DNA of 47,108 nucleotides from Planktothrix sp. PCC 11201 (GTDB lineage: Bacteria; Cyanobacteriota; Cyanobacteriia; Cyanobacteriales; Microcoleaceae). Shown piece by piece: positions 1-47,108 of the stretch (positions within the stretch are counted from its first letter, which is position 1; every line of letters starts with the position of its first letter). Location of the stretch: assembly GCF_900009135.1 (NCBI RefSeq), contig NZ_LT797700.1:113423-160530 (forward strand), in the 5' to 3' direction. The notes beneath the pieces were generated by a model that was not told the origin of the DNA, did no database searches, and saw nothing but the letters and a program-made list of their open reading frames with translations. The position numbers were made by a program, and so were the translations under genes.

Positions 1-1
1 A

Positions 2-820
2 CCCCCCCCAGCCAGTGTGCGGACTGCGGTAGAACCGGGTTCTACCGCAACCTCCTTACAGGGAAGTCGCAAAATTCCTGAATCTTCCCGTCGCGGTTCG
101 TCCGAAACTGCCCCCCAACCGCTTCCAGACCCGACCGCGTCAGCCCATGTCCCGCCAACTCCTTCCCCCAAAACCGCTTCTAGCTCTGCCAATAGTAGTA
201 GCCTCCGTCGGATTCAACGGAAAAATGATTCCAGTCAATGGCGTCGGTTATTAATTCTGGGTCTGGGAGGGTTATTCGGACTGTGGTTGCTGTGGTTCTT
301 ACTCTCCCGGGTTTTGGGAGCCTTTGCCGATGTTTTAGGCTGGTCTGGGCCAACTTTGAAAGGGGAACAGGCGATGGTGCAGTTGAGCCAGCCTCCCTTA
401 CCCATTCCTGAACCAACACCCGTCACCGCCGAACCGGAAAAAATCACTCCAGAAGTGGCGGAAGCCAAACTGAATCAATGGTTATCGGCAAAATCCGCCG
501 CCCTAGGGCCAGAGTATCGAGTTGAGGGTCTGCGGGAAATATTAGTTGATCCGGCCTTGGCCCGTTGGGTGGCTATGTCACAAAACATGAAACAAGAGGG
601 TTCCTATCGCACTTACAAACACAACGTGAAAGTCAGTGAAGTCCAGATTGATCAGGCTAATCCTAACCAAGCTCTCGCAATCGCCAATGTTCAGGAACAA
701 ACCCAGTTTTTTAGTCGCGGTCAGGCCCAAAACACGGAGGATGCCTCTTTACAGATTCAGTATCGCTTGATTCGTAAGGATGGAGCTTGGCGGATTGAAG
801 ATTGGCAAGTGATTCGCTGA
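2..820 (+). CDS. ftn2: ARC6/Ftn2 (ZipN)-like cell division protein, C-terminal part (5' truncated)
   Basis: The frame is open to the left edge of the window, so the first visible GTG (17) is probably internal and the N-terminal J-like and TPR-like parts are missing. What remains is a Pro/Ser-rich linker, one strong transmembrane segment (Leu/Trp/Gly-rich, about residues 77-102 counted from the GTG) and a C-terminal globular domain of about 120 residues starting at the ITPEVAEAKL motif and ending in WRIEDWQVIR. That last domain matches my memory of the IMS (DUF4101) domain at the C-terminus of ARC6 of chloroplasts and Ftn2/ZipN of cyanobacteria. Family knowledge: it is a membrane protein that tethers FtsZ at midcell and acts as a hub of the divisome. 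A hairpin with a T-run follows the stop within 40 bases, so the gene ends its own transcript. An alternative is a paralogous IMS-domain protein; the missing N-terminus would decide. Confidence 0.75.
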   Translation, partial: PPPASVRTAVEPGSTATSLQGSRKIPESSRRGSSETAPQPLPDPTASAHVPPTPSPKTASSSANSSSLRRIQRKNDSSQWRRLLILGLGGLFGLWLLWFLLSRVLGAFADVLGWSGPTLKGEQAMVQLSQPPLPIPEPTPVTAEPEKITPEVAEAKLNQWLSAKSAALGPEYRVEGLREILVDPALARWVAMSQNMKQEGSYRTYKHNVKVSEVQIDQANPNQALAIANVQEQTQFFSRGQAQNTEDASLQIQYRLIRKDGAWRIEDWQVIR

Positions 821-830
821 TGGAAATATC

Positions 831-859
831 CCTCTTTGATCCCCAAAGAGGTTTTTTTT
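831..859 (+). terminator. Rho-independent terminator after the ARC6/Ftn2-like gene
   Basis: CCTCTTT (831-837) pairs with AAAGAGG (845-851) around a 7-base loop and is followed at once by eight T (852-859). It starts 10 bases after the stop codon. This is a textbook intrinsic terminator. Confidence 0.85.
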
Positions 860-890
860 ACCTCCAAATGTCAGGGATTCATGACATAAT

Positions 891-1007
891 GATCCCCATA
901 ATCCCGAAAACTGTGTATATTTACTCATCAATATTGATTTACCCCTTGACCAAACTTAATATTTTCTGCAATATGGTGAGTAATCAAGCGATCCCCATGA
1001 TCCCGAA
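891..1007. repeat. Pair of 18-base direct repeats upstream of the DUF4912 gene
   Basis: GATCCCCATAATCCCGAA at 891-908 recurs as GATCCCCATGATCCCGAA at 990-1007, with one mismatch and 99 bases from start to start. Both lie in the only intergenic stretch before the DUF4912 gene (start 1062), after the terminator of the previous gene. Two spaced copies of a G/C-cored word in AT-rich DNA could be binding sites for a regulator; this is inference. The rest of 860-1061 shows no gene. Confidence 0.45.
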
Positions 1008-1061
1008 GAATTTCCACAGAGTTATCAATCTGCTGTTTAAGCCAATGGAGATCACTCTTTT

Positions 1062-3452
1062 ATGTCAAAGGAACGCCCACCTTTAGAAACTATGACACTG
1101 CGGCAACTTCGCAAGGTAGCAAGTGAATATGGCATTTCTCGCTATAGTCGAATGCGTAAATCTCAGCTTTTAGAAGCTATCGAGGAAATCGAAAGTCAGA
1201 AGTTTGGAACCCCTAATCCATCTCGCGCATTGGAGGCACAAGAACAAGTGGAAGTTGCAAAGTTTTCTCTAGTCGGTCAGAACTATCAGATAGCTGATTC
1301 CCTATCCTCCGTGGATGAGGGTTTAGCTGACTTACCCGGTGGGTATGGTGAAAGCCAGATTGTGATGATGCCCCGAGATCCTGAATCGGCCTATACTTAC
1401 TGGGACGTTTCTAACGAACAGAAGGAAATGTTTCGACGCCAAGGGGGACAACAGTTAGCCCTGCGGATTTATGATGTTACTGATATTGATTTGGACTCTC
1501 AAAGTCCCCATAGTATTCAAGAATATCCCTGTGATGAGTTGGCGCGGGAATGGTATTTACCGATTCCGGTCAGCGATCGAGATTATGTTGTTGAAATTGG
1601 TTATCGCTGTGTTGACGGTCGGTGGTTAGAATTAGCTCGTTCTGCGGCGACTCGGATTCCTCCGGTTTATCCCGCAGAATGGATTGACGATCAGTTTATT
1701 ACCGTTTCTTGGGAAGAAGAATTACAGGGGAAAACCTTCTATGAGTTCCCTGTCCCCAAAAAATCCTATGTCCTTGCCGGGGTTCATAGCGATCTATTTG
1801 GGTTATCCAAGGAAACAGAAGCTAAACGGATTGCGGGTTCCCTCTTTGGTTCGATGCACCAAGTTGTTAAACCCGAAAAGGCTGTGAGTTCTTTTATTTT
1901 CCCCTCCGGCGTGGGAATTTGGGCTTCTGGAGTTGGTGAAGTTCAGTCTGGTGTCGGTTTGGGTTACACCACTTCCGGTGTTGGACAAACCCAGTCGGGT
2001 ATTGGTATTGGTTACACTCAATCGGGTGTAGGTTACACCACTTCCGGTGTTGGACAAACCCAGTCGGGTATTGGTATTGGTTATACCCAGTCGGGTGTAG
2101 GTTATACGGAGTCTGGTGCTGGATTAGGTTATACCCAATCGGGTATTGGCCTGTCTGGTGTGGGTCTAGGTATTGGTTACACTCAATCCGGTATTGGTTA
2201 CACTCAATCGGGTGTGGGTTATACGGAGTCAGGGGCGGGATTAGGTTATACCCAATCTGGTATTGGCCTGTCTGGTGTGGGTCTAGGTATTGGTTATACC
2301 CAATCTGGTATTGGTTATACTCAATCCGGTATCGGTTATACAGAGTCAGGGGCTGGATTAGGTTATACCCAATCGGGTATTGGTCTGTCTGGTGTGGGTC
2401 TGGGTATTGGTTATACCCAATCTGGTATTGGTTATACTCAATCGGGTGTGGGTTATACAGAGTCAGGGGCTGGATTAGGTTATACCCAGTCGGGTATGGG
2501 CCTGTCTGGTGTGGGTCTAGGTATTGGTTACACTCAATCCGGTATTGGTTACACTCAATCGGGTGTAGGTTATACGGAGTCAGGGGCGGGATTAGGTTAT
2601 ACCCAATCCGGTATTGGTTACACTCAATCGGGTGTAGGTTATACGGAGTCAGGGGCGGGATTGGCCTATACCCAGTCGGGTGTTGGCTATACTCAGTCGG
2701 GTGTTGGCTATACTCAATCGGGTGTTGGCTATACTCAATCGGGTGTTGGCTATACTCAATCGGGTGTTGGCTACACTCAATCGGGTGTAGGTTATACGGA
2801 GTCAGGGGCGGGATTGGGCTATACCCAGTCGGGTATTGGCTATACTCAATCGGGTGTGGGCTATACCCAATCCGGTATTGGTTACACTCAATCGGGTGTG
2901 GGTTATACGGAGTCAGGGGCGGGATTGGGCTATACCCAGTCGGGTGTTGGCTATACTCAATCGGGTGTGGGTTATACCCAATCCGGTATTGGCTACACTC
3001 AATCGGGTGTGGGTTATACGGAGTCAGGGGCGGGATTGGGCTATACTCAATCCGGTGTGGGTTATACTCAATCCGGTGTGGGTTATACAGAGTCCGGTGC
3101 CGGATTCGGCTATACAATGTCCGGGATGGGAATGTCTGGTATCGGGATGGGTGCTTCCATGCCTCCCATTCGCCCTCGGGAATTCTGGTTAGTAGCGGAT
3201 GCTGAACTAATTGTCTATGGCGCGACCGAACCTAGTGCTAACTTAACCATTGGCGGACGTCCGATTAAACTGAACTCCGATGGTACATTCCGTTTACAGA
3301 TGTCTTTCCAAGATGGTTTACTCGACTTCCCGATTTTCGCCGTAGCCGCCGATGGAGAACAAACCCGTTCTGTCCATCTCAAGTTTGTGCGTGAAACCCC
3401 GGAACGTCGGACTAATACGAAAGAAGAAGCGATACCCGAATGGATTCATTAA
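1062..3452 (+). CDS. DUF4912 protein with Rho-N/SAP-like N-terminus and a long heptad-repeat insertion
   Basis: The start ATG has GGAG 11 bases upstream. Residues about 8-45 (TLRQLRKVASEYGISRYSRM) look like the small helical Rho-N/SAP-type nucleic-acid-binding domain that precedes DUF4912 in cyanobacteria. Residues about 90-215 are the first DUF4912 part (MMPRDPESAYTYWDVS, REWYLPIPVSDRDYVVEIGY). Residues about 282-700 are a Gly/Ser/Tyr/Thr tract of about 45 units of the type GYTQSGV or GYTESGA. The last about 95 residues (REFWLVADAELIVYGATEPSANL, TIGGRPIKLNSDGTF) read like the second half of DUF4912. So the repeat tract appears to sit inside an otherwise ordinary family member. No signal peptide or membrane segment is visible. 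The function of the family is unknown to me; RNA or DNA binding is suggested only by the N-terminus. An intrinsic terminator follows. Confidence 0.85.
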   Translation: MSKERPPLETMTLRQLRKVASEYGISRYSRMRKSQLLEAIEEIESQKFGTPNPSRALEAQEQVEVAKFSLVGQNYQIADSLSSVDEGLADLPGGYGESQIVMMPRDPESAYTYWDVSNEQKEMFRRQGGQQLALRIYDVTDIDLDSQSPHSIQEYPCDELAREWYLPIPVSDRDYVVEIGYRCVDGRWLELARSAATRIPPVYPAEWIDDQFITVSWEEELQGKTFYEFPVPKKSYVLAGVHSDLFGLSKETEAKRIAGSLFGSMHQVVKPEKAVSSFIFPSGVGIWASGVGEVQSGVGLGYTTSGVGQTQSGIGIGYTQSGVGYTTSGVGQTQSGIGIGYTQSGVGYTESGAGLGYTQSGIGLSGVGLGIGYTQSGIGYTQSGVGYTESGAGLGYTQSGIGLSGVGLGIGYTQSGIGYTQSGIGYTESGAGLGYTQSGIGLSGVGLGIGYTQSGIGYTQSGVGYTESGAGLGYTQSGMGLSGVGLGIGYTQSGIGYTQSGVGYTESGAGLGYTQSGIGYTQSGVGYTESGAGLAYTQSGVGYTQSGVGYTQSGVGYTQSGVGYTQSGVGYTQSGVGYTESGAGLGYTQSGIGYTQSGVGYTQSGIGYTQSGVGYTESGAGLGYTQSGVGYTQSGVGYTQSGIGYTQSGVGYTESGAGLGYTQSGVGYTQSGVGYTESGAGFGYTMSGMGMSGIGMGASMPPIRPREFWLVADAELIVYGATEPSANLTIGGRPIKLNSDGTFRLQMSFQDGLLDFPIFAVAADGEQTRSVHLKFVRETPERRTNTKEEAIPEWIH
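1905..3150 (+). repeat. Coding minisatellite: 21-base units inside the DUF4912 gene
   Basis: The basic unit is 21 bases (7 residues, GYTQSGV/I). Variants YTESGAGLG and YTQSGIGLSGVGLGIG combine in a higher-order unit of 39 residues (117 bases): the TAT of YTESG falls at 2103 and 2220, and the pattern repeats about four times before collapsing into simple heptads after about 2590. The number of bases per unit stays a multiple of three throughout, so copy number can change without breaking the frame. Confidence 0.95.
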
Positions 3453-3495
3453 TTTGAAATCAAACTGTTAACAATATAGTTTTCAGAAATTATGC

Positions 3496-3523
3496 CCCCT
3501 CGATCTGATGTGAGGGGTTTTTT
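3496..3523 (+). terminator. Rho-independent terminator of the DUF4912 gene
   Basis: CCCCTC (3496-3501) pairs with GAGGGG (3512-3517), followed by TTTTTT (3518-3523). It lies 44 bases after the stop and its T-run overlaps the stop codon of the convergent FUSC gene (TTA at 3522-3524), so the space between the two convergent genes is almost entirely terminator. Confidence 0.8.
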
Positions 3524-5762
3524 ATTGGTTTAAACGCACAACGGTAGAATCAATAGAGTTGAGGGAATTGAGCATTTGATTGAGTTCGATGCCTAAAATG
3601 GTATAATCTTTTAAAATTTGACGGGTAGGGGTATAGTCTTGATCGGTAGCAAATTCTTGCAGGCGAGTTACTTGTAAGGTTTGTAGGTGGGTTTGTATGG
3701 CTTGAATTGAAGGTTCAAAAGTGGGTAAGGCAGGCGGTAAAGTTCCGGTTAAAATAGAGCTAATTAGAGGGAGAAAAAATTGATTGACTTGTTCAACAAA
3801 ATTCGCTAGTTCAGGATGGGGTTCAGTGCCGCTAAAATGCTCAAGTTGTGCGAATAAAACACTTACAGAACGACTAAATCGGTGTAAATAAATTAATAGT
3901 GCCATTTTCGGTTCAATATCCGTAGCCGAGGTATTCGGATCACTACTTAACTGTTGTAAGGCTGCTTGAGCATTAAAATAAGCTAAACGGGTTTTTTGTC
4001 GTTGTTTAATAATTAGGTTTAAATCATAGGGGACGGTTCCTAAATAAACCGATAAAACCGCATTAAAGTAATCTAAAGAGGCGGAAATTGCTTTCACTAA
4101 TTTAACCGATAACTGTTCTTTTTCATTGGGTCTAAATAACAAAAATGCCCCCACAAAAGCTAAGGCTGCCCCCACACAAGTCCAGAGAAAACGAATCATT
4201 GCAACTTGCCAATCTCCCCCCTGTCTACTCATTTCTGTTCCAATGGCAAATATAGAGATGAAAAACACAGATAAACCATAATGAAAAGGAATTAAAGAAA
4301 ATCCAATCACAATTGAACTTAAACTAATGGTTTGTAAAATTAATTGACTGGGAATCAGTAACCAAAAAATAGGGGTAATTATTGCGCCTAAAATTGTTCC
4401 TAACATCCGATGAAAAAATCGTTGAAAGGTATTGCCAAAACTAGGTTGTAAAACCACTAAAATAGTCATTGTTAACCAATTTCCTTGGGGAAGTTCTGCT
4501 ATACTATAAATAGCTACCCCAATCGTGATCATGATACTTAACCGGAGTCCGTGACGAAAAAAGCTGGAGTCAAAGGTAAAATTATCTCGTAAAGGATCAA
4601 ACCAAGATGGGGTTTTACTTCCTGATAATAATTCTGATTCTGCGGATAAAATTTTGTCTTTTGGGATACGATTAATCGATTGATTATTTTTGATTTGAAT
4701 GACAGTAGATGCGGTAGAATCTAATTGAATAATAATGGTTTCTAAGGTAGAAATAATGCGTTCTATGACAACCAAAGCCGGATAATCTTCAGCATGATCG
4801 GCTATGGTTTTTTGTTGGAGTTGTTTTTGTTGGGCGATCGCTGTTACAATAGATTGTAAGTAATCTGTATTAACAGTAATCGATTTATTCCACAAAAGTT
4901 TGACTAAGTTTAGACAAAATAAAGCAATTTTTTCTAAGGCATCATTGACTAAAATACGGACGGTGACAAATTGAGGATCATGTTGATGAAGCTGGACTAA
5001 TTCTATTACCGTAACAATGGATGTGATTAAATTATCCGCATCCTGAATTAAAATAATAGCTGATTCCCCTAACCTCGTATTTCCTAATCTTAATTTTCGG
5101 TCTAATGTCCAGGCTTGGCGGGCATTTTGTAGGGTTTCTCGTACTTGAATAACTTGTTTTAATTCTTGAGATTCAGATATATTCTTAGCTTGATTAATAT
5201 ATTTTGCAATAGCTTGATAACATTGACTAATTGATTTTTTTAAGGGAAGATAGGGATTTAATGGCCAAATACCCAAACACAATACCATTGTCCAAGTTCC
5301 AGCTATTAGACAAATAATCACTCTTTCACTGACAATTTCCCAACCTCCAGAGGGTAGATTTAGGGTAAATAAAGTAAACAAACCAATTACTATTCCCGAC
5401 AAAACTCCTGGATGTCCATATAAACTGATATAGCCCACTAAAAATAAACTACAAAATGAAAATATGAGTTTGAGTAATAGAATATGTGAAACTAAGGTCG
5501 CCAAAGCAACAAATAAAGTGGAAACCAAAACTGTAAATAATAGAGAAATAGCCCGAGTCCAATAAAATCCCCCGGTATCACTCAACAGAAAAAATAAGCT
5601 ATCCAGACCCACATAAAAACCAATATCAGAATGACCAGTTAATTTTCCAACGGCTAACGCAACAGATAGGGCAATAGTTAATCTCAAAGCCCTTGCTGAT
5701 TTTAGATTTCCACTAGGTTTCAAGAGAAAACTAAATTGTGGATTTAAAAATGTTTTAGTCAT
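3522..5762 (-). CDS. FUSC-family inner membrane protein (putative exporter)
   Basis: At 746 residues this shows the two-block plan of the FUSC/YccS/AaeB family. There is a hydrophobic block of several helices at about residues 24-170, a long soluble middle region rich in Gln/Leu (about 171-390), and a second hydrophobic block at about 395-560. The second block begins with a signature-like stretch (VVLQPSFGNTFQRFFHRMLGT) that matches the P..G.T..R...R..GT motif of FUSC proteins. A soluble C-terminal helical region follows. Family members are linked to efflux of aromatic acids or similar compounds, but no substrate can be read from the sequence. The ATG start (5760-5762) has no clear Shine-Dalgarno. 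It is convergent with the DUF4912 gene. No membrane-fusion partner gene is adjacent, so a classic tripartite pump is not evident here. Confidence 0.8.
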   Translation of the reverse strand: MTKTFLNPQFSFLLKPSGNLKSARALRLTIALSVALAVGKLTGHSDIGFYVGLDSLFFLLSDTGGFYWTRAISLLFTVLVSTLFVALATLVSHILLLKLIFSFCSLFLVGYISLYGHPGVLSGIVIGLFTLFTLNLPSGGWEIVSERVIICLIAGTWTMVLCLGIWPLNPYLPLKKSISQCYQAIAKYINQAKNISESQELKQVIQVRETLQNARQAWTLDRKLRLGNTRLGESAIILIQDADNLITSIVTVIELVQLHQHDPQFVTVRILVNDALEKIALFCLNLVKLLWNKSITVNTDYLQSIVTAIAQQKQLQQKTIADHAEDYPALVVIERIISTLETIIIQLDSTASTVIQIKNNQSINRIPKDKILSAESELLSGSKTPSWFDPLRDNFTFDSSFFRHGLRLSIMITIGVAIYSIAELPQGNWLTMTILVVLQPSFGNTFQRFFHRMLGTILGAIITPIFWLLIPSQLILQTISLSSIVIGFSLIPFHYGLSVFFISIFAIGTEMSRQGGDWQVAMIRFLWTCVGAALAFVGAFLLFRPNEKEQLSVKLVKAISASLDYFNAVLSVYLGTVPYDLNLIIKQRQKTRLAYFNAQAALQQLSSDPNTSATDIEPKMALLIYLHRFSRSVSVLFAQLEHFSGTEPHPELANFVEQVNQFFLPLISSILTGTLPPALPTFEPSIQAIQTHLQTLQVTRLQEFATDQDYTPTRQILKDYTILGIELNQMLNSLNSIDSTVVRLNQ

Positions 5763-5770
5763 AAGGAATT

Positions 5771-5870
5771 ATATAGCAAGAGGGAATAGGGAATGGGCAA
5801 TAGGTAAATACTTACTGTGAGCAGCTTTTAGCTTTCAAGAATGTCCTAATAGATGTGGCGACTGCTATAT
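5771..5870. repeat. Short inverted-repeat element between holB and the FUSC gene
   Basis: ATATAGCA (5771-5778) and TGCTATAT (5863-5870) are exact inverted ends of a roughly 100-base stretch. It contains a low-complexity GGGAATAGGGAATGGG-like tract and the word TGGCGACTGC. The stretch fills nearly the whole 126-base gap between the FUSC start and the holB stop. It resembles the small palindromic elements scattered in cyanobacterial genomes. No open frame is inside. Confidence 0.4.
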
Positions 5871-5888
5871 TGCCTATTTCTTATATTT

Positions 5889-6851
5889 TCAAAATCGACT
5901 CATTAATGTGCATTCCCAAACCAATCGAGGTTGAACATAACTTAATAAATATTGTCGAGTTTTTTCTAACTGTTTTAAGAAGGTTTGATCAATAATTCCG
6001 GTTTTTTGTTGATCTTGCCAATCACAATGTTGTAAATAATCAACTAACCAGAGTTGCGCTTCACTGTCCAAAGTTTGGCTAATTTCCTTTGCTAACTCTA
6101 AAGCCGATCTTAAATTAGAGGGAGGCTTTTTGACTTTATTTAAAAATTCTACAGGAATGGTTTGTAGTTGTTGCCAATGGGAAATGGCTTGTCCTGGGCT
6201 TCCTTGTGCCATGGCTAAAATTTCAGAATGAGATAGAATATCCTCAAAATTATGGCGTTTTAGGACTTGAATCATCCCTGTATCAGTTAACCGATAAAAG
6301 GGGATTTTAGCACAGCGAGAAACCAAGGTTGGTAATAAAGAATCAATGCCGGGTGCTATTAAAATAATTGTAGCTTTTCCAGGTTCTTCTAAGGTTTTCA
6401 AAAGTCCATTGGCGGCAGATTCCGGCATGGATTCCGCGTGTTCCACCACTACCATTAACCGAGGGGCTTCTAAGGGAGGACGACTCAAAAATTGACTAAT
6501 TTCTCGAATTTGTTCAATCCGAATTTGAGGGGGGGCTTTCCGTTTGACTCCAGCTTCTGTGGCTTCCTTGGTAGAAAGTCGTTTTCCCTGATGTAAATAG
6601 GTGGGTTCTACCCATAAAATATCGGGGTGATTTTTCTGTTGAATTCGAGAGTGAATCTGTTTTTGATTAACTTGTTTATCGGAATTTTGGCAAAATAGAA
6701 ATTCAATAAAACAGTTAGCAGTTAATGTCCGACCAATACCATCTACCCCGGCAAATAAATAGGCTGGAGCGATTCTATTTTGGGCTACAGCTTGGGTTAA
6801 TAACTCAATGGCGGCTTGTTGTTCGATTAATTGGTCAAAAAAGGTATTCAT
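5889..6851 (-). CDS. holB: DNA polymerase III subunit delta' (clamp loader)
   Basis: This 320-residue AAA+ fold protein starts MNTFFDQLIEQQAAIELL. It has a degenerate P-loop (GVDGIGRT, Arg in place of the usual Lys), the conserved HPDILWVEPTY stretch, RIEQIREISQFLSRPP, the Walker-B-like MVVVEHAESM, the sensor-1 loop NGLLKTLEEPG and LVSRCAKIPF. These are hallmarks of delta', the non-hydrolysing subunit that opens the sliding clamp together with tau and delta. The Cys-rich zinc module usual between P-loop and HPD is not intact here: only two cysteines (NCFIEFLFCQ) are present. It lies 15 bases behind tmk, and its likely Shine-Dalgarno AAGGTGAT (minus strand, 6861-6868) overlaps the tmk stop codon, so the two are almost surely co-transcribed and translationally linked. 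The tmk-holB pair is common in bacteria. Confidence 0.9.
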   Translation of the reverse strand: MNTFFDQLIEQQAAIELLTQAVAQNRIAPAYLFAGVDGIGRTLTANCFIEFLFCQNSDKQVNQKQIHSRIQQKNHPDILWVEPTYLHQGKRLSTKEATEAGVKRKAPPQIRIEQIREISQFLSRPPLEAPRLMVVVEHAESMPESAANGLLKTLEEPGKATIILIAPGIDSLLPTLVSRCAKIPFYRLTDTGMIQVLKRHNFEDILSHSEILAMAQGSPGQAISHWQQLQTIPVEFLNKVKKPPSNLRSALELAKEISQTLDSEAQLWLVDYLQHCDWQDQQKTGIIDQTFLKQLEKTRQYLLSYVQPRLVWECTLMSRF

Positions 6852-6866
6852 TTTATTTTGATCACC

Positions 6867-7511
6867 TTAAATTGCGAATCCCCAGGCTGTTAATTTTTGA
6901 GTTAAAATTAATTGAATTGTTTCTGTGACTTGATCAAGATTTAACATCCCATTAATTGGTATAATTCGGTCTGGATGATATTCAGCTAATTGTTGAAACC
7001 CCTGTTGTACACGCCGATGAAATTCCAAATTAGCTTGTTCCATCCGATCCATTTTACCTCGATTTCGAGTTCTGGCGAGTCCGATTTCCACATCAATCTC
7101 TAACCATAGGGTTAAATCACTTTCTAACCCCTGAGTGGCAATTTGATTTAACTGATGAATTAAATTGAGATCTAAACCTCGACCATAGCCTTGATAGGCG
7201 ATCGTTGAATCGGTGTAGCGATCGCACAAAATAATATTTCCCTGATCCAATAAAGGCTTGATAAATCCCTCAACGTGTTGGGCGCGGTCGGCAGCATACA
7301 TTAATAATTCCGCCCGATTCTGGATGGGTTCCTCCCCCTGATATTCTAATAATAACCGTCTTAACTCCTGGCCTAATAGGGTGCCTCCGGGCTCCCTCGT
7401 GATGATCACAGGGGTATCTATCAGACCTTGTAACCACCCTTGGATACGTTGCATTTGAGTGGTTTTCCCCCCTCCTTCAACTCCTTCAAAAACAATTAAT
7501 TTTCCCTGCAT
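6867..7511 (-). CDS. tmk: Thymidylate (dTMP) kinase
   Basis: At 214 residues this is the usual length. It phosphorylates dTMP to dTDP with ATP in the cytosol, on the only route to dTTP. Visible motifs: P-loop FEGVEGGGKTT (residues 8-18), TREPGGT (substrate loop), the DRY motif CDRYTDSTIAYQGYGRGLD, and a lid-region stretch LARTRNRGKMDRMEQ. It is the first gene of a minus-strand pair with holB. The upstream 108 bases (7512-7619) are shared with the divergent small gene at 7620 and probably hold both promoters; I could not fix -35/-10 boxes with confidence. Confidence 0.95.
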   Translation of the reverse strand: MQGKLIVFEGVEGGGKTTQMQRIQGWLQGLIDTPVIITREPGGTLLGQELRRLLLEYQGEEPIQNRAELLMYAADRAQHVEGFIKPLLDQGNIILCDRYTDSTIAYQGYGRGLDLNLIHQLNQIATQGLESDLTLWLEIDVEIGLARTRNRGKMDRMEQANLEFHRRVQQGFQQLAEYHPDRIIPINGMLNLDQVTETIQLILTQKLTAWGFAI

Positions 7512-7619
7512 CTGTTAATTATCTGTTGGTCTTCAAAAGGTTATGCAAATATGATAAGGTCTGGAATGGATTATTCCCTTTGAAGTTCTAATTAATTTAT
7601 TGCACATCTGGAGTTCCCT

Positions 7620-7967
7620 ATGGCCCGCTACACTGGTTTTTTTGTTGTTAATGTTGGTCTCGAAGATCTCGTACCGATGATGATTGATATTTTAGAATCC
7701 TGTAACCTAGAAATCACCTATCAAACACCAAGTTCTATTATTGCCAGGGAAAATATTGGTCAAGTGAGCGTGAATCAATTAGTGATTGCTGAAATCGTTT
7801 TTGACACAGCCACTGCGATGATAGACGAAACTAAAATGACGGTTTTTATTAAAAATGAATCCCTACCCTTACAAAGCCATAATCACTGTCGAGAAATCTT
7901 TGAACAAATCAGCCAATTAATTATTGATAATCGCCATTGGGTACTATTAGAAAGTATTGCCTTGTAG
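7620..7967 (+). CDS. Conserved small protein of unknown function (115 aa)
   Basis: I do not recognise a named family. The protein is 115 residues, begins MARYTGFFVVNVGLEDLVPMMID and ends HWVLLESIAL. It has no signal peptide and no membrane segment. The alternating hydrophobic pattern suggests a small alpha/beta fold (strand GFFVVNV, helix, strand EITYQTPSSIIAREN, strand QLVIAEIVF, strand MTVFIKN, helix HNHCREIFEQISQLI). The regular codon use, correct length for a compact domain and isolated position between two regulatory gaps support a real gene. It is divergent from tmk and convergent with the PPC protein gene, and is followed by a palindrome that may end its transcript. Confidence 0.65.
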   Translation: MARYTGFFVVNVGLEDLVPMMIDILESCNLEITYQTPSSIIARENIGQVSVNQLVIAEIVFDTATAMIDETKMTVFIKNESLPLQSHNHCREIFEQISQLIIDNRHWVLLESIAL

Positions 7968-7994
7968 TAGAGACGCACCCAGGGCACGTCTCCC
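7968..7994. repeat. GAGACG palindrome, copy 1 (possible bidirectional terminator)
   Basis: GAGACG (7970-7975) and CGTCTC (7987-7992) flank CACCCAGGGCA. The element starts right after the stop of the 115-residue gene and lies between convergent genes. A second copy lies at 23219-23243, also just behind a stop and between convergent genes. This family of TAGAGACG...CGTCTCTA palindromes is common in cyanobacteria. Confidence 0.7.
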
Positions 7995-7998
7995 TGAT

Positions 7999-8598
7999 TT
8001 ACTTGATTTTGAGCAAATATTTTCCTTTACCTTTACTATCATAAGCATTAACAATCACTCGATAGGTTCCGGTTTTGGGTAAAGTGATCGTAATTTCAGC
8101 ATTGGAATTGGTTTGACTGATATCATCATGTTCTTGCAGTAATTCATTATCTGAATTAAACAGGGCAAGATAGGCGTCAAACTCAGAACTTTCTAATAAA
8201 ATGGTGATTTGCTGACCTTCTTTTCCTTCAAAAGTGTATTCATCATACAAACTCTTATCAGATGCTAAAACTTGATCTCCTTCTTTGAGTTCACCTTGCT
8301 TTTCTAATAATAGAGGAGCAGATGCCGGAGGGGTAGGTTTTGGAGCGGGTTCAGGACTGGGTGGAGTTGTCGGTGAGGGTGTCGGGGGTTCAGGACTGGG
8401 GGTTGTGGTGGGGGCGGGGGTTTCCTGTGGTTCAGGACTAGCTGAGGGTTGAGGATTAGGGGTTTCTTGGGCGACGACTTTTTCAAGGACTAAACCCCTC
8501 AAGGGATAGGAATTAGAAACCTTTAGAACATCGAATAATGGGGTCTGAAGCAGAGCGAATACACCCATTGTTGTTGTCCAGATTAACATTGATTGCAT
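7999..8598 (-). CDS. Secreted or envelope protein with Pro-Thr linker and one PPC domain
   Basis: This 199-residue protein has three parts. The N-terminal hydrophobic stretch (MLIWTTTMGVFALLQTPLF) may be a signal anchor. A low-complexity Pro/Thr/Ser/Glu linker spans about residues 45-95. A C-terminal PPC (bacterial pre-peptidase C-terminal) beta domain spans about 100-199 (LYDEYTFEGKEGQQITILLES, FDAYLALFNSDNELL, TGTYRVIVNAYD). PPC domains are secreted beta-sandwiches usually attached to proteases. This one closely resembles the last PPC domain of the HtrA-like protease immediately upstream (68 bases away, same strand): LYDEYTFEG, FD.YLALF, YRV.VNAYD and QYLL/KYLL are shared. A partial duplication of the protease gene is the simplest explanation. 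A structural or targeting partner of the protease is possible but unproven. Confidence 0.75.
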   Translation of the reverse strand: MQSMLIWTTTMGVFALLQTPLFDVLKVSNSYPLRGLVLEKVVAQETPNPQPSASPEPQETPAPTTTPSPEPPTPSPTTPPSPEPAPKPTPPASAPLLLEKQGELKEGDQVLASDKSLYDEYTFEGKEGQQITILLESSEFDAYLALFNSDNELLQEHDDISQTNSNAEITITLPKTGTYRVIVNAYDSKGKGKYLLKIK

Positions 8599-8666
8599 AA
8601 AAACCTCAGTATAGTGGGGAATAGGGAATAGGGGGAAACTTCGGGGTAAGTGGAATTATGGGGTCG

Positions 8667-10160
8667 CTAACGGACAGTTAATAAATACTGACCTCGACCT
8701 GTTTTATCATAAGCATTGACCACCACTCTATACCGACCTGTGGCGGGTAAAGTCACCCGAATTTCTGCGTTTTTATCAGACTGACTGGCATCATCATTTT
8801 CAGCTATTAATTTTCCCTTGGGATCAAATAATGCCAAATAGGAATCAAAATCCTGACTTTCTGAGCGAATTAAAATAGACTGTCCCTGTTTTCCTTCAAA
8901 AGTATATTCATCATACAAACTGCCATCGGATGATAAAACAGAATCCTGATTTTCTAAGACTCCTGTTTCATTTAAAATAAGTTGACCGGTTCCCGAACTG
9001 GAGGAGGATTCTGTTGCTTTCAAGCGTAAACGATAGACTCCTGCCTCTCCTGCTTCATAGGAATTGACTAATAAAAGATAAGTTCCATCCGTTGGTAAAG
9101 TGGTAACAATTTTGGCGTTTTTCTCTCCTCCCCCATCATCATCTTGGGCTAACTCCTCTCCATCTTCTGTTAACAAAATTAAATAGGAATCCACCTCGTT
9201 ACTACTCATTTCAATTGTTACCTGTTGACCCGCTTTTCCCTCAAAGGCATAAACATGATAAAAACTATTATCAACGGGTAAAACTTCATCCCCCTGTTTC
9301 AAAGTATCCGTAACTTCCGGGCCATTTAATTGAATCTGTTTGGCATTTTCCTTTTCAAACGCCGGGGTTTCCGCCGTCGGGGTGCGAGATGCCCGTCCCT
9401 CTTTCACCTCTTGCAAAAATGGCGGAACCCGGTCAACGGAAATGGCAAAACCAATACCAATATTGCCTCCGCCCTGACCCCGGGTAAAAATCGCCGTATT
9501 CACCCCAATTAATTCCCCAGCACTGTTGAGCAGGGGGCCACCGGAGTTTCCAGGATTAATTGCCGCATCGGTTTGAATTAAATTACGGTTTTGGTCTAAA
9601 CGACTAACAATTCCTACGGTTAAGGTGTTTTGGAATTGGCCAAAGGGGTTACCAATGGCAAAAGCCCGTTGACCCACTTTCACCGAATTGGGACGGGCAA
9701 TGGGAATGGTGGGTAAGTTTTGAATATTGTGAATTTTCAGCACGGCTAAATCAAGTCCGGGTTCTCCAAAGGCGATGACCTCCGCTTCTAACTTGCGGCC
9801 ATCGGCCAGGGTGACGGTGACGGTACCTCCGCCGGATACCACATGGGCGTTGGTTAACACGAAACCATCGGAACTAATAATGGTTCCACTGCCATTGGTT
9901 TTTTTGGTATCAATGGAAACCACGGCGGGACTTGCCTTTTCATAGACTTTAATATTGGTTTCTTCTTCTGTTTTATCGGCTGCCAAAATTAGGGGAGAAT
10001 CAAAGCCGTAATTAGAGATTAAATCCTTAGAAGGAAGGGAGGATGGGGGGACAGGAGAAATTGTTTTTGAGAGGTTGGCATTGGCAACCGGAACATGAAT
10101 TAAGGCTCCAATGGTCAACAGTCCAAATGTTGTTAATCGCAAAGATAAAAAATTCATCAA
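8667..10160 (-). CDS. HtrA/Deg-like trypsin-family serine protease with two PPC domains, no PDZ
   Basis: At 497 residues this has a signal peptide at 1-28 (hydrophobic core, ending VPVANA) and a trypsin-like domain at about 70-265. The catalytic triad is visible: His106 in TNAHVV, Asp137 in GLDLAVLK and Ser206 in NPGNSGGPL. These are the motifs of bacterial HtrA/DegP/HhoA proteases of the periplasm or lumen. Usual family members carry one or two PDZ domains after the protease. Here there are two PPC domains instead (about 285-380 and 395-497; both have VDSYLILL or FDSYLALF, and YRLRLK or YLLTVR ends). The second is very similar to the single PPC of the neighbouring downstream gene. Export to periplasm, thylakoid lumen or outside is expected. 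PPC domains are often cleaved off in secreted proteases, so they may control activity or localisation; this is inference. Confidence 0.9.
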   Translation of the reverse strand: MMNFLSLRLTTFGLLTIGALIHVPVANANLSKTISPVPPSSLPSKDLISNYGFDSPLILAADKTEEETNIKVYEKASPAVVSIDTKKTNGSGTIISSDGFVLTNAHVVSGGGTVTVTLADGRKLEAEVIAFGEPGLDLAVLKIHNIQNLPTIPIARPNSVKVGQRAFAIGNPFGQFQNTLTVGIVSRLDQNRNLIQTDAAINPGNSGGPLLNSAGELIGVNTAIFTRGQGGGNIGIGFAISVDRVPPFLQEVKEGRASRTPTAETPAFEKENAKQIQLNGPEVTDTLKQGDEVLPVDNSFYHVYAFEGKAGQQVTIEMSSNEVDSYLILLTEDGEELAQDDDGGGEKNAKIVTTLPTDGTYLLLVNSYEAGEAGVYRLRLKATESSSSSGTGQLILNETGVLENQDSVLSSDGSLYDEYTFEGKQGQSILIRSESQDFDSYLALFDPKGKLIAENDDASQSDKNAEIRVTLPATGRYRVVVNAYDKTGRGQYLLTVR

Positions 10161-10537
10161 TTCAGTTCTACTAGATATCCCACCTAAAGTTTAATCAATT
10201 GAGAGGCTCTGGTGGCATCTCCAAGGGGAAGCGGGGCAGGTCTACCGCTTCAGTTGTAGATTTAATCAACAGTTTACCCAAAGGACACAAGAATTAATCC
10301 CTGGCTTTCCTCGCACCTCAACTTCTGATTTTAACGGTTGTTGGGGGAGAATGGGTAATCACCCCAGAATTCATTCGTTCATCAATTCACTCTCACACTA
10401 CTAACTAATAACCAATAACTACTAACTAATAATTGCCAACTGCTAACTGTTAACTGATTTCCGGTACGGGCGGGTTCTTTTAGATCTTTGTTAATCACTT
10501 AAATCTCGATGAACCCGCCCCTACAAATAATTACTAA
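10161..10537. other. Gene-free gap with simple repeats and an inverted repeat
   Basis: These 377 bases lie between the protease start and the kinase stop, both on the minus strand. No plausible gene was seen. The part 10397-10456 is low-complexity: a 15-base word (10397-10411) recurs exactly at 10418-10432, followed by degenerate CTAACTG words. The inverted repeat at 10464-10524 is listed separately. The promoter of the protease should lie in about 10165-10260, but I could not identify its boxes. Confidence 0.6.
10464..10524. repeat. GGGCGGGTTC inverted-repeat element
   Basis: GTACGGGCGGGTTC (10464-10477) and GAACCCGCCCCTAC (10511-10524) are inverted 14-base arms with one mismatch, around a 33-base AT-rich centre. 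The GC-rich arms stand out from the AT-rich surroundings. The element starts 14 bases downstream of the hybrid kinase stop (10538, minus strand), so it may act as its transcript end. The sequence resembles a known type of dispersed palindrome in cyanobacteria. Confidence 0.65.
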
Positions 10538-12400
10538 CTAAACTAAATAACCCAATTTATTCAACAATTCATCGGGTTTAATGGGTTTGACTAAACAATC
10601 ATAATTTTCTAAATTTTTATAAAGTTTAGATTCGGGACAGGAACTTTCATGGGTTAATGCTAGAATTTTAATCTTTTGGGTCTCGGGTTTATCCTGAAGT
10701 TGATTCAGAATTTCATAGCTGATTTGTCCGGCTAAATGGAGGTTAATAATCACAGCATCCGGTTGTAACAATTTAATTTGCTGCCCGGCGGTAAATCCTT
10801 CAATTAACCAAACCACTTGATATCCGGCTGCGGTTAATAAATCACAAATTAAAGTCGCTGTTTCTTCATCATTTTCAATTAAAACACACTTGCGATGGGG
10901 AAAATTAAGATAAACCGAAGGGAGGGAAGTTTTTAAGGGTGATGGGGCAATTTCATCCTGGGAGAGTTTAGAATTTAGGGGTAAAGATGGTAAATAGACG
11001 GTAAAGATAGAACCTACTCCCACCTGGGATTGAAATTGAATCACTCCTCCATGTAATTCTACTAATTGTTTAGTTAAAGCCAAACCTAAACCCGCGCCTC
11101 CATACTGACGGTCATAGCTCGAATTTAACTGTTGAAATTTCTCAAATAGCAGGGATTTTTGATCATCAGGAATACCGATTCCGGTATCTTTAACTTGCAA
11201 AATCACTGTATTCTGATCAACTCTGATTTTTAGGGTGACTTTTCCTCCATTTGGTGTAAACTTTATAGCATTTTCTAATAAACTAAATAAAATTTGTAGA
11301 ATCCGGTTATAGTCTCCAGTAAACAAGTTGTGATTGGATTTAATTTGCGGCTCATTAATGAGTTCAATTTGACGGTTTTTAGCTTTTTCTTGGAAAGTTT
11401 TGATCACTTGATTAGCTAATTTTGATAAAGAAAATTCACTAATTTGGAGAACTGTTTTTCCAGCTTCTACTTGAGATAAATCCAAAATATCATTAATCAG
11501 TTCTAGTAATTTTTCTCCACTATCATGAATTGTTTTTAAATACCCCCGTTGCTTATCAGGGGACAGTTGCTTCTCGACTTGTTTTTCCCCCGAATAGCGT
11601 AATAAAGTGGCTGAAATTCCAATCACACAGGTTAAGGGCGTTCGCAATTCATGACTCATAGTCGCTAAAAATTGGTTTTTAGCTACGTTTGCAGATTGCG
11701 CCCCTAATAAGGCATCATGGAGGGCTTCGGTTCGTTCTAGGACTCGTTGTTCTAGGGTTTGTTTTTGTTGTTGAACTTGGGCATAAAGTTCGGCTTGATG
11801 AATTGCAATGGATAAATGTTGGGTAATTTGATTTAAAAACCTTTTTTCTATGGTTTTCCACTGACGTTGTTCTAAACATTGGTGAGCAATTAATAACCCC
11901 CATAGTTCCTGTTGAACCACAATCGGAAGCACTAATATTGATTGGACTTGAAATTGTTTTAAAAATTCAATAAAACAGGGGGAATTATTATAATTATCCT
12001 CAATATCAGAAACGGACTGAATAAAACCGTGATAATATTTATCCTGAAGATTACAGCCATACTTTAAACAATCTTGCTCCTCAGATGTATTTAAAACAGA
12101 AATAATTTGATCAGAAGAACGAGCTTCATAAGTTACTTTTCCAAAGAAACAGTCTAAATTTAATTTTTGAATAAAATCGGGCTGTTTTTCCTGGTCACAA
12201 TCACTTGTATAATCCTCTAATTCTAATGGCTGTTTGATATTGAATTGATAAATTATCAATCTATCTACTAATAAAAATTGACGCAACTGTTCAACCGCCG
12301 TTGATAAAATTACCGATAAATCTAAACTCTGACGAATCTGAGTCGTAACTTGATTTAAGAGTCGCTCTTGTTGCAGTTGCTGATATAAAATATCGTCCAC
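10538..12400 (-). CDS. Hybrid histidine kinase: CBCR-like GAF, HisKA, HATPase, pseudo-receiver
   Basis: This 620-residue soluble protein has a GAF domain at about 15-205. Its second half (VSDIEDNYNNSPCFIEFLKQ, then FQVQSILVLPI and ELWGLLIAHQC) lines up with the chromophore pocket of cyanobacteriochromes (DI..xxxSxCHIELLEQFQV). Cys142 is at the bilin-cysteine position, but the following His is Phe. A coiled coil leads to HisKA with phosphoacceptor His250 ([10 protein letters not shown]). HATPase motifs follow (LLENAIKFT, DTGIGIP, GAGLGLALTK). The C-terminal receiver (about 505-620) keeps the Lys (CLVKPIK) and a Thr (LALTH), but the phosphoacceptor Asp is Asn553 (AVIINLHL). So the kinase core looks intact while the receiver should not be phosphorylated. 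It is divergent from the CBS-like protein at 12552, about 150 bases apart. Confidence 0.88.
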   Translation of the reverse strand: MDDILYQQLQQERLLNQVTTQIRQSLDLSVILSTAVEQLRQFLLVDRLIIYQFNIKQPLELEDYTSDCDQEKQPDFIQKLNLDCFFGKVTYEARSSDQIISVLNTSEEQDCLKYGCNLQDKYYHGFIQSVSDIEDNYNNSPCFIEFLKQFQVQSILVLPIVVQQELWGLLIAHQCLEQRQWKTIEKRFLNQITQHLSIAIHQAELYAQVQQQKQTLEQRVLERTEALHDALLGAQSANVAKNQFLATMSHELRTPLTCVIGISATLLRYSGEKQVEKQLSPDKQRGYLKTIHDSGEKLLELINDILDLSQVEAGKTVLQISEFSLSKLANQVIKTFQEKAKNRQIELINEPQIKSNHNLFTGDYNRILQILFSLLENAIKFTPNGGKVTLKIRVDQNTVILQVKDTGIGIPDDQKSLLFEKFQQLNSSYDRQYGGAGLGLALTKQLVELHGGVIQFQSQVGVGSIFTVYLPSLPLNSKLSQDEIAPSPLKTSLPSVYLNFPHRKCVLIENDEETATLICDLLTAAGYQVVWLIEGFTAGQQIKLLQPDAVIINLHLAGQISYEILNQLQDKPETQKIKILALTHESSCPESKLYKNLENYDCLVKPIKPDELLNKLGYLV

Positions 12401-12480
12401 AGGCTTATAGAACCGTTACTCTAAAGAATAGGGGAGGAGGAAAAAAGCCGTAGCTATTAACGAGTTTGTGGCTGCTGAAC

Positions 12481-12512
12481 TTGACAAAATAATCCAATGT
12501 GATCAATATGAT
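12481..12512 (+). promoter_or_regulatory. Possible promoter for the CBS-like gene
   Basis: TTGACA (12481-12486) matches the -35 consensus exactly. TATGAT (12507-12512) is a good -10 but the spacer is 20 bases, longer than usual; CAATAT at 12504 would give 17 bases but a weaker box. The start codon follows 40 bases later. It lies in the divergent gap between the hybrid kinase and the CBS-like gene. Confidence 0.3.
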
Positions 12513-12551
12513 CTTAGAATCACCCTTGTTTGCGCCAAACCGCTAAAGTGA

Positions 12552-13829
12552 ATGAGCAGCCCATCTTCCATAACTTTTGATTCTACCTTAGCTTCTGTCC
12601 TTTCTCATGATTTTCGAGTCAGTTCTACTACTTTAGGAAAAGTTGTTGCTCAGAACTTCGCACAAAACCCTAATTTACCCGGAGTAATCGTCATGGATGA
12701 AACTCGTTTCTTAGGAATGATTTCACGAGCAAAGTTTCGAGAACAAATGAACACCCCACAGCGGGAAAATCTTTATTTTAACAGTCCTATTCGAGTGCTT
12801 CTTGACTATCTCAGAACTCCCCCTTTATTATTAGATCAGAATTCTAAAATAGCAGATGCTGTTAATAGTGCATTAAATCGATCTAAAGAATTAATTTATG
12901 AGCCGATTGTGATTGTTTCTGGACATACAATTTTTCGGATTATTGATGTGCAAGTGCTGTTATTAGCTCAAAATCAACTGTTAAATCATGCTCAGAATAT
13001 TATTCGACAACAACAATCTCAAATTCGACAATCTTTTGATATTATCAAAAACGAAAAAAACAAAGTTAAAAAATGCAGTAAATATTATCAAAATAAACAA
13101 GAAATAATCAAGAAAAATTATGAGGATTTTTTAAAAGTCAAACAACAGGAAATTTTTGAAACCGCCAAAAAAATTACTGAGATTAATGAAGATTTTTTGC
13201 AAATTAGTCAGCTAGTTATTAAGGAAACAAACAAATCTTTTAATGAAATTGTTGTCAATACTAATTCCATTAATTCTAATACCGATTACATCCAAGAGAT
13301 CAGCACGTCTATTGCTCATGATTTAGACTCGATGCACTCCGCTTGTAATTTAAGTAGTAAAATTCTCCAACAAATTCGTCATTTGGCTGTCAAAGGATCG
13401 ATTGTCGCTTATCAATCCCAATCTACACCCCAAGGATTTAATCAAATTAATACAGAAATCAATCAAATGCTGAATCAAATTTTAAATATTAATCAGCAGA
13501 TCAATAAGATGGCTAATCATTTTAAATTTCATGTTCATAAACTCCAAGATATTGCTCAAAATCAGTCTGGTATTTCTCGCTCGGTTTCCTTGCAGTTAGA
13601 ACGAGTGGAAATGGTGATGAAGGAATTAAAACACCTCATTGGTAATTATAATCCTAATTTGATTGTTTTAATTGTAGAACAAGCTAAAGATATTAGTCCT
13701 GAGTTGACTCAATTTTTCGATTATACTCCTGGGAAAGAAATAAATTCAGACTCCAATAGTCAAAGTTTAATTAAGTTAATTGAACAAACTTTAAAACACC
13801 GGAATGATTCTCCCCCGCCTGAATCTTAA
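12552..13829 (+). CDS. CBS-like sensory protein with long coiled coil (degenerate chemoreceptor-like)
   Basis: Residues about 10-145 match a CBS-pair-like sensory module common in cyanobacterial signalling proteins (PGVIVMDETRFLGMISRAKF; PIRVLLDYLRTPPLLLD; LIYEPIVIVSG; IDVQVLLLAQNQLL). From about 145 to 385 the chain is highly charged, Gln/Asn/Lys-rich and predicted coiled coil. Near residues 275-310 the stretch IRHLAVKGSIVAYQSQSTPQ followed by GFNQINTEINQML is reminiscent of the hairpin tip of methyl-accepting chemotaxis proteins (I..IA....A..A...GFA.I..EI), but most tip residues are replaced. There is no membrane segment and no catalytic domain. It is divergent from the hybrid kinase at 10538, so it may work in the same signalling route; this is inference. 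It is convergent with sbcD, with stops 5 bases apart. Confidence 0.65.
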   Translation: MSSPSSITFDSTLASVLSHDFRVSSTTLGKVVAQNFAQNPNLPGVIVMDETRFLGMISRAKFREQMNTPQRENLYFNSPIRVLLDYLRTPPLLLDQNSKIADAVNSALNRSKELIYEPIVIVSGHTIFRIIDVQVLLLAQNQLLNHAQNIIRQQQSQIRQSFDIIKNEKNKVKKCSKYYQNKQEIIKKNYEDFLKVKQQEIFETAKKITEINEDFLQISQLVIKETNKSFNEIVVNTNSINSNTDYIQEISTSIAHDLDSMHSACNLSSKILQQIRHLAVKGSIVAYQSQSTPQGFNQINTEINQMLNQILNINQQINKMANHFKFHVHKLQDIAQNQSGISRSVSLQLERVEMVMKELKHLIGNYNPNLIVLIVEQAKDISPELTQFFDYTPGKEINSDSNSQSLIKLIEQTLKHRNDSPPPES

Positions 13830-13834
13830 TTCTA

Positions 13835-15055
13835 TTATTCTCCCGCTAATAGCAGTTGAGCCGCTTCGATCATTTCGGTTTGAAGTCCTAGTAAATCTTC
13901 CCGACTGGTTAAATAGGTTTTCAGTGCATCCAGGGGATCAATACTACTTCCAGAATCCAATTCTGGCAAACGGGGTCGTGCTAATTGGCTAACTAATTCG
14001 GGTTTAATAGTGTAGCTATGGGCGGCACTCAAAAGCTGGTGTAATTCTGTATTATTAACGGAATCTAATTGGTCGGAACGCAGTTGATAAATTAACCTAA
14101 CAACTGCGTCTTGGATGTGATTTTTTTCAATCACTTTAATTAAGGTTTGGAGAGGATCATCAGATTTAGAAATATCTACTTTAATCGTACAAAAAGATCG
14201 CACAGGTAACGCACAGAATTGCCATTTAACTTGACCTTTTTCGACTTCAACTAAAACAAATCCTTTGTCTTCTTTTTCTTCACTAAAATCCACTCGCTCA
14301 ATACTTCCCGGATAAATAACAGGGGGATCATTAGTCCGATTCAGATTTTGATGTTTATGGACATGACCTAGGGCAACATAATCAAAACAAGAGCGGGTTA
14401 ACAAGGACAGGGGAATATTAAATCCTTTACCAACAGCCAAAAACCGTTCCGCTCCTAAATTGGCTTTATCTGCCATCAAATGCCCTAATAAAATAGTGGG
14501 TGATTCGGGGTCTAACTGCCGAATTTCTCCCTCTAAAACGACGGTTAAACGCTCAATTAAGAGTTGATTTACTGCTTCTAAAGAGAGTCCTTCGGTTTCA
14601 GGACGAGTTAATAAAGTTGACCGAGTTAACCAAGGTAAAGTAATAACTTGAATTGCGCCGTTGCGGGTTGGAATGGTATGGGTTGCTAAACTATCCCCAA
14701 CTACAAAACCGGGAACTCCTAAAGTTCGATAAATCCCTAAACTGGCTCCTCCTTGTCCCTGGGAATGTTGATCGTGATTTCCTACTAATAAAACCGTGGG
14801 AATTTCTGCATCGACTAACCGTCGAAATTGAGCGGCAAAAGCCTGTTTAACATAGGGGGCGGGAGTCGCGTCAGGAAAGGCATCTCCGCCAAATAAGACT
14901 AAATCCACGGGTTCTGCGATCGCTCGATCAATACAACGCCCCAAGGTGGCGGTAAAGTCCTCTAAGCGAGTATTTAAGCCAGTTTCAGGATTGATTTGTC
15001 CATGGGAAAAACCACTTCCCAAATGAATATCCGAAAGATGCAATATTTTAATCAT
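13835..15055 (-). CDS. sbcD: SbcD-like DNA repair exonuclease subunit (calcineurin-type phosphoesterase)
   Basis: This 406-residue protein shows all metallophosphoesterase motifs in order: LSDIHLG (residues 7-13), LFGGDAFPD, VGNHDQHSQG, a GHLM block, and GHVHKHQ. These residues bind two metal ions in the SbcD/Mre11 family, the nuclease subunit of the SbcCD complex that opens hairpins and processes DNA ends. PGSIERVDFSEEKEDKGFVLVEV is the capping-domain stretch also seen in SbcD. The partner ATPase gene sbcC is not adjacent. It is convergent with the CBS-like gene (5-base gap) and divergent from the HD-domain gene. The start ATG is at 15053-15055. Confidence 0.85.
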   Translation of the reverse strand: MIKILHLSDIHLGSGFSHGQINPETGLNTRLEDFTATLGRCIDRAIAEPVDLVLFGGDAFPDATPAPYVKQAFAAQFRRLVDAEIPTVLLVGNHDQHSQGQGGASLGIYRTLGVPGFVVGDSLATHTIPTRNGAIQVITLPWLTRSTLLTRPETEGLSLEAVNQLLIERLTVVLEGEIRQLDPESPTILLGHLMADKANLGAERFLAVGKGFNIPLSLLTRSCFDYVALGHVHKHQNLNRTNDPPVIYPGSIERVDFSEEKEDKGFVLVEVEKGQVKWQFCALPVRSFCTIKVDISKSDDPLQTLIKVIEKNHIQDAVVRLIYQLRSDQLDSVNNTELHQLLSAAHSYTIKPELVSQLARPRLPELDSGSSIDPLDALKTYLTSREDLLGLQTEMIEAAQLLLAGE

Positions 15056-15123
15056 TACTGAGTTTACTAAAGTTTATTAATTATAGTATAATTAGTATGT
15101 TGGCAAACAATTAAGGAAAAGTG

Positions 15124-15663
15124 ATGGCAATTCAAGAACGTATTCCTTTGTTGGAACAAATCCTTGATCAGTGGCAAGGGACGATAGGAAGTCAATATCA
15201 ACCCTATAAAAACCATGTCTATCGAGTGGTTAATTTTTGCCTAATACTACATCAATCTACGCAAGATGATCAGGAAAAGTTCGTGATTGCTGGTTGTTTT
15301 CATGATATTGGAATATGGACAGATAATACGGTCGATTATTTGGAGCCTTCTATAGAGGTAGCTAAAAAATATTTGCAGGATAATGGCAAAGAACAGTGGT
15401 CAAAGGAAATTGAGTTGATGATCGATCAACACCATAAAATTAGAAGATATCCAGATAGTAAATATCCTTTAGTTGAAGTATTTAGAAAAGCGGACTGGAT
15501 TGATGTATCAATGGGGATAAGATCATTTGATCTATCAAAGAATGATATTCAAAAAGTCTTAGATACATTTCCCAACCTGGGATTTCATAAAAATCTGCTA
15601 AATCTTGGAAAGACAGAATTATTAGCCCATCGGCGAAATCCTTTACCCATGATCAAATGGTAG
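15124..15663 (+). CDS. HD-domain phosphohydrolase-like protein
   Basis: This 179-residue protein has HD-superfamily metal ligands in the right order: His in YKNHVYRVVNF, the HD pair in AGCFHDIGIWT, His in IDQHHKIRRYP, and a final Asp in FRKADWIDVSMG. HD proteins of this compact type hydrolyse phosphate esters of nucleotides; the substrate cannot be told. A GTG at 15121 directly precedes the ATG at 15124. I chose the ATG because AAGGA (15113-15117) is then 6 bases upstream, a better spacing than 3. It is divergent from sbcD; the 65-base AT-rich gap must hold both promoters. A membrane coiled-coil protein follows on the same strand. Confidence 0.78.
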   Translation: MAIQERIPLLEQILDQWQGTIGSQYQPYKNHVYRVVNFCLILHQSTQDDQEKFVIAGCFHDIGIWTDNTVDYLEPSIEVAKKYLQDNGKEQWSKEIELMIDQHHKIRRYPDSKYPLVEVFRKADWIDVSMGIRSFDLSKNDIQKVLDTFPNLGFHKNLLNLGKTELLAHRRNPLPMIKW

Positions 15664-15744
15664 GGTGAAAATGATTCAATTGCTTTCCTAGTCTCAACTT
15701 CTCTGGCTCCTAGCCCCTTGAATTTAATACTTAATACAAATAAT

Positions 15745-16389
15745 ATGTTTAATAAAAAGCAATGGCCGGAACTCGTCGAATTAATTTTTATTATTGCGGC
15801 AATTATCGGTTCCTTTGGTCTGCTCACCGGACAATCAATCACCTATGCAGCGATTCCGGGTGCCTTCGCCCTGGGATTAAATTGGCTCAATCGTCAATTA
15901 TTAGCCCAACAAATTCGGAAAAATAGTGCGACAAATAAAAGTTTAACTCAGCAACATCAAGCTGATTTAGATCAACTCATGGATCAGTTACAGAAAACTA
16001 TCTCTACTTTGAATATATCTTCGGGACTGGCAATTAATCCCAATCCTCAATTAGCTCAAGAATTGCAATCTTTAATGGCGGTGATTCAAAATCTTTTAGA
16101 ACGTCAAAATCTATTAGAAAAAACATTAAGCATGATGCAATCGGAGTTAGAAATTGTTGTGCAAGCGTTCCAAAAACGGCCGGAGTTAGACCAGATTAAT
16201 AGTTTAACCCATGTGATTGTGGATCTGCAACAATTTATTAATCAATTACCCCAATGGGGAAATTTACAACAACATCAAATGAATGAACTACATCAAAAGG
16301 TGGAACAATCTTTGGAAAAACTATCGACAGAAATAGACAATATTCCGAATCAAATTGAACAAGAAGTTAAACGACAGGTTAATCTCTAA
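15745..16389 (+). CDS. Membrane-anchored coiled-coil protein of unknown function
   Basis: The likely start is ATG 15745 (MFNKKQWPELVELIF); an in-frame TTG at 15718 would add nine residues. Two hydrophobic segments follow at once (LIFIIAAIIGSFGLLTG and ITYAAIPGAFALGLNWL, about residues 11-48), giving an N-terminal hairpin in the membrane. The remaining 165 residues are soluble, Gln/Leu/Asn-rich and have heptad patterns of a long coiled coil (LDQLMDQLQKTISTL; LLERQNLLEKTLSMMQSEL; LHQKVEQSLEKLSTEI). I do not recognise the family. Cyanobacteria have many such short membrane coiled-coil proteins. It is convergent with the Rpn-type gene, with stops 25 bases apart. Confidence 0.6.
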   Translation: MFNKKQWPELVELIFIIAAIIGSFGLLTGQSITYAAIPGAFALGLNWLNRQLLAQQIRKNSATNKSLTQQHQADLDQLMDQLQKTISTLNISSGLAINPNPQLAQELQSLMAVIQNLLERQNLLEKTLSMMQSELEIVVQAFQKRPELDQINSLTHVIVDLQQFINQLPQWGNLQQHQMNELHQKVEQSLEKLSTEIDNIPNQIEQEVKRQVNL

Positions 16390-16414
16390 TAAATTAACCT
16401 GATCTCACTCATGT

Positions 16415-17392
16415 TCAATTAGGGCAATTAGTTTCTAGCCAACTAGATAAATCAGCTATACTAGAAAAGTCAAAAATAGCTTCAGCTAAAGCTGATAACT
16501 GCTCTGAAGATAGCTGTGATAAACTATCTTCTATTGATTGATTTAGTTCACCTAATTGCCGTTTTAATAGGCGTTTAATCAGATTTATTTTACCCCTTTG
16601 TTCACCCCTTTGTTCACCCCTTTGTTCACCTCTTTGTTCACCAATTTGTTCACCAATTTGTATCCCTTCAGCCAGCCCTTGAGCCTTACCCAACTCAATA
16701 GCACCTATTCTTTCCCGTTCAAACTGTTCCCGCTTCTCCAAATCATCTATTTCCTCTAAACTTAAGTTTACCCGATCGGCGATCGCAAAAGCCTTCTCAA
16801 TTTCTGGTATAATTAACATAGATTCTGGCACTACTTCTAAATCTGGTGCTTTGCGTAAAAAATAAAGCCATTTATCCGTAATAGTTGTTAATTCTTCCAG
16901 AGTTTTAGTGAATTTAGGTAACTCCACAAATACTAATTTTAACGGACTATGTTGATAATTCAGCAGTAACTCATCTTCCTTCAGCGTAAATTGTGAAATG
17001 ACTTTATTGTGTTCATTAAACATAATAAAATCCGTCACAGCTACACCAATAGCTGCTCTCAATTCTGGATAAACTTCCCCTAATTTTAGTTGATTTACAT
17101 ACATTTTTGCTGTGTTATAAAGAATCCTTTTGCCAAAAGCTGGGACATTAAACGCCTGCATTTCAATTAACACATTTTCGCCGTTATTCAGTTGAGCCTT
17201 AACATCAAAATAAGTTGTTTTCAAACCAGAAATTCTGCCGGGGGCGTAGGGATCAATAATTTCTAAAGAAGTGATAAAAGTCTCACCTTGATAGACGATC
17301 GCATTCAGGAAACTAATTAAAATATCTTGACTTTGATCGGAGCCAAATATTTTTTTAAAGGCGTAGTCTGTTTTGGGGTTAATAAATTTCAT
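16415..17392 (-). CDS. Rpn-family PD-(D/E)XK nuclease, tandem copy 1 (downstream copy)
   Basis: At 325 residues this begins MKFINPKTDYAFKKIFG, the hallmark of the Rpn/PD-(D/E)XK transposase-like family (putative recombination-promoting nuclease). The nuclease core is visible as Asp63 (TTYFDVKAQ) followed by Glu77-Met-Gln79 (NVLIEMQAF). Residues 1-230 are identical to the adjacent copy at 17439-18398. After FERERIG the two diverge: this one has an IGEQ(I/R)GEQRG tandem hinge, repeated five to six times, before a C-terminal helical tail that is again nearly identical (INLIKRLLKRQLGELNQSIEDSL, SALAEAIFDFSSIADL). The ATG lacks a Shine-Dalgarno (the copy upstream has AGGTGA at that place), so translation may depend on coupling. 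It is second in a two-gene unit. No terminal inverted repeats mark an insertion sequence. Confidence 0.85.
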   Translation of the reverse strand: MKFINPKTDYAFKKIFGSDQSQDILISFLNAIVYQGETFITSLEIIDPYAPGRISGLKTTYFDVKAQLNNGENVLIEMQAFNVPAFGKRILYNTAKMYVNQLKLGEVYPELRAAIGVAVTDFIMFNEHNKVISQFTLKEDELLLNYQHSPLKLVFVELPKFTKTLEELTTITDKWLYFLRKAPDLEVVPESMLIIPEIEKAFAIADRVNLSLEEIDDLEKREQFERERIGAIELGKAQGLAEGIQIGEQIGEQRGEQRGEQRGEQRGKINLIKRLLKRQLGELNQSIEDSLSQLSSEQLSALAEAIFDFSSIADLSSWLETNCPN

Positions 17393-17438
17393 GGTGTTAG
17401 TGGAAATAATATAAATAGGGAATTAGGCATCGCCTCAG

Positions 17439-18398
17439 TTATGTTAAACTAGGGCAATTAGTTTCTAGCCAACTGGATAAATCAGCTATACTAGAAAAGT
17501 CAAAAATAGCTTCAGCTAAAGCTGATAATTGCTCTGATGATAGCTGTGATAAACTATCTTCTATTGCTTGATTTAGTTCCCCTAATTGCCGTTGCAATAG
17601 GCGTTTAATCAGATTTATTTGACCAATTTGAATACCTTCAGCCCGTCCTTCAGTTCGCCCTTCAGTTCGCCCTTCAGCCCGAGCTTCAGCCTTACTCAAC
17701 TCAATAACACCTATTCTTTCCCGTTCAAACTGTTCCCGCTTCTCCAAATCATCTATTTCCTCTAAACTTAAGTTTACCCGATCGGCGATCGCAAAAGCCT
17801 TCTCAATTTCTGGTATAATTAACATAGATTCTGGCACTACTTCTAAATCTGGTGCTTTGCGTAAAAAATAAAGCCATTTATCCGTAATAGTTGTTAATTC
17901 TTCCAGAGTTTTAGTGAATTTAGGTAACTCCACAAATACTAATTTTAACGGACTATGTTGATAATTCAGCAGTAACTCATCTTCCTTCAGCGTAAATTGT
18001 GAAATGACTTTATTGTGTTCATTAAACATAATAAAATCCGTCACCGCTACACCAATTGCTGCTCTCAATTCTGGATAAACTTCCCCTAATTTTAGCTGAT
18101 TAACATACATTTTTGCTGTGTTATAAAGAATCCTTTTGCCAAAAGCTGGGACATTAAACGCCTGCATTTCAATTAACACATTTTCGCCGTTATTCAGTTG
18201 AGCCTTAACATCAAAATAAGTTGTTTTCAAACCAGAAATTCTGCCGGGGGCGTAGGGATCGATAATTTCTAAAGAAGTGATGAAAGTCTCACCCTGATAG
18301 ACGATAGCATTCAGGAAACTAATTAAAATATCTTGACTTTGATCCGAACCAAAGATTTTTTTAAAGGCGTAGTCTGTTTTGGGGTTAATAAATTTCAT
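17439..18398 (-). CDS. Rpn-family PD-(D/E)XK nuclease, tandem copy 2 (upstream copy)
   Basis: At 319 residues this has the same family and catalytic residues as the neighbouring copy (Asp63, Glu77, Gln79). The first 230 residues are identical; the DNA of that part differs at about ten sites, all silent. The hinge is different: EARAEGRTEGRTEGRAEGIQIG, a 4-residue (T/A)EGR repeat, in place of GEQRG. A consensus-like AGGTGA precedes the ATG by 6 bases. Its stop is 46 bases from the start of copy 1, so both are probably read from one promoter in the 18399-18600 region. Family knowledge: Rpn proteins are DNA endonucleases that raise RecA-independent recombination in E. coli; the role in cyanobacteria, where the family is much expanded, is not established. 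Confidence 0.85.
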   Translation of the reverse strand: MKFINPKTDYAFKKIFGSDQSQDILISFLNAIVYQGETFITSLEIIDPYAPGRISGLKTTYFDVKAQLNNGENVLIEMQAFNVPAFGKRILYNTAKMYVNQLKLGEVYPELRAAIGVAVTDFIMFNEHNKVISQFTLKEDELLLNYQHSPLKLVFVELPKFTKTLEELTTITDKWLYFLRKAPDLEVVPESMLIIPEIEKAFAIADRVNLSLEEIDDLEKREQFERERIGVIELSKAEARAEGRTEGRTEGRAEGIQIGQINLIKRLLQRQLGELNQAIEDSLSQLSSEQLSALAEAIFDFSSIADLSSWLETNCPSLT

Positions 18399-18843
18399 GG
18401 TGTCACCTGGAAAATAATATAGTACAGATCAACGCAGATGGTTATTTATATTTACTTTTTTTGACTATAACACAAACACATAAAACCAATAAGATCATAA
18501 ACCCCCGCCCCGGCCACGTCAAATCGCTGCGACTTTTTTGATGATTTCTGTAAAATACCCCAGAGAAATGTAAAGAGTTTGTAAATGATCAGCTAAGTAC
18601 CTACACAAAATTATTTGCACATCCGATTTCTGGTTTTCTATGTGTTTCAAGGGCTTCAAGTTAACCCAATGTGTAATTAATTTTGTTTACCTACTTAACT
18701 CATTGACAACCGAAAGGAACGCTGCTACGTTGTTGAAATAAATTGTCATCTGTCCCGAGGTAGAAATACCAACTCATAACTCAAGTCCGGCCACAGAGCC
18801 AGACTGACTCAACAATAAAGCATTCTACAGGAAGCAAAAACCA
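18399..18843. other. Regulatory gap upstream of the mosaic surface protein and the Rpn pair
   Basis: This 445-base divergent gap has no plausible gene. It holds a MITE-like palindrome (18594-18698, listed separately). Directly behind it, TTGACA at 18703-18708 is a consensus -35 without a convincing -10 (TACGTT at 18726 after 17 bases). A long leader to the ATG at 18844 follows, with Shine-Dalgarno AGGAAG at 18829-18834. Confidence 0.5.
18594..18698. mobile_element. MITE-like palindromic element, copy 1
   Basis: The left end TAAGTACCTACACAAAATTA (from 18594) and the reverse complement of the right end (TAAGTAGGTAAACAAAATTA, ending at 18697/18698) match at about 24 of 29 positions, extending to ...CACAT. 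The inner 46 bases are not coding. A related element lies at 41857-41952. Small size, terminal inverted repeats, no frame and two copies in the window fit a miniature inverted-repeat element. No clear target-site duplication was seen. Confidence 0.65.
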
Positions 18844-21800
18844 ATGGGTACTCTACCTCAAATTCATCGCACCTCCAAAAAAAATTTTTTGAATTGGGAT
18901 TTTTGCTTTAGCAAAAATCCCAATTCCATCGTCATCATTGACCCCACAGTATCCGATAGTCAACACATAGTCCAAGGCATCAAACCAGGCACGGCCACCT
19001 ACATCCTCGAAAGCCAGCCTGATGCTATAGAGCAAATCACCTCACTCCTAGCTCAACATACAGGCATCGAAGCCCTACACATCATCTCCCACGGTAGCCC
19101 CGGCTGCCTCTACCTGGGCAACAGCACCCTAGAATTGGGCAACCTAGAAAAATATCGCTCCCAAATCCAAGAATGGGGTATCGCCCATCTCTATATATAT
19201 GGATGTAACGTAGCCGCCGGAGACGCGGGTACGGAATTTATCGAGAAGTTACACCAAATTACCGGGGCGAATATTGCCGCCAGTAATACCCTCACCGGGA
19301 ATAGTGATTTAGGCGGTAACTGGGAATTAGAGGTAAAATTAGGTGAGATAGCGCCACCTACCGTCCTCACATCAGACCTGCAATTAGCTTATCAAGGAGT
19401 ATTAGGTGCGGGGGACTTAGACACCACCTTTAATACCACAGGGAAAGTGACCACTGATTTTGGCTTTAGCGACGTGGGTTCTGCCGTGACCATTGATAGT
19501 AATGGCAAAATCCTGGTGGCGGGGACTTCTAACTTTGACTTCGCCCTAGCACGATACAACATTAACGGCACCCTTGATACCAGTTTTAATGGCACAGGGA
19601 AAGTGACCACCAACATCAATAGTATCGACAGTGCCAATGCCATAACCATTAGTAATGGCAAAATCCTGGTGGCGGGAAGTTCTAACTTTGACTTTGCCCT
19701 AGCACGATACAACAGTGACGGCTCCCTTGATACCACTTTTGGGACTGGGGGAAAAGTGACTACTGATGTTTTGGGCCTTCTTTATGGCGACAGTGCCAAT
19801 GCCATAACCATTGATGGTAGTGGCAAAATCCTGGTGGCGGGGTATGCTTACAATGGTATCAACAATGACTTTGCCCTAGCACGATACAACAGTGACGGCA
19901 CCCTTGATACCAGTTTTGGGACTGGGGGGAAAGTGACTACCAACATCAATGGTCTCGACAGTGCCTCTGCCGTGAGTATTGATGGTAATGGCAAAATCGT
20001 GGTGGCGGGGTCTACTGGCATTACTAACACCACCAATGACTTTGCCCTAGCACGATACGACAATACCGGCGCCCTTGATACCACTTTTGGGACTGGGGGG
20101 AAAGTGGTTACTTTTATCAGCATTACCAACGACCTTATCAATACCATGACTATTGATGGTAATGGCAAAATCCTGGTGGCGGGGCAAGCTAGCAATGGTA
20201 CCAACAATGACTTTGCCCTAGCACGATACGACAATACCGGCACCCTTGATACCAGTTTTAATGGCACAGGCGAAGTGCTCACTGATTTCAACGCTGCCAA
20301 CGACCGTGCCAATGGCATAACCATTGATGGTAATGGCAAAATCGTGGTGACGGGGGCTGCTTTGAATGGTACCAACAGTAACTTTGCCCTAGCACGATAC
20401 GACAATACCGGCACCCTTGATACCAGTTTTAATACCACAGGCAAAGTGACCACTGATTTCAACGGTGCTGCCGACAATGGCGCTAAGGTCGCCATTGATA
20501 GTAATGGCAGAATCGTGGTAGCGGGGTATGCTAACAATGGTACCAACAATGACTTTGCCCTCGCCCGTTATGGTACTCCTGATATTGCCGTCACCACACC
20601 CGCCGTCTCCGCCGCCACAGTCGGCCCCAGTAATACCAATAAGTTGCTATACCAAGTCAACTTAGCTATCACCGAAGTTAACGCCAACCTCACAGGTTTA
20701 ACCCTAACTACAGGCGGGACTTATCAAGCCACTGATGTCTCCAACTTCAAATTATGGTATTCGGCTGATAGCACCTTTGATGCAGCAACAGATACCCCAC
20801 TATCAAGCCAAGCACCCGTAGCAACAGGCGGTAGTCTAGCATTCACTGGGTTAAATCAAGCTATTACCAGAAGCACCACTGGTTATTTATTCGTAACTAC
20901 TGATATCTCAGCATCGCCTACCAATGCTGATACCATCAATTTAGCAGCACCCACCTTAAGCAATATCACCTTTGATAGTGGTGTGAAAACCGGGACACCC
21001 GCAGCTAGTAATAGTTTAACCATTGATGCTTTAGCACCAGCCATACCAGTTATTACCACTACCCCCACCACAACCAACAAAACCACTCCCACTCTGACTG
21101 GGACTGCGGAAGCTAATAGTACAATTAATATTTTGCAAGGTACAACTTCCCTAGGTACAGCCACAGCAGATGCTTCCGGTAACTGGAGTATTACCACCAC
21201 CACCGCCTTAACTCAAGGTGCTAACTCCTTAACAGCCACAGCTACAGATACCGCAGGTAATATTTCTGCTGCTTCCAGTCCAGTTATCATCACCTTAGAT
21301 ACCGTAGCTCCCACCGTCCCAACTATCACCACCACTGGTACAACTAATAGTCCCACTCTTACCGGAACTGCGGAAATTGGTAGTACAGTTAATATCTTAC
21401 AAGGTACAACTTCCCTAGGTACAGCCACAGCAGATGCTTCCGGTAACTGGAGTATTACCACCACCACCGCCTTAACTCAAGGTGCTAACTCCTTAACAGC
21501 CACAGCTACAGATACCGCAGGTAATATTTCTACCGCTTCCAGTCCAGTTATCATCACCTTAGATACCGTAGCACCCGCCGTCCCAACTATCACCACTACC
21601 CCCACCACAACCAACAAAACCACTCCCACTCTGACTGGGACTGCGGAAATTGGTAGTACAGTTAATATTTTACAAGGTACAACTACAGTAGGTACTGCGA
21701 CTACCGATGCTTCCGGTAACTGGAGTCTTACCACCACAGCTTTAACTCCAGGTGCTAACTCCTTAACAGCCACAGCCACAGATACCGCCGGAAATACATC

Positions 21801-23205
21801 TACCGCTTCCAGTCCAGTTATCATCACCGTAGATACCATAGCTCCCACACCGAGTCCTACAGTAGCTCCCACACCGAGTCCTACGGTAGCTCCCACACCG
21901 AGTCCTACAGTAGCTCCCACACCGAGTCCTACGGTAGCTCCCACACCCCAACCTACGGTTACTCCCACACCCCAACCTACGGTTACTCCCACACCCCAAC
22001 CTACGGTTACTCCCACACCAGAACCTACGGTTACTCCCACACCAGAACCTACGGTTACTCCCACACCAGAACCTACGGTTACTCCCACACCAGAACCTAA
22101 ACCAACTCCCACACCCAAACCTACGGTTACTCCCACACCCCAACCTACGGTAACGCCCACACCAGAACCTACGGTAACTCCCACACCCCAACCTACGGTA
22201 ACTCCCACACCCCAACCTACGGTAACGTCCACACCCCAACCTACAGTAGCTCCTACACCCCAACCTACGACCGTATTTGATCCCACGAATTTTATTGTCG
22301 GGCTCAAGTTAAACACAACCAAACCCAGTGGAAAAGCCAAACAGGGGACAAGTGATGATGACCTAATATTCGGCACAGATGAGAATAACTCGATTAACTC
22401 AGGTGCGGGAAATGATCAGGTGTACGGGTACAAAGGCAATGATTACCTCGATCTCGGTAGCGGAGATGACATCGCTCATGGAGGTAAAGAAGATGATTAT
22501 ATTATTGGTAGTGAGGGCAACGACCTCATTTCTGGAGATGAAAGCAAAGACATCCTAATCGGAGATGACGGTAATGACATCCTCTTAGGCGGTCAAAACG
22601 ATGACTTTTTACAAGGAGGCAATGGTGATGACCTGCTGTTTGGCGGTAAAAATGATGACTCCCTCCAAGGCGGTGACGGTAAGGACATCCTATTCGGAGA
22701 TGTGGGCAACGATATCTTAGAAGGCAATGGAGGTGATGACCTGCTCTTGGGTGGAGAAGACCAAGACACTATGTCTGGTGGTGCAGATAATGACAGCCTC
22801 TACGGCGGTCAAGCCAATGACCTTGTAGATGGAAATGAAGGCAATGATATCCTATTGGGAGATTTAGGAGATGATACCCTCGATGGTGGTGAGGGTAACG
22901 ATATCTTAACCGGAGGTCAGGGTAATGACTGGTTAATCGGAGCCTCTGGCGATGATACCCTAACAGGTGGTGCGGGTAATGACCGCTTCTATCTGGCCAG
23001 TAGTTTTGGGAATGAGCTAATTACCGACTTTACTAAAGGAGAGGATATTATCGCCTTAACCGGAGGTCTAACTTTTGAACAGTTAGAAATTACCTCTTCT
23101 AACGGCTCGACTCTGATTAAAATCGCCAGTAGTCAACAACAGTTGGCTCAACTGCTTGGAGTCGATAGTAGCTTGATAGGTAAGAGTAATTTTGTTCTAG
23201 GATAA
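18844..23205 (+). CDS. Giant mosaic surface/secreted protein: DUF4347, delta-60 repeats, Ig-like repeats, Pro-Thr stalk, RTX
   Basis: At 1453 residues, the domain order is as follows. DUF4347 at about 28-182 carries His83 in HIISHGSPG and Cys121 in [10 protein letters not shown]. Delta-60-type repeats at about 189-578 comprise seven units with [13 protein letters not shown], a beta-propeller-like array. An unassigned beta-rich domain spans about 579-732. Three Ig-like repeats of about 88 residues span 733-999 ([35 protein letters not shown]). A Pro-Thr stalk of PTVTPTPEP-type units spans 1000-1143. RTX/hemolysin-type calcium-binding nonapeptides ([11 protein letters not shown] pattern) span about 1165-1385. 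The C-terminal tail typical of type I-secreted proteins follows. No N-terminal signal peptide is present, which fits export by a C-terminal signal through a type I system. A role in adhesion or motility at the surface is the family-based guess. Start: AGGAAG lies 9 bases before the ATG. No transporter genes are nearby. Confidence 0.88.
18891..18926 (+). repeat. Perfect 16-bp inverted repeat inside the first codons of the mosaic protein
   Basis: GAATTGGGATTTTTGC (18891-18906), loop TTTA, then GCAAAAATCCCAATTC (18911-18926). In the mRNA it forms a stable stem-loop 47 bases after the start codon, directly behind an A8T6 tract. It encodes residues about 16-28 ([13 protein letters not shown]), just ahead of the conserved DUF4347 start. 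Confidence 0.9.
21841..22272 (+). repeat. Coding 18/24-base tandem repeats of the Pro-Thr stalk
   Basis: The unit encodes PT(V)(A/T)PTP(S/Q/E)P. Blocks of identical unit type (SP, then QP, then EP, then QP) show recent unit duplications. The opposite strand is open over about 900 bases only because the units are in frame on both strands. Confidence 0.95.
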
Positions 23206-23218
23206 CAGTCATTATTGT

Positions 23219-23243
23219 AGAGACGTGCCACGGCGCGTCTCTA
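23219..23243. repeat. GAGACG palindrome, copy 2
   Basis: TAGAGACG(T)GCC and GGC(G)CGTCTCTA form an almost perfect palindrome (GAGACG 23220-23225, CGTCTC 23236-23241). It starts 14 bases after the stop of the mosaic protein and lies between convergent genes, as does copy 1 at 7968-7994. Confidence 0.75.
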
Positions 23244-23340
23244 ATACTGATCTTTCCTGATACAGCCTAATACCATTTCCGAAAATTCATGCTACAGTAG
23301 CCCAATTAAGAAATCAATATAAAATCAATTGGGTTAAAAT

Positions 23341-25905
23341 TTATTTGGTTGTCATTGTATAAACACCATCCCATTCTTCAGGAACAGAAGTTTGTAAATA
23401 TTGTTGCGATCGCACTAAATGAATTTGTACCGCCCGATCATCAGGACGCATTTTTTTCGCTTCTTCAAAAATCCGAATTGCTTGTTTAAAATCTTTCGCT
23501 AAATAAGCGATTCTCCCTTGATTAAAACAATCTAAAAACTCTTGTACCTGGTCATCTAAAGCAATCGAACGATTGCCAATTAACTCATAAATACTCACCG
23601 CCTGATTCTTGCCTTTCACCCGCACTCGATCCAATTCCCGCACCCAAATTTTATCTTGACATAAATGATAAGTCATCTCACTAATAATAATATCACAACC
23701 ATATTGTTTAGTAATTTGTTCTAAGCGAGAACTTAAATTTACCCCATCCCCAATAACGGTATAATCCATGCGTTTTTGTGAACCAATATTTCCCGATACC
23801 ACTTCCCCCGAACTCATGCCAATACCAATTCTAATTTGCGGTTCATCGGGTCGCATTTGATTAAATTCCTTCAGGCGGCGACGCATATCTAAAGCCGATT
23901 TTACCGCCATCCAAGCATGATTATCCCGCAGAGGAAGGGGAGCCCCAAATACCGCCATTAAGGCATCCCCAATGAATTTATCTAAAGTACCTTCATGGGA
24001 AAAAACCGCTTCTACCATGGTTTCAAAATATTGGTTTAATAACGCCACCACATCGGAGGCTTCTAAATTTTCTGTTAAGGTTGTATAACCCCGAATATCG
24101 GAAAATAAAATCGTCACTTCTTTACGTTCTCCCACCATTAAAACATCTTCTCCCAAAGCCATAACCTGTTCGGCAACCCCCGGAGTCATATAGCGATACA
24201 TGGTGGTTTTCATCCGTTTTTCCCGACTAATATCTTCTAAAACCACTAACCCCCCCCTAACTCCACCTTCGGGGTTAGTCAGGGGATTAACGGTTAAATT
24301 AATACTGCGCTCGATTGGTCGAACTTGCTGTTTAGGATAGGTTATAGTGTTGGGTTGTGGGTCTGTGGGTTCTCCCCAGGGATGATAAATTTCCGAATTG
24401 GAGTGATCGGGAATGCCTAAAATATAGGTAGTTTGGATGACATCTCCTTGAGTTTCTTCCTGTTTAATTAAACCGACGGTTAAACTTTGTTCAGGAACAT
24501 AGTGACGGGCGGCATGGCGGAGACTATCTTCCAAACGGAATCTTAAATTGTCAATTGGTAGGACTTCCCAAACATAACGTCCGGCTAATTTTTCCTCCCA
24601 ATATTGACGAATGGAGCGATCGCCAACTTGTGGTTTCGGACAGCCCAATAATTCCAAAGCCGCATCATTAATCGTCACAATTTTTCCTTGTAAATCCGTA
24701 GAAATTACCACATCAGAAAGACTTTGTAAAATATCTTTCTGATATTGCTTTTCCACCATGACATTTTCAAATAACTGAGCATTTTGTAAGGCAATTCCTG
24801 CCTGAGCATTAAACGCCCTCAAAAATTCTTCATCGGAATTAGTAAAACTCCCTTTATTCTTATTAATTAACTGAGTCACCCCAATTAATTCCCCCGCCGC
24901 ATTAAACACTGGCATACATAAAATATTTCGGGTTTGATAACCAGTTCTGCGGTCAGTGTTGGGGTCAAATCGAGGATCACAATAGGCATCGGGAATATTC
25001 AAAACTTGACCCGTTGAAGCCACATATCCGGCAATCCCACGATTAGCAGGAATCCGAATTTCTATCATTTTTGAACCATCGGCATTTGCTACTTTTGTCC
25101 ATAATTCTTGAGTTTCTTTTTGTAATAAAAATAAGGTACTGCGATCAGCTTGCATTAAATCCCGTGCCTGTTCCATCACCGCTTGTAACGTTGTTTCTAA
25201 ATCCAAACTTTGCCCTAAAGTTGTTGTTGCTTTTAATAAAGCGGCGACTCCCCGTTGATTTCGGGCGGCAACAAAAAACGATTGACAACTTTCTAAAATA
25301 ATCCCAATCGAATCGGCAAAAGCTCTAAATTGTTGTTCATCTTCTTCGGTGAATTCTGCATCTTCAGCTTTATTTAACAACCGTACCACCGCCACGGATT
25401 CTTCTGGATTTTGGCTACTAAAAATTGGCATACACAGAATGGTGCGGGCATAATATCCGGGGGGTTCATCCACATCCACATCAAATAATTCACAGTTATG
25501 AGCATCGGTGACATTCATGCCTTTACCCGTGCGGGCAACATAACCTAAAATTCCCGAATTCATTGGTAAACGGATTTCTTTTGCTAGTCCAGTTTCTTCC
25601 TGAATTTTCGTATACCAGAGTTGATTTTTTTCACGATTTACTAAAAAAATTGTCGTGCGATCAGCTTGCAGAATTTGCCCAATTTTGAGGGTAAAGGCAT
25701 CGAGCAATTGTTCTAATAGAGTTTCGATTCCTTCATTATTAATCAGATCAATTGCCCGGAGAAATTGCTGAAATTCTGCGGTAATAAAATCTAAAATGCA
25801 AATAAACTCCCCAATTGGCAGATGTTTAACACGCGCCGCCAATAGGCCCATACGATCCACTTGTGTCAGCGTAGCTAAGATGCTACCAGCATTAGAAAAA
25901 GTCAT
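23341..25905 (-). CDS. Class III adenylate cyclase, GAF-GAF-PAS-CYCc (CyaB type)
   Basis: This 854-residue protein makes cAMP from ATP. It has tandem GAF domains at about 60-210 and 235-385 (LPMNSGILGYVARTGK..NVTDAH; IPANRGIAGYVASTGQ..NIPDAY; both end with an NK..F motif region typical of cNMP-binding GAFs), then a PAS region at about 398-580. The cyclase catalytic domain spans about 597-775: metal-binding Asp603 (LFSDIRG) and Asp647 (FIGDALMAVFG), substrate-contact Lys643 and Thr716 (DYTVIG), transition-state Asn723 and Arg727 (GVNLSSRLE). A helical TPR-like tail follows (about 786-854). Lys/Thr is the pair I recall from Anabaena CyaB1, which is an adenylate cyclase, so ATP is the likely substrate. 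All catalytic residues are present. It is convergent with the mosaic surface protein. Confidence 0.9.
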   Translation of the reverse strand: MTFSNAGSILATLTQVDRMGLLAARVKHLPIGEFICILDFITAEFQQFLRAIDLINNEGIETLLEQLLDAFTLKIGQILQADRTTIFLVNREKNQLWYTKIQEETGLAKEIRLPMNSGILGYVARTGKGMNVTDAHNCELFDVDVDEPPGYYARTILCMPIFSSQNPEESVAVVRLLNKAEDAEFTEEDEQQFRAFADSIGIILESCQSFFVAARNQRGVAALLKATTTLGQSLDLETTLQAVMEQARDLMQADRSTLFLLQKETQELWTKVANADGSKMIEIRIPANRGIAGYVASTGQVLNIPDAYCDPRFDPNTDRRTGYQTRNILCMPVFNAAGELIGVTQLINKNKGSFTNSDEEFLRAFNAQAGIALQNAQLFENVMVEKQYQKDILQSLSDVVISTDLQGKIVTINDAALELLGCPKPQVGDRSIRQYWEEKLAGRYVWEVLPIDNLRFRLEDSLRHAARHYVPEQSLTVGLIKQEETQGDVIQTTYILGIPDHSNSEIYHPWGEPTDPQPNTITYPKQQVRPIERSINLTVNPLTNPEGGVRGGLVVLEDISREKRMKTTMYRYMTPGVAEQVMALGEDVLMVGERKEVTILFSDIRGYTTLTENLEASDVVALLNQYFETMVEAVFSHEGTLDKFIGDALMAVFGAPLPLRDNHAWMAVKSALDMRRRLKEFNQMRPDEPQIRIGIGMSSGEVVSGNIGSQKRMDYTVIGDGVNLSSRLEQITKQYGCDIIISEMTYHLCQDKIWVRELDRVRVKGKNQAVSIYELIGNRSIALDDQVQEFLDCFNQGRIAYLAKDFKQAIRIFEEAKKMRPDDRAVQIHLVRSQQYLQTSVPEEWDGVYTMTTK

Positions 25906-26086
25906 GGGAAGGGGATAGTTTGGGTGAGGGATTTGAAATGAAAAACTTTGATTAGAGAACGTTAAGTAGCTTGAATAGAATAAAACCTTCCCAACTAGGA
26001 CATATTAATATATTGACTAGATAATAACAGACAACGGATGGTCATGGCTTCCATCCCTGTCTTGAATCAAAAGTTTCTGGTGGATG

Positions 26087-27220
26087 CTAGGCAACGGAGG
26101 GAAACGAGTAACGGTAGAGAATCTCCTGATAGTGGTGTTGTAGCTGTTGGGTGGCCGCGGCCCATCCCCAACGTTCGGCTTCTAAACGGGCATTTTGGCG
26201 CAGAGTTTCCCCTTCCTGGGGATTGAAAAATAACCGTTGAGTCGCGGTAATTGCTCCATCTTCCTGAAGCGGATCGAACAAGTAGCCATTCACACCATCG
26301 GTAACAATATCGGGAATCCCCCCTGACCGGGCTGCGACCACGGGAGTTCCGGCGGCCATAGCTTCTAATAGCACCAATCCCAGGGTTTCAGTACGGGAGG
26401 GGAAAATAAAAGCATCGGCGGAGGCGTAGGCTGTGGCTAGGTCTTTTCCTCGCAGATAACCGACGAAATGGGTGGGAGTTCCCTGAAAATGGGCTTCTAG
26501 GGCTTGACGATGGGGGCCATCACCTACTAGGGCTAAACGGGTATTGGGAATTTTCTCTAAAATGGGTTTAATTCGTTCAATTTCTTTTTCCACCCCCAAA
26601 CGACCGACATAGAGTAATAGATGACAGTCAGGGTGTCCCAGGCTGAGGCGATCGCGCATTTCCACAGTAGCTAAAGAAGGTTGAAACATCTCCGTATCCA
26701 CTCCCCTCTGCCATAAATCCAGTCTTTCTATCCCATGATCATGTAGTTCTCGTACCATCGCCGTTGAGGTACAAAGATTTAATTGGGCTTGGTTATGGGC
26801 TGCTCTTAACATACTCCAGAGTACCTCCTCTAAAAGTCCTAAGCCATAATGGTGCAAATATTGGGGAAGATGGGTATGGTAGGATGCCACTAAAGGAATA
26901 TTTAATTTTTTGGCATAATATAAACCCCCTAACCCTAAAATCGCTGGATTCGCCACATGAATCAGATCGGGCTGGAATTTTTCTAATTGCACACCAATAC
27001 CCGGATGGGGAATACCTAATTTTAACTCCGGGTACATGGGTAGGGGAAACCCTTCCACTCCATAGATTCTAGCCCCTTTATAGTCCGTGAGTCCCCCAGC
27101 CGGAGAAATCACCAAAACCTGATCTCCCAACCGTTGTAACTGTTCCACCGTATGACACAGCCGCGTCACGATCCCATCTATTTTGGGCAAAAAAGTCTCA
27201 GTGAAAAGAGCAATTCGCAT
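26087..27220 (-). CDS. sqdX: Sulfoquinovosyltransferase SqdX (glycosyltransferase family 4)
   Basis: This 377-residue GT-B protein begins MRIALFTETFLPKIDGIVTRL, the N-terminus I recall for cyanobacterial SqdX. It transfers sulfoquinovose from UDP-sulfoquinovose to diacylglycerol, giving the thylakoid sulfolipid SQDG. Family features seen: PDLIHVANPAILGLGGLYYA, SYHTHLPQYLHHYGLG, the nucleotide-sugar site WQRGVDTEMFQP and LLYVGRLGVEKEI, and the E-x7-E motif region SRTETLGLVLLEAMAAGTPVVAA with GGIPDIV. The partner sqdB is not in the window. Another GT4 of lipid or exopolysaccharide synthesis is possible but less likely given the N-terminal match. The 181-base gap to the cyclase gene (25906-26086) shows nothing clear. 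Confidence 0.85.
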   Translation of the reverse strand: MRIALFTETFLPKIDGIVTRLCHTVEQLQRLGDQVLVISPAGGLTDYKGARIYGVEGFPLPMYPELKLGIPHPGIGVQLEKFQPDLIHVANPAILGLGGLYYAKKLNIPLVASYHTHLPQYLHHYGLGLLEEVLWSMLRAAHNQAQLNLCTSTAMVRELHDHGIERLDLWQRGVDTEMFQPSLATVEMRDRLSLGHPDCHLLLYVGRLGVEKEIERIKPILEKIPNTRLALVGDGPHRQALEAHFQGTPTHFVGYLRGKDLATAYASADAFIFPSRTETLGLVLLEAMAAGTPVVAARSGGIPDIVTDGVNGYLFDPLQEDGAITATQRLFFNPQEGETLRQNARLEAERWGWAAATQQLQHHYQEILYRYSFPSVA

Positions 27221-27276
27221 ACAAGCTATACACTGATGTCAATAGTCCGAGCTTTCCCATCATCTCATTATTCGTG

Positions 27277-27345
27277 ATCACGGATTTAAGAGGATTGCAC
27301 GGATTTCACGGATTTTAATCTGCGTAATCCTCTTAAATCCGTGAT
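27277..27345. repeat. Perfect 20-bp inverted repeat upstream of proA
   Basis: ATCACGGATTTAAGAGGATT (27277-27296) and its exact reverse complement (27326-27345) enclose a 29-base centre with further CACGGATT words. Elements built of CACGGATT words are scattered in many bacterial genomes. It lies in the divergent gap between sqdX and proA, so it may also act in regulation. Confidence 0.85.
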
Positions 27346-27434
27346 GGGGAATGGGTTATGGTTAATAAACGGATGACTGATGACTTATGATAAAAAATAG
27401 TGATTTTTGACTAATTTGGGGTTAAATTTTAACA

Positions 27435-28739
27435 ATGATAGTCTCGGAAACCCGTTCTATTCCTTTAGTTGAACTTGCTGTAAGAACTCGTTTAGCAGCA
27501 CAGAAATTAGGGATATTATCAACAGCAGAAAAAAATCAAGCTATTGAAGCCGTTGCTCAGGCTTTAGAAGCGGCTGCATCGGAAATTATTGCGGCCAATG
27601 AAGCCGATTGTCGTGCCGCTGAGGCTGAAGGAATTGCTAAACCTTTATATAATCGTCTCAAATTTGATCTGACTAAATTAAATAGTACCATTACCGGATT
27701 AAGAGATGTTGCTAAATTGCCCGATCCGGTGGGAGTGGTGCAAATTCATCGAGAATTAGATCAGGGGTTAATTTTAAAAAGAATTACCTGTCCGTTAGGA
27801 GTTTTAGGGGTAATTTTTGAAGCTCGCCCGGAAGCGGTGATTCAAATTTCTGCCTTGGCAATAAAATCGGGAAATGGAGTTATTTTAAAAGGCGGAAAAG
27901 AGGCGATTAATTCTTGTCAAGTTTTGGTTAAAGCCATTCGTCAAGGATTATCACAAACAGCAATTGATCCCGATGCAGTTCAACTTTTAACCACCCGAGA
28001 GGAAATTTTAGAATTATTACGGTTAGATGATTATGTGGATTTAATTATCCCTCGGGGCTCTAATGCTTTTGTAAAGTTTGTTCAGGATAATACTCGGATT
28101 CCTGTTTTGGGTCACGCCGAAGGAATTTGTCATGTTTATATTGATAAATTGGCGGATATTAAAAAAGCGATCGCCATTACAATTGATGCGAAAACTCAAT
28201 ATCCTGCTGCTTGTAATGCGGTCGAAACCCTATTAGTTCATCGAGATATTGCCTCGGAGTTTTTATTAGAAGTGGTAACGGCTTTACAGGCGAAAAATGT
28301 TGAATTACGGGGGGATGAGAAAACCTTAAAAATCGTTAATATTAAACCCGCAACGACGGAAGATTGGTCAACGGAATACAGTGATTTAATCTTATCAATT
28401 AAAATAGTTGAGAATTTAGAAGCAGCGATCGCCCATATTAATACCTATGGTTCCGGTCATACCGATGCCATTATAACAGAAGATCAAACCACCGCCAAGA
28501 CCTTTTTAAATCAAGTCGATGCTGCGGGTGTTTTCCATAATTGTTCGACTCGATTTGCGGATGGATTTCGCTATGGTTTTGGTGCAGAAGTAGGAATTAG
28601 TACCCAACAAATGCCCCCCCGCGGCCCCGTTGGTTTAGAAGGATTAGTCACTTATAAATATCAAGTGATTGGGGACGGGCATATTGTAGAAACCTATTCT
28701 GGAAGTAACGCTAAACCGTTTACCCATCGAGATTTATAA
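27435..28739 (+). CDS. proA: Gamma-glutamyl phosphate reductase (glutamate-5-semialdehyde dehydrogenase)
   Basis: At 434 residues this is the usual length. It reduces gamma-glutamyl phosphate to glutamate-5-semialdehyde with NADPH, the second step of proline synthesis. Typical motifs: [29 protein letters not shown] (about residues 118-146), the catalytic cysteine Cys260 in [25 protein letters not shown], and the C-terminal block [28 protein letters not shown]. proB is not adjacent. A possible stem-loop lies behind the stop. Confidence 0.97.
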
Positions 28740-28766
28740 TATCGTAATCGGTAATAGGTTATACTG

Positions 28767-28798
28767 TTAGCCAGGGGTTTTTATCCTTGGCTAATGTT
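28767..28798 (+). terminator. Stem-loop between proA and the OGFr-like gene
   Basis: TTAGCCA (28767-28773) pairs with TGGCTAA (28788-28794), with GG/CC extending the stem across one bulge. Only TGTTT follows, so termination would be weak; it could act as an attenuator or mRNA end stabiliser. Confidence 0.35.
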
Positions 28799-28813
28799 TA
28801 GAAATCACTTGTT

Positions 28814-29338
28814 ATGAGTTCAAACAATCAAGACATTCTTGTTCGGTTCTATTTGGGTTTATCTCCTGATGCTCAAGGACGGAAAATAGAAGATATTTGG
28901 CAGTGGAAACATGATCGTTTAGAATATACCCATGATTATATTCAATGGTTATTTCCTATGGTAGAAAAAAGCAATTTTAATCGCAATGCACCCACCTTAA
29001 ATCCCTCTGTTATTGAAACTTTTAGAAAGACTCCAGAATTAAAACAAAGGTTATACCAATCTCTATTATTAATGTTAGATTTTTATGGATTAAAATTAGA
29101 ATCCCAGCCCTCTCAAGAGATAAAAATTATCAAAAGTGAAAACTATCAACAAAGAAAAAAAAATTGGATTGATTGGCGAGATCATAACTATTTACGCTTG
29201 ACTCGAATTTTAACCAGTTTAAGGCTATTAGGACTAGAAAATGAAGCCAAAGCATTATTTCAGTGTTTAGATGAAATTTATCAAGAAGAAAAGGATAAAA
29301 TTGGGTCAGAAACCTATAGTTATTGGAAAAATGCTTAG
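28814..29338 (+). CDS. Opioid growth factor receptor (OGFr)-like conserved-region protein
   Basis: At 174 residues this has the hallmark of the OGFr N-terminal domain: (E/D)..HDYIQWLFP, here HDYIQWLFP at residues 40-48, after DILVRFYLG (7-15). This is followed by NFNRNAPTLNPSVIETFRKTPELKQRL, a helix with MLDFYGL, and a C-terminal helical segment (RDHNYLRLTRILTSLRLLGLE). The domain was named for a vertebrate receptor but occurs in many bacteria, where its function is not known to me. The protein is soluble, with no signal peptide. Its stop (29336-29338) overlaps the stop of the convergent kinase gene (29335-29337). Confidence 0.85.
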   Translation: MSSNNQDILVRFYLGLSPDAQGRKIEDIWQWKHDRLEYTHDYIQWLFPMVEKSNFNRNAPTLNPSVIETFRKTPELKQRLYQSLLLMLDFYGLKLESQPSQEIKIIKSENYQQRKKNWIDWRDHNYLRLTRILTSLRLLGLENEAKALFQCLDEIYQEEKDKIGSETYSYWKNA

Positions 29339-31272
29339 GGACTTGAGAACTTGAAAGGAGAAATAATATCAGTGGGAGTATATTTTATGGGTAAAATGAT
29401 GATAAATTCTGTACCCTTATTTTCCGAAGAATGTACTTGAATTTCAGCTTGATGTTTTTGGATAATTTGATAGGCGATCGCTAAACTTAAACCCGTCCCT
29501 TTTCCAATGGGTTTGGTCGTAAAAAAAGGATCAAAAATTCGCTCCTGAATATGAGCAGGAATTCCATGCCCATTATCTCTAATTCTGATTCTAATATGAT
29601 CACTGTCATTCATTTCCGTATTAATAATAATCGTGGGATTCCTACTATTCTCAATATCGGCTTCTTCAATTGCATCAATCCCATTCGTCAAAATTGCCAT
29701 AAACACTTGATTTAAAGAGGCAACATAACATTCAATCTTAGGTAAATTACTATAATTTTTGATCACTTCAATTTTAGAATTTAAGCGATGATTTAAGAGA
29801 ATCAAACTATTTTCAATACCCTCATGAATATCAACTGTTTTAATTTCTGATTCATCTAAACGTGAGAAATTTCTTAATGATAAAACAATTTTATGAATTC
29901 GATCAGCACCGCTTTGAATTGAGTTGACTAAATTAGGTAAATCTTTAATAATAAAATCCAAATCAATATCTTCAAGAACTGTAATAATTTCATCGGGATT
30001 ATCAGGATAAAATTCTTGATAAATTCTGATTAATTTTAGTAAATCTGTGGTATACTGTTTGACATATTCAATATTTCCATAAATAAAACTCACAGGATTA
30101 TTAATCTCATGGGCAACTCCCGCCACTAACTGACCCAAACTTGACATTTTTTCCGATTGAATTAATTGGGATTGGGTGCGCTTCAATTCGGAAAGTGCTT
30201 GGGAAAGTTGGTCTAATTGGTTTTGGAGTAAGTATTCACGTTCGGCTAACTGTTCCGCCATTTTATTAAAGGCTATACCCACCTTCCCTAGCTCATCAGA
30301 ACTATTGATTGTAACTCTTACCGTTAAATCCTGAGCCGCTAATTTTTGAGTAACATGGATAAAATTTTTCAAGGAATAGGTAATTGCACGAGCAATTAAA
30401 AATCCTGTAATCGTAACTACTAATACACCAGCCAATAATAATTGTACTAATTCTATCCAAAGCAATTTCTTTCCTTCTTCAAGCCTTGTTGTAGAATATA
30501 ATATTGTAATGAGTAAGGCATTTTGATTTTTTCCGCCTAAACCAATAGTTTCAGCTAAATAACTCTGATTTTTAATCGTAATATTTTTAGGGGATTGATT
30601 AATTTTGGGAGGATTCCAATTCATCTGGGTAACTTCGGGTAAAGTAGAGGCAATAATTTTAAATTCGGGATTCCAAGCTACCAGATCAATATTCATTCCT
30701 TTCTTGAATTCCTCCAGCAATTTCGGTGTCACTAACCGACCAAAAACAATAGCTCCTAGTACATTATTTTCGGATTTAATTAGAGAGGTTGTGATGATTA
30801 ACCCTAGGGACAGATCCTTGATATTTACCAAATCAGAAACAGGCAATCCATTAATACCATTATTAATGTCTATTTTATGATTAATTTTTGAAACTTTTAT
30901 GGGTTGAGATCTCAAATCAACGACAATTTTATTTTGAGCATCAACAATCTTTAACCAATCTAGTTCTAATTCTTCTTGTAAGGGTGTAACCTGTTCAAAA
31001 ATCGAGTTATAATTGCCTGTATCTAAAGCCGTTTTTAAGGTTTCCAAATTGGAGAGCTTGCGATTTTCTATCATTAATAACTCAATTTGTTCTCCAAACT
31101 CTCGGCTAACCCAAGGATTCGCCATTTTCATATCCTCTTGAATATTGGTTTCTAAACTTTTCGTAAACCAGGAACCAATAATCATCACTCCAACAATTAA
31201 TACGACCAAAAATACAATCAAAAATGGCAGAATAATTTTTTGGCTTAAGGGAAGTCGAGCATAGATTTTCAT
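29335..31272 (-). CDS. Membrane sensor histidine kinase (extracellular sensor, HAMP, HisKA, HATPase)
   Basis: At 645 residues, a transmembrane helix at about 12-34 is followed by an extracytoplasmic sensor region of about 245 residues (Cache-like by its position and by IVFGRLVTPKLLEEFKKG). Then come a second transmembrane helix (about 283-305), HAMP (about 306-358), a short coiled coil, and HisKA with His388 in VAGVAHEINNPVSFIYGN, the type abundant in cyanobacteria. HATPase motifs follow: NGIDAIEEA, RDNGHGIP, GKGTGLSLAIAYQI. All kinase residues are present. There is no attached receiver and no response regulator next door. It lies downstream of the giant repeat-protein gene on the same strand, but an intrinsic terminator separates them. 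Confidence 0.9.
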   Translation of the reverse strand: MKIYARLPLSQKIILPFLIVFLVVLIVGVMIIGSWFTKSLETNIQEDMKMANPWVSREFGEQIELLMIENRKLSNLETLKTALDTGNYNSIFEQVTPLQEELELDWLKIVDAQNKIVVDLRSQPIKVSKINHKIDINNGINGLPVSDLVNIKDLSLGLIITTSLIKSENNVLGAIVFGRLVTPKLLEEFKKGMNIDLVAWNPEFKIIASTLPEVTQMNWNPPKINQSPKNITIKNQSYLAETIGLGGKNQNALLITILYSTTRLEEGKKLLWIELVQLLLAGVLVVTITGFLIARAITYSLKNFIHVTQKLAAQDLTVRVTINSSDELGKVGIAFNKMAEQLAEREYLLQNQLDQLSQALSELKRTQSQLIQSEKMSSLGQLVAGVAHEINNPVSFIYGNIEYVKQYTTDLLKLIRIYQEFYPDNPDEIITVLEDIDLDFIIKDLPNLVNSIQSGADRIHKIVLSLRNFSRLDESEIKTVDIHEGIENSLILLNHRLNSKIEVIKNYSNLPKIECYVASLNQVFMAILTNGIDAIEEADIENSRNPTIIINTEMNDSDHIRIRIRDNGHGIPAHIQERIFDPFFTTKPIGKGTGLSLAIAYQIIQKHQAEIQVHSSENKGTEFIIILPIKYTPTDIISPFKFSSP

Positions 31273-31371
31273 AATTGTTGGGAGTTGGAGCCAATGGGAT
31301 AGGGAAGAATATTAAATTAAATAGTTTTATGATTATTATAAGCTATCGTTATTCTCAAAATTCAACTCAAC

Positions 31372-31402
31372 AAAAAACCCCCCGGGGGTCACCGGAGGGG
31401 TT
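31372..31402 (-). terminator. Rho-independent terminator of the giant repeat-protein gene
   Basis: Read on the minus strand: AACCCCTC, an 11-base loop, GGGGGGTT and a run of T (AAAAAA at 31372-31377 on the plus strand). It starts 19 bases after the stop of the giant gene and precedes the kinase gene by about 100 bases. Confidence 0.7.
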
Positions 31403-31420
31403 AGGAGTTAATCTTTCAGA

Positions 31421-34400
31421 TTAGGCTAAACCATTGTTAGTGGTGGTTGGGTTCAACAAACCTACACTGGCTTCATAGGAGAAGACATTCAAATAGTTCA
31501 CCTGTTCAATTGCAAGACCTGTATATTGAACTAAGGCTTGAGCATTAGCTTGTTTGAAGGCTGCCAAATCTAGTCCAGGATTTTTCGTTAAGAATTCATC
31601 GCTGAAAGGTTCGTGACCATCTAATAAACCTTTACCCACCATATAGGTGACAATTTGAGGATTTGTCAGTGCATCAGCCGACCCAACATTGTAGTAGGTT
31701 AAGACATCTTCTTGCACTTGAGGATCAGCAACGTATGCGTCGAAATCCTTCAACAATTCAGAAGGTTTGTTTCCTTTAATTAAACCTTCCCCGGTTGCAT
31801 AAACATACAACTCATCGTTAGAAAGTTGGGAATCTCCATTGGTATCAATTTTAGGTTTATTGGTCGCAAGATCATCGGCATATTGTTCTTGATACCAAAC
31901 TAAATCAACCGTTGGAGCCGTGCTAGAAATGTCTTTTTGATTTTCAGAAACGTAGTCAAAGACTTTCTTGGGATCAATATTGTAGACCTTTTCCTCACGG
32001 TAATTTTCTAACAAATCTTCCCCGCCTTGATTCACATAGTAGTCAAGATTGGTGTATTTTTTCCCATCTAAATCATAGGAAGAAGCTTGTTCTAGGATAA
32101 AGTCTTTGAGGAAAGCTTTATCAAGTTTTTTGAGTTCCTTGGGTTCGATACCAAAAATCTCGGACAGTTCTTTTTTGTGTTCCTTAACAAATCCATCCAC
32201 ATCCACAGGTGCGATCGCTTTTCCTTGCGGAATTGTCACGTCTAAAGCGTGTTGCAGGATCTCCGTATCTGTGACTTGTTCAATGGGTTTGTTGAGGGTG
32301 GTTTCTAACTCGGTTTTGTAGGTTTGACTATAGAATTTATAGTCAATTTCTGCCCCCAGAATCCCACCATAAACATAATCCGCGACCAAGGAATCATCGA
32401 GTTGAGCAACTGCCGATATATCAACGTTGTAATGGGTTGCCAGTTCCCCTTTGAAAGCCGTTTTTAGGTATTCTTTATCAACGAATTCCAGAGGATTAAT
32501 TCCTTGTTTAATTCCGTCGCTAAAGGCAAACTTAATAACATCTTTGTCGCTGATTTTATCAATTAGGTTGCCATTTTCGCTATGAACATCTTCGGGGTTA
32601 TCGAGAGGAGGAGCAACTTCGCCATCGAGAGGAGGAGTAACGCCATCGGGAGGAGGAGCAACTTCGCCATCGGGAGGAGGAGTAACGCCATCGTTGCTTG
32701 GGAAATAGTAATCAACAAGCTGTTGGGTGTAACCTTGCCGATAAGCGTCAACATTGATAGCGGTTAGTTGGATACTGTCATCCGGTGACACTTGTTTATA
32801 AGCATCGCTCAAAGTGATAGAAATGATGTCTTTGTCCGTCAGAGAATTAACATCTTTCTGGATTTTCAGATCAGTTAATAACTGCGTTTGTTGTTCAACA
32901 CTTAACTGGTCAAATTGATAACGCAGATAGTTGACATCCAATTGATTGTAGTCATCTTTCAACCAATTTAACGCCACCTGATCATCAACTGCAACGCTAT
33001 TAATCGCGCTTGTATAGGTGTCTCCGAGATAATCAAGAGCAAGATATTTATCAAGCTGAATACCCTGTTTAACTCCTTCACCATAAATGAATTGCTTGAC
33101 CTGTTGCAGAGTGATATTTTTGATATCGGTCACATCTGGATAGGCTGCTTTCAAAGCATCGGTATTGTCCTTAATGTACTGTTCATAATCAACAGGGGAA
33201 AGTTCCAGAGTTTGATTCTCTGTTTTTAACAAATCCTTGAAGTCAGGACTATAGACTAACTGAATGATTTGGGCATTTGTCAAGTCTTCAACGGTGGTGA
33301 ACGTTGCGTCTCCACTTCCTAAGAATTGTTTGACTTGATCTAAACTTACTTTTTGGTCAGTAATTAATTTTTCCAGTTGATCACTGACATATCCCACATC
33401 AATTGTTGACAGTTTTTGTGTAAAGGCTGCAAGGATTTGTTCGTTGGTTAGGGTAACAACATCTCCCGCTAAAACATCATTAACTGAAACACTATAAGCA
33501 CCCGCTAATTCCTGTGCGTAAAGGTGACGCACATAGTTATAGTCAGGTGTCTCCGTTTGTGTTAGTTTCAGAGCTTTATCTGCACCCAGTTTAGTGTTAA
33601 AGGCTTCGTTAACCACTAATTCTTGAACTTGTTCATTGGTTAACCCATCTAACGCTTGAACATCGGTAGTCAAAACACCATTAACATCTTCCAGGGTGAT
33701 CACATTGTTATCCAACAAATCTTTCAGTTGGAATTTCACATATTGTGGATCAAAGTCTGCCACTGGGCTAGTTGGTGGCACTGGCGCTGGAACTTCCGTC
33801 ACCGTAAGCTGTTGAATATATTGTTCAACCGTTACACCTGCGGCTGCAATTTTTTCAGCATCTGCGGTAGTGAAATAATCCTTAATTTGTTGTTCGGTAA
33901 ATTGAGTATCCGCAGGTAAACCGTATTTTGCTGACAGTTCAGTCTGATATTTAGAAATCAAGAAACCTAAATCTAAAGTATCAGGTTGAACTAACTCAAT
34001 ACTGTCTTCACCTAATGCGGTTTGCAAGTCTTTATTGAGTAATAATTCCGTCAGATTTGCGTCGGTAATTGCTGCTAAAGATTCAATCGGTGTAGTTAAG
34101 AATTGATTAACCGTATCGAGGGTAATTTTTCCGTCCGTAACCAACTGTTCTAGCTGATAACGACCATAAACTAAATCGATTTTAATGGGAGTACCGCCAT
34201 CGGTTGTACCACCATTATCCAGGGTAATCAGATTGGATTTAGTTAACCATTGTTGTGCTAATTCCGGTGTAACTTCAGCTTCAGTAACTTTGGCAAATGC
34301 CGCGATTTCTGCTGCTTTATTTTTAACGAGGTAGGTTAGGACTTGATCGTTAGAAACAACCTTGGTTGTATCACCCGTAAGCGAGGCAACATTCACCCCT

Positions 34401-37400
34401 AAAACTTCTGCTAAAGCGGGAGCAAAGGTGGCTTTGATATAATCCAAATTCGGGGGATCTTGAGACAGTTTAATTTCAACACCCGCGCCTAAAGCGGTCT
34501 TGAATTCACTGTTATTAATAAGGTCAATCAGTTGTTTCTTACTCAACAAATCAACGCTGGTAACGGTCGTTCCCAGAACTTGATTAATTTTATCTAAGGT
34601 AACAGTTCCCGCTTCAATCAAACCACTGAGTTGAAACTCAACATATCCAGCATCAACGCTAATATATTGACTAATCCATTTTTCAGTAACTTGATCACCA
34701 CTAACAATTGCAGCACCAAAAGTGTCGGTAACGTACCCTAAATCAATCAATCCTTCTACGCTAAACGCTTTAGCTTCAGGACTAAAAGCAAACTTGATAA
34801 TTTGCTGACTAGACAGTTCACTAATGTCTTTAACGTGGTAGGAATCTTTCAGCGCGGCTTCAAGTTCTTTACCGTATTTTTTGACATATCCATCGGTATC
34901 AAACCAATTGATTGTCTTAACATCAACGGTTTCCTGATCATGCAGATATTGGAGAATTTGTAAATCCGTGACTTTAGCGATCGCATCTACACCAAATGTC
35001 GCTTGAACATCTCCTGCAAATTTCACCCGGAAGTAGTCAGAATCAAGGTCATCAGACCAGCCACCAAAGACAATATCGAGTAGAACATTGGGATTTAATT
35101 CCTGAACAACGCTGACCTCAACACCATATTGAGACGCGATTTTTTCCGCGTATTCTTTCTTGTAGAATGCCAATCCATCTGCTGAGATAAATTCAGAAAG
35201 ATTGAGATTCAATTTTGAGGCTTCTTGGGTGACAAACTGATAAATTTGCGCTTGGGTAATTTCCGTAACCGCAGTTACACCATAAAACGCAATTAACTGT
35301 GATGAATATTGGGTACTGAACGCTGTTAAATCGAAAGTGACTAGGCTCTTTGCCGCATCAAACTTTTCATTGCTGAAAAAGTATTTTTTCAGATCGTCTA
35401 GGGTTAATTTTTTGGAATTTTTCCCTAAACTATCGGCATATTGTGTGAGTTCGTCTGCATATTTATCTAAGCAGAATTTCACATCAATAACTGGAGATTT
35501 ATCACCAAATAGAAAATCAATGATGTTTTCCGCTTTGATATCTGCTCCAAATTCAGCCGTTAAGACTTTACCATAAATTTCTTTATAGTATTCGACATCA
35601 ACGACTTCACTAATTTGCTTCAGCAGTCCGAGTTTCTTACCTTCACCCGATAGGAAACCTTTGATTTGTCCATCGGTTAATTCTTTAACATCTTTGACTT
35701 TAAAGAAGTCTTTGAGTTCTTTTTCCAGCAGTTTTTCGACTTTCTTAAAGTCAATGGGATTTCCAGTTAATCCCAATTCTTTGCCAATTCCCAGGATATA
35801 AACCTTGATTTTTTCATCCGTTAGGTTGGCAACTTCTTCCTCGGAAATTTTGAAATAAGCGGCTAACTGAGTAGCGTATTTAACGCGAGAGTATTCAACG
35901 TCAATGAGGTAATCTACATTGATACTTTCGAGAATATTTTCACTTCCAATTTCATTGGTTTGTGTGATGTCATATTTCTCGACAATTTTATCGAGATTCA
36001 ACTGTTTCACATAATCCAGACCCAGGAAGGGAGAAACGGTATGTCCGTTTTTAATTCCTTGTTCTTCAATGAAATTAAGAATTTGTTCAACGGACGGATT
36101 TTTTCCTAACCCAGCGACTAATTCTTTCCCATAAACAGCTTCTAAGTAATTTAAAGAAACTGTCCAAGAGGTATCGACGTTTTGTTCTGGTGGAACATTA
36201 TTAATGAACAGCAAAATCTGAAGATTGGGCAGAGCCAGGACTTGTTCAACGGAAATATTGAAGTAGGCTGCAATCTCTTTCGCGTAAACAACTTTGACGA
36301 AGTTAATATCAACGGTAGGTGAAGGATGGGTAATTACTTCAGATCCTTCTTTACTGTTGATAAATGCAAAGATTTGCTGATTACTAATGAGTTCTAAGCT
36401 CACCCCAAATTTAGCAACCAGTTCCACATTATACGTTGACCGAATGTAATTAAAGTCGATGGAACCTGAGAGTTGATCTCCACTTCCAATTCCTTCTTGG
36501 TCAAGATATTTTAAAATATCTTTGTTGGTGATTTTGTCAAGGGTTTTCTCAAGGAATTTCTCTAATTTTTTAGCATGATTTTTCTTGACAAAATCAAAAT
36601 CAATGAAGACAGAGGGACTGTTTCCTGCTTCTAAACCTACTCCACTAATATAGTTGAGAATCTGTACAAAAGTGAGATTGGAAACAGAGGCAACTTGATA
36701 GAAACTTAGTAGTTGTTGGCTATAAGCTTCTAGGTAACTCTTAATATCTACATAGGCTGAGGTATTAATCCCCAGCTTTAATCCATTTTCTTTGATGAAA
36801 TTGAGAATTTCACTATCTGTAATTTTGCTGAGATCCTCAACTTTTAAACCCGCTTTCAGTTCAACCCCATAGGTGATTTTAATATAGTCAAGATTGAACA
36901 ATTCTGAGGGAAGTTCCGCAGTTGGTTCTAGTGTGGGAACGGGTGTTGGTTCAACCGTTGGTACGGGTGTTGGTGTTGCGGTTGGTGCGGGTGTCGGTTC
37001 AACCGTTGGTACGGGTGTGGGTGTTGCGGTTGGTGCGGGTGTCGGTTCAACCGTTGGTACGGGTGTTGATGTTGCGGTTGGTGCTGCAGGTGTTGTGGTT
37101 GGTGCAGGTGTCGGTTCAACCGTTGGTATCGGTGCGGGTGTTGCGGTTGGTGCGAGTGTGGGTGTGGGCGTGGGTGCGGGTGTGGGTGTGGGTGCGGGTG
37201 CTGATAGCGATGCCTCAATAAATTGCTTGATTTGCTCAATACTAATTACTGAGAGGTTACTAACCTTAAATTGTTGCAGAATCTTAGTAACAGAAACGTT
37301 AGGATTGAACGGACGATTTTCCCCCAGACCAAATTCGAGAAAATGAGCGATCGCACTAATTTGACCTGACTTAACAGCCAACTTAATATCTGGGTTTGCT

Positions 37401-38035
37401 TCTAAATAATACTTGACATTCAAGAAGGACTTATTGCATTCTCGACCTTCAAATTGACCCACATTAAAAAAGTGGAGAATCGGATTGATTAGACCCTCTT
37501 GAGCTTGGACTGCAACATCAGGATTAAGTGCTAAATAATCTTTGAGTTTGAAGACAAAACTAAACTTTCGTGTTTCATCTATTCCCTGCTCCAAGAAGTG
37601 TTCACTAGCATTGGTCAAACCATCTTGAACAGCTTGCTTAACATCAGGATTAAGATTGAGATAGTCCTGAATATTAAATAGAGGATTCCAGGGACGGTTT
37701 TCACTCTGTCCAAAATCAACAAAATGTTCAGCAACACTTAAACCCTGTTGTTCAGCTACAAATTTGAAATCTACATTCAGCTTTAAGTATTCACGAACAC
37801 TAAATAGATTACTAAATTCCCGATTTTCATAAATTCCATAGAGCAGAAAGTGTTCTTCTGGTGTTATTAAGTTGGCTTCAACGGCTAGTTTAACATCAGG
37901 GTTGAATTTCAAATAGGCATCTTTATCAAAGATCTTATCTAGTTTCTTGAAGAATTTATCGGGTTTGTTGGCTAATTTGCCCAGTTTGTCACCCAATTTG
38001 TCTAATTCTTTTGAAAATTTGTTCAGGTCATTCAT
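31421..38035 (-). CDS. Giant repeat protein of about 2204 residues: NPDV-type repeats, Pro-Thr linker, two classes of novel helical repeats
   Basis: I chose the ATG at 38035 (MNDLNKFSKEL), which has AAGG 12 bases upstream; a TTG at 38068 would add 11 residues. A Lys/Leu-rich helix (1-36) comes first. Five units of about 46 residues follow with YL..NPDV..AV..G....HF...G..E.R (about 37-262), a motif known from large bacterial extracellular proteins. Next is a Pro-Thr-Pro linker (about 277-372). Then about 1800 residues of units built like D..YI...Y...L...F.V....LT..QI..FI, 46-75 residues each. In the middle a second class (Y...QL..L......TLD.V..FL) alternates with the first. A Pro/Asp/Gly hinge (PPPDGE units, plus-strand 32600-32690) and an EF-hand-like loop (31811-31846) are near the C-terminus. 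There is no signal peptide, membrane segment or enzyme motif. I know no family for the main repeats. A structural or surface role is inference. Confidence 0.8.
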   Translation of the reverse strand: MNDLNKFSKELDKLGDKLGKLANKPDKFFKKLDKIFDKDAYLKFNPDVKLAVEANLITPEEHFLLYGIYENREFSNLFSVREYLKLNVDFKFVAEQQGLSVAEHFVDFGQSENRPWNPLFNIQDYLNLNPDVKQAVQDGLTNASEHFLEQGIDETRKFSFVFKLKDYLALNPDVAVQAQEGLINPILHFFNVGQFEGRECNKSFLNVKYYLEANPDIKLAVKSGQISAIAHFLEFGLGENRPFNPNVSVTKILQQFKVSNLSVISIEQIKQFIEASLSAPAPTPTPAPTPTPTLAPTATPAPIPTVEPTPAPTTTPAAPTATSTPVPTVEPTPAPTATPTPVPTVEPTPAPTATPTPVPTVEPTPVPTLEPTAELPSELFNLDYIKITYGVELKAGLKVEDLSKITDSEILNFIKENGLKLGINTSAYVDIKSYLEAYSQQLLSFYQVASVSNLTFVQILNYISGVGLEAGNSPSVFIDFDFVKKNHAKKLEKFLEKTLDKITNKDILKYLDQEGIGSGDQLSGSIDFNYIRSTYNVELVAKFGVSLELISNQQIFAFINSKEGSEVITHPSPTVDINFVKVVYAKEIAAYFNISVEQVLALPNLQILLFINNVPPEQNVDTSWTVSLNYLEAVYGKELVAGLGKNPSVEQILNFIEEQGIKNGHTVSPFLGLDYVKQLNLDKIVEKYDITQTNEIGSENILESINVDYLIDVEYSRVKYATQLAAYFKISEEEVANLTDEKIKVYILGIGKELGLTGNPIDFKKVEKLLEKELKDFFKVKDVKELTDGQIKGFLSGEGKKLGLLKQISEVVDVEYYKEIYGKVLTAEFGADIKAENIIDFLFGDKSPVIDVKFCLDKYADELTQYADSLGKNSKKLTLDDLKKYFFSNEKFDAAKSLVTFDLTAFSTQYSSQLIAFYGVTAVTEITQAQIYQFVTQEASKLNLNLSEFISADGLAFYKKEYAEKIASQYGVEVSVVQELNPNVLLDIVFGGWSDDLDSDYFRVKFAGDVQATFGVDAIAKVTDLQILQYLHDQETVDVKTINWFDTDGYVKKYGKELEAALKDSYHVKDISELSSQQIIKFAFSPEAKAFSVEGLIDLGYVTDTFGAAIVSGDQVTEKWISQYISVDAGYVEFQLSGLIEAGTVTLDKINQVLGTTVTSVDLLSKKQLIDLINNSEFKTALGAGVEIKLSQDPPNLDYIKATFAPALAEVLGVNVASLTGDTTKVVSNDQVLTYLVKNKAAEIAAFAKVTEAEVTPELAQQWLTKSNLITLDNGGTTDGGTPIKIDLVYGRYQLEQLVTDGKITLDTVNQFLTTPIESLAAITDANLTELLLNKDLQTALGEDSIELVQPDTLDLGFLISKYQTELSAKYGLPADTQFTEQQIKDYFTTADAEKIAAAGVTVEQYIQQLTVTEVPAPVPPTSPVADFDPQYVKFQLKDLLDNNVITLEDVNGVLTTDVQALDGLTNEQVQELVVNEAFNTKLGADKALKLTQTETPDYNYVRHLYAQELAGAYSVSVNDVLAGDVVTLTNEQILAAFTQKLSTIDVGYVSDQLEKLITDQKVSLDQVKQFLGSGDATFTTVEDLTNAQIIQLVYSPDFKDLLKTENQTLELSPVDYEQYIKDNTDALKAAYPDVTDIKNITLQQVKQFIYGEGVKQGIQLDKYLALDYLGDTYTSAINSVAVDDQVALNWLKDDYNQLDVNYLRYQFDQLSVEQQTQLLTDLKIQKDVNSLTDKDIISITLSDAYKQVSPDDSIQLTAINVDAYRQGYTQQLVDYYFPSNDGVTPPPDGEVAPPPDGVTPPLDGEVAPPLDNPEDVHSENGNLIDKISDKDVIKFAFSDGIKQGINPLEFVDKEYLKTAFKGELATHYNVDISAVAQLDDSLVADYVYGGILGAEIDYKFYSQTYKTELETTLNKPIEQVTDTEILQHALDVTIPQGKAIAPVDVDGFVKEHKKELSEIFGIEPKELKKLDKAFLKDFILEQASSYDLDGKKYTNLDYYVNQGGEDLLENYREEKVYNIDPKKVFDYVSENQKDISSTAPTVDLVWYQEQYADDLATNKPKIDTNGDSQLSNDELYVYATGEGLIKGNKPSELLKDFDAYVADPQVQEDVLTYYNVGSADALTNPQIVTYMVGKGLLDGHEPFSDEFLTKNPGLDLAAFKQANAQALVQYTGLAIEQVNYLNVFSYEASVGLLNPTTTNNGLA
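31811..31846 (-). other. EF-hand-like calcium-binding loop in the giant repeat protein
   Basis: The twelve residues DTNGDSQLSNDE (about residues 2064-2075 from the ATG) fit the EF-hand/dockerin loop: Asp1, Asn3, Asp5, Gln7, hydrophobic Leu8, Ser9 and Glu12. It is the only such loop I saw in the protein. Confidence 0.6.
32750..34700 (-). repeat. Supra-repeat of two alternating repeat classes in the giant protein
   Basis: Class-B units begin (plus-strand position of the first Tyr) near 34642 (YVEFQLSGL), 34168 (YGRYQLEQL), 33745 (YVKFQLKDL), 33395 (YVSDQLEKL) and 32932 (YLRYQFDQL), about 350-475 bases apart. Each is followed by a class-A unit of the general D..Y....Y...L type. The four older units share a tail of ...L..A.G.....L.Q or L..S. 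The DNA of the units is diverged, so this is an old expansion. Confidence 0.75.
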
Positions 38036-38731
38036 GGTTTTTTCAACCTTGTAATCTATACGACACAATAACGGTATTCTTGCAGATCCATTCTGAAACT
38101 ATCGAACCGAATATCAATCAAGGATTGAATATTATTCGATTCTGATTGTTTTTTCTGCCCATATTCACTCTAAAACATTGATTTAAGATGGTTATGAATC
38201 CTTTATGAGAAAAATCTTAATTTTAGAGTTTTATCAGCTTATTTTTTTAATTTAAACGACAAAAACTTGCCCTATTTTTGTTTTTTAGGTGGACTTTTTG
38301 AAATTTAAACCACAAACTTTTTCTTTAACCCTTTTCAAAAATTAGGTTAAAGAAAGATAGTGATTAACTTTAATTCAAATCTCCATTGACTTTGTTATTC
38401 CTCACCCACTTAATTTTAGTATTCCCTTAGTTGAGGCAAGAGATAACAGTTTTTAAAATATTGTTAATAGCCTGACCCATAGACACAACATAGCCTGGCT
38501 ATTTGTAAGCAATAGATAGCTAATTTTCGCGCTTTTTCAAAAAAAATCCCCACCGGACTTTGCTTATATCCCAAAGTCACAATATTTGATCGTTAAATGT
38601 CCCTGATGAACCAACCGCAGATCGGATAAAACCAATAAAACCTATCCTGATCACTAAATCTGTCCCAATCGCTGGTTACGACAGGGTTACCGCCGTGGAC
38701 GTTCTGTTGAGTTCAAAAGTTCCCAGAAGTT
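38036..38731. other. Long AT-rich gap between the giant gene and the OmpR-type regulator gene
   Basis: This is about 700 bases without a plausible gene on either strand. The left part must hold the promoter and leader of the giant gene (minus strand); the right end is the 3' flank of the regulator gene. The DNA is AT-rich with several T or A runs (for example 38236-38290). I see no tRNA, no clear terminator for the regulator and no strong inverted repeat. Such a long leader ahead of one large gene might carry regulation that I cannot read. Confidence 0.5.
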
Positions 38732-39400
38732 TCAAGACACCAGACGATAACCCATCCCCCGTACCGTTTCAATCCGTTGACCCCCTAACTTTTTACGCAG
38801 ATAACCCACATAAACATCAACAATATTCGAGCCTGGATCATAGTCATATCCCCAAACCTGATCCAATAGTTGTTCCCGACTCAACACTTGACCCGGATGG
38901 CGCAAAAACGTTTCTAACAGTTGAAATTCCTTAGCCGATAGAGTAATCGGTGTTTCCCCCAAACAGGCTTGACGGGTATATAAATCCAGTGTAATCTGGC
39001 CAACAGTTAAAGCCTTATCTTCGTTACTCATCAATGGGGGATGATGTCGCAAACGAACACGAATCCGAGCTAAAAGTTCTGCAAATCGGAAGGGTTTAGT
39101 CACATAATCATCTGCACCCCCCTCTAATCCTGCTACCTTATCCGTAATATCATCCCGGGCGGTCAAAATAATAATCGGAATTTGTTCTCCCTGACCCCGT
39201 AATTGTTCTAAAACTTGAAACCCATCTTGATCAGGAAGTCCCAAGTCGAGAATCAATAAGTCAAACTCATGGGCGAGGGCTTTTTCTATAGCTTCCTGTC
39301 CATTGCGGGCCAAAGTTGTGATAAATCCATTCGCTCGCAGTCCCTTTTCCAGAAAGGAGGCAATTCGGGGTTCATCTTCAGCAATGAGAATTCGACTCAT
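38732..39400 (-). CDS. OmpR/PhoB-type response regulator
   Basis: The likely start is ATG 39400 (MSRILIAEDEPRIASFLEKG, AGGTA upstream); the frame stays open 22 codons further. At 222 residues, the receiver domain (1-120) has the acidic pair Glu/Asp in IAEDEP, phosphoacceptor Asp in LLILDLGLPDQDG, Thr in IILTARDD and Lys in DDYVTKPF. A winged-helix DNA-binding domain (about 128-222) has LSAKEFQLLETFLRHPGQVLSREQLL, IVDVYVGYLRKKLG and the terminal IETVRGMGYRLVS. These are all standard for OmpR-family regulators. No histidine kinase gene is directly beside it on the same strand, so its partner is unknown. The 3' end is not followed by a clear terminator. Confidence 0.92.
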   Translation of the reverse strand: MSRILIAEDEPRIASFLEKGLRANGFITTLARNGQEAIEKALAHEFDLLILDLGLPDQDGFQVLEQLRGQGEQIPIIILTARDDITDKVAGLEGGADDYVTKPFRFAELLARIRVRLRHHPPLMSNEDKALTVGQITLDLYTRQACLGETPITLSAKEFQLLETFLRHPGQVLSREQLLDQVWGYDYDPGSNIVDVYVGYLRKKLGGQRIETVRGMGYRLVS

Positions 39401-39990
39401 GCGGTCATACCTAGGATGCTTTAAAACGTAGATGCGGATTCCTAACTCACAATCGAATTTTAACATAGACAGGACTTACGCAGCTACACTATATTTAGAG
39501 TAGCCAGGGTTAAGAATAGCATTTTCTAGTGGGACTTAGATATTTTCTCGTCGCCAAAGGGCTAAAACCCTTAAATTAATAAATACTCTTGGTTATCAAA
39601 TATTCACTGTTGGCGTTAAAATTGCGACATTTAGCGAGGGAGTTGAAAGAGAAAAAAATCTGGGAAATGTTCAATCAATACAAAAACATAAGTCGATCAT
39701 AGATATAACCTCTTACTCAGGTATGCGTCTAATTATTCCTAGCTTTCAAAAACTTGCCCTGCGTGCTATTCTCGTGTTTTCTTTTGTCATACAAATTTAG
39801 GATTAACGGGGTGGTTGTCTTTACGAAATGGACACAGAGCGATTAATAAAGTAGCAAGCCAATTACAAAACGAGATTAGCGATCGCATTGAGCAAGAACT
39901 ATAATTCTATCAGAATCATCAAAACCTTAATAGTATTTTAAAGTTCTTGCTGATCAAAAATAACCATCAATAATTAATATAAGTAAATTT
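39401..39990. other. Gap with a kinase gene remnant upstream of the RR-GGDEF-EAL gene
   Basis: This is a 590-base divergent gap. At 39472-39490 it has CAGGACTTACGCAGCTACAC, a dispersed-repeat word seen in a variant (CAGGACTTAGGCAATTACAC) at 45181-45200. The right half is the pseudogene remnant at 39723-39904. The middle shows only a short AAGGG/CCCTT palindrome (39557-39572). The promoter of the RR-GGDEF-EAL gene is not obvious. Confidence 0.5.
39723..39904 (+). pseudogene. Remnant of the N-terminus of a dCache sensor kinase
   Basis: One frame from ATG 39723 reads MRLIIPSFQKLALRAILVFSFV then IQI-stop (39798). The next frame picks up at 39800 as GLTGWLSLRNGHRAINKVAS then QLQNEISDRIEQEL-stop (39902). 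Joined, this matches the start of the hybrid kinase at 41946-45143 ([21 protein letters not shown], then [22 protein letters not shown] and RIEQNL). So it is a paralogous sensor-kinase start with a frameshift, a small deletion and stops, and the rest of the gene is gone. It reads into the RR-GGDEF-EAL gene, which suggests a former kinase-regulator operon. Confidence 0.65.
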
Positions 39991-41814
39991 ATGACAGATA
40001 TGACCTATTACCCAAGTACGATTTTAGTAGTAGATGATATCCCTGCTAATTTAGGAATCTTAGCGAATTTCCTCAATGAAGCGAATTTTGAAGTTTTGGT
40101 GGCGGAAGATGCAGAAAGTGCCATGCAAAAACTAGAATATGTGATTCCTGACTTAATTTTATTAGACGTAATGATGCCAAAAATGGATGGATTTGAGATG
40201 TATGAACGATTGAAAGAAAATCCTTTATATAGTCAAATCCCAGTAATTTTTATTACGGCTCTTTCCGAAACAGATAATATTGTCAAAGGTCTTTCTTTAG
40301 GAGCAGTAGATTATATTACCAAACCTTTTCGTAAAGAAGAAGTTTTAGCTAGGATTAAAACTCATTTAGAATTGCAAATTTTAACTGCAATTCTTGAACA
40401 AAAAAATCACTGTTTATTACAAGAAATTGCCGAACACAACCAAGTTCGTACAGACTTGAATCAGTTAAATCAAGAATTAGAAATTCGAGTAAAAAAACGC
40501 ACCTCTGAACTTTCTCAAACCTTGGAAGACTTACGCAGAAGTAAAGCTCAATTAGAATATAATGTCTTCCATGACTCCTTAACGGGTTTGCCAAATCGTG
40601 ACTGGTTGATGAAGCGATTGCAGGAGTTAATTGCAGCTAAGGCTAGTTATTCTGTTTTATTTATTGACTTAGATCGCTTTAAAATTATTAATGATAGCCT
40701 GGGACATTTAGCCGGAGATGAGCTATTAAACTGTGTGGCAAATCGGATGCAAGGATGTTTAAAACCTTCCCAAACAGCAACGAGGATGGGTGGGGATGAA
40801 TTTGTAATTTTAGTAGAAACGGAAACAGGGATTTCCGTCGCTCAACAACTATTAGAACAGTTTAAGTTACCCTTTAATTTTAATGGGGGCTACGAAGCAA
40901 TTATAGAAGCGAGTATTGGCATAACTTCTAGTGTCATGGGTTATCAACAACCGATGGATATTCTTAGAGATGTAGATATTGCCATGTATCAAGCTAAAAA
41001 GCGGGGGAGTGGTAATTATCAGGTTTTTGATCCGCAAATGCAGGCCGATGTGATTACACGCTTACAATTAGAACAAGATCTGCGAAAAGCAATCTCCCAA
41101 CAAGAATTTTGTTTGTACTATCAACCTATTGTTTCCCTGATCACTCAAGAAATTAAAGGTTTTGAAGCTTTAATTCGCTGGAATCATCCCGAAAAAGGCA
41201 TGATTCCACCGGATGAATTTATTCCTATGGCTGAAGAAATAGGATTAATTAACCCTTTAGGTTGGTGGATTTTACGCGAAGATTGCAATCAGTTAAGACA
41301 TTGGCAAGATCAATTACCTGGCGTATCTTTGACAATGAATGTTAACTTTTCTCCGCTGCAATTCCAGCAAATTAATTTATTTGAAAAGATTGCAGAAATT
41401 GTACAACAAACTGGTATAACTAAAAATACTTTAAATATAGAAATCACTGAAAGTTGTTTATTTAAAGAAGCAAATTTAAACTTTAAATTTTTAAAAAATC
41501 TTGGTGTTGGTATATGTATTGATGATTTTTGTACAGGCTACTCCTCATTAAATTTACTCAAGGATTTGCCCATTGATATTTTAAAAATTGATCGTTCCTT
41601 TTTGGAAAATCTGAATCGAAATCCCAATGATACAATTCTCATGCAAACAATTATATTATTAGGTGAAAATTTAAAAATGGAAGTTGTTGCCGAAGGAGTT
41701 GAGACTCAAGAACAAATAGAAATTCTTAGAGAACTAGGATGTATTTTCGGACAAGGTTACTTTTTTTCCCGCCCCTTAGATAGTGAGAATGCCACGCGGT
41801 TCATCGGCTTATAA
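39991..41814 (+). CDS. Response regulator with GGDEF and EAL domains (c-di-GMP synthesis/breakdown)
   Basis: At 607 residues, the receiver domain (about 9-125) has Asp15/Asp16, phosphoacceptor Asp59 (LILLDVMMPKMDG) and Lys111 (YITKPF). A coiled coil (about 135-195) leads to a GGDEF domain with an intact RMGGDEF (GGDEF at 267-271) and FHDSLTGLPNRDWL at its start. The RxxD product-inhibition site before it is absent (LKPSQTATRM). The EAL domain has EAL at 392-394 (GFEALIRWNHP), NVNFSPLQF, EITESCLF, DDFCTGYSSL, LKIDRSF and EVVAEGVET. All residues I know to be needed for EAL phosphodiesterases appear present. Both activities may therefore exist; which one dominates cannot be told. It is preceded by a broken sensor-kinase gene on the same strand and convergent with a complete relative of it. 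Confidence 0.93.
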   Translation: MTDMTYYPSTILVVDDIPANLGILANFLNEANFEVLVAEDAESAMQKLEYVIPDLILLDVMMPKMDGFEMYERLKENPLYSQIPVIFITALSETDNIVKGLSLGAVDYITKPFRKEEVLARIKTHLELQILTAILEQKNHCLLQEIAEHNQVRTDLNQLNQELEIRVKKRTSELSQTLEDLRRSKAQLEYNVFHDSLTGLPNRDWLMKRLQELIAAKASYSVLFIDLDRFKIINDSLGHLAGDELLNCVANRMQGCLKPSQTATRMGGDEFVILVETETGISVAQQLLEQFKLPFNFNGGYEAIIEASIGITSSVMGYQQPMDILRDVDIAMYQAKKRGSGNYQVFDPQMQADVITRLQLEQDLRKAISQQEFCLYYQPIVSLITQEIKGFEALIRWNHPEKGMIPPDEFIPMAEEIGLINPLGWWILREDCNQLRHWQDQLPGVSLTMNVNFSPLQFQQINLFEKIAEIVQQTGITKNTLNIEITESCLFKEANLNFKFLKNLGVGICIDDFCTGYSSLNLLKDLPIDILKIDRSFLENLNRNPNDTILMQTIILLGENLKMEVVAEGVETQEQIEILRELGCIFGQGYFFSRPLDSENATRFIGL

Positions 41815-41856
41815 TTAAAATATCAGGGGATTCTCAAACATCAATTTAATTTCTAT

Positions 41857-41952
41857 TAAGTACCTAAACAAAATTAATTACAAGTCCTTTACCCTATTCC
41901 CCGTTCCCTGTTCCCTCTCTCAACTAGGTAATTTATTTTGTGCAACTACTTA
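41857..41952. mobile_element. MITE-like palindromic element, copy 2 (overlaps a stop codon)
   Basis: The left end is TAAGTACCTAAACAAAATTA (from 41857). The reverse complement of the right end is TAAGTAGTTGCACAAAATAA (ending at 41952). TAAGTA, ACAAAA and AATTAC are shared at both ends and with the element at 18594-18698. The centre holds a CCCTATTCCCCGTTCCCTGTTCCC-like tract of a different low-complexity type. The right end covers the last two codons and the stop of the hybrid kinase gene (41946-41948). Confidence 0.6.
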
Positions 41953-44900
41953 TTGGGTTTATAATCATTGATAAATAATCGTAATTGTTTTTCTTGAAAA
42001 CTTCCAGCTAATTCCCCTAATCGTTCGGCAAAGGGGATATATTTTGCATCTAATTTTTTTAATTGTTCCAGTTGTTTAGTAACGGCTTTTAAATTACCTC
42101 TCATTACCAAATCGTACAAAATTACAAGTTCCTCATCCGGTGGTGGTACTAAAAAAGAAACTGAATCTGATTCTACAGATTGATTGACATTTTTATCAAG
42201 TTCAACTGACTCTTGATATGTCCAAGATATCCCTAAATGCTTTTGTAATAATGCAAATAACTCGGCAGCTTGTATGGGTTTGGGTAAAAAGGCATTTGCT
42301 CCCACATCTAAACTCTTATGCTGATCAGCTTCAAATACGCTGGCGGAAGAAATGATAATCACTAAATCTTGCAATTCAGGTTGAGAGCGAAGACGACTTA
42401 CTAACTCGAAACCATCCATTTCTGGCATGACTAAATCAGTAATAACGGCATTAAATTGGACAGAATTAACTTGTTCTAAAGCCTCTTGAGCATTAGCAGC
42501 TTCTAAGACTTCAAAACCCAAGGGTGCTAATAAATTAACTAGCACAGATCGGTTTTCCCACCGATCATCAACTGCGAGAATTTTCAGTTTAGTTCCCCCA
42601 TAACCCGCGATCGCAGTTTTTGGCTCAATGTTGCATGATTCCCATTGACTAGCAGAAGGGATGTCTAAATCAAACCAAAACTGACTACCAGTATTTAACT
42701 GACTGTTAACTTGAATACTGCTACCCATCATTTCAACAATTTTTAAGCTAATTGCCAATCCCAAACCAGTTCCTTCTGACCTCTTATCAGTATTACCCAC
42801 CTGTTCAAAAGGTTGAAAAATTTTCTGCATTTGCTCTTTACCGATACCAACTCCAGTATCTTCAATTTGAAAGCGGATAGTGTTGATAGCCTGTAATTCC
42901 TGGGTATTAGGTTCTAAGGGTACTAATTTTATCAGTTGAACTTTGAAAGTAACGCCTCCACAATCAGTAAATTTAACCGCATTACCCAAGAGATTAATTA
43001 AAACCTGCCTTAAGCGTTTTTCGTCCCCGTGCAAGTTGTCGGGTAAAGAAAAGTCAAATTCACAAGTAAAACTGATAGCTTTTTGTTCTGCTCTGAGACG
43101 AAAGATTTGGCTAACATCCTCTAAAAATGCCCCAAAATTAAATGGCGTTGGGTAAAATTCTATTTTTCCAGCCTCGATTTTAGAAAAGTCGAGAATGTCA
43201 TTAATTAAAGTAAGTAAATGAGAACCACATTGATAAATAATTTTTACGCTGAGCACATTTTGAGAGTCTAAATTTTTTGCACCCATGAGGATTTGAGCAT
43301 AGCCTAAAATCCCATTCAGGGGAGTGCGTAATTCGTGGCTCATGTTTGCCAAAAATTCACTTTTGGCTTTATTCGCAGCGTCAGCAGTTTCCTTGGCTAT
43401 TTGCAATTCTATTTCTGTTTGTTTGCGATCTGTAAGATCGGTATGAGAACCAAGTAAACGCATGGGTTTGCCTTCTGCATCTCGCTCGACAATCCGACCT
43501 CGTGATAGTATCCATCTGTAGCTACCATTTTTGTGCCACATCCGAAATTCGCAACTATAAGGTTCATTACAGTCACTTTTTAAATGCTCTCCTAAAAAGT
43601 CTAATACCTGGTGCAAATCATCGGAGTGAACCAGTGTTTCCCAAGAACTAAATAGGTTAGGAATTTCCTTGTCTTCATAGCCTAGCATGGCTTTCCATTG
43701 GGGTGAAAAATAGATCGTATCGGTTGTGATTTGCCAGTCCCAGATGCCTTCATTCACACTTTCTAAAGTTAGTTGATATCTTTGTTCACTTTTCTTGAGT
43801 ATCTCTTGTATTTCTTGGCGATCGCGTATTTCTTGCTCTAATTCTTGGGTTCTTTCGGCAACTTTTTGTTCTAAGGAGTGCGAATAATCTTCTAATTGCT
43901 CGTAAAACTGCTTGAGTTTCTGACTCATAAGATTAAAAGCAGTAGCTAAAGCATTGACTTCTTCAATGGCGGAAGTATTTATTGTTTGATCGAAATTACT
44001 ATCAGCTATTTCCCTTGCTGCTATACCCAAATTTTGAATGGGTTTAGTAATCCATGCAGAAGTGACAATTCCCGAAATAATTGCCAAAAATAACGCTAAA
44101 AAACATAGTAAAATTGTTGTCTGTTTGCTGGCATTAATTTCTTCCATAAAATCGTTTTCTGGAATGGCAATTACAATTAACCAATCAATACCTTTACCGT
44201 CTCGAAAAGGAACAACTTGTACAAATTGTTTTTGTCCATTGATAAAAAAAATCAACTTTTGAGAACTTTGAATAGAATTGAGATTTTTAAATTTTGTTAC
44301 TAAATAGTTGGCGGTAGCTTGGGTTAAAATATTTTTGCTATCGGTGGCTAAAAATCTTTGTTTATTGCGGTATGGCTTTTCTGACGTAGAAGTAGCCACT
44401 AGCATTCCGCTTCTTTCCATAATAAAAGTTTGTCCCGTTTTTCCTACTTTTAAATCTTGCAAAAAATTCCCAATCAAGGATAAACGTAGAACTGCAAATA
44501 AGGCTCCAGTAATTTTTCCATTTCGATCAAAAAGAGGCTGATTAGCTGTAATTATTGGAGTGTTAACAATATCACCAAAATCAATTTTACTCCAAGTATT
44601 TTTCCCAGATTTTGCGGCTTGTTTGTAGATTTTAATATTTCGCGGATCGAAATTTTTAAATACTTTAATTAATTTGGTTCTTTCACCCTTAGTCCCAGCC
44701 AAGTAAATATATAGCTGATTCGGCTTCGTTGTACTTGTTGCTTGAATTAATACTTGTCCTTCTTCGTTACTATTAATAGCTATACCCTGACCTTTTTCAG
44801 TAATCATTACCATGCCATTGACGTTATGAAAATTATTTTTTTGTCGCCAGAAATTACGCTCCCATGCTGTCAGGTCTTCTGTGTTTAATTGACCTAGACT

Positions 44901-45143
44901 AATAGCATCAGCATTAATTTGATTAACTAAACGAGGTGTGGCTAAATAGCTATGTAAATTTTGTTCAATTCTCGTGGCAATTTCACCGCGCAACTGTTCC
45001 GCCAGATCATTAACAGCTTTCTCTCCATTTTTTAGCGAAAAATACCCCGTTAATCCCACAAAGGCAAAGATTTGTAAAATAAAAGGAACAATTAAGACAC
45101 CGCGTAACGGAATTTTCCGAGAATTATCAATATTTTGATCCAT
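41946..45143 (-). CDS. Hybrid sensor histidine kinase: dCache, HAMP, PAS, HisKA, HATPase, receiver
   Basis: I chose ATG 45143 ([15 protein letters not shown]); a GTG 24 bases upstream is in frame. At about 1065 residues, a transmembrane helix (about 12-35) leads to a dCache_1-type extracytoplasmic sensor (about 40-335; [44 protein letters not shown]). A second helix (about 345-367), HAMP, a coiled coil and a PAS/PAC domain (about 455-575; [40 protein letters not shown]) follow. HisKA has His603 ([15 protein letters not shown]). HATPase motifs are [14 protein letters not shown] and [12 protein letters not shown]. The receiver has Asp903 ([13 protein letters not shown]) and Lys in FLPKPIQ. A C-terminal tail of about 100 residues ([18 protein letters not shown]) recurs in cyanobacterial hybrid kinases. 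The last codons and stop lie in a MITE-like element. It is convergent with the RR-GGDEF-EAL gene, a plausible partner. Confidence 0.92.
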
Positions 45144-45370
45144 AATGCAAAAAATGTGTTGATCCACACTCTACATATCACAGGACTTAGGCAATTACAC
45201 CATATATAGCGCGCAAAAACCGAGTCTACATAATATATAGCAATTACACAATGACCCCAAAATCTATAATTTGGGTTGCCCCCCATAAAATTAGAACCAA
45301 ATTTGACTACAATTGGAGTCGAGTCTTGCTAATCGTGGGCAGGAAACTTGCGAATTAAAGGTGTGAGTGA
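45144..45370. other. Divergent gap with dispersed-repeat words
   Basis: This 227-base gap has no gene. CAGGACTTAGGCAATTACACC (45181-45201) resembles the word at 39472, and GCAATTACACAATG recurs at about 45239. TTGACT at 45303-45308 might be a weak -35 for the desaturase-SDR gene. AAGGTG at 45358-45363 is the Shine-Dalgarno of that gene. Confidence 0.4.
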
Positions 45371-46600
45371 TTGGATATGGTAACGGTTTGGATTGGGAAT
45401 TTGGCTTGGGGAGTGGGTTCTATCGTCGGAGCAGAAATGGTAAGGGATCTTTATCATGTCGCGGCTCATGTTTTCCCGCCCTTAATTCGTTTACACAATT
45501 GGCATCATCGGGTATTCCGCCCAGATTTAACTCCCGTGAGTCAGGAAATTTATCGCCAAGCCCATTGGTATAATGATGTCCCCGAAGCCGGGGTGATGTT
45601 CAGTTTCAGTTTGATATTTCTGGCGATCGCCCATATTTACACCCCCGAACACCAGGGATTTGCCCTTCTCGGTTGTCTTTATACCCTCAGTTTCCTATTC
45701 TCCGCCATTGCCCGAGGTTTGGGAATTCCCAATGCGGATCAATTGACGGATTTGACCCATACTCCCGGGGAATTTGACCGTCCTCCCGCTCCTTGGATGG
45801 TGAATCGAACTTACCATTGGCGGCATCATTTTGATAATCAAAATGCCTATTTTTGTGGAACTTTGACTTTATTAGATAAAATCATGGGAACGGCACTTTC
45901 ACTCAAGGGAAAAACCGTTGCTGTGACTGGAGCATCGGGAACTCTCGGACAAGCTCTTTTATTTCATCTCCATGCTCAAGGGGCAAAAGTTCTGGCTTTG
46001 ACCTCCGGTGACCAACCCTTGAGTTTAACGGTTGAGGGGGAAACAATCCCGATCAAAACCGTAACTTGGCAAGTCGGACAGGAACAACAATTAGGGGAGT
46101 TATTGCAAAAAGTAGATATTTTAATTATTAATCATGGAATTAATGTTCACGGTCAAAGGACTCAAGATGCGATCAGTCAATCCTATGAGGTGAATACGTT
46201 TTCCGGTTGGCGTCTATTAGAATTGTTCCTGAGTACCGTTAAAACTAACGCTGATATTGCTAAAAAGGAAGTTTGGGTGAATACATCGGAAGCAGAGGTT
46301 GGGCCAGCTTTAAGCCCCCTCTACGAACTGAGTAAACGGACTTTAGGAGATTTAATTACCCTGCGTCGTTTGGATGCACCCTGCGTGATTCGTAAATTAA
46401 TTTTAGGGCCATTCAAAAGTAACTTAAACCCGATTGGGGTGATGTCTCCTAACTGGGTTGCTAAACAAGTGATTAAACAGGCTCAAGCAGATGTTCGTAA
46501 TATCATTGTTACGATTAATCCTTTAACTTTTATTGCTTTCCCGATTAAACAATTCTGGGTTTCTACTTATTTTAAATTGTTTAGTCGCCAGCCTAATTAG
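45371..46600 (+). CDS. Bifunctional sterol desaturase-like / short-chain dehydrogenase protein
   Basis: AAGGTG is 7 bases before TTG 45371 and 13 before ATG 45377, so the TTG is a realistic start; both give nearly the same protein (409 or 407 residues). Residues about 20-170 resemble the fatty-acid hydroxylase/sterol desaturase superfamily: membrane segments with His-rich motifs (LYHVAAH, LHNWHHRVF, QAHWY, TYHWRHHFDNQNAYF) that would bind a di-iron centre. Residues about 178-400 are a Rossmann SDR domain: VTGASGTLGQALLFHL (NAD(P)-binding), INHGINVHG, the VNTSEAEVG strand, and the catalytic YELSK (Tyr-x-x-x-Lys). NCBI annotates such fusions as bifunctional sterol desaturase/short chain dehydrogenase; the reaction is not known to me. 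An oxidising-reducing pair on one membrane lipid is a reasonable guess. Confidence 0.85.
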   Translation: MDMVTVWIGNLAWGVGSIVGAEMVRDLYHVAAHVFPPLIRLHNWHHRVFRPDLTPVSQEIYRQAHWYNDVPEAGVMFSFSLIFLAIAHIYTPEHQGFALLGCLYTLSFLFSAIARGLGIPNADQLTDLTHTPGEFDRPPAPWMVNRTYHWRHHFDNQNAYFCGTLTLLDKIMGTALSLKGKTVAVTGASGTLGQALLFHLHAQGAKVLALTSGDQPLSLTVEGETIPIKTVTWQVGQEQQLGELLQKVDILIINHGINVHGQRTQDAISQSYEVNTFSGWRLLELFLSTVKTNADIAKKEVWVNTSEAEVGPALSPLYELSKRTLGDLITLRRLDAPCVIRKLILGPFKSNLNPIGVMSPNWVAKQVIKQAQADVRNIIVTINPLTFIAFPIKQFWVSTYFKLFSRQPN

Positions 46601-46602
46601 GG

Positions 46603-46725
46603 AATTACGAATTACGAATTACGAATTACGAATGGGTTATGAGTTATGGGTAATAGAAAGAGTTTACCTCCCCTGCTCCCCTACTCCCCCTACTTCCCCT
46701 GCTCCCCCTGCCTCCCCTGCTCCCC
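46603..46725. repeat. Heptamer tandem repeat AATTACG x4 and C-rich tract
   Basis: AATTACG occurs four times in a row (46603-46630), directly after the stop of the desaturase-SDR gene. A pyrimidine tract of CCCCTGCT/CCCCTACT units follows (about 46667-46725). Heptameric short tandem repeats (STRR) are known from cyanobacteria. No gene is seen in 46601-46862. Confidence 0.85.
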
Positions 46726-46862
46726 AGGTTCGGAAATTGCGATCGCAAAATCAGCAACAACCGAACGTAATCCTGTTAATAACTTTGATACCCTATAGGT
46801 TAGGGAGCATACTATCCAACAACGAGTAGCCTAGGGATCACTGTATTGAGGAGAGGGGAAGA

Positions 46863-47108
46863 ATGTCTGCGACTGACTATAAAGACTACTACACGACTTT
46901 AGGACTCAATAAAACCGCGACGGCCGATGATATCAAAAAAGCCTATCGGAAACTAGCCCGCAAATATCACCCCGACATGAATCCGGGGAATAAACAAGCT
47001 GAGGCGAGTTTCAAGGATGTCAACGAAGCCTACGAGGTGTTATCCGACGCCGATAAACGCCGCAAATATGATCAGTTTGGTCAATATTGGAATCAAGCCG
47101 GGGCCACA
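46863..47108 (+). CDS. DnaJ/CbpA-like co-chaperone, N-terminal J domain (3' truncated by window end)
   Basis: ATG 46863 follows GAGGAGAGGGGA, a strong Shine-Dalgarno. The 82 visible codons give a complete J domain: [29 protein letters not shown] with the HPD motif that stimulates DnaK ATPase, and [24 protein letters not shown]. The continuation QYWNQAG is like the CbpA/DnaJ2 type of cyanobacteria rather than the classic DnaJ with a Gly/Phe-rich region at once, but too little is visible to decide. The gene runs off the right edge. dnaK or grpE are not in the window. Confidence 0.93.

Follow-up and report, generated by a model that had tools for sequence, protein, structure and literature searches.

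A giant acidic protein of Planktothrix built of tandem NPDV-related repeat units, with a predicted EF-hand-type loop near its C-terminus

Introduction

Very large proteins have been described in cyanobacteria, SwmB being the giant protein of swimming Synechococcus, to which the protein reported here can be likened by description only. NPDV repeat proteins belong to a common superfamily with this giant protein, as judged from an in-register profile match and from the classical NPDV units at its own N-terminus, and their predicted helix pattern is the same as that of its diverged units, with low confidence on the NPDV side. The diverged units differ from NPDV repeats in that they lack the NPD, the invariant H and the E.R, are longer and far more numerous, come in a long subtype as well, and form a module that contains an EF-hand loop. 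EF-hand and dockerin modules have, as in the giant family, a 12-residue loop with D at position 1 and E at position 12, but the loop of the family is usually single and sits inside a repeat array. The RTX-type cyanobacterial surface proteins oscillin, SwmA and Sll1951 are, as far as the account in PMC3034196 goes, repeat-built and equipped with a calcium motif like the giant protein, which in contrast has helical units and no RTX nonapeptide (GGxGxDxU); the likeness is again one of description only. The same account characterizes S-layer proteins as acidic and without cysteines (PMC3034196), and the giant protein is likewise acidic and Cys-poor.

The gene was analyzed in a stretch of 47,108 nucleotides from Planktothrix sp. 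PCC 11201 (contig NZ_LT797700.1), hereafter the window. An original prediction made from the letters of this stretch had described the product as a protein of helical repeats belonging to no described family.

Results

An intact and conserved giant gene

The giant protein is real, intact and conserved. Its gene was found exactly where the original prediction had placed it, and it is read from the minus strand (Table 1). It had been argued that the gene is not a decaying frame, and indeed a match without internal stop was found in 7 of the 9 other genomes of the genus; altogether the gene is present in 8 of 10 Planktothrix genomes and missing from G001 and P. agardhii NIES-204 (G009). The long leader and the terminator claimed for the gene were also recovered: within the leader, conservation among 8 Planktothrix loci extends over the last ~450 bases, with the commonest base in 69-86% of rows, and a terminator search 3' of the gene returned 2 overlapping sites against a shuffle mean of 0.2. 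In its own genome the sole full-length match of the protein is itself, the 8 other matches involving either the NPDV region or the Pro-Thr linker. Scanning the 2,204-aa protein with Pfam and NCBIfam gave no model at its cut-off, in agreement with the claimed absence of a described family or enzyme motif, and no Pfam or NCBIfam model was reported for the NPDV part. Signal peptide and membrane segment are absent, as predicted, when judged by Kyte-Doolittle hydropathy, the top 19-residue average being 1.35 in the whole protein and not exceeding 0.72 in the N-terminal region.

Table 1 Features of the giant gene, its product and its flanks in the window.
Feature	Residues	Coordinates	Strand	Basis or remark
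OmpR-type response regulator, upstream		38732..39466	minus	same strand; such a neighbour in 11/34 loci
Leader between response regulator and giant gene		38036..38731	minus	696 bases
Whole gene, 2,204 aa		31421..38035	minus	ATG at 38035, stop ends at 31421; orthologues
Five classical NPDV repeats	36-244	37304..37930	minus	NPDV model, each iE <= 2.8e-15
Partial unit in gap between NPDV repeats and linker	248-277	37205..37294	minus	unit model, iE 5.4e-4
Pro-Thr linker 1	278-378	36902..37204	minus	similar linkers elsewhere in the genome's proteins
15 consecutive short A-type units	380-1089	34769..36898	minus	unit model
Mixed stretch of A-type and long B-type units	1127-1786	32678..34657	minus	unit models
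B-type unit 1	1127-1192	34460..34657	minus	
B-type unit 2	1286-1350	33986..34180	minus	
B-type unit 3	1428-1493	33557..33754	minus	
B-type unit 4	1545-1614	33194..33403	minus	
B-type unit 5	1699-1759	32759..32941	minus	weakest of the five
Linker 2, PPPDGEV-type	1787-1822	32570..32677	minus	no unit match inside
Conserved C-terminal module of units	1823-2204	31424..32569	minus	
Unit holding the EF-hand loop	2042-2093	31757..31912	minus	family-trained unit model, iE 5.1e-13
EF-hand-type loop DTNGDSQLSNDE	2064-2075	31811..31846	minus	alignment and regex
Terminator-like hairpin and T run		31378..31399	minus	22-43 bases beyond stop

About 39 tandem units in one protein

By its profile matches the protein is a tandem array of about 39 units that all belong to one repeat superfamily, namely 5 classical NPDV repeats and about 34 diverged units. 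A unit model that started from eight units of the window protein and was refined iteratively on 16 family ORFs recovered 33 units at domain iE <= 0.5, including the partial unit in front of the first linker, and 29 units at iE <= 0.01 in a larger search. A model free of Planktothrix sequences (617 unit rows) recovered 32 units at iE <= 0.01 (E 6.7e-196), while 500 shuffled copies of the protein gave 2 matches in total with the iterated model. Two of the five long units escaped the iterated model, and we therefore set the number of units after the linker, some of them partial, at about 34. The long units (61-70 aa) form a subclass, as a model built from any four of them recovered the fifth (E 7.6e-22 to 9.4e-6), and 30 of the 34 family ORFs contain one or more long B-type units. 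The five NPDV units, the Pro-Thr linker behind them and the diverged array with its subclasses thus all stood as originally described; the prediction had overlooked the EF-hand loop, the breadth of the family and the C-terminal module that linker 2 sets apart.

Another gene of the window (18844-23205, plus strand) encodes a 1,453-aa protein with DUF4347, DUF5122, Ig-like and RTX repeats, the Pro-Thr linker of which is 63-69% identical to that of the giant protein.

The diverged units are relatives of NPDV repeats

The diverged units are relatives of NPDV repeats and not classical ones. The signature residues NPD, H, G and E.R are confined to the five N-terminal units, and the column make-up of the diverged units has the same start as that of NPDV units (D, then Y-Y, then E), with a T..Q helix cap corresponding to T..E in NPDV. 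Direct comparison of the two unit profiles with hhalign was suggestive at best: the probability was 17% and the score 14.1, which at least 1 of 200 permutations exceeded; with all 34 ORFs these values were 24% and 14.8 (best of 150 permutations 12.9), and a two-unit version reached a probability of 4%, under the best of 150 permutations.

We also searched 386 genomes of the phylum with the C-terminal profile A6, which consists of diverged units only. This profile matched NPDV arrays as well, in G017 (E 5.4e-8) and G318 (E 6.2e-7), with further weak matches in G288 and G316; its f47 matches were excluded because they lie in frames of just 169-209 aa and each of them spans the EF-hand portion of the profile. 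Against the NPDV arrays of L134 and L135, A6 scored 29.6 and 28.8 bits, compared to a maximum of 8.8 in 400 shuffles, and the alignments stay in register across four to five units. The L135 units matched by A6 are strong NPDV units, three of them at iE <= 1.7e-7, and those of L134 are the less well scoring stretch of an array that is clearly NPDV; with a single-unit model, L134 gave no unit and L135 a single one (iE 9.8e-5). One of the matched NPDV proteins carries RTX (E 1.6e-47) and the other CAP and PPC domains. The in-register match supports the proposal, already made in the original prediction, that these units, at least those of C-terminal type, diverged from NPDV repeats.

A predicted calcium-binding loop close to the C-terminus

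Near the C-terminal end of the protein we predict one calcium-binding site. In the A6 alignment its D and E are invariant and twelve residues apart, and a regular expression placed the canonical loop (D at 1, E at 12) at a distance of 125-161 residues from the C-terminal end in 32 of the 34 ORFs, the two exceptions being L118, which has T at position 8, and the main ORF of L047, which is without the C-terminus. Two adjacent loops are present in L106, L112 and L114, and L107 and L111 have one extra regex match each elsewhere in the protein; per protein 1.09 loops were observed versus 0.08 in shuffles. The top PDB match of the profile was a calmodulin construct, with an E-value of 2.9e-5 summed over four loops and a best single iE of 1.3. 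Pfam EF-hand_1 matched 8 of 24 members at E <= 0.1 (best 2.8e-4), the window protein not being among them, and Dockerin_1 gave weak matches in 2 of 24. By eye, the unit motif LT..QI coincides with positions 8-13 of the EF-loop.

Predicted structure of the units

Two structure models were computed with the window protein and four near orthologues, other unit stretches of the same proteins being supplied as extra rows. Their mean pLDDT was 51 and 53, with blocks of 80-92 in the best units, where the pattern was helix(7)-kink-helix(8)-loop-helix(10-12); the same pattern was seen in the low-confidence NPDV part. We therefore predict with modest confidence that each unit folds in this way, and an all-helical extended rod or string would follow from it. 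Fold searches with the predicted models gave nothing usable.

A family with a variable array and a conserved C-terminal module

Residues 378-2204 found a match at E <= 1e-5 in 39 of 388 genomes of the order, and the C-terminal module was found in 5 of 386 genomes across the phylum, all from the same order. From these matches a subset of 34 loci was compared, namely the window and 33 loci from 31 other genomes. The family plan is a variable N-terminal part, 3-5 NPDV repeats and, in unsplit members, 13-58 units. NPDV repeats are absent in L104 and L120, both of which end at a contig end, and in 12 members no linker separates them from the units. Compared with that of the window, the C-terminal modules of the other members show 27-86% identity, and the most conserved part of the protein is itself made of units. 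When every ORF of 80 aa or more in the 34 loci was considered, at least 3 units or at least 2 NPDV repeats were seen in family ORFs only, counted with the second halves of two split genes.

The split genes (L046, 5196-11602, and L047, 8850-12423) lie in two ORFs in different frames with the break in a low-complexity linker (DGETP or D/S runs), which reflects either slippage or an assembly error. An extra N-terminal domain is present in L106, L112 and L114, and the L106 domain shares 48% identity with a portion of a plasmid protein of Limimaricola whose gene lies two genes from an exosortase E gene. In L002, L025 and L026 the NPDV repeats begin about ten residues behind the first Met, L002 having a PhoD-like phosphatase domain.

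Arrays of 55 and 58 units are present in L104 and L111, and the L104 array starts with near-identical neighbouring units, suggesting recent tandem growth. A surface adhesin that binds a partner (cells, mats or particles), in which the repeat number sets the reach and which is not a structural coat, would account for the range of unit numbers among unsplit members, for the near-identical tandem units of L104 and for linkers that differ between members. The scanned members contain no known binding domain, however, and it is the units that make up the most conserved part; we consider an adhesin quite doubtful.

The distribution also bears on the suggestion that the protein is a gas-vesicle-associated filament. 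GvpA was matched in 28 of the 39 carriers compared to 81 of 349 non-carriers (Fisher p 2.4e-9, kinship ignored), an association that speaks for such a filament. But 11 of the 39 carriers have no GvpA match, 7 of these being at least 98% complete, and G001 and G009, both of the genus, have GvpA yet are without the giant protein. The gas-vesicle suggestion is thus not supported and seems very improbable.

P. paucivesiculata PCC 9631 (G007), which carries the gene, is given as benthic in a table of PMC5259702, and P. agardhii PCC 7805 as planktic in the same table. Of the two genomes without the gene, G009 matches a plasmid of NIES-204 of equal length at 100% over the first 6,000 bases, and the two plasmid-like contigs of G001 that were compared are nearest to P. 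agardhii plasmids. A link of the gene to lifestyle would draw on two named strains only, PCC 9631 with the gene and NIES-204 without it.

Gene neighbours and the location of the protein

The neighbouring genes include a Ser/Thr kinase cluster of 15 members, 13 of them 94-501 bases downstream of the family gene on the same strand and 2 further off, with a GUN4-type assignment in all 3 that were scanned (L115, 11187-12563, is one example). A close downstream kinase in 13 of 34 loci favours a cytosolic location, in which the protein would be an intracellular helical scaffold switched when the adjacent kinase phosphorylates its Thr-rich N-terminal region. Such a scaffold would agree with what was seen in 13 kinase loci, 8 of which encode an N-terminal extension with a Thr content of 18% or more (one extension is just 20 residues long), with the lack of a hydrophobic export signal in the members and with the presence of NPDV repeats on glycosyltransferases too. 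A Thr-rich extension is also found in L110, however, which has no kinase match, and is missing from the window and from two other Planktothrix loci examined, and such a kinase neighbour is lacking in 7 of the 8 Planktothrix loci.

The window's own downstream histidine kinase is common to 3 loci. Elsewhere in the window, the ORF at 45371-46600 (plus strand) has a fatty acid hydroxylase match, below cut-off, in its first half and a short-chain dehydrogenase in the other, and that at 8667-10160 (minus strand) encodes a trypsin-like protease with PPC domains.

The 34 family ORFs are acidic and Cys-poor. Their pI is 4.05-4.99 (4.45 for the window protein) compared to a median of 5.67 for neighbour ORFs (n=224), and it is below 4.3 in 28 of 34 members versus 3.1% of the 224 neighbours. 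Their Cys content is 0-0.59% against a neighbour median of 1.03%, the window protein having 2 Cys in 2,204 residues, and in none does the Kyte-Doolittle average over 19 residues exceed 1.59. At least 2 strict RTX nonapeptides occur in 7 of the 34 members, where they form linker-like runs and may reflect nothing more than low complexity, and Pfam RTX matches were obtained in L103 and L104.

NPDV repeats are also carried by PhoD phosphatase and subtilase ORFs, and by ORFs with PPC below cut-off. In 34 plasmid records the best NPDV place was annotated as RTX, M10, calcium-binding, Ig-like, DUF4347 or DVUA0089 in 14 cases, as a glycosyltransferase in 7 and as a methyltransferase in 1, the other 12 being unannotated or hypothetical. 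Glycosyltransferases and methyltransferases are usually cytosolic. The acidic, Cys-poor make-up, the RTX runs and several of the NPDV partners point outward, against an intracellular scaffold, which on balance we hold to be unlikely.

Neither the 13 neighbour families examined nor the 11 neighbours scanned in the window included a type I exporter. In 4 of 34 loci, of which the window is not one, two ABC-2-type transporter genes stand upstream of the family gene and in opposite orientation; the pair of L053 (3301-5275) consists of ATPase and permease genes, and similar pairs are found in L043, L044 and L046.

Discussion

Our preferred reading is that the giant protein is an exported fibre or coat protein at the cell surface, calcium-clamped at one end, and we give it a probability of somewhat under one half (about 0.45). 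The outward location is inferred from the acidic, Cys-poor make-up, the absence of a strongly hydrophobic stretch, the RTX runs and several of the NPDV partners. For a surface protein we also counted the repeat and NPDV homology, the position of the EF-hand loop, the ABC-2-type pair, the likeness of the L106 N-terminal domain to a protein encoded near an exosortase gene and the presence of the gene in PCC 9631 as opposed to NIES-204. Against it we counted the NPDV repeats on glycosyltransferases and a methyltransferase, the kinase neighbour, the lack of a type I exporter and of RTX in the window protein, and furthermore the Pfam score of the window EF-hand (above E 0.1), the weak single-loop PDB match and the poor structure models.

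As an exported fibre or coat protein, the acidic, Cys-poor chain would leave the cell unfolded by a non-Sec (type I-like) route, without a signal peptide as far as hydropathy tells, and would fold outside the cell. The single EF-hand may then bind calcium and lock or dock the C-terminal end, while the NPDV end and the Pro-Thr linker would fasten the rod to the surface or act as a spacer there. The outcome would be a fibre or coat suiting mat- or surface-living filaments; a sheath, S-layer-like or gliding fibre, as named in the original prediction, is plausible.

A bolder version, which seems to us rather unlikely, makes the protein an all-helical counterpart of RTX proteins. The array would consist of NPDV-derived, silent helix-loop-helix units, and the live C-terminal EF-hand would start folding or join molecules in the calcium outside. 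NPDV repeats, array and EF-hand would then be of one lineage, provided that LT..QI is a remnant of, or precursor to, EF-loop positions 8-13.

In the literature we found no report of a giant diverged-NPDV architecture with an EF-hand loop, and the distribution of the family and the conserved EF-hand loop near its C-terminus are new here. In all, a giant family of the order of Planktothrix gains a definition in the form of a profile, an architecture, a distribution and a tie to NPDV repeats. If the protein is a surface fibre, it would be a candidate for one of the envelope layers, so far poorly known, that underlie gliding, sheaths and life in mats.
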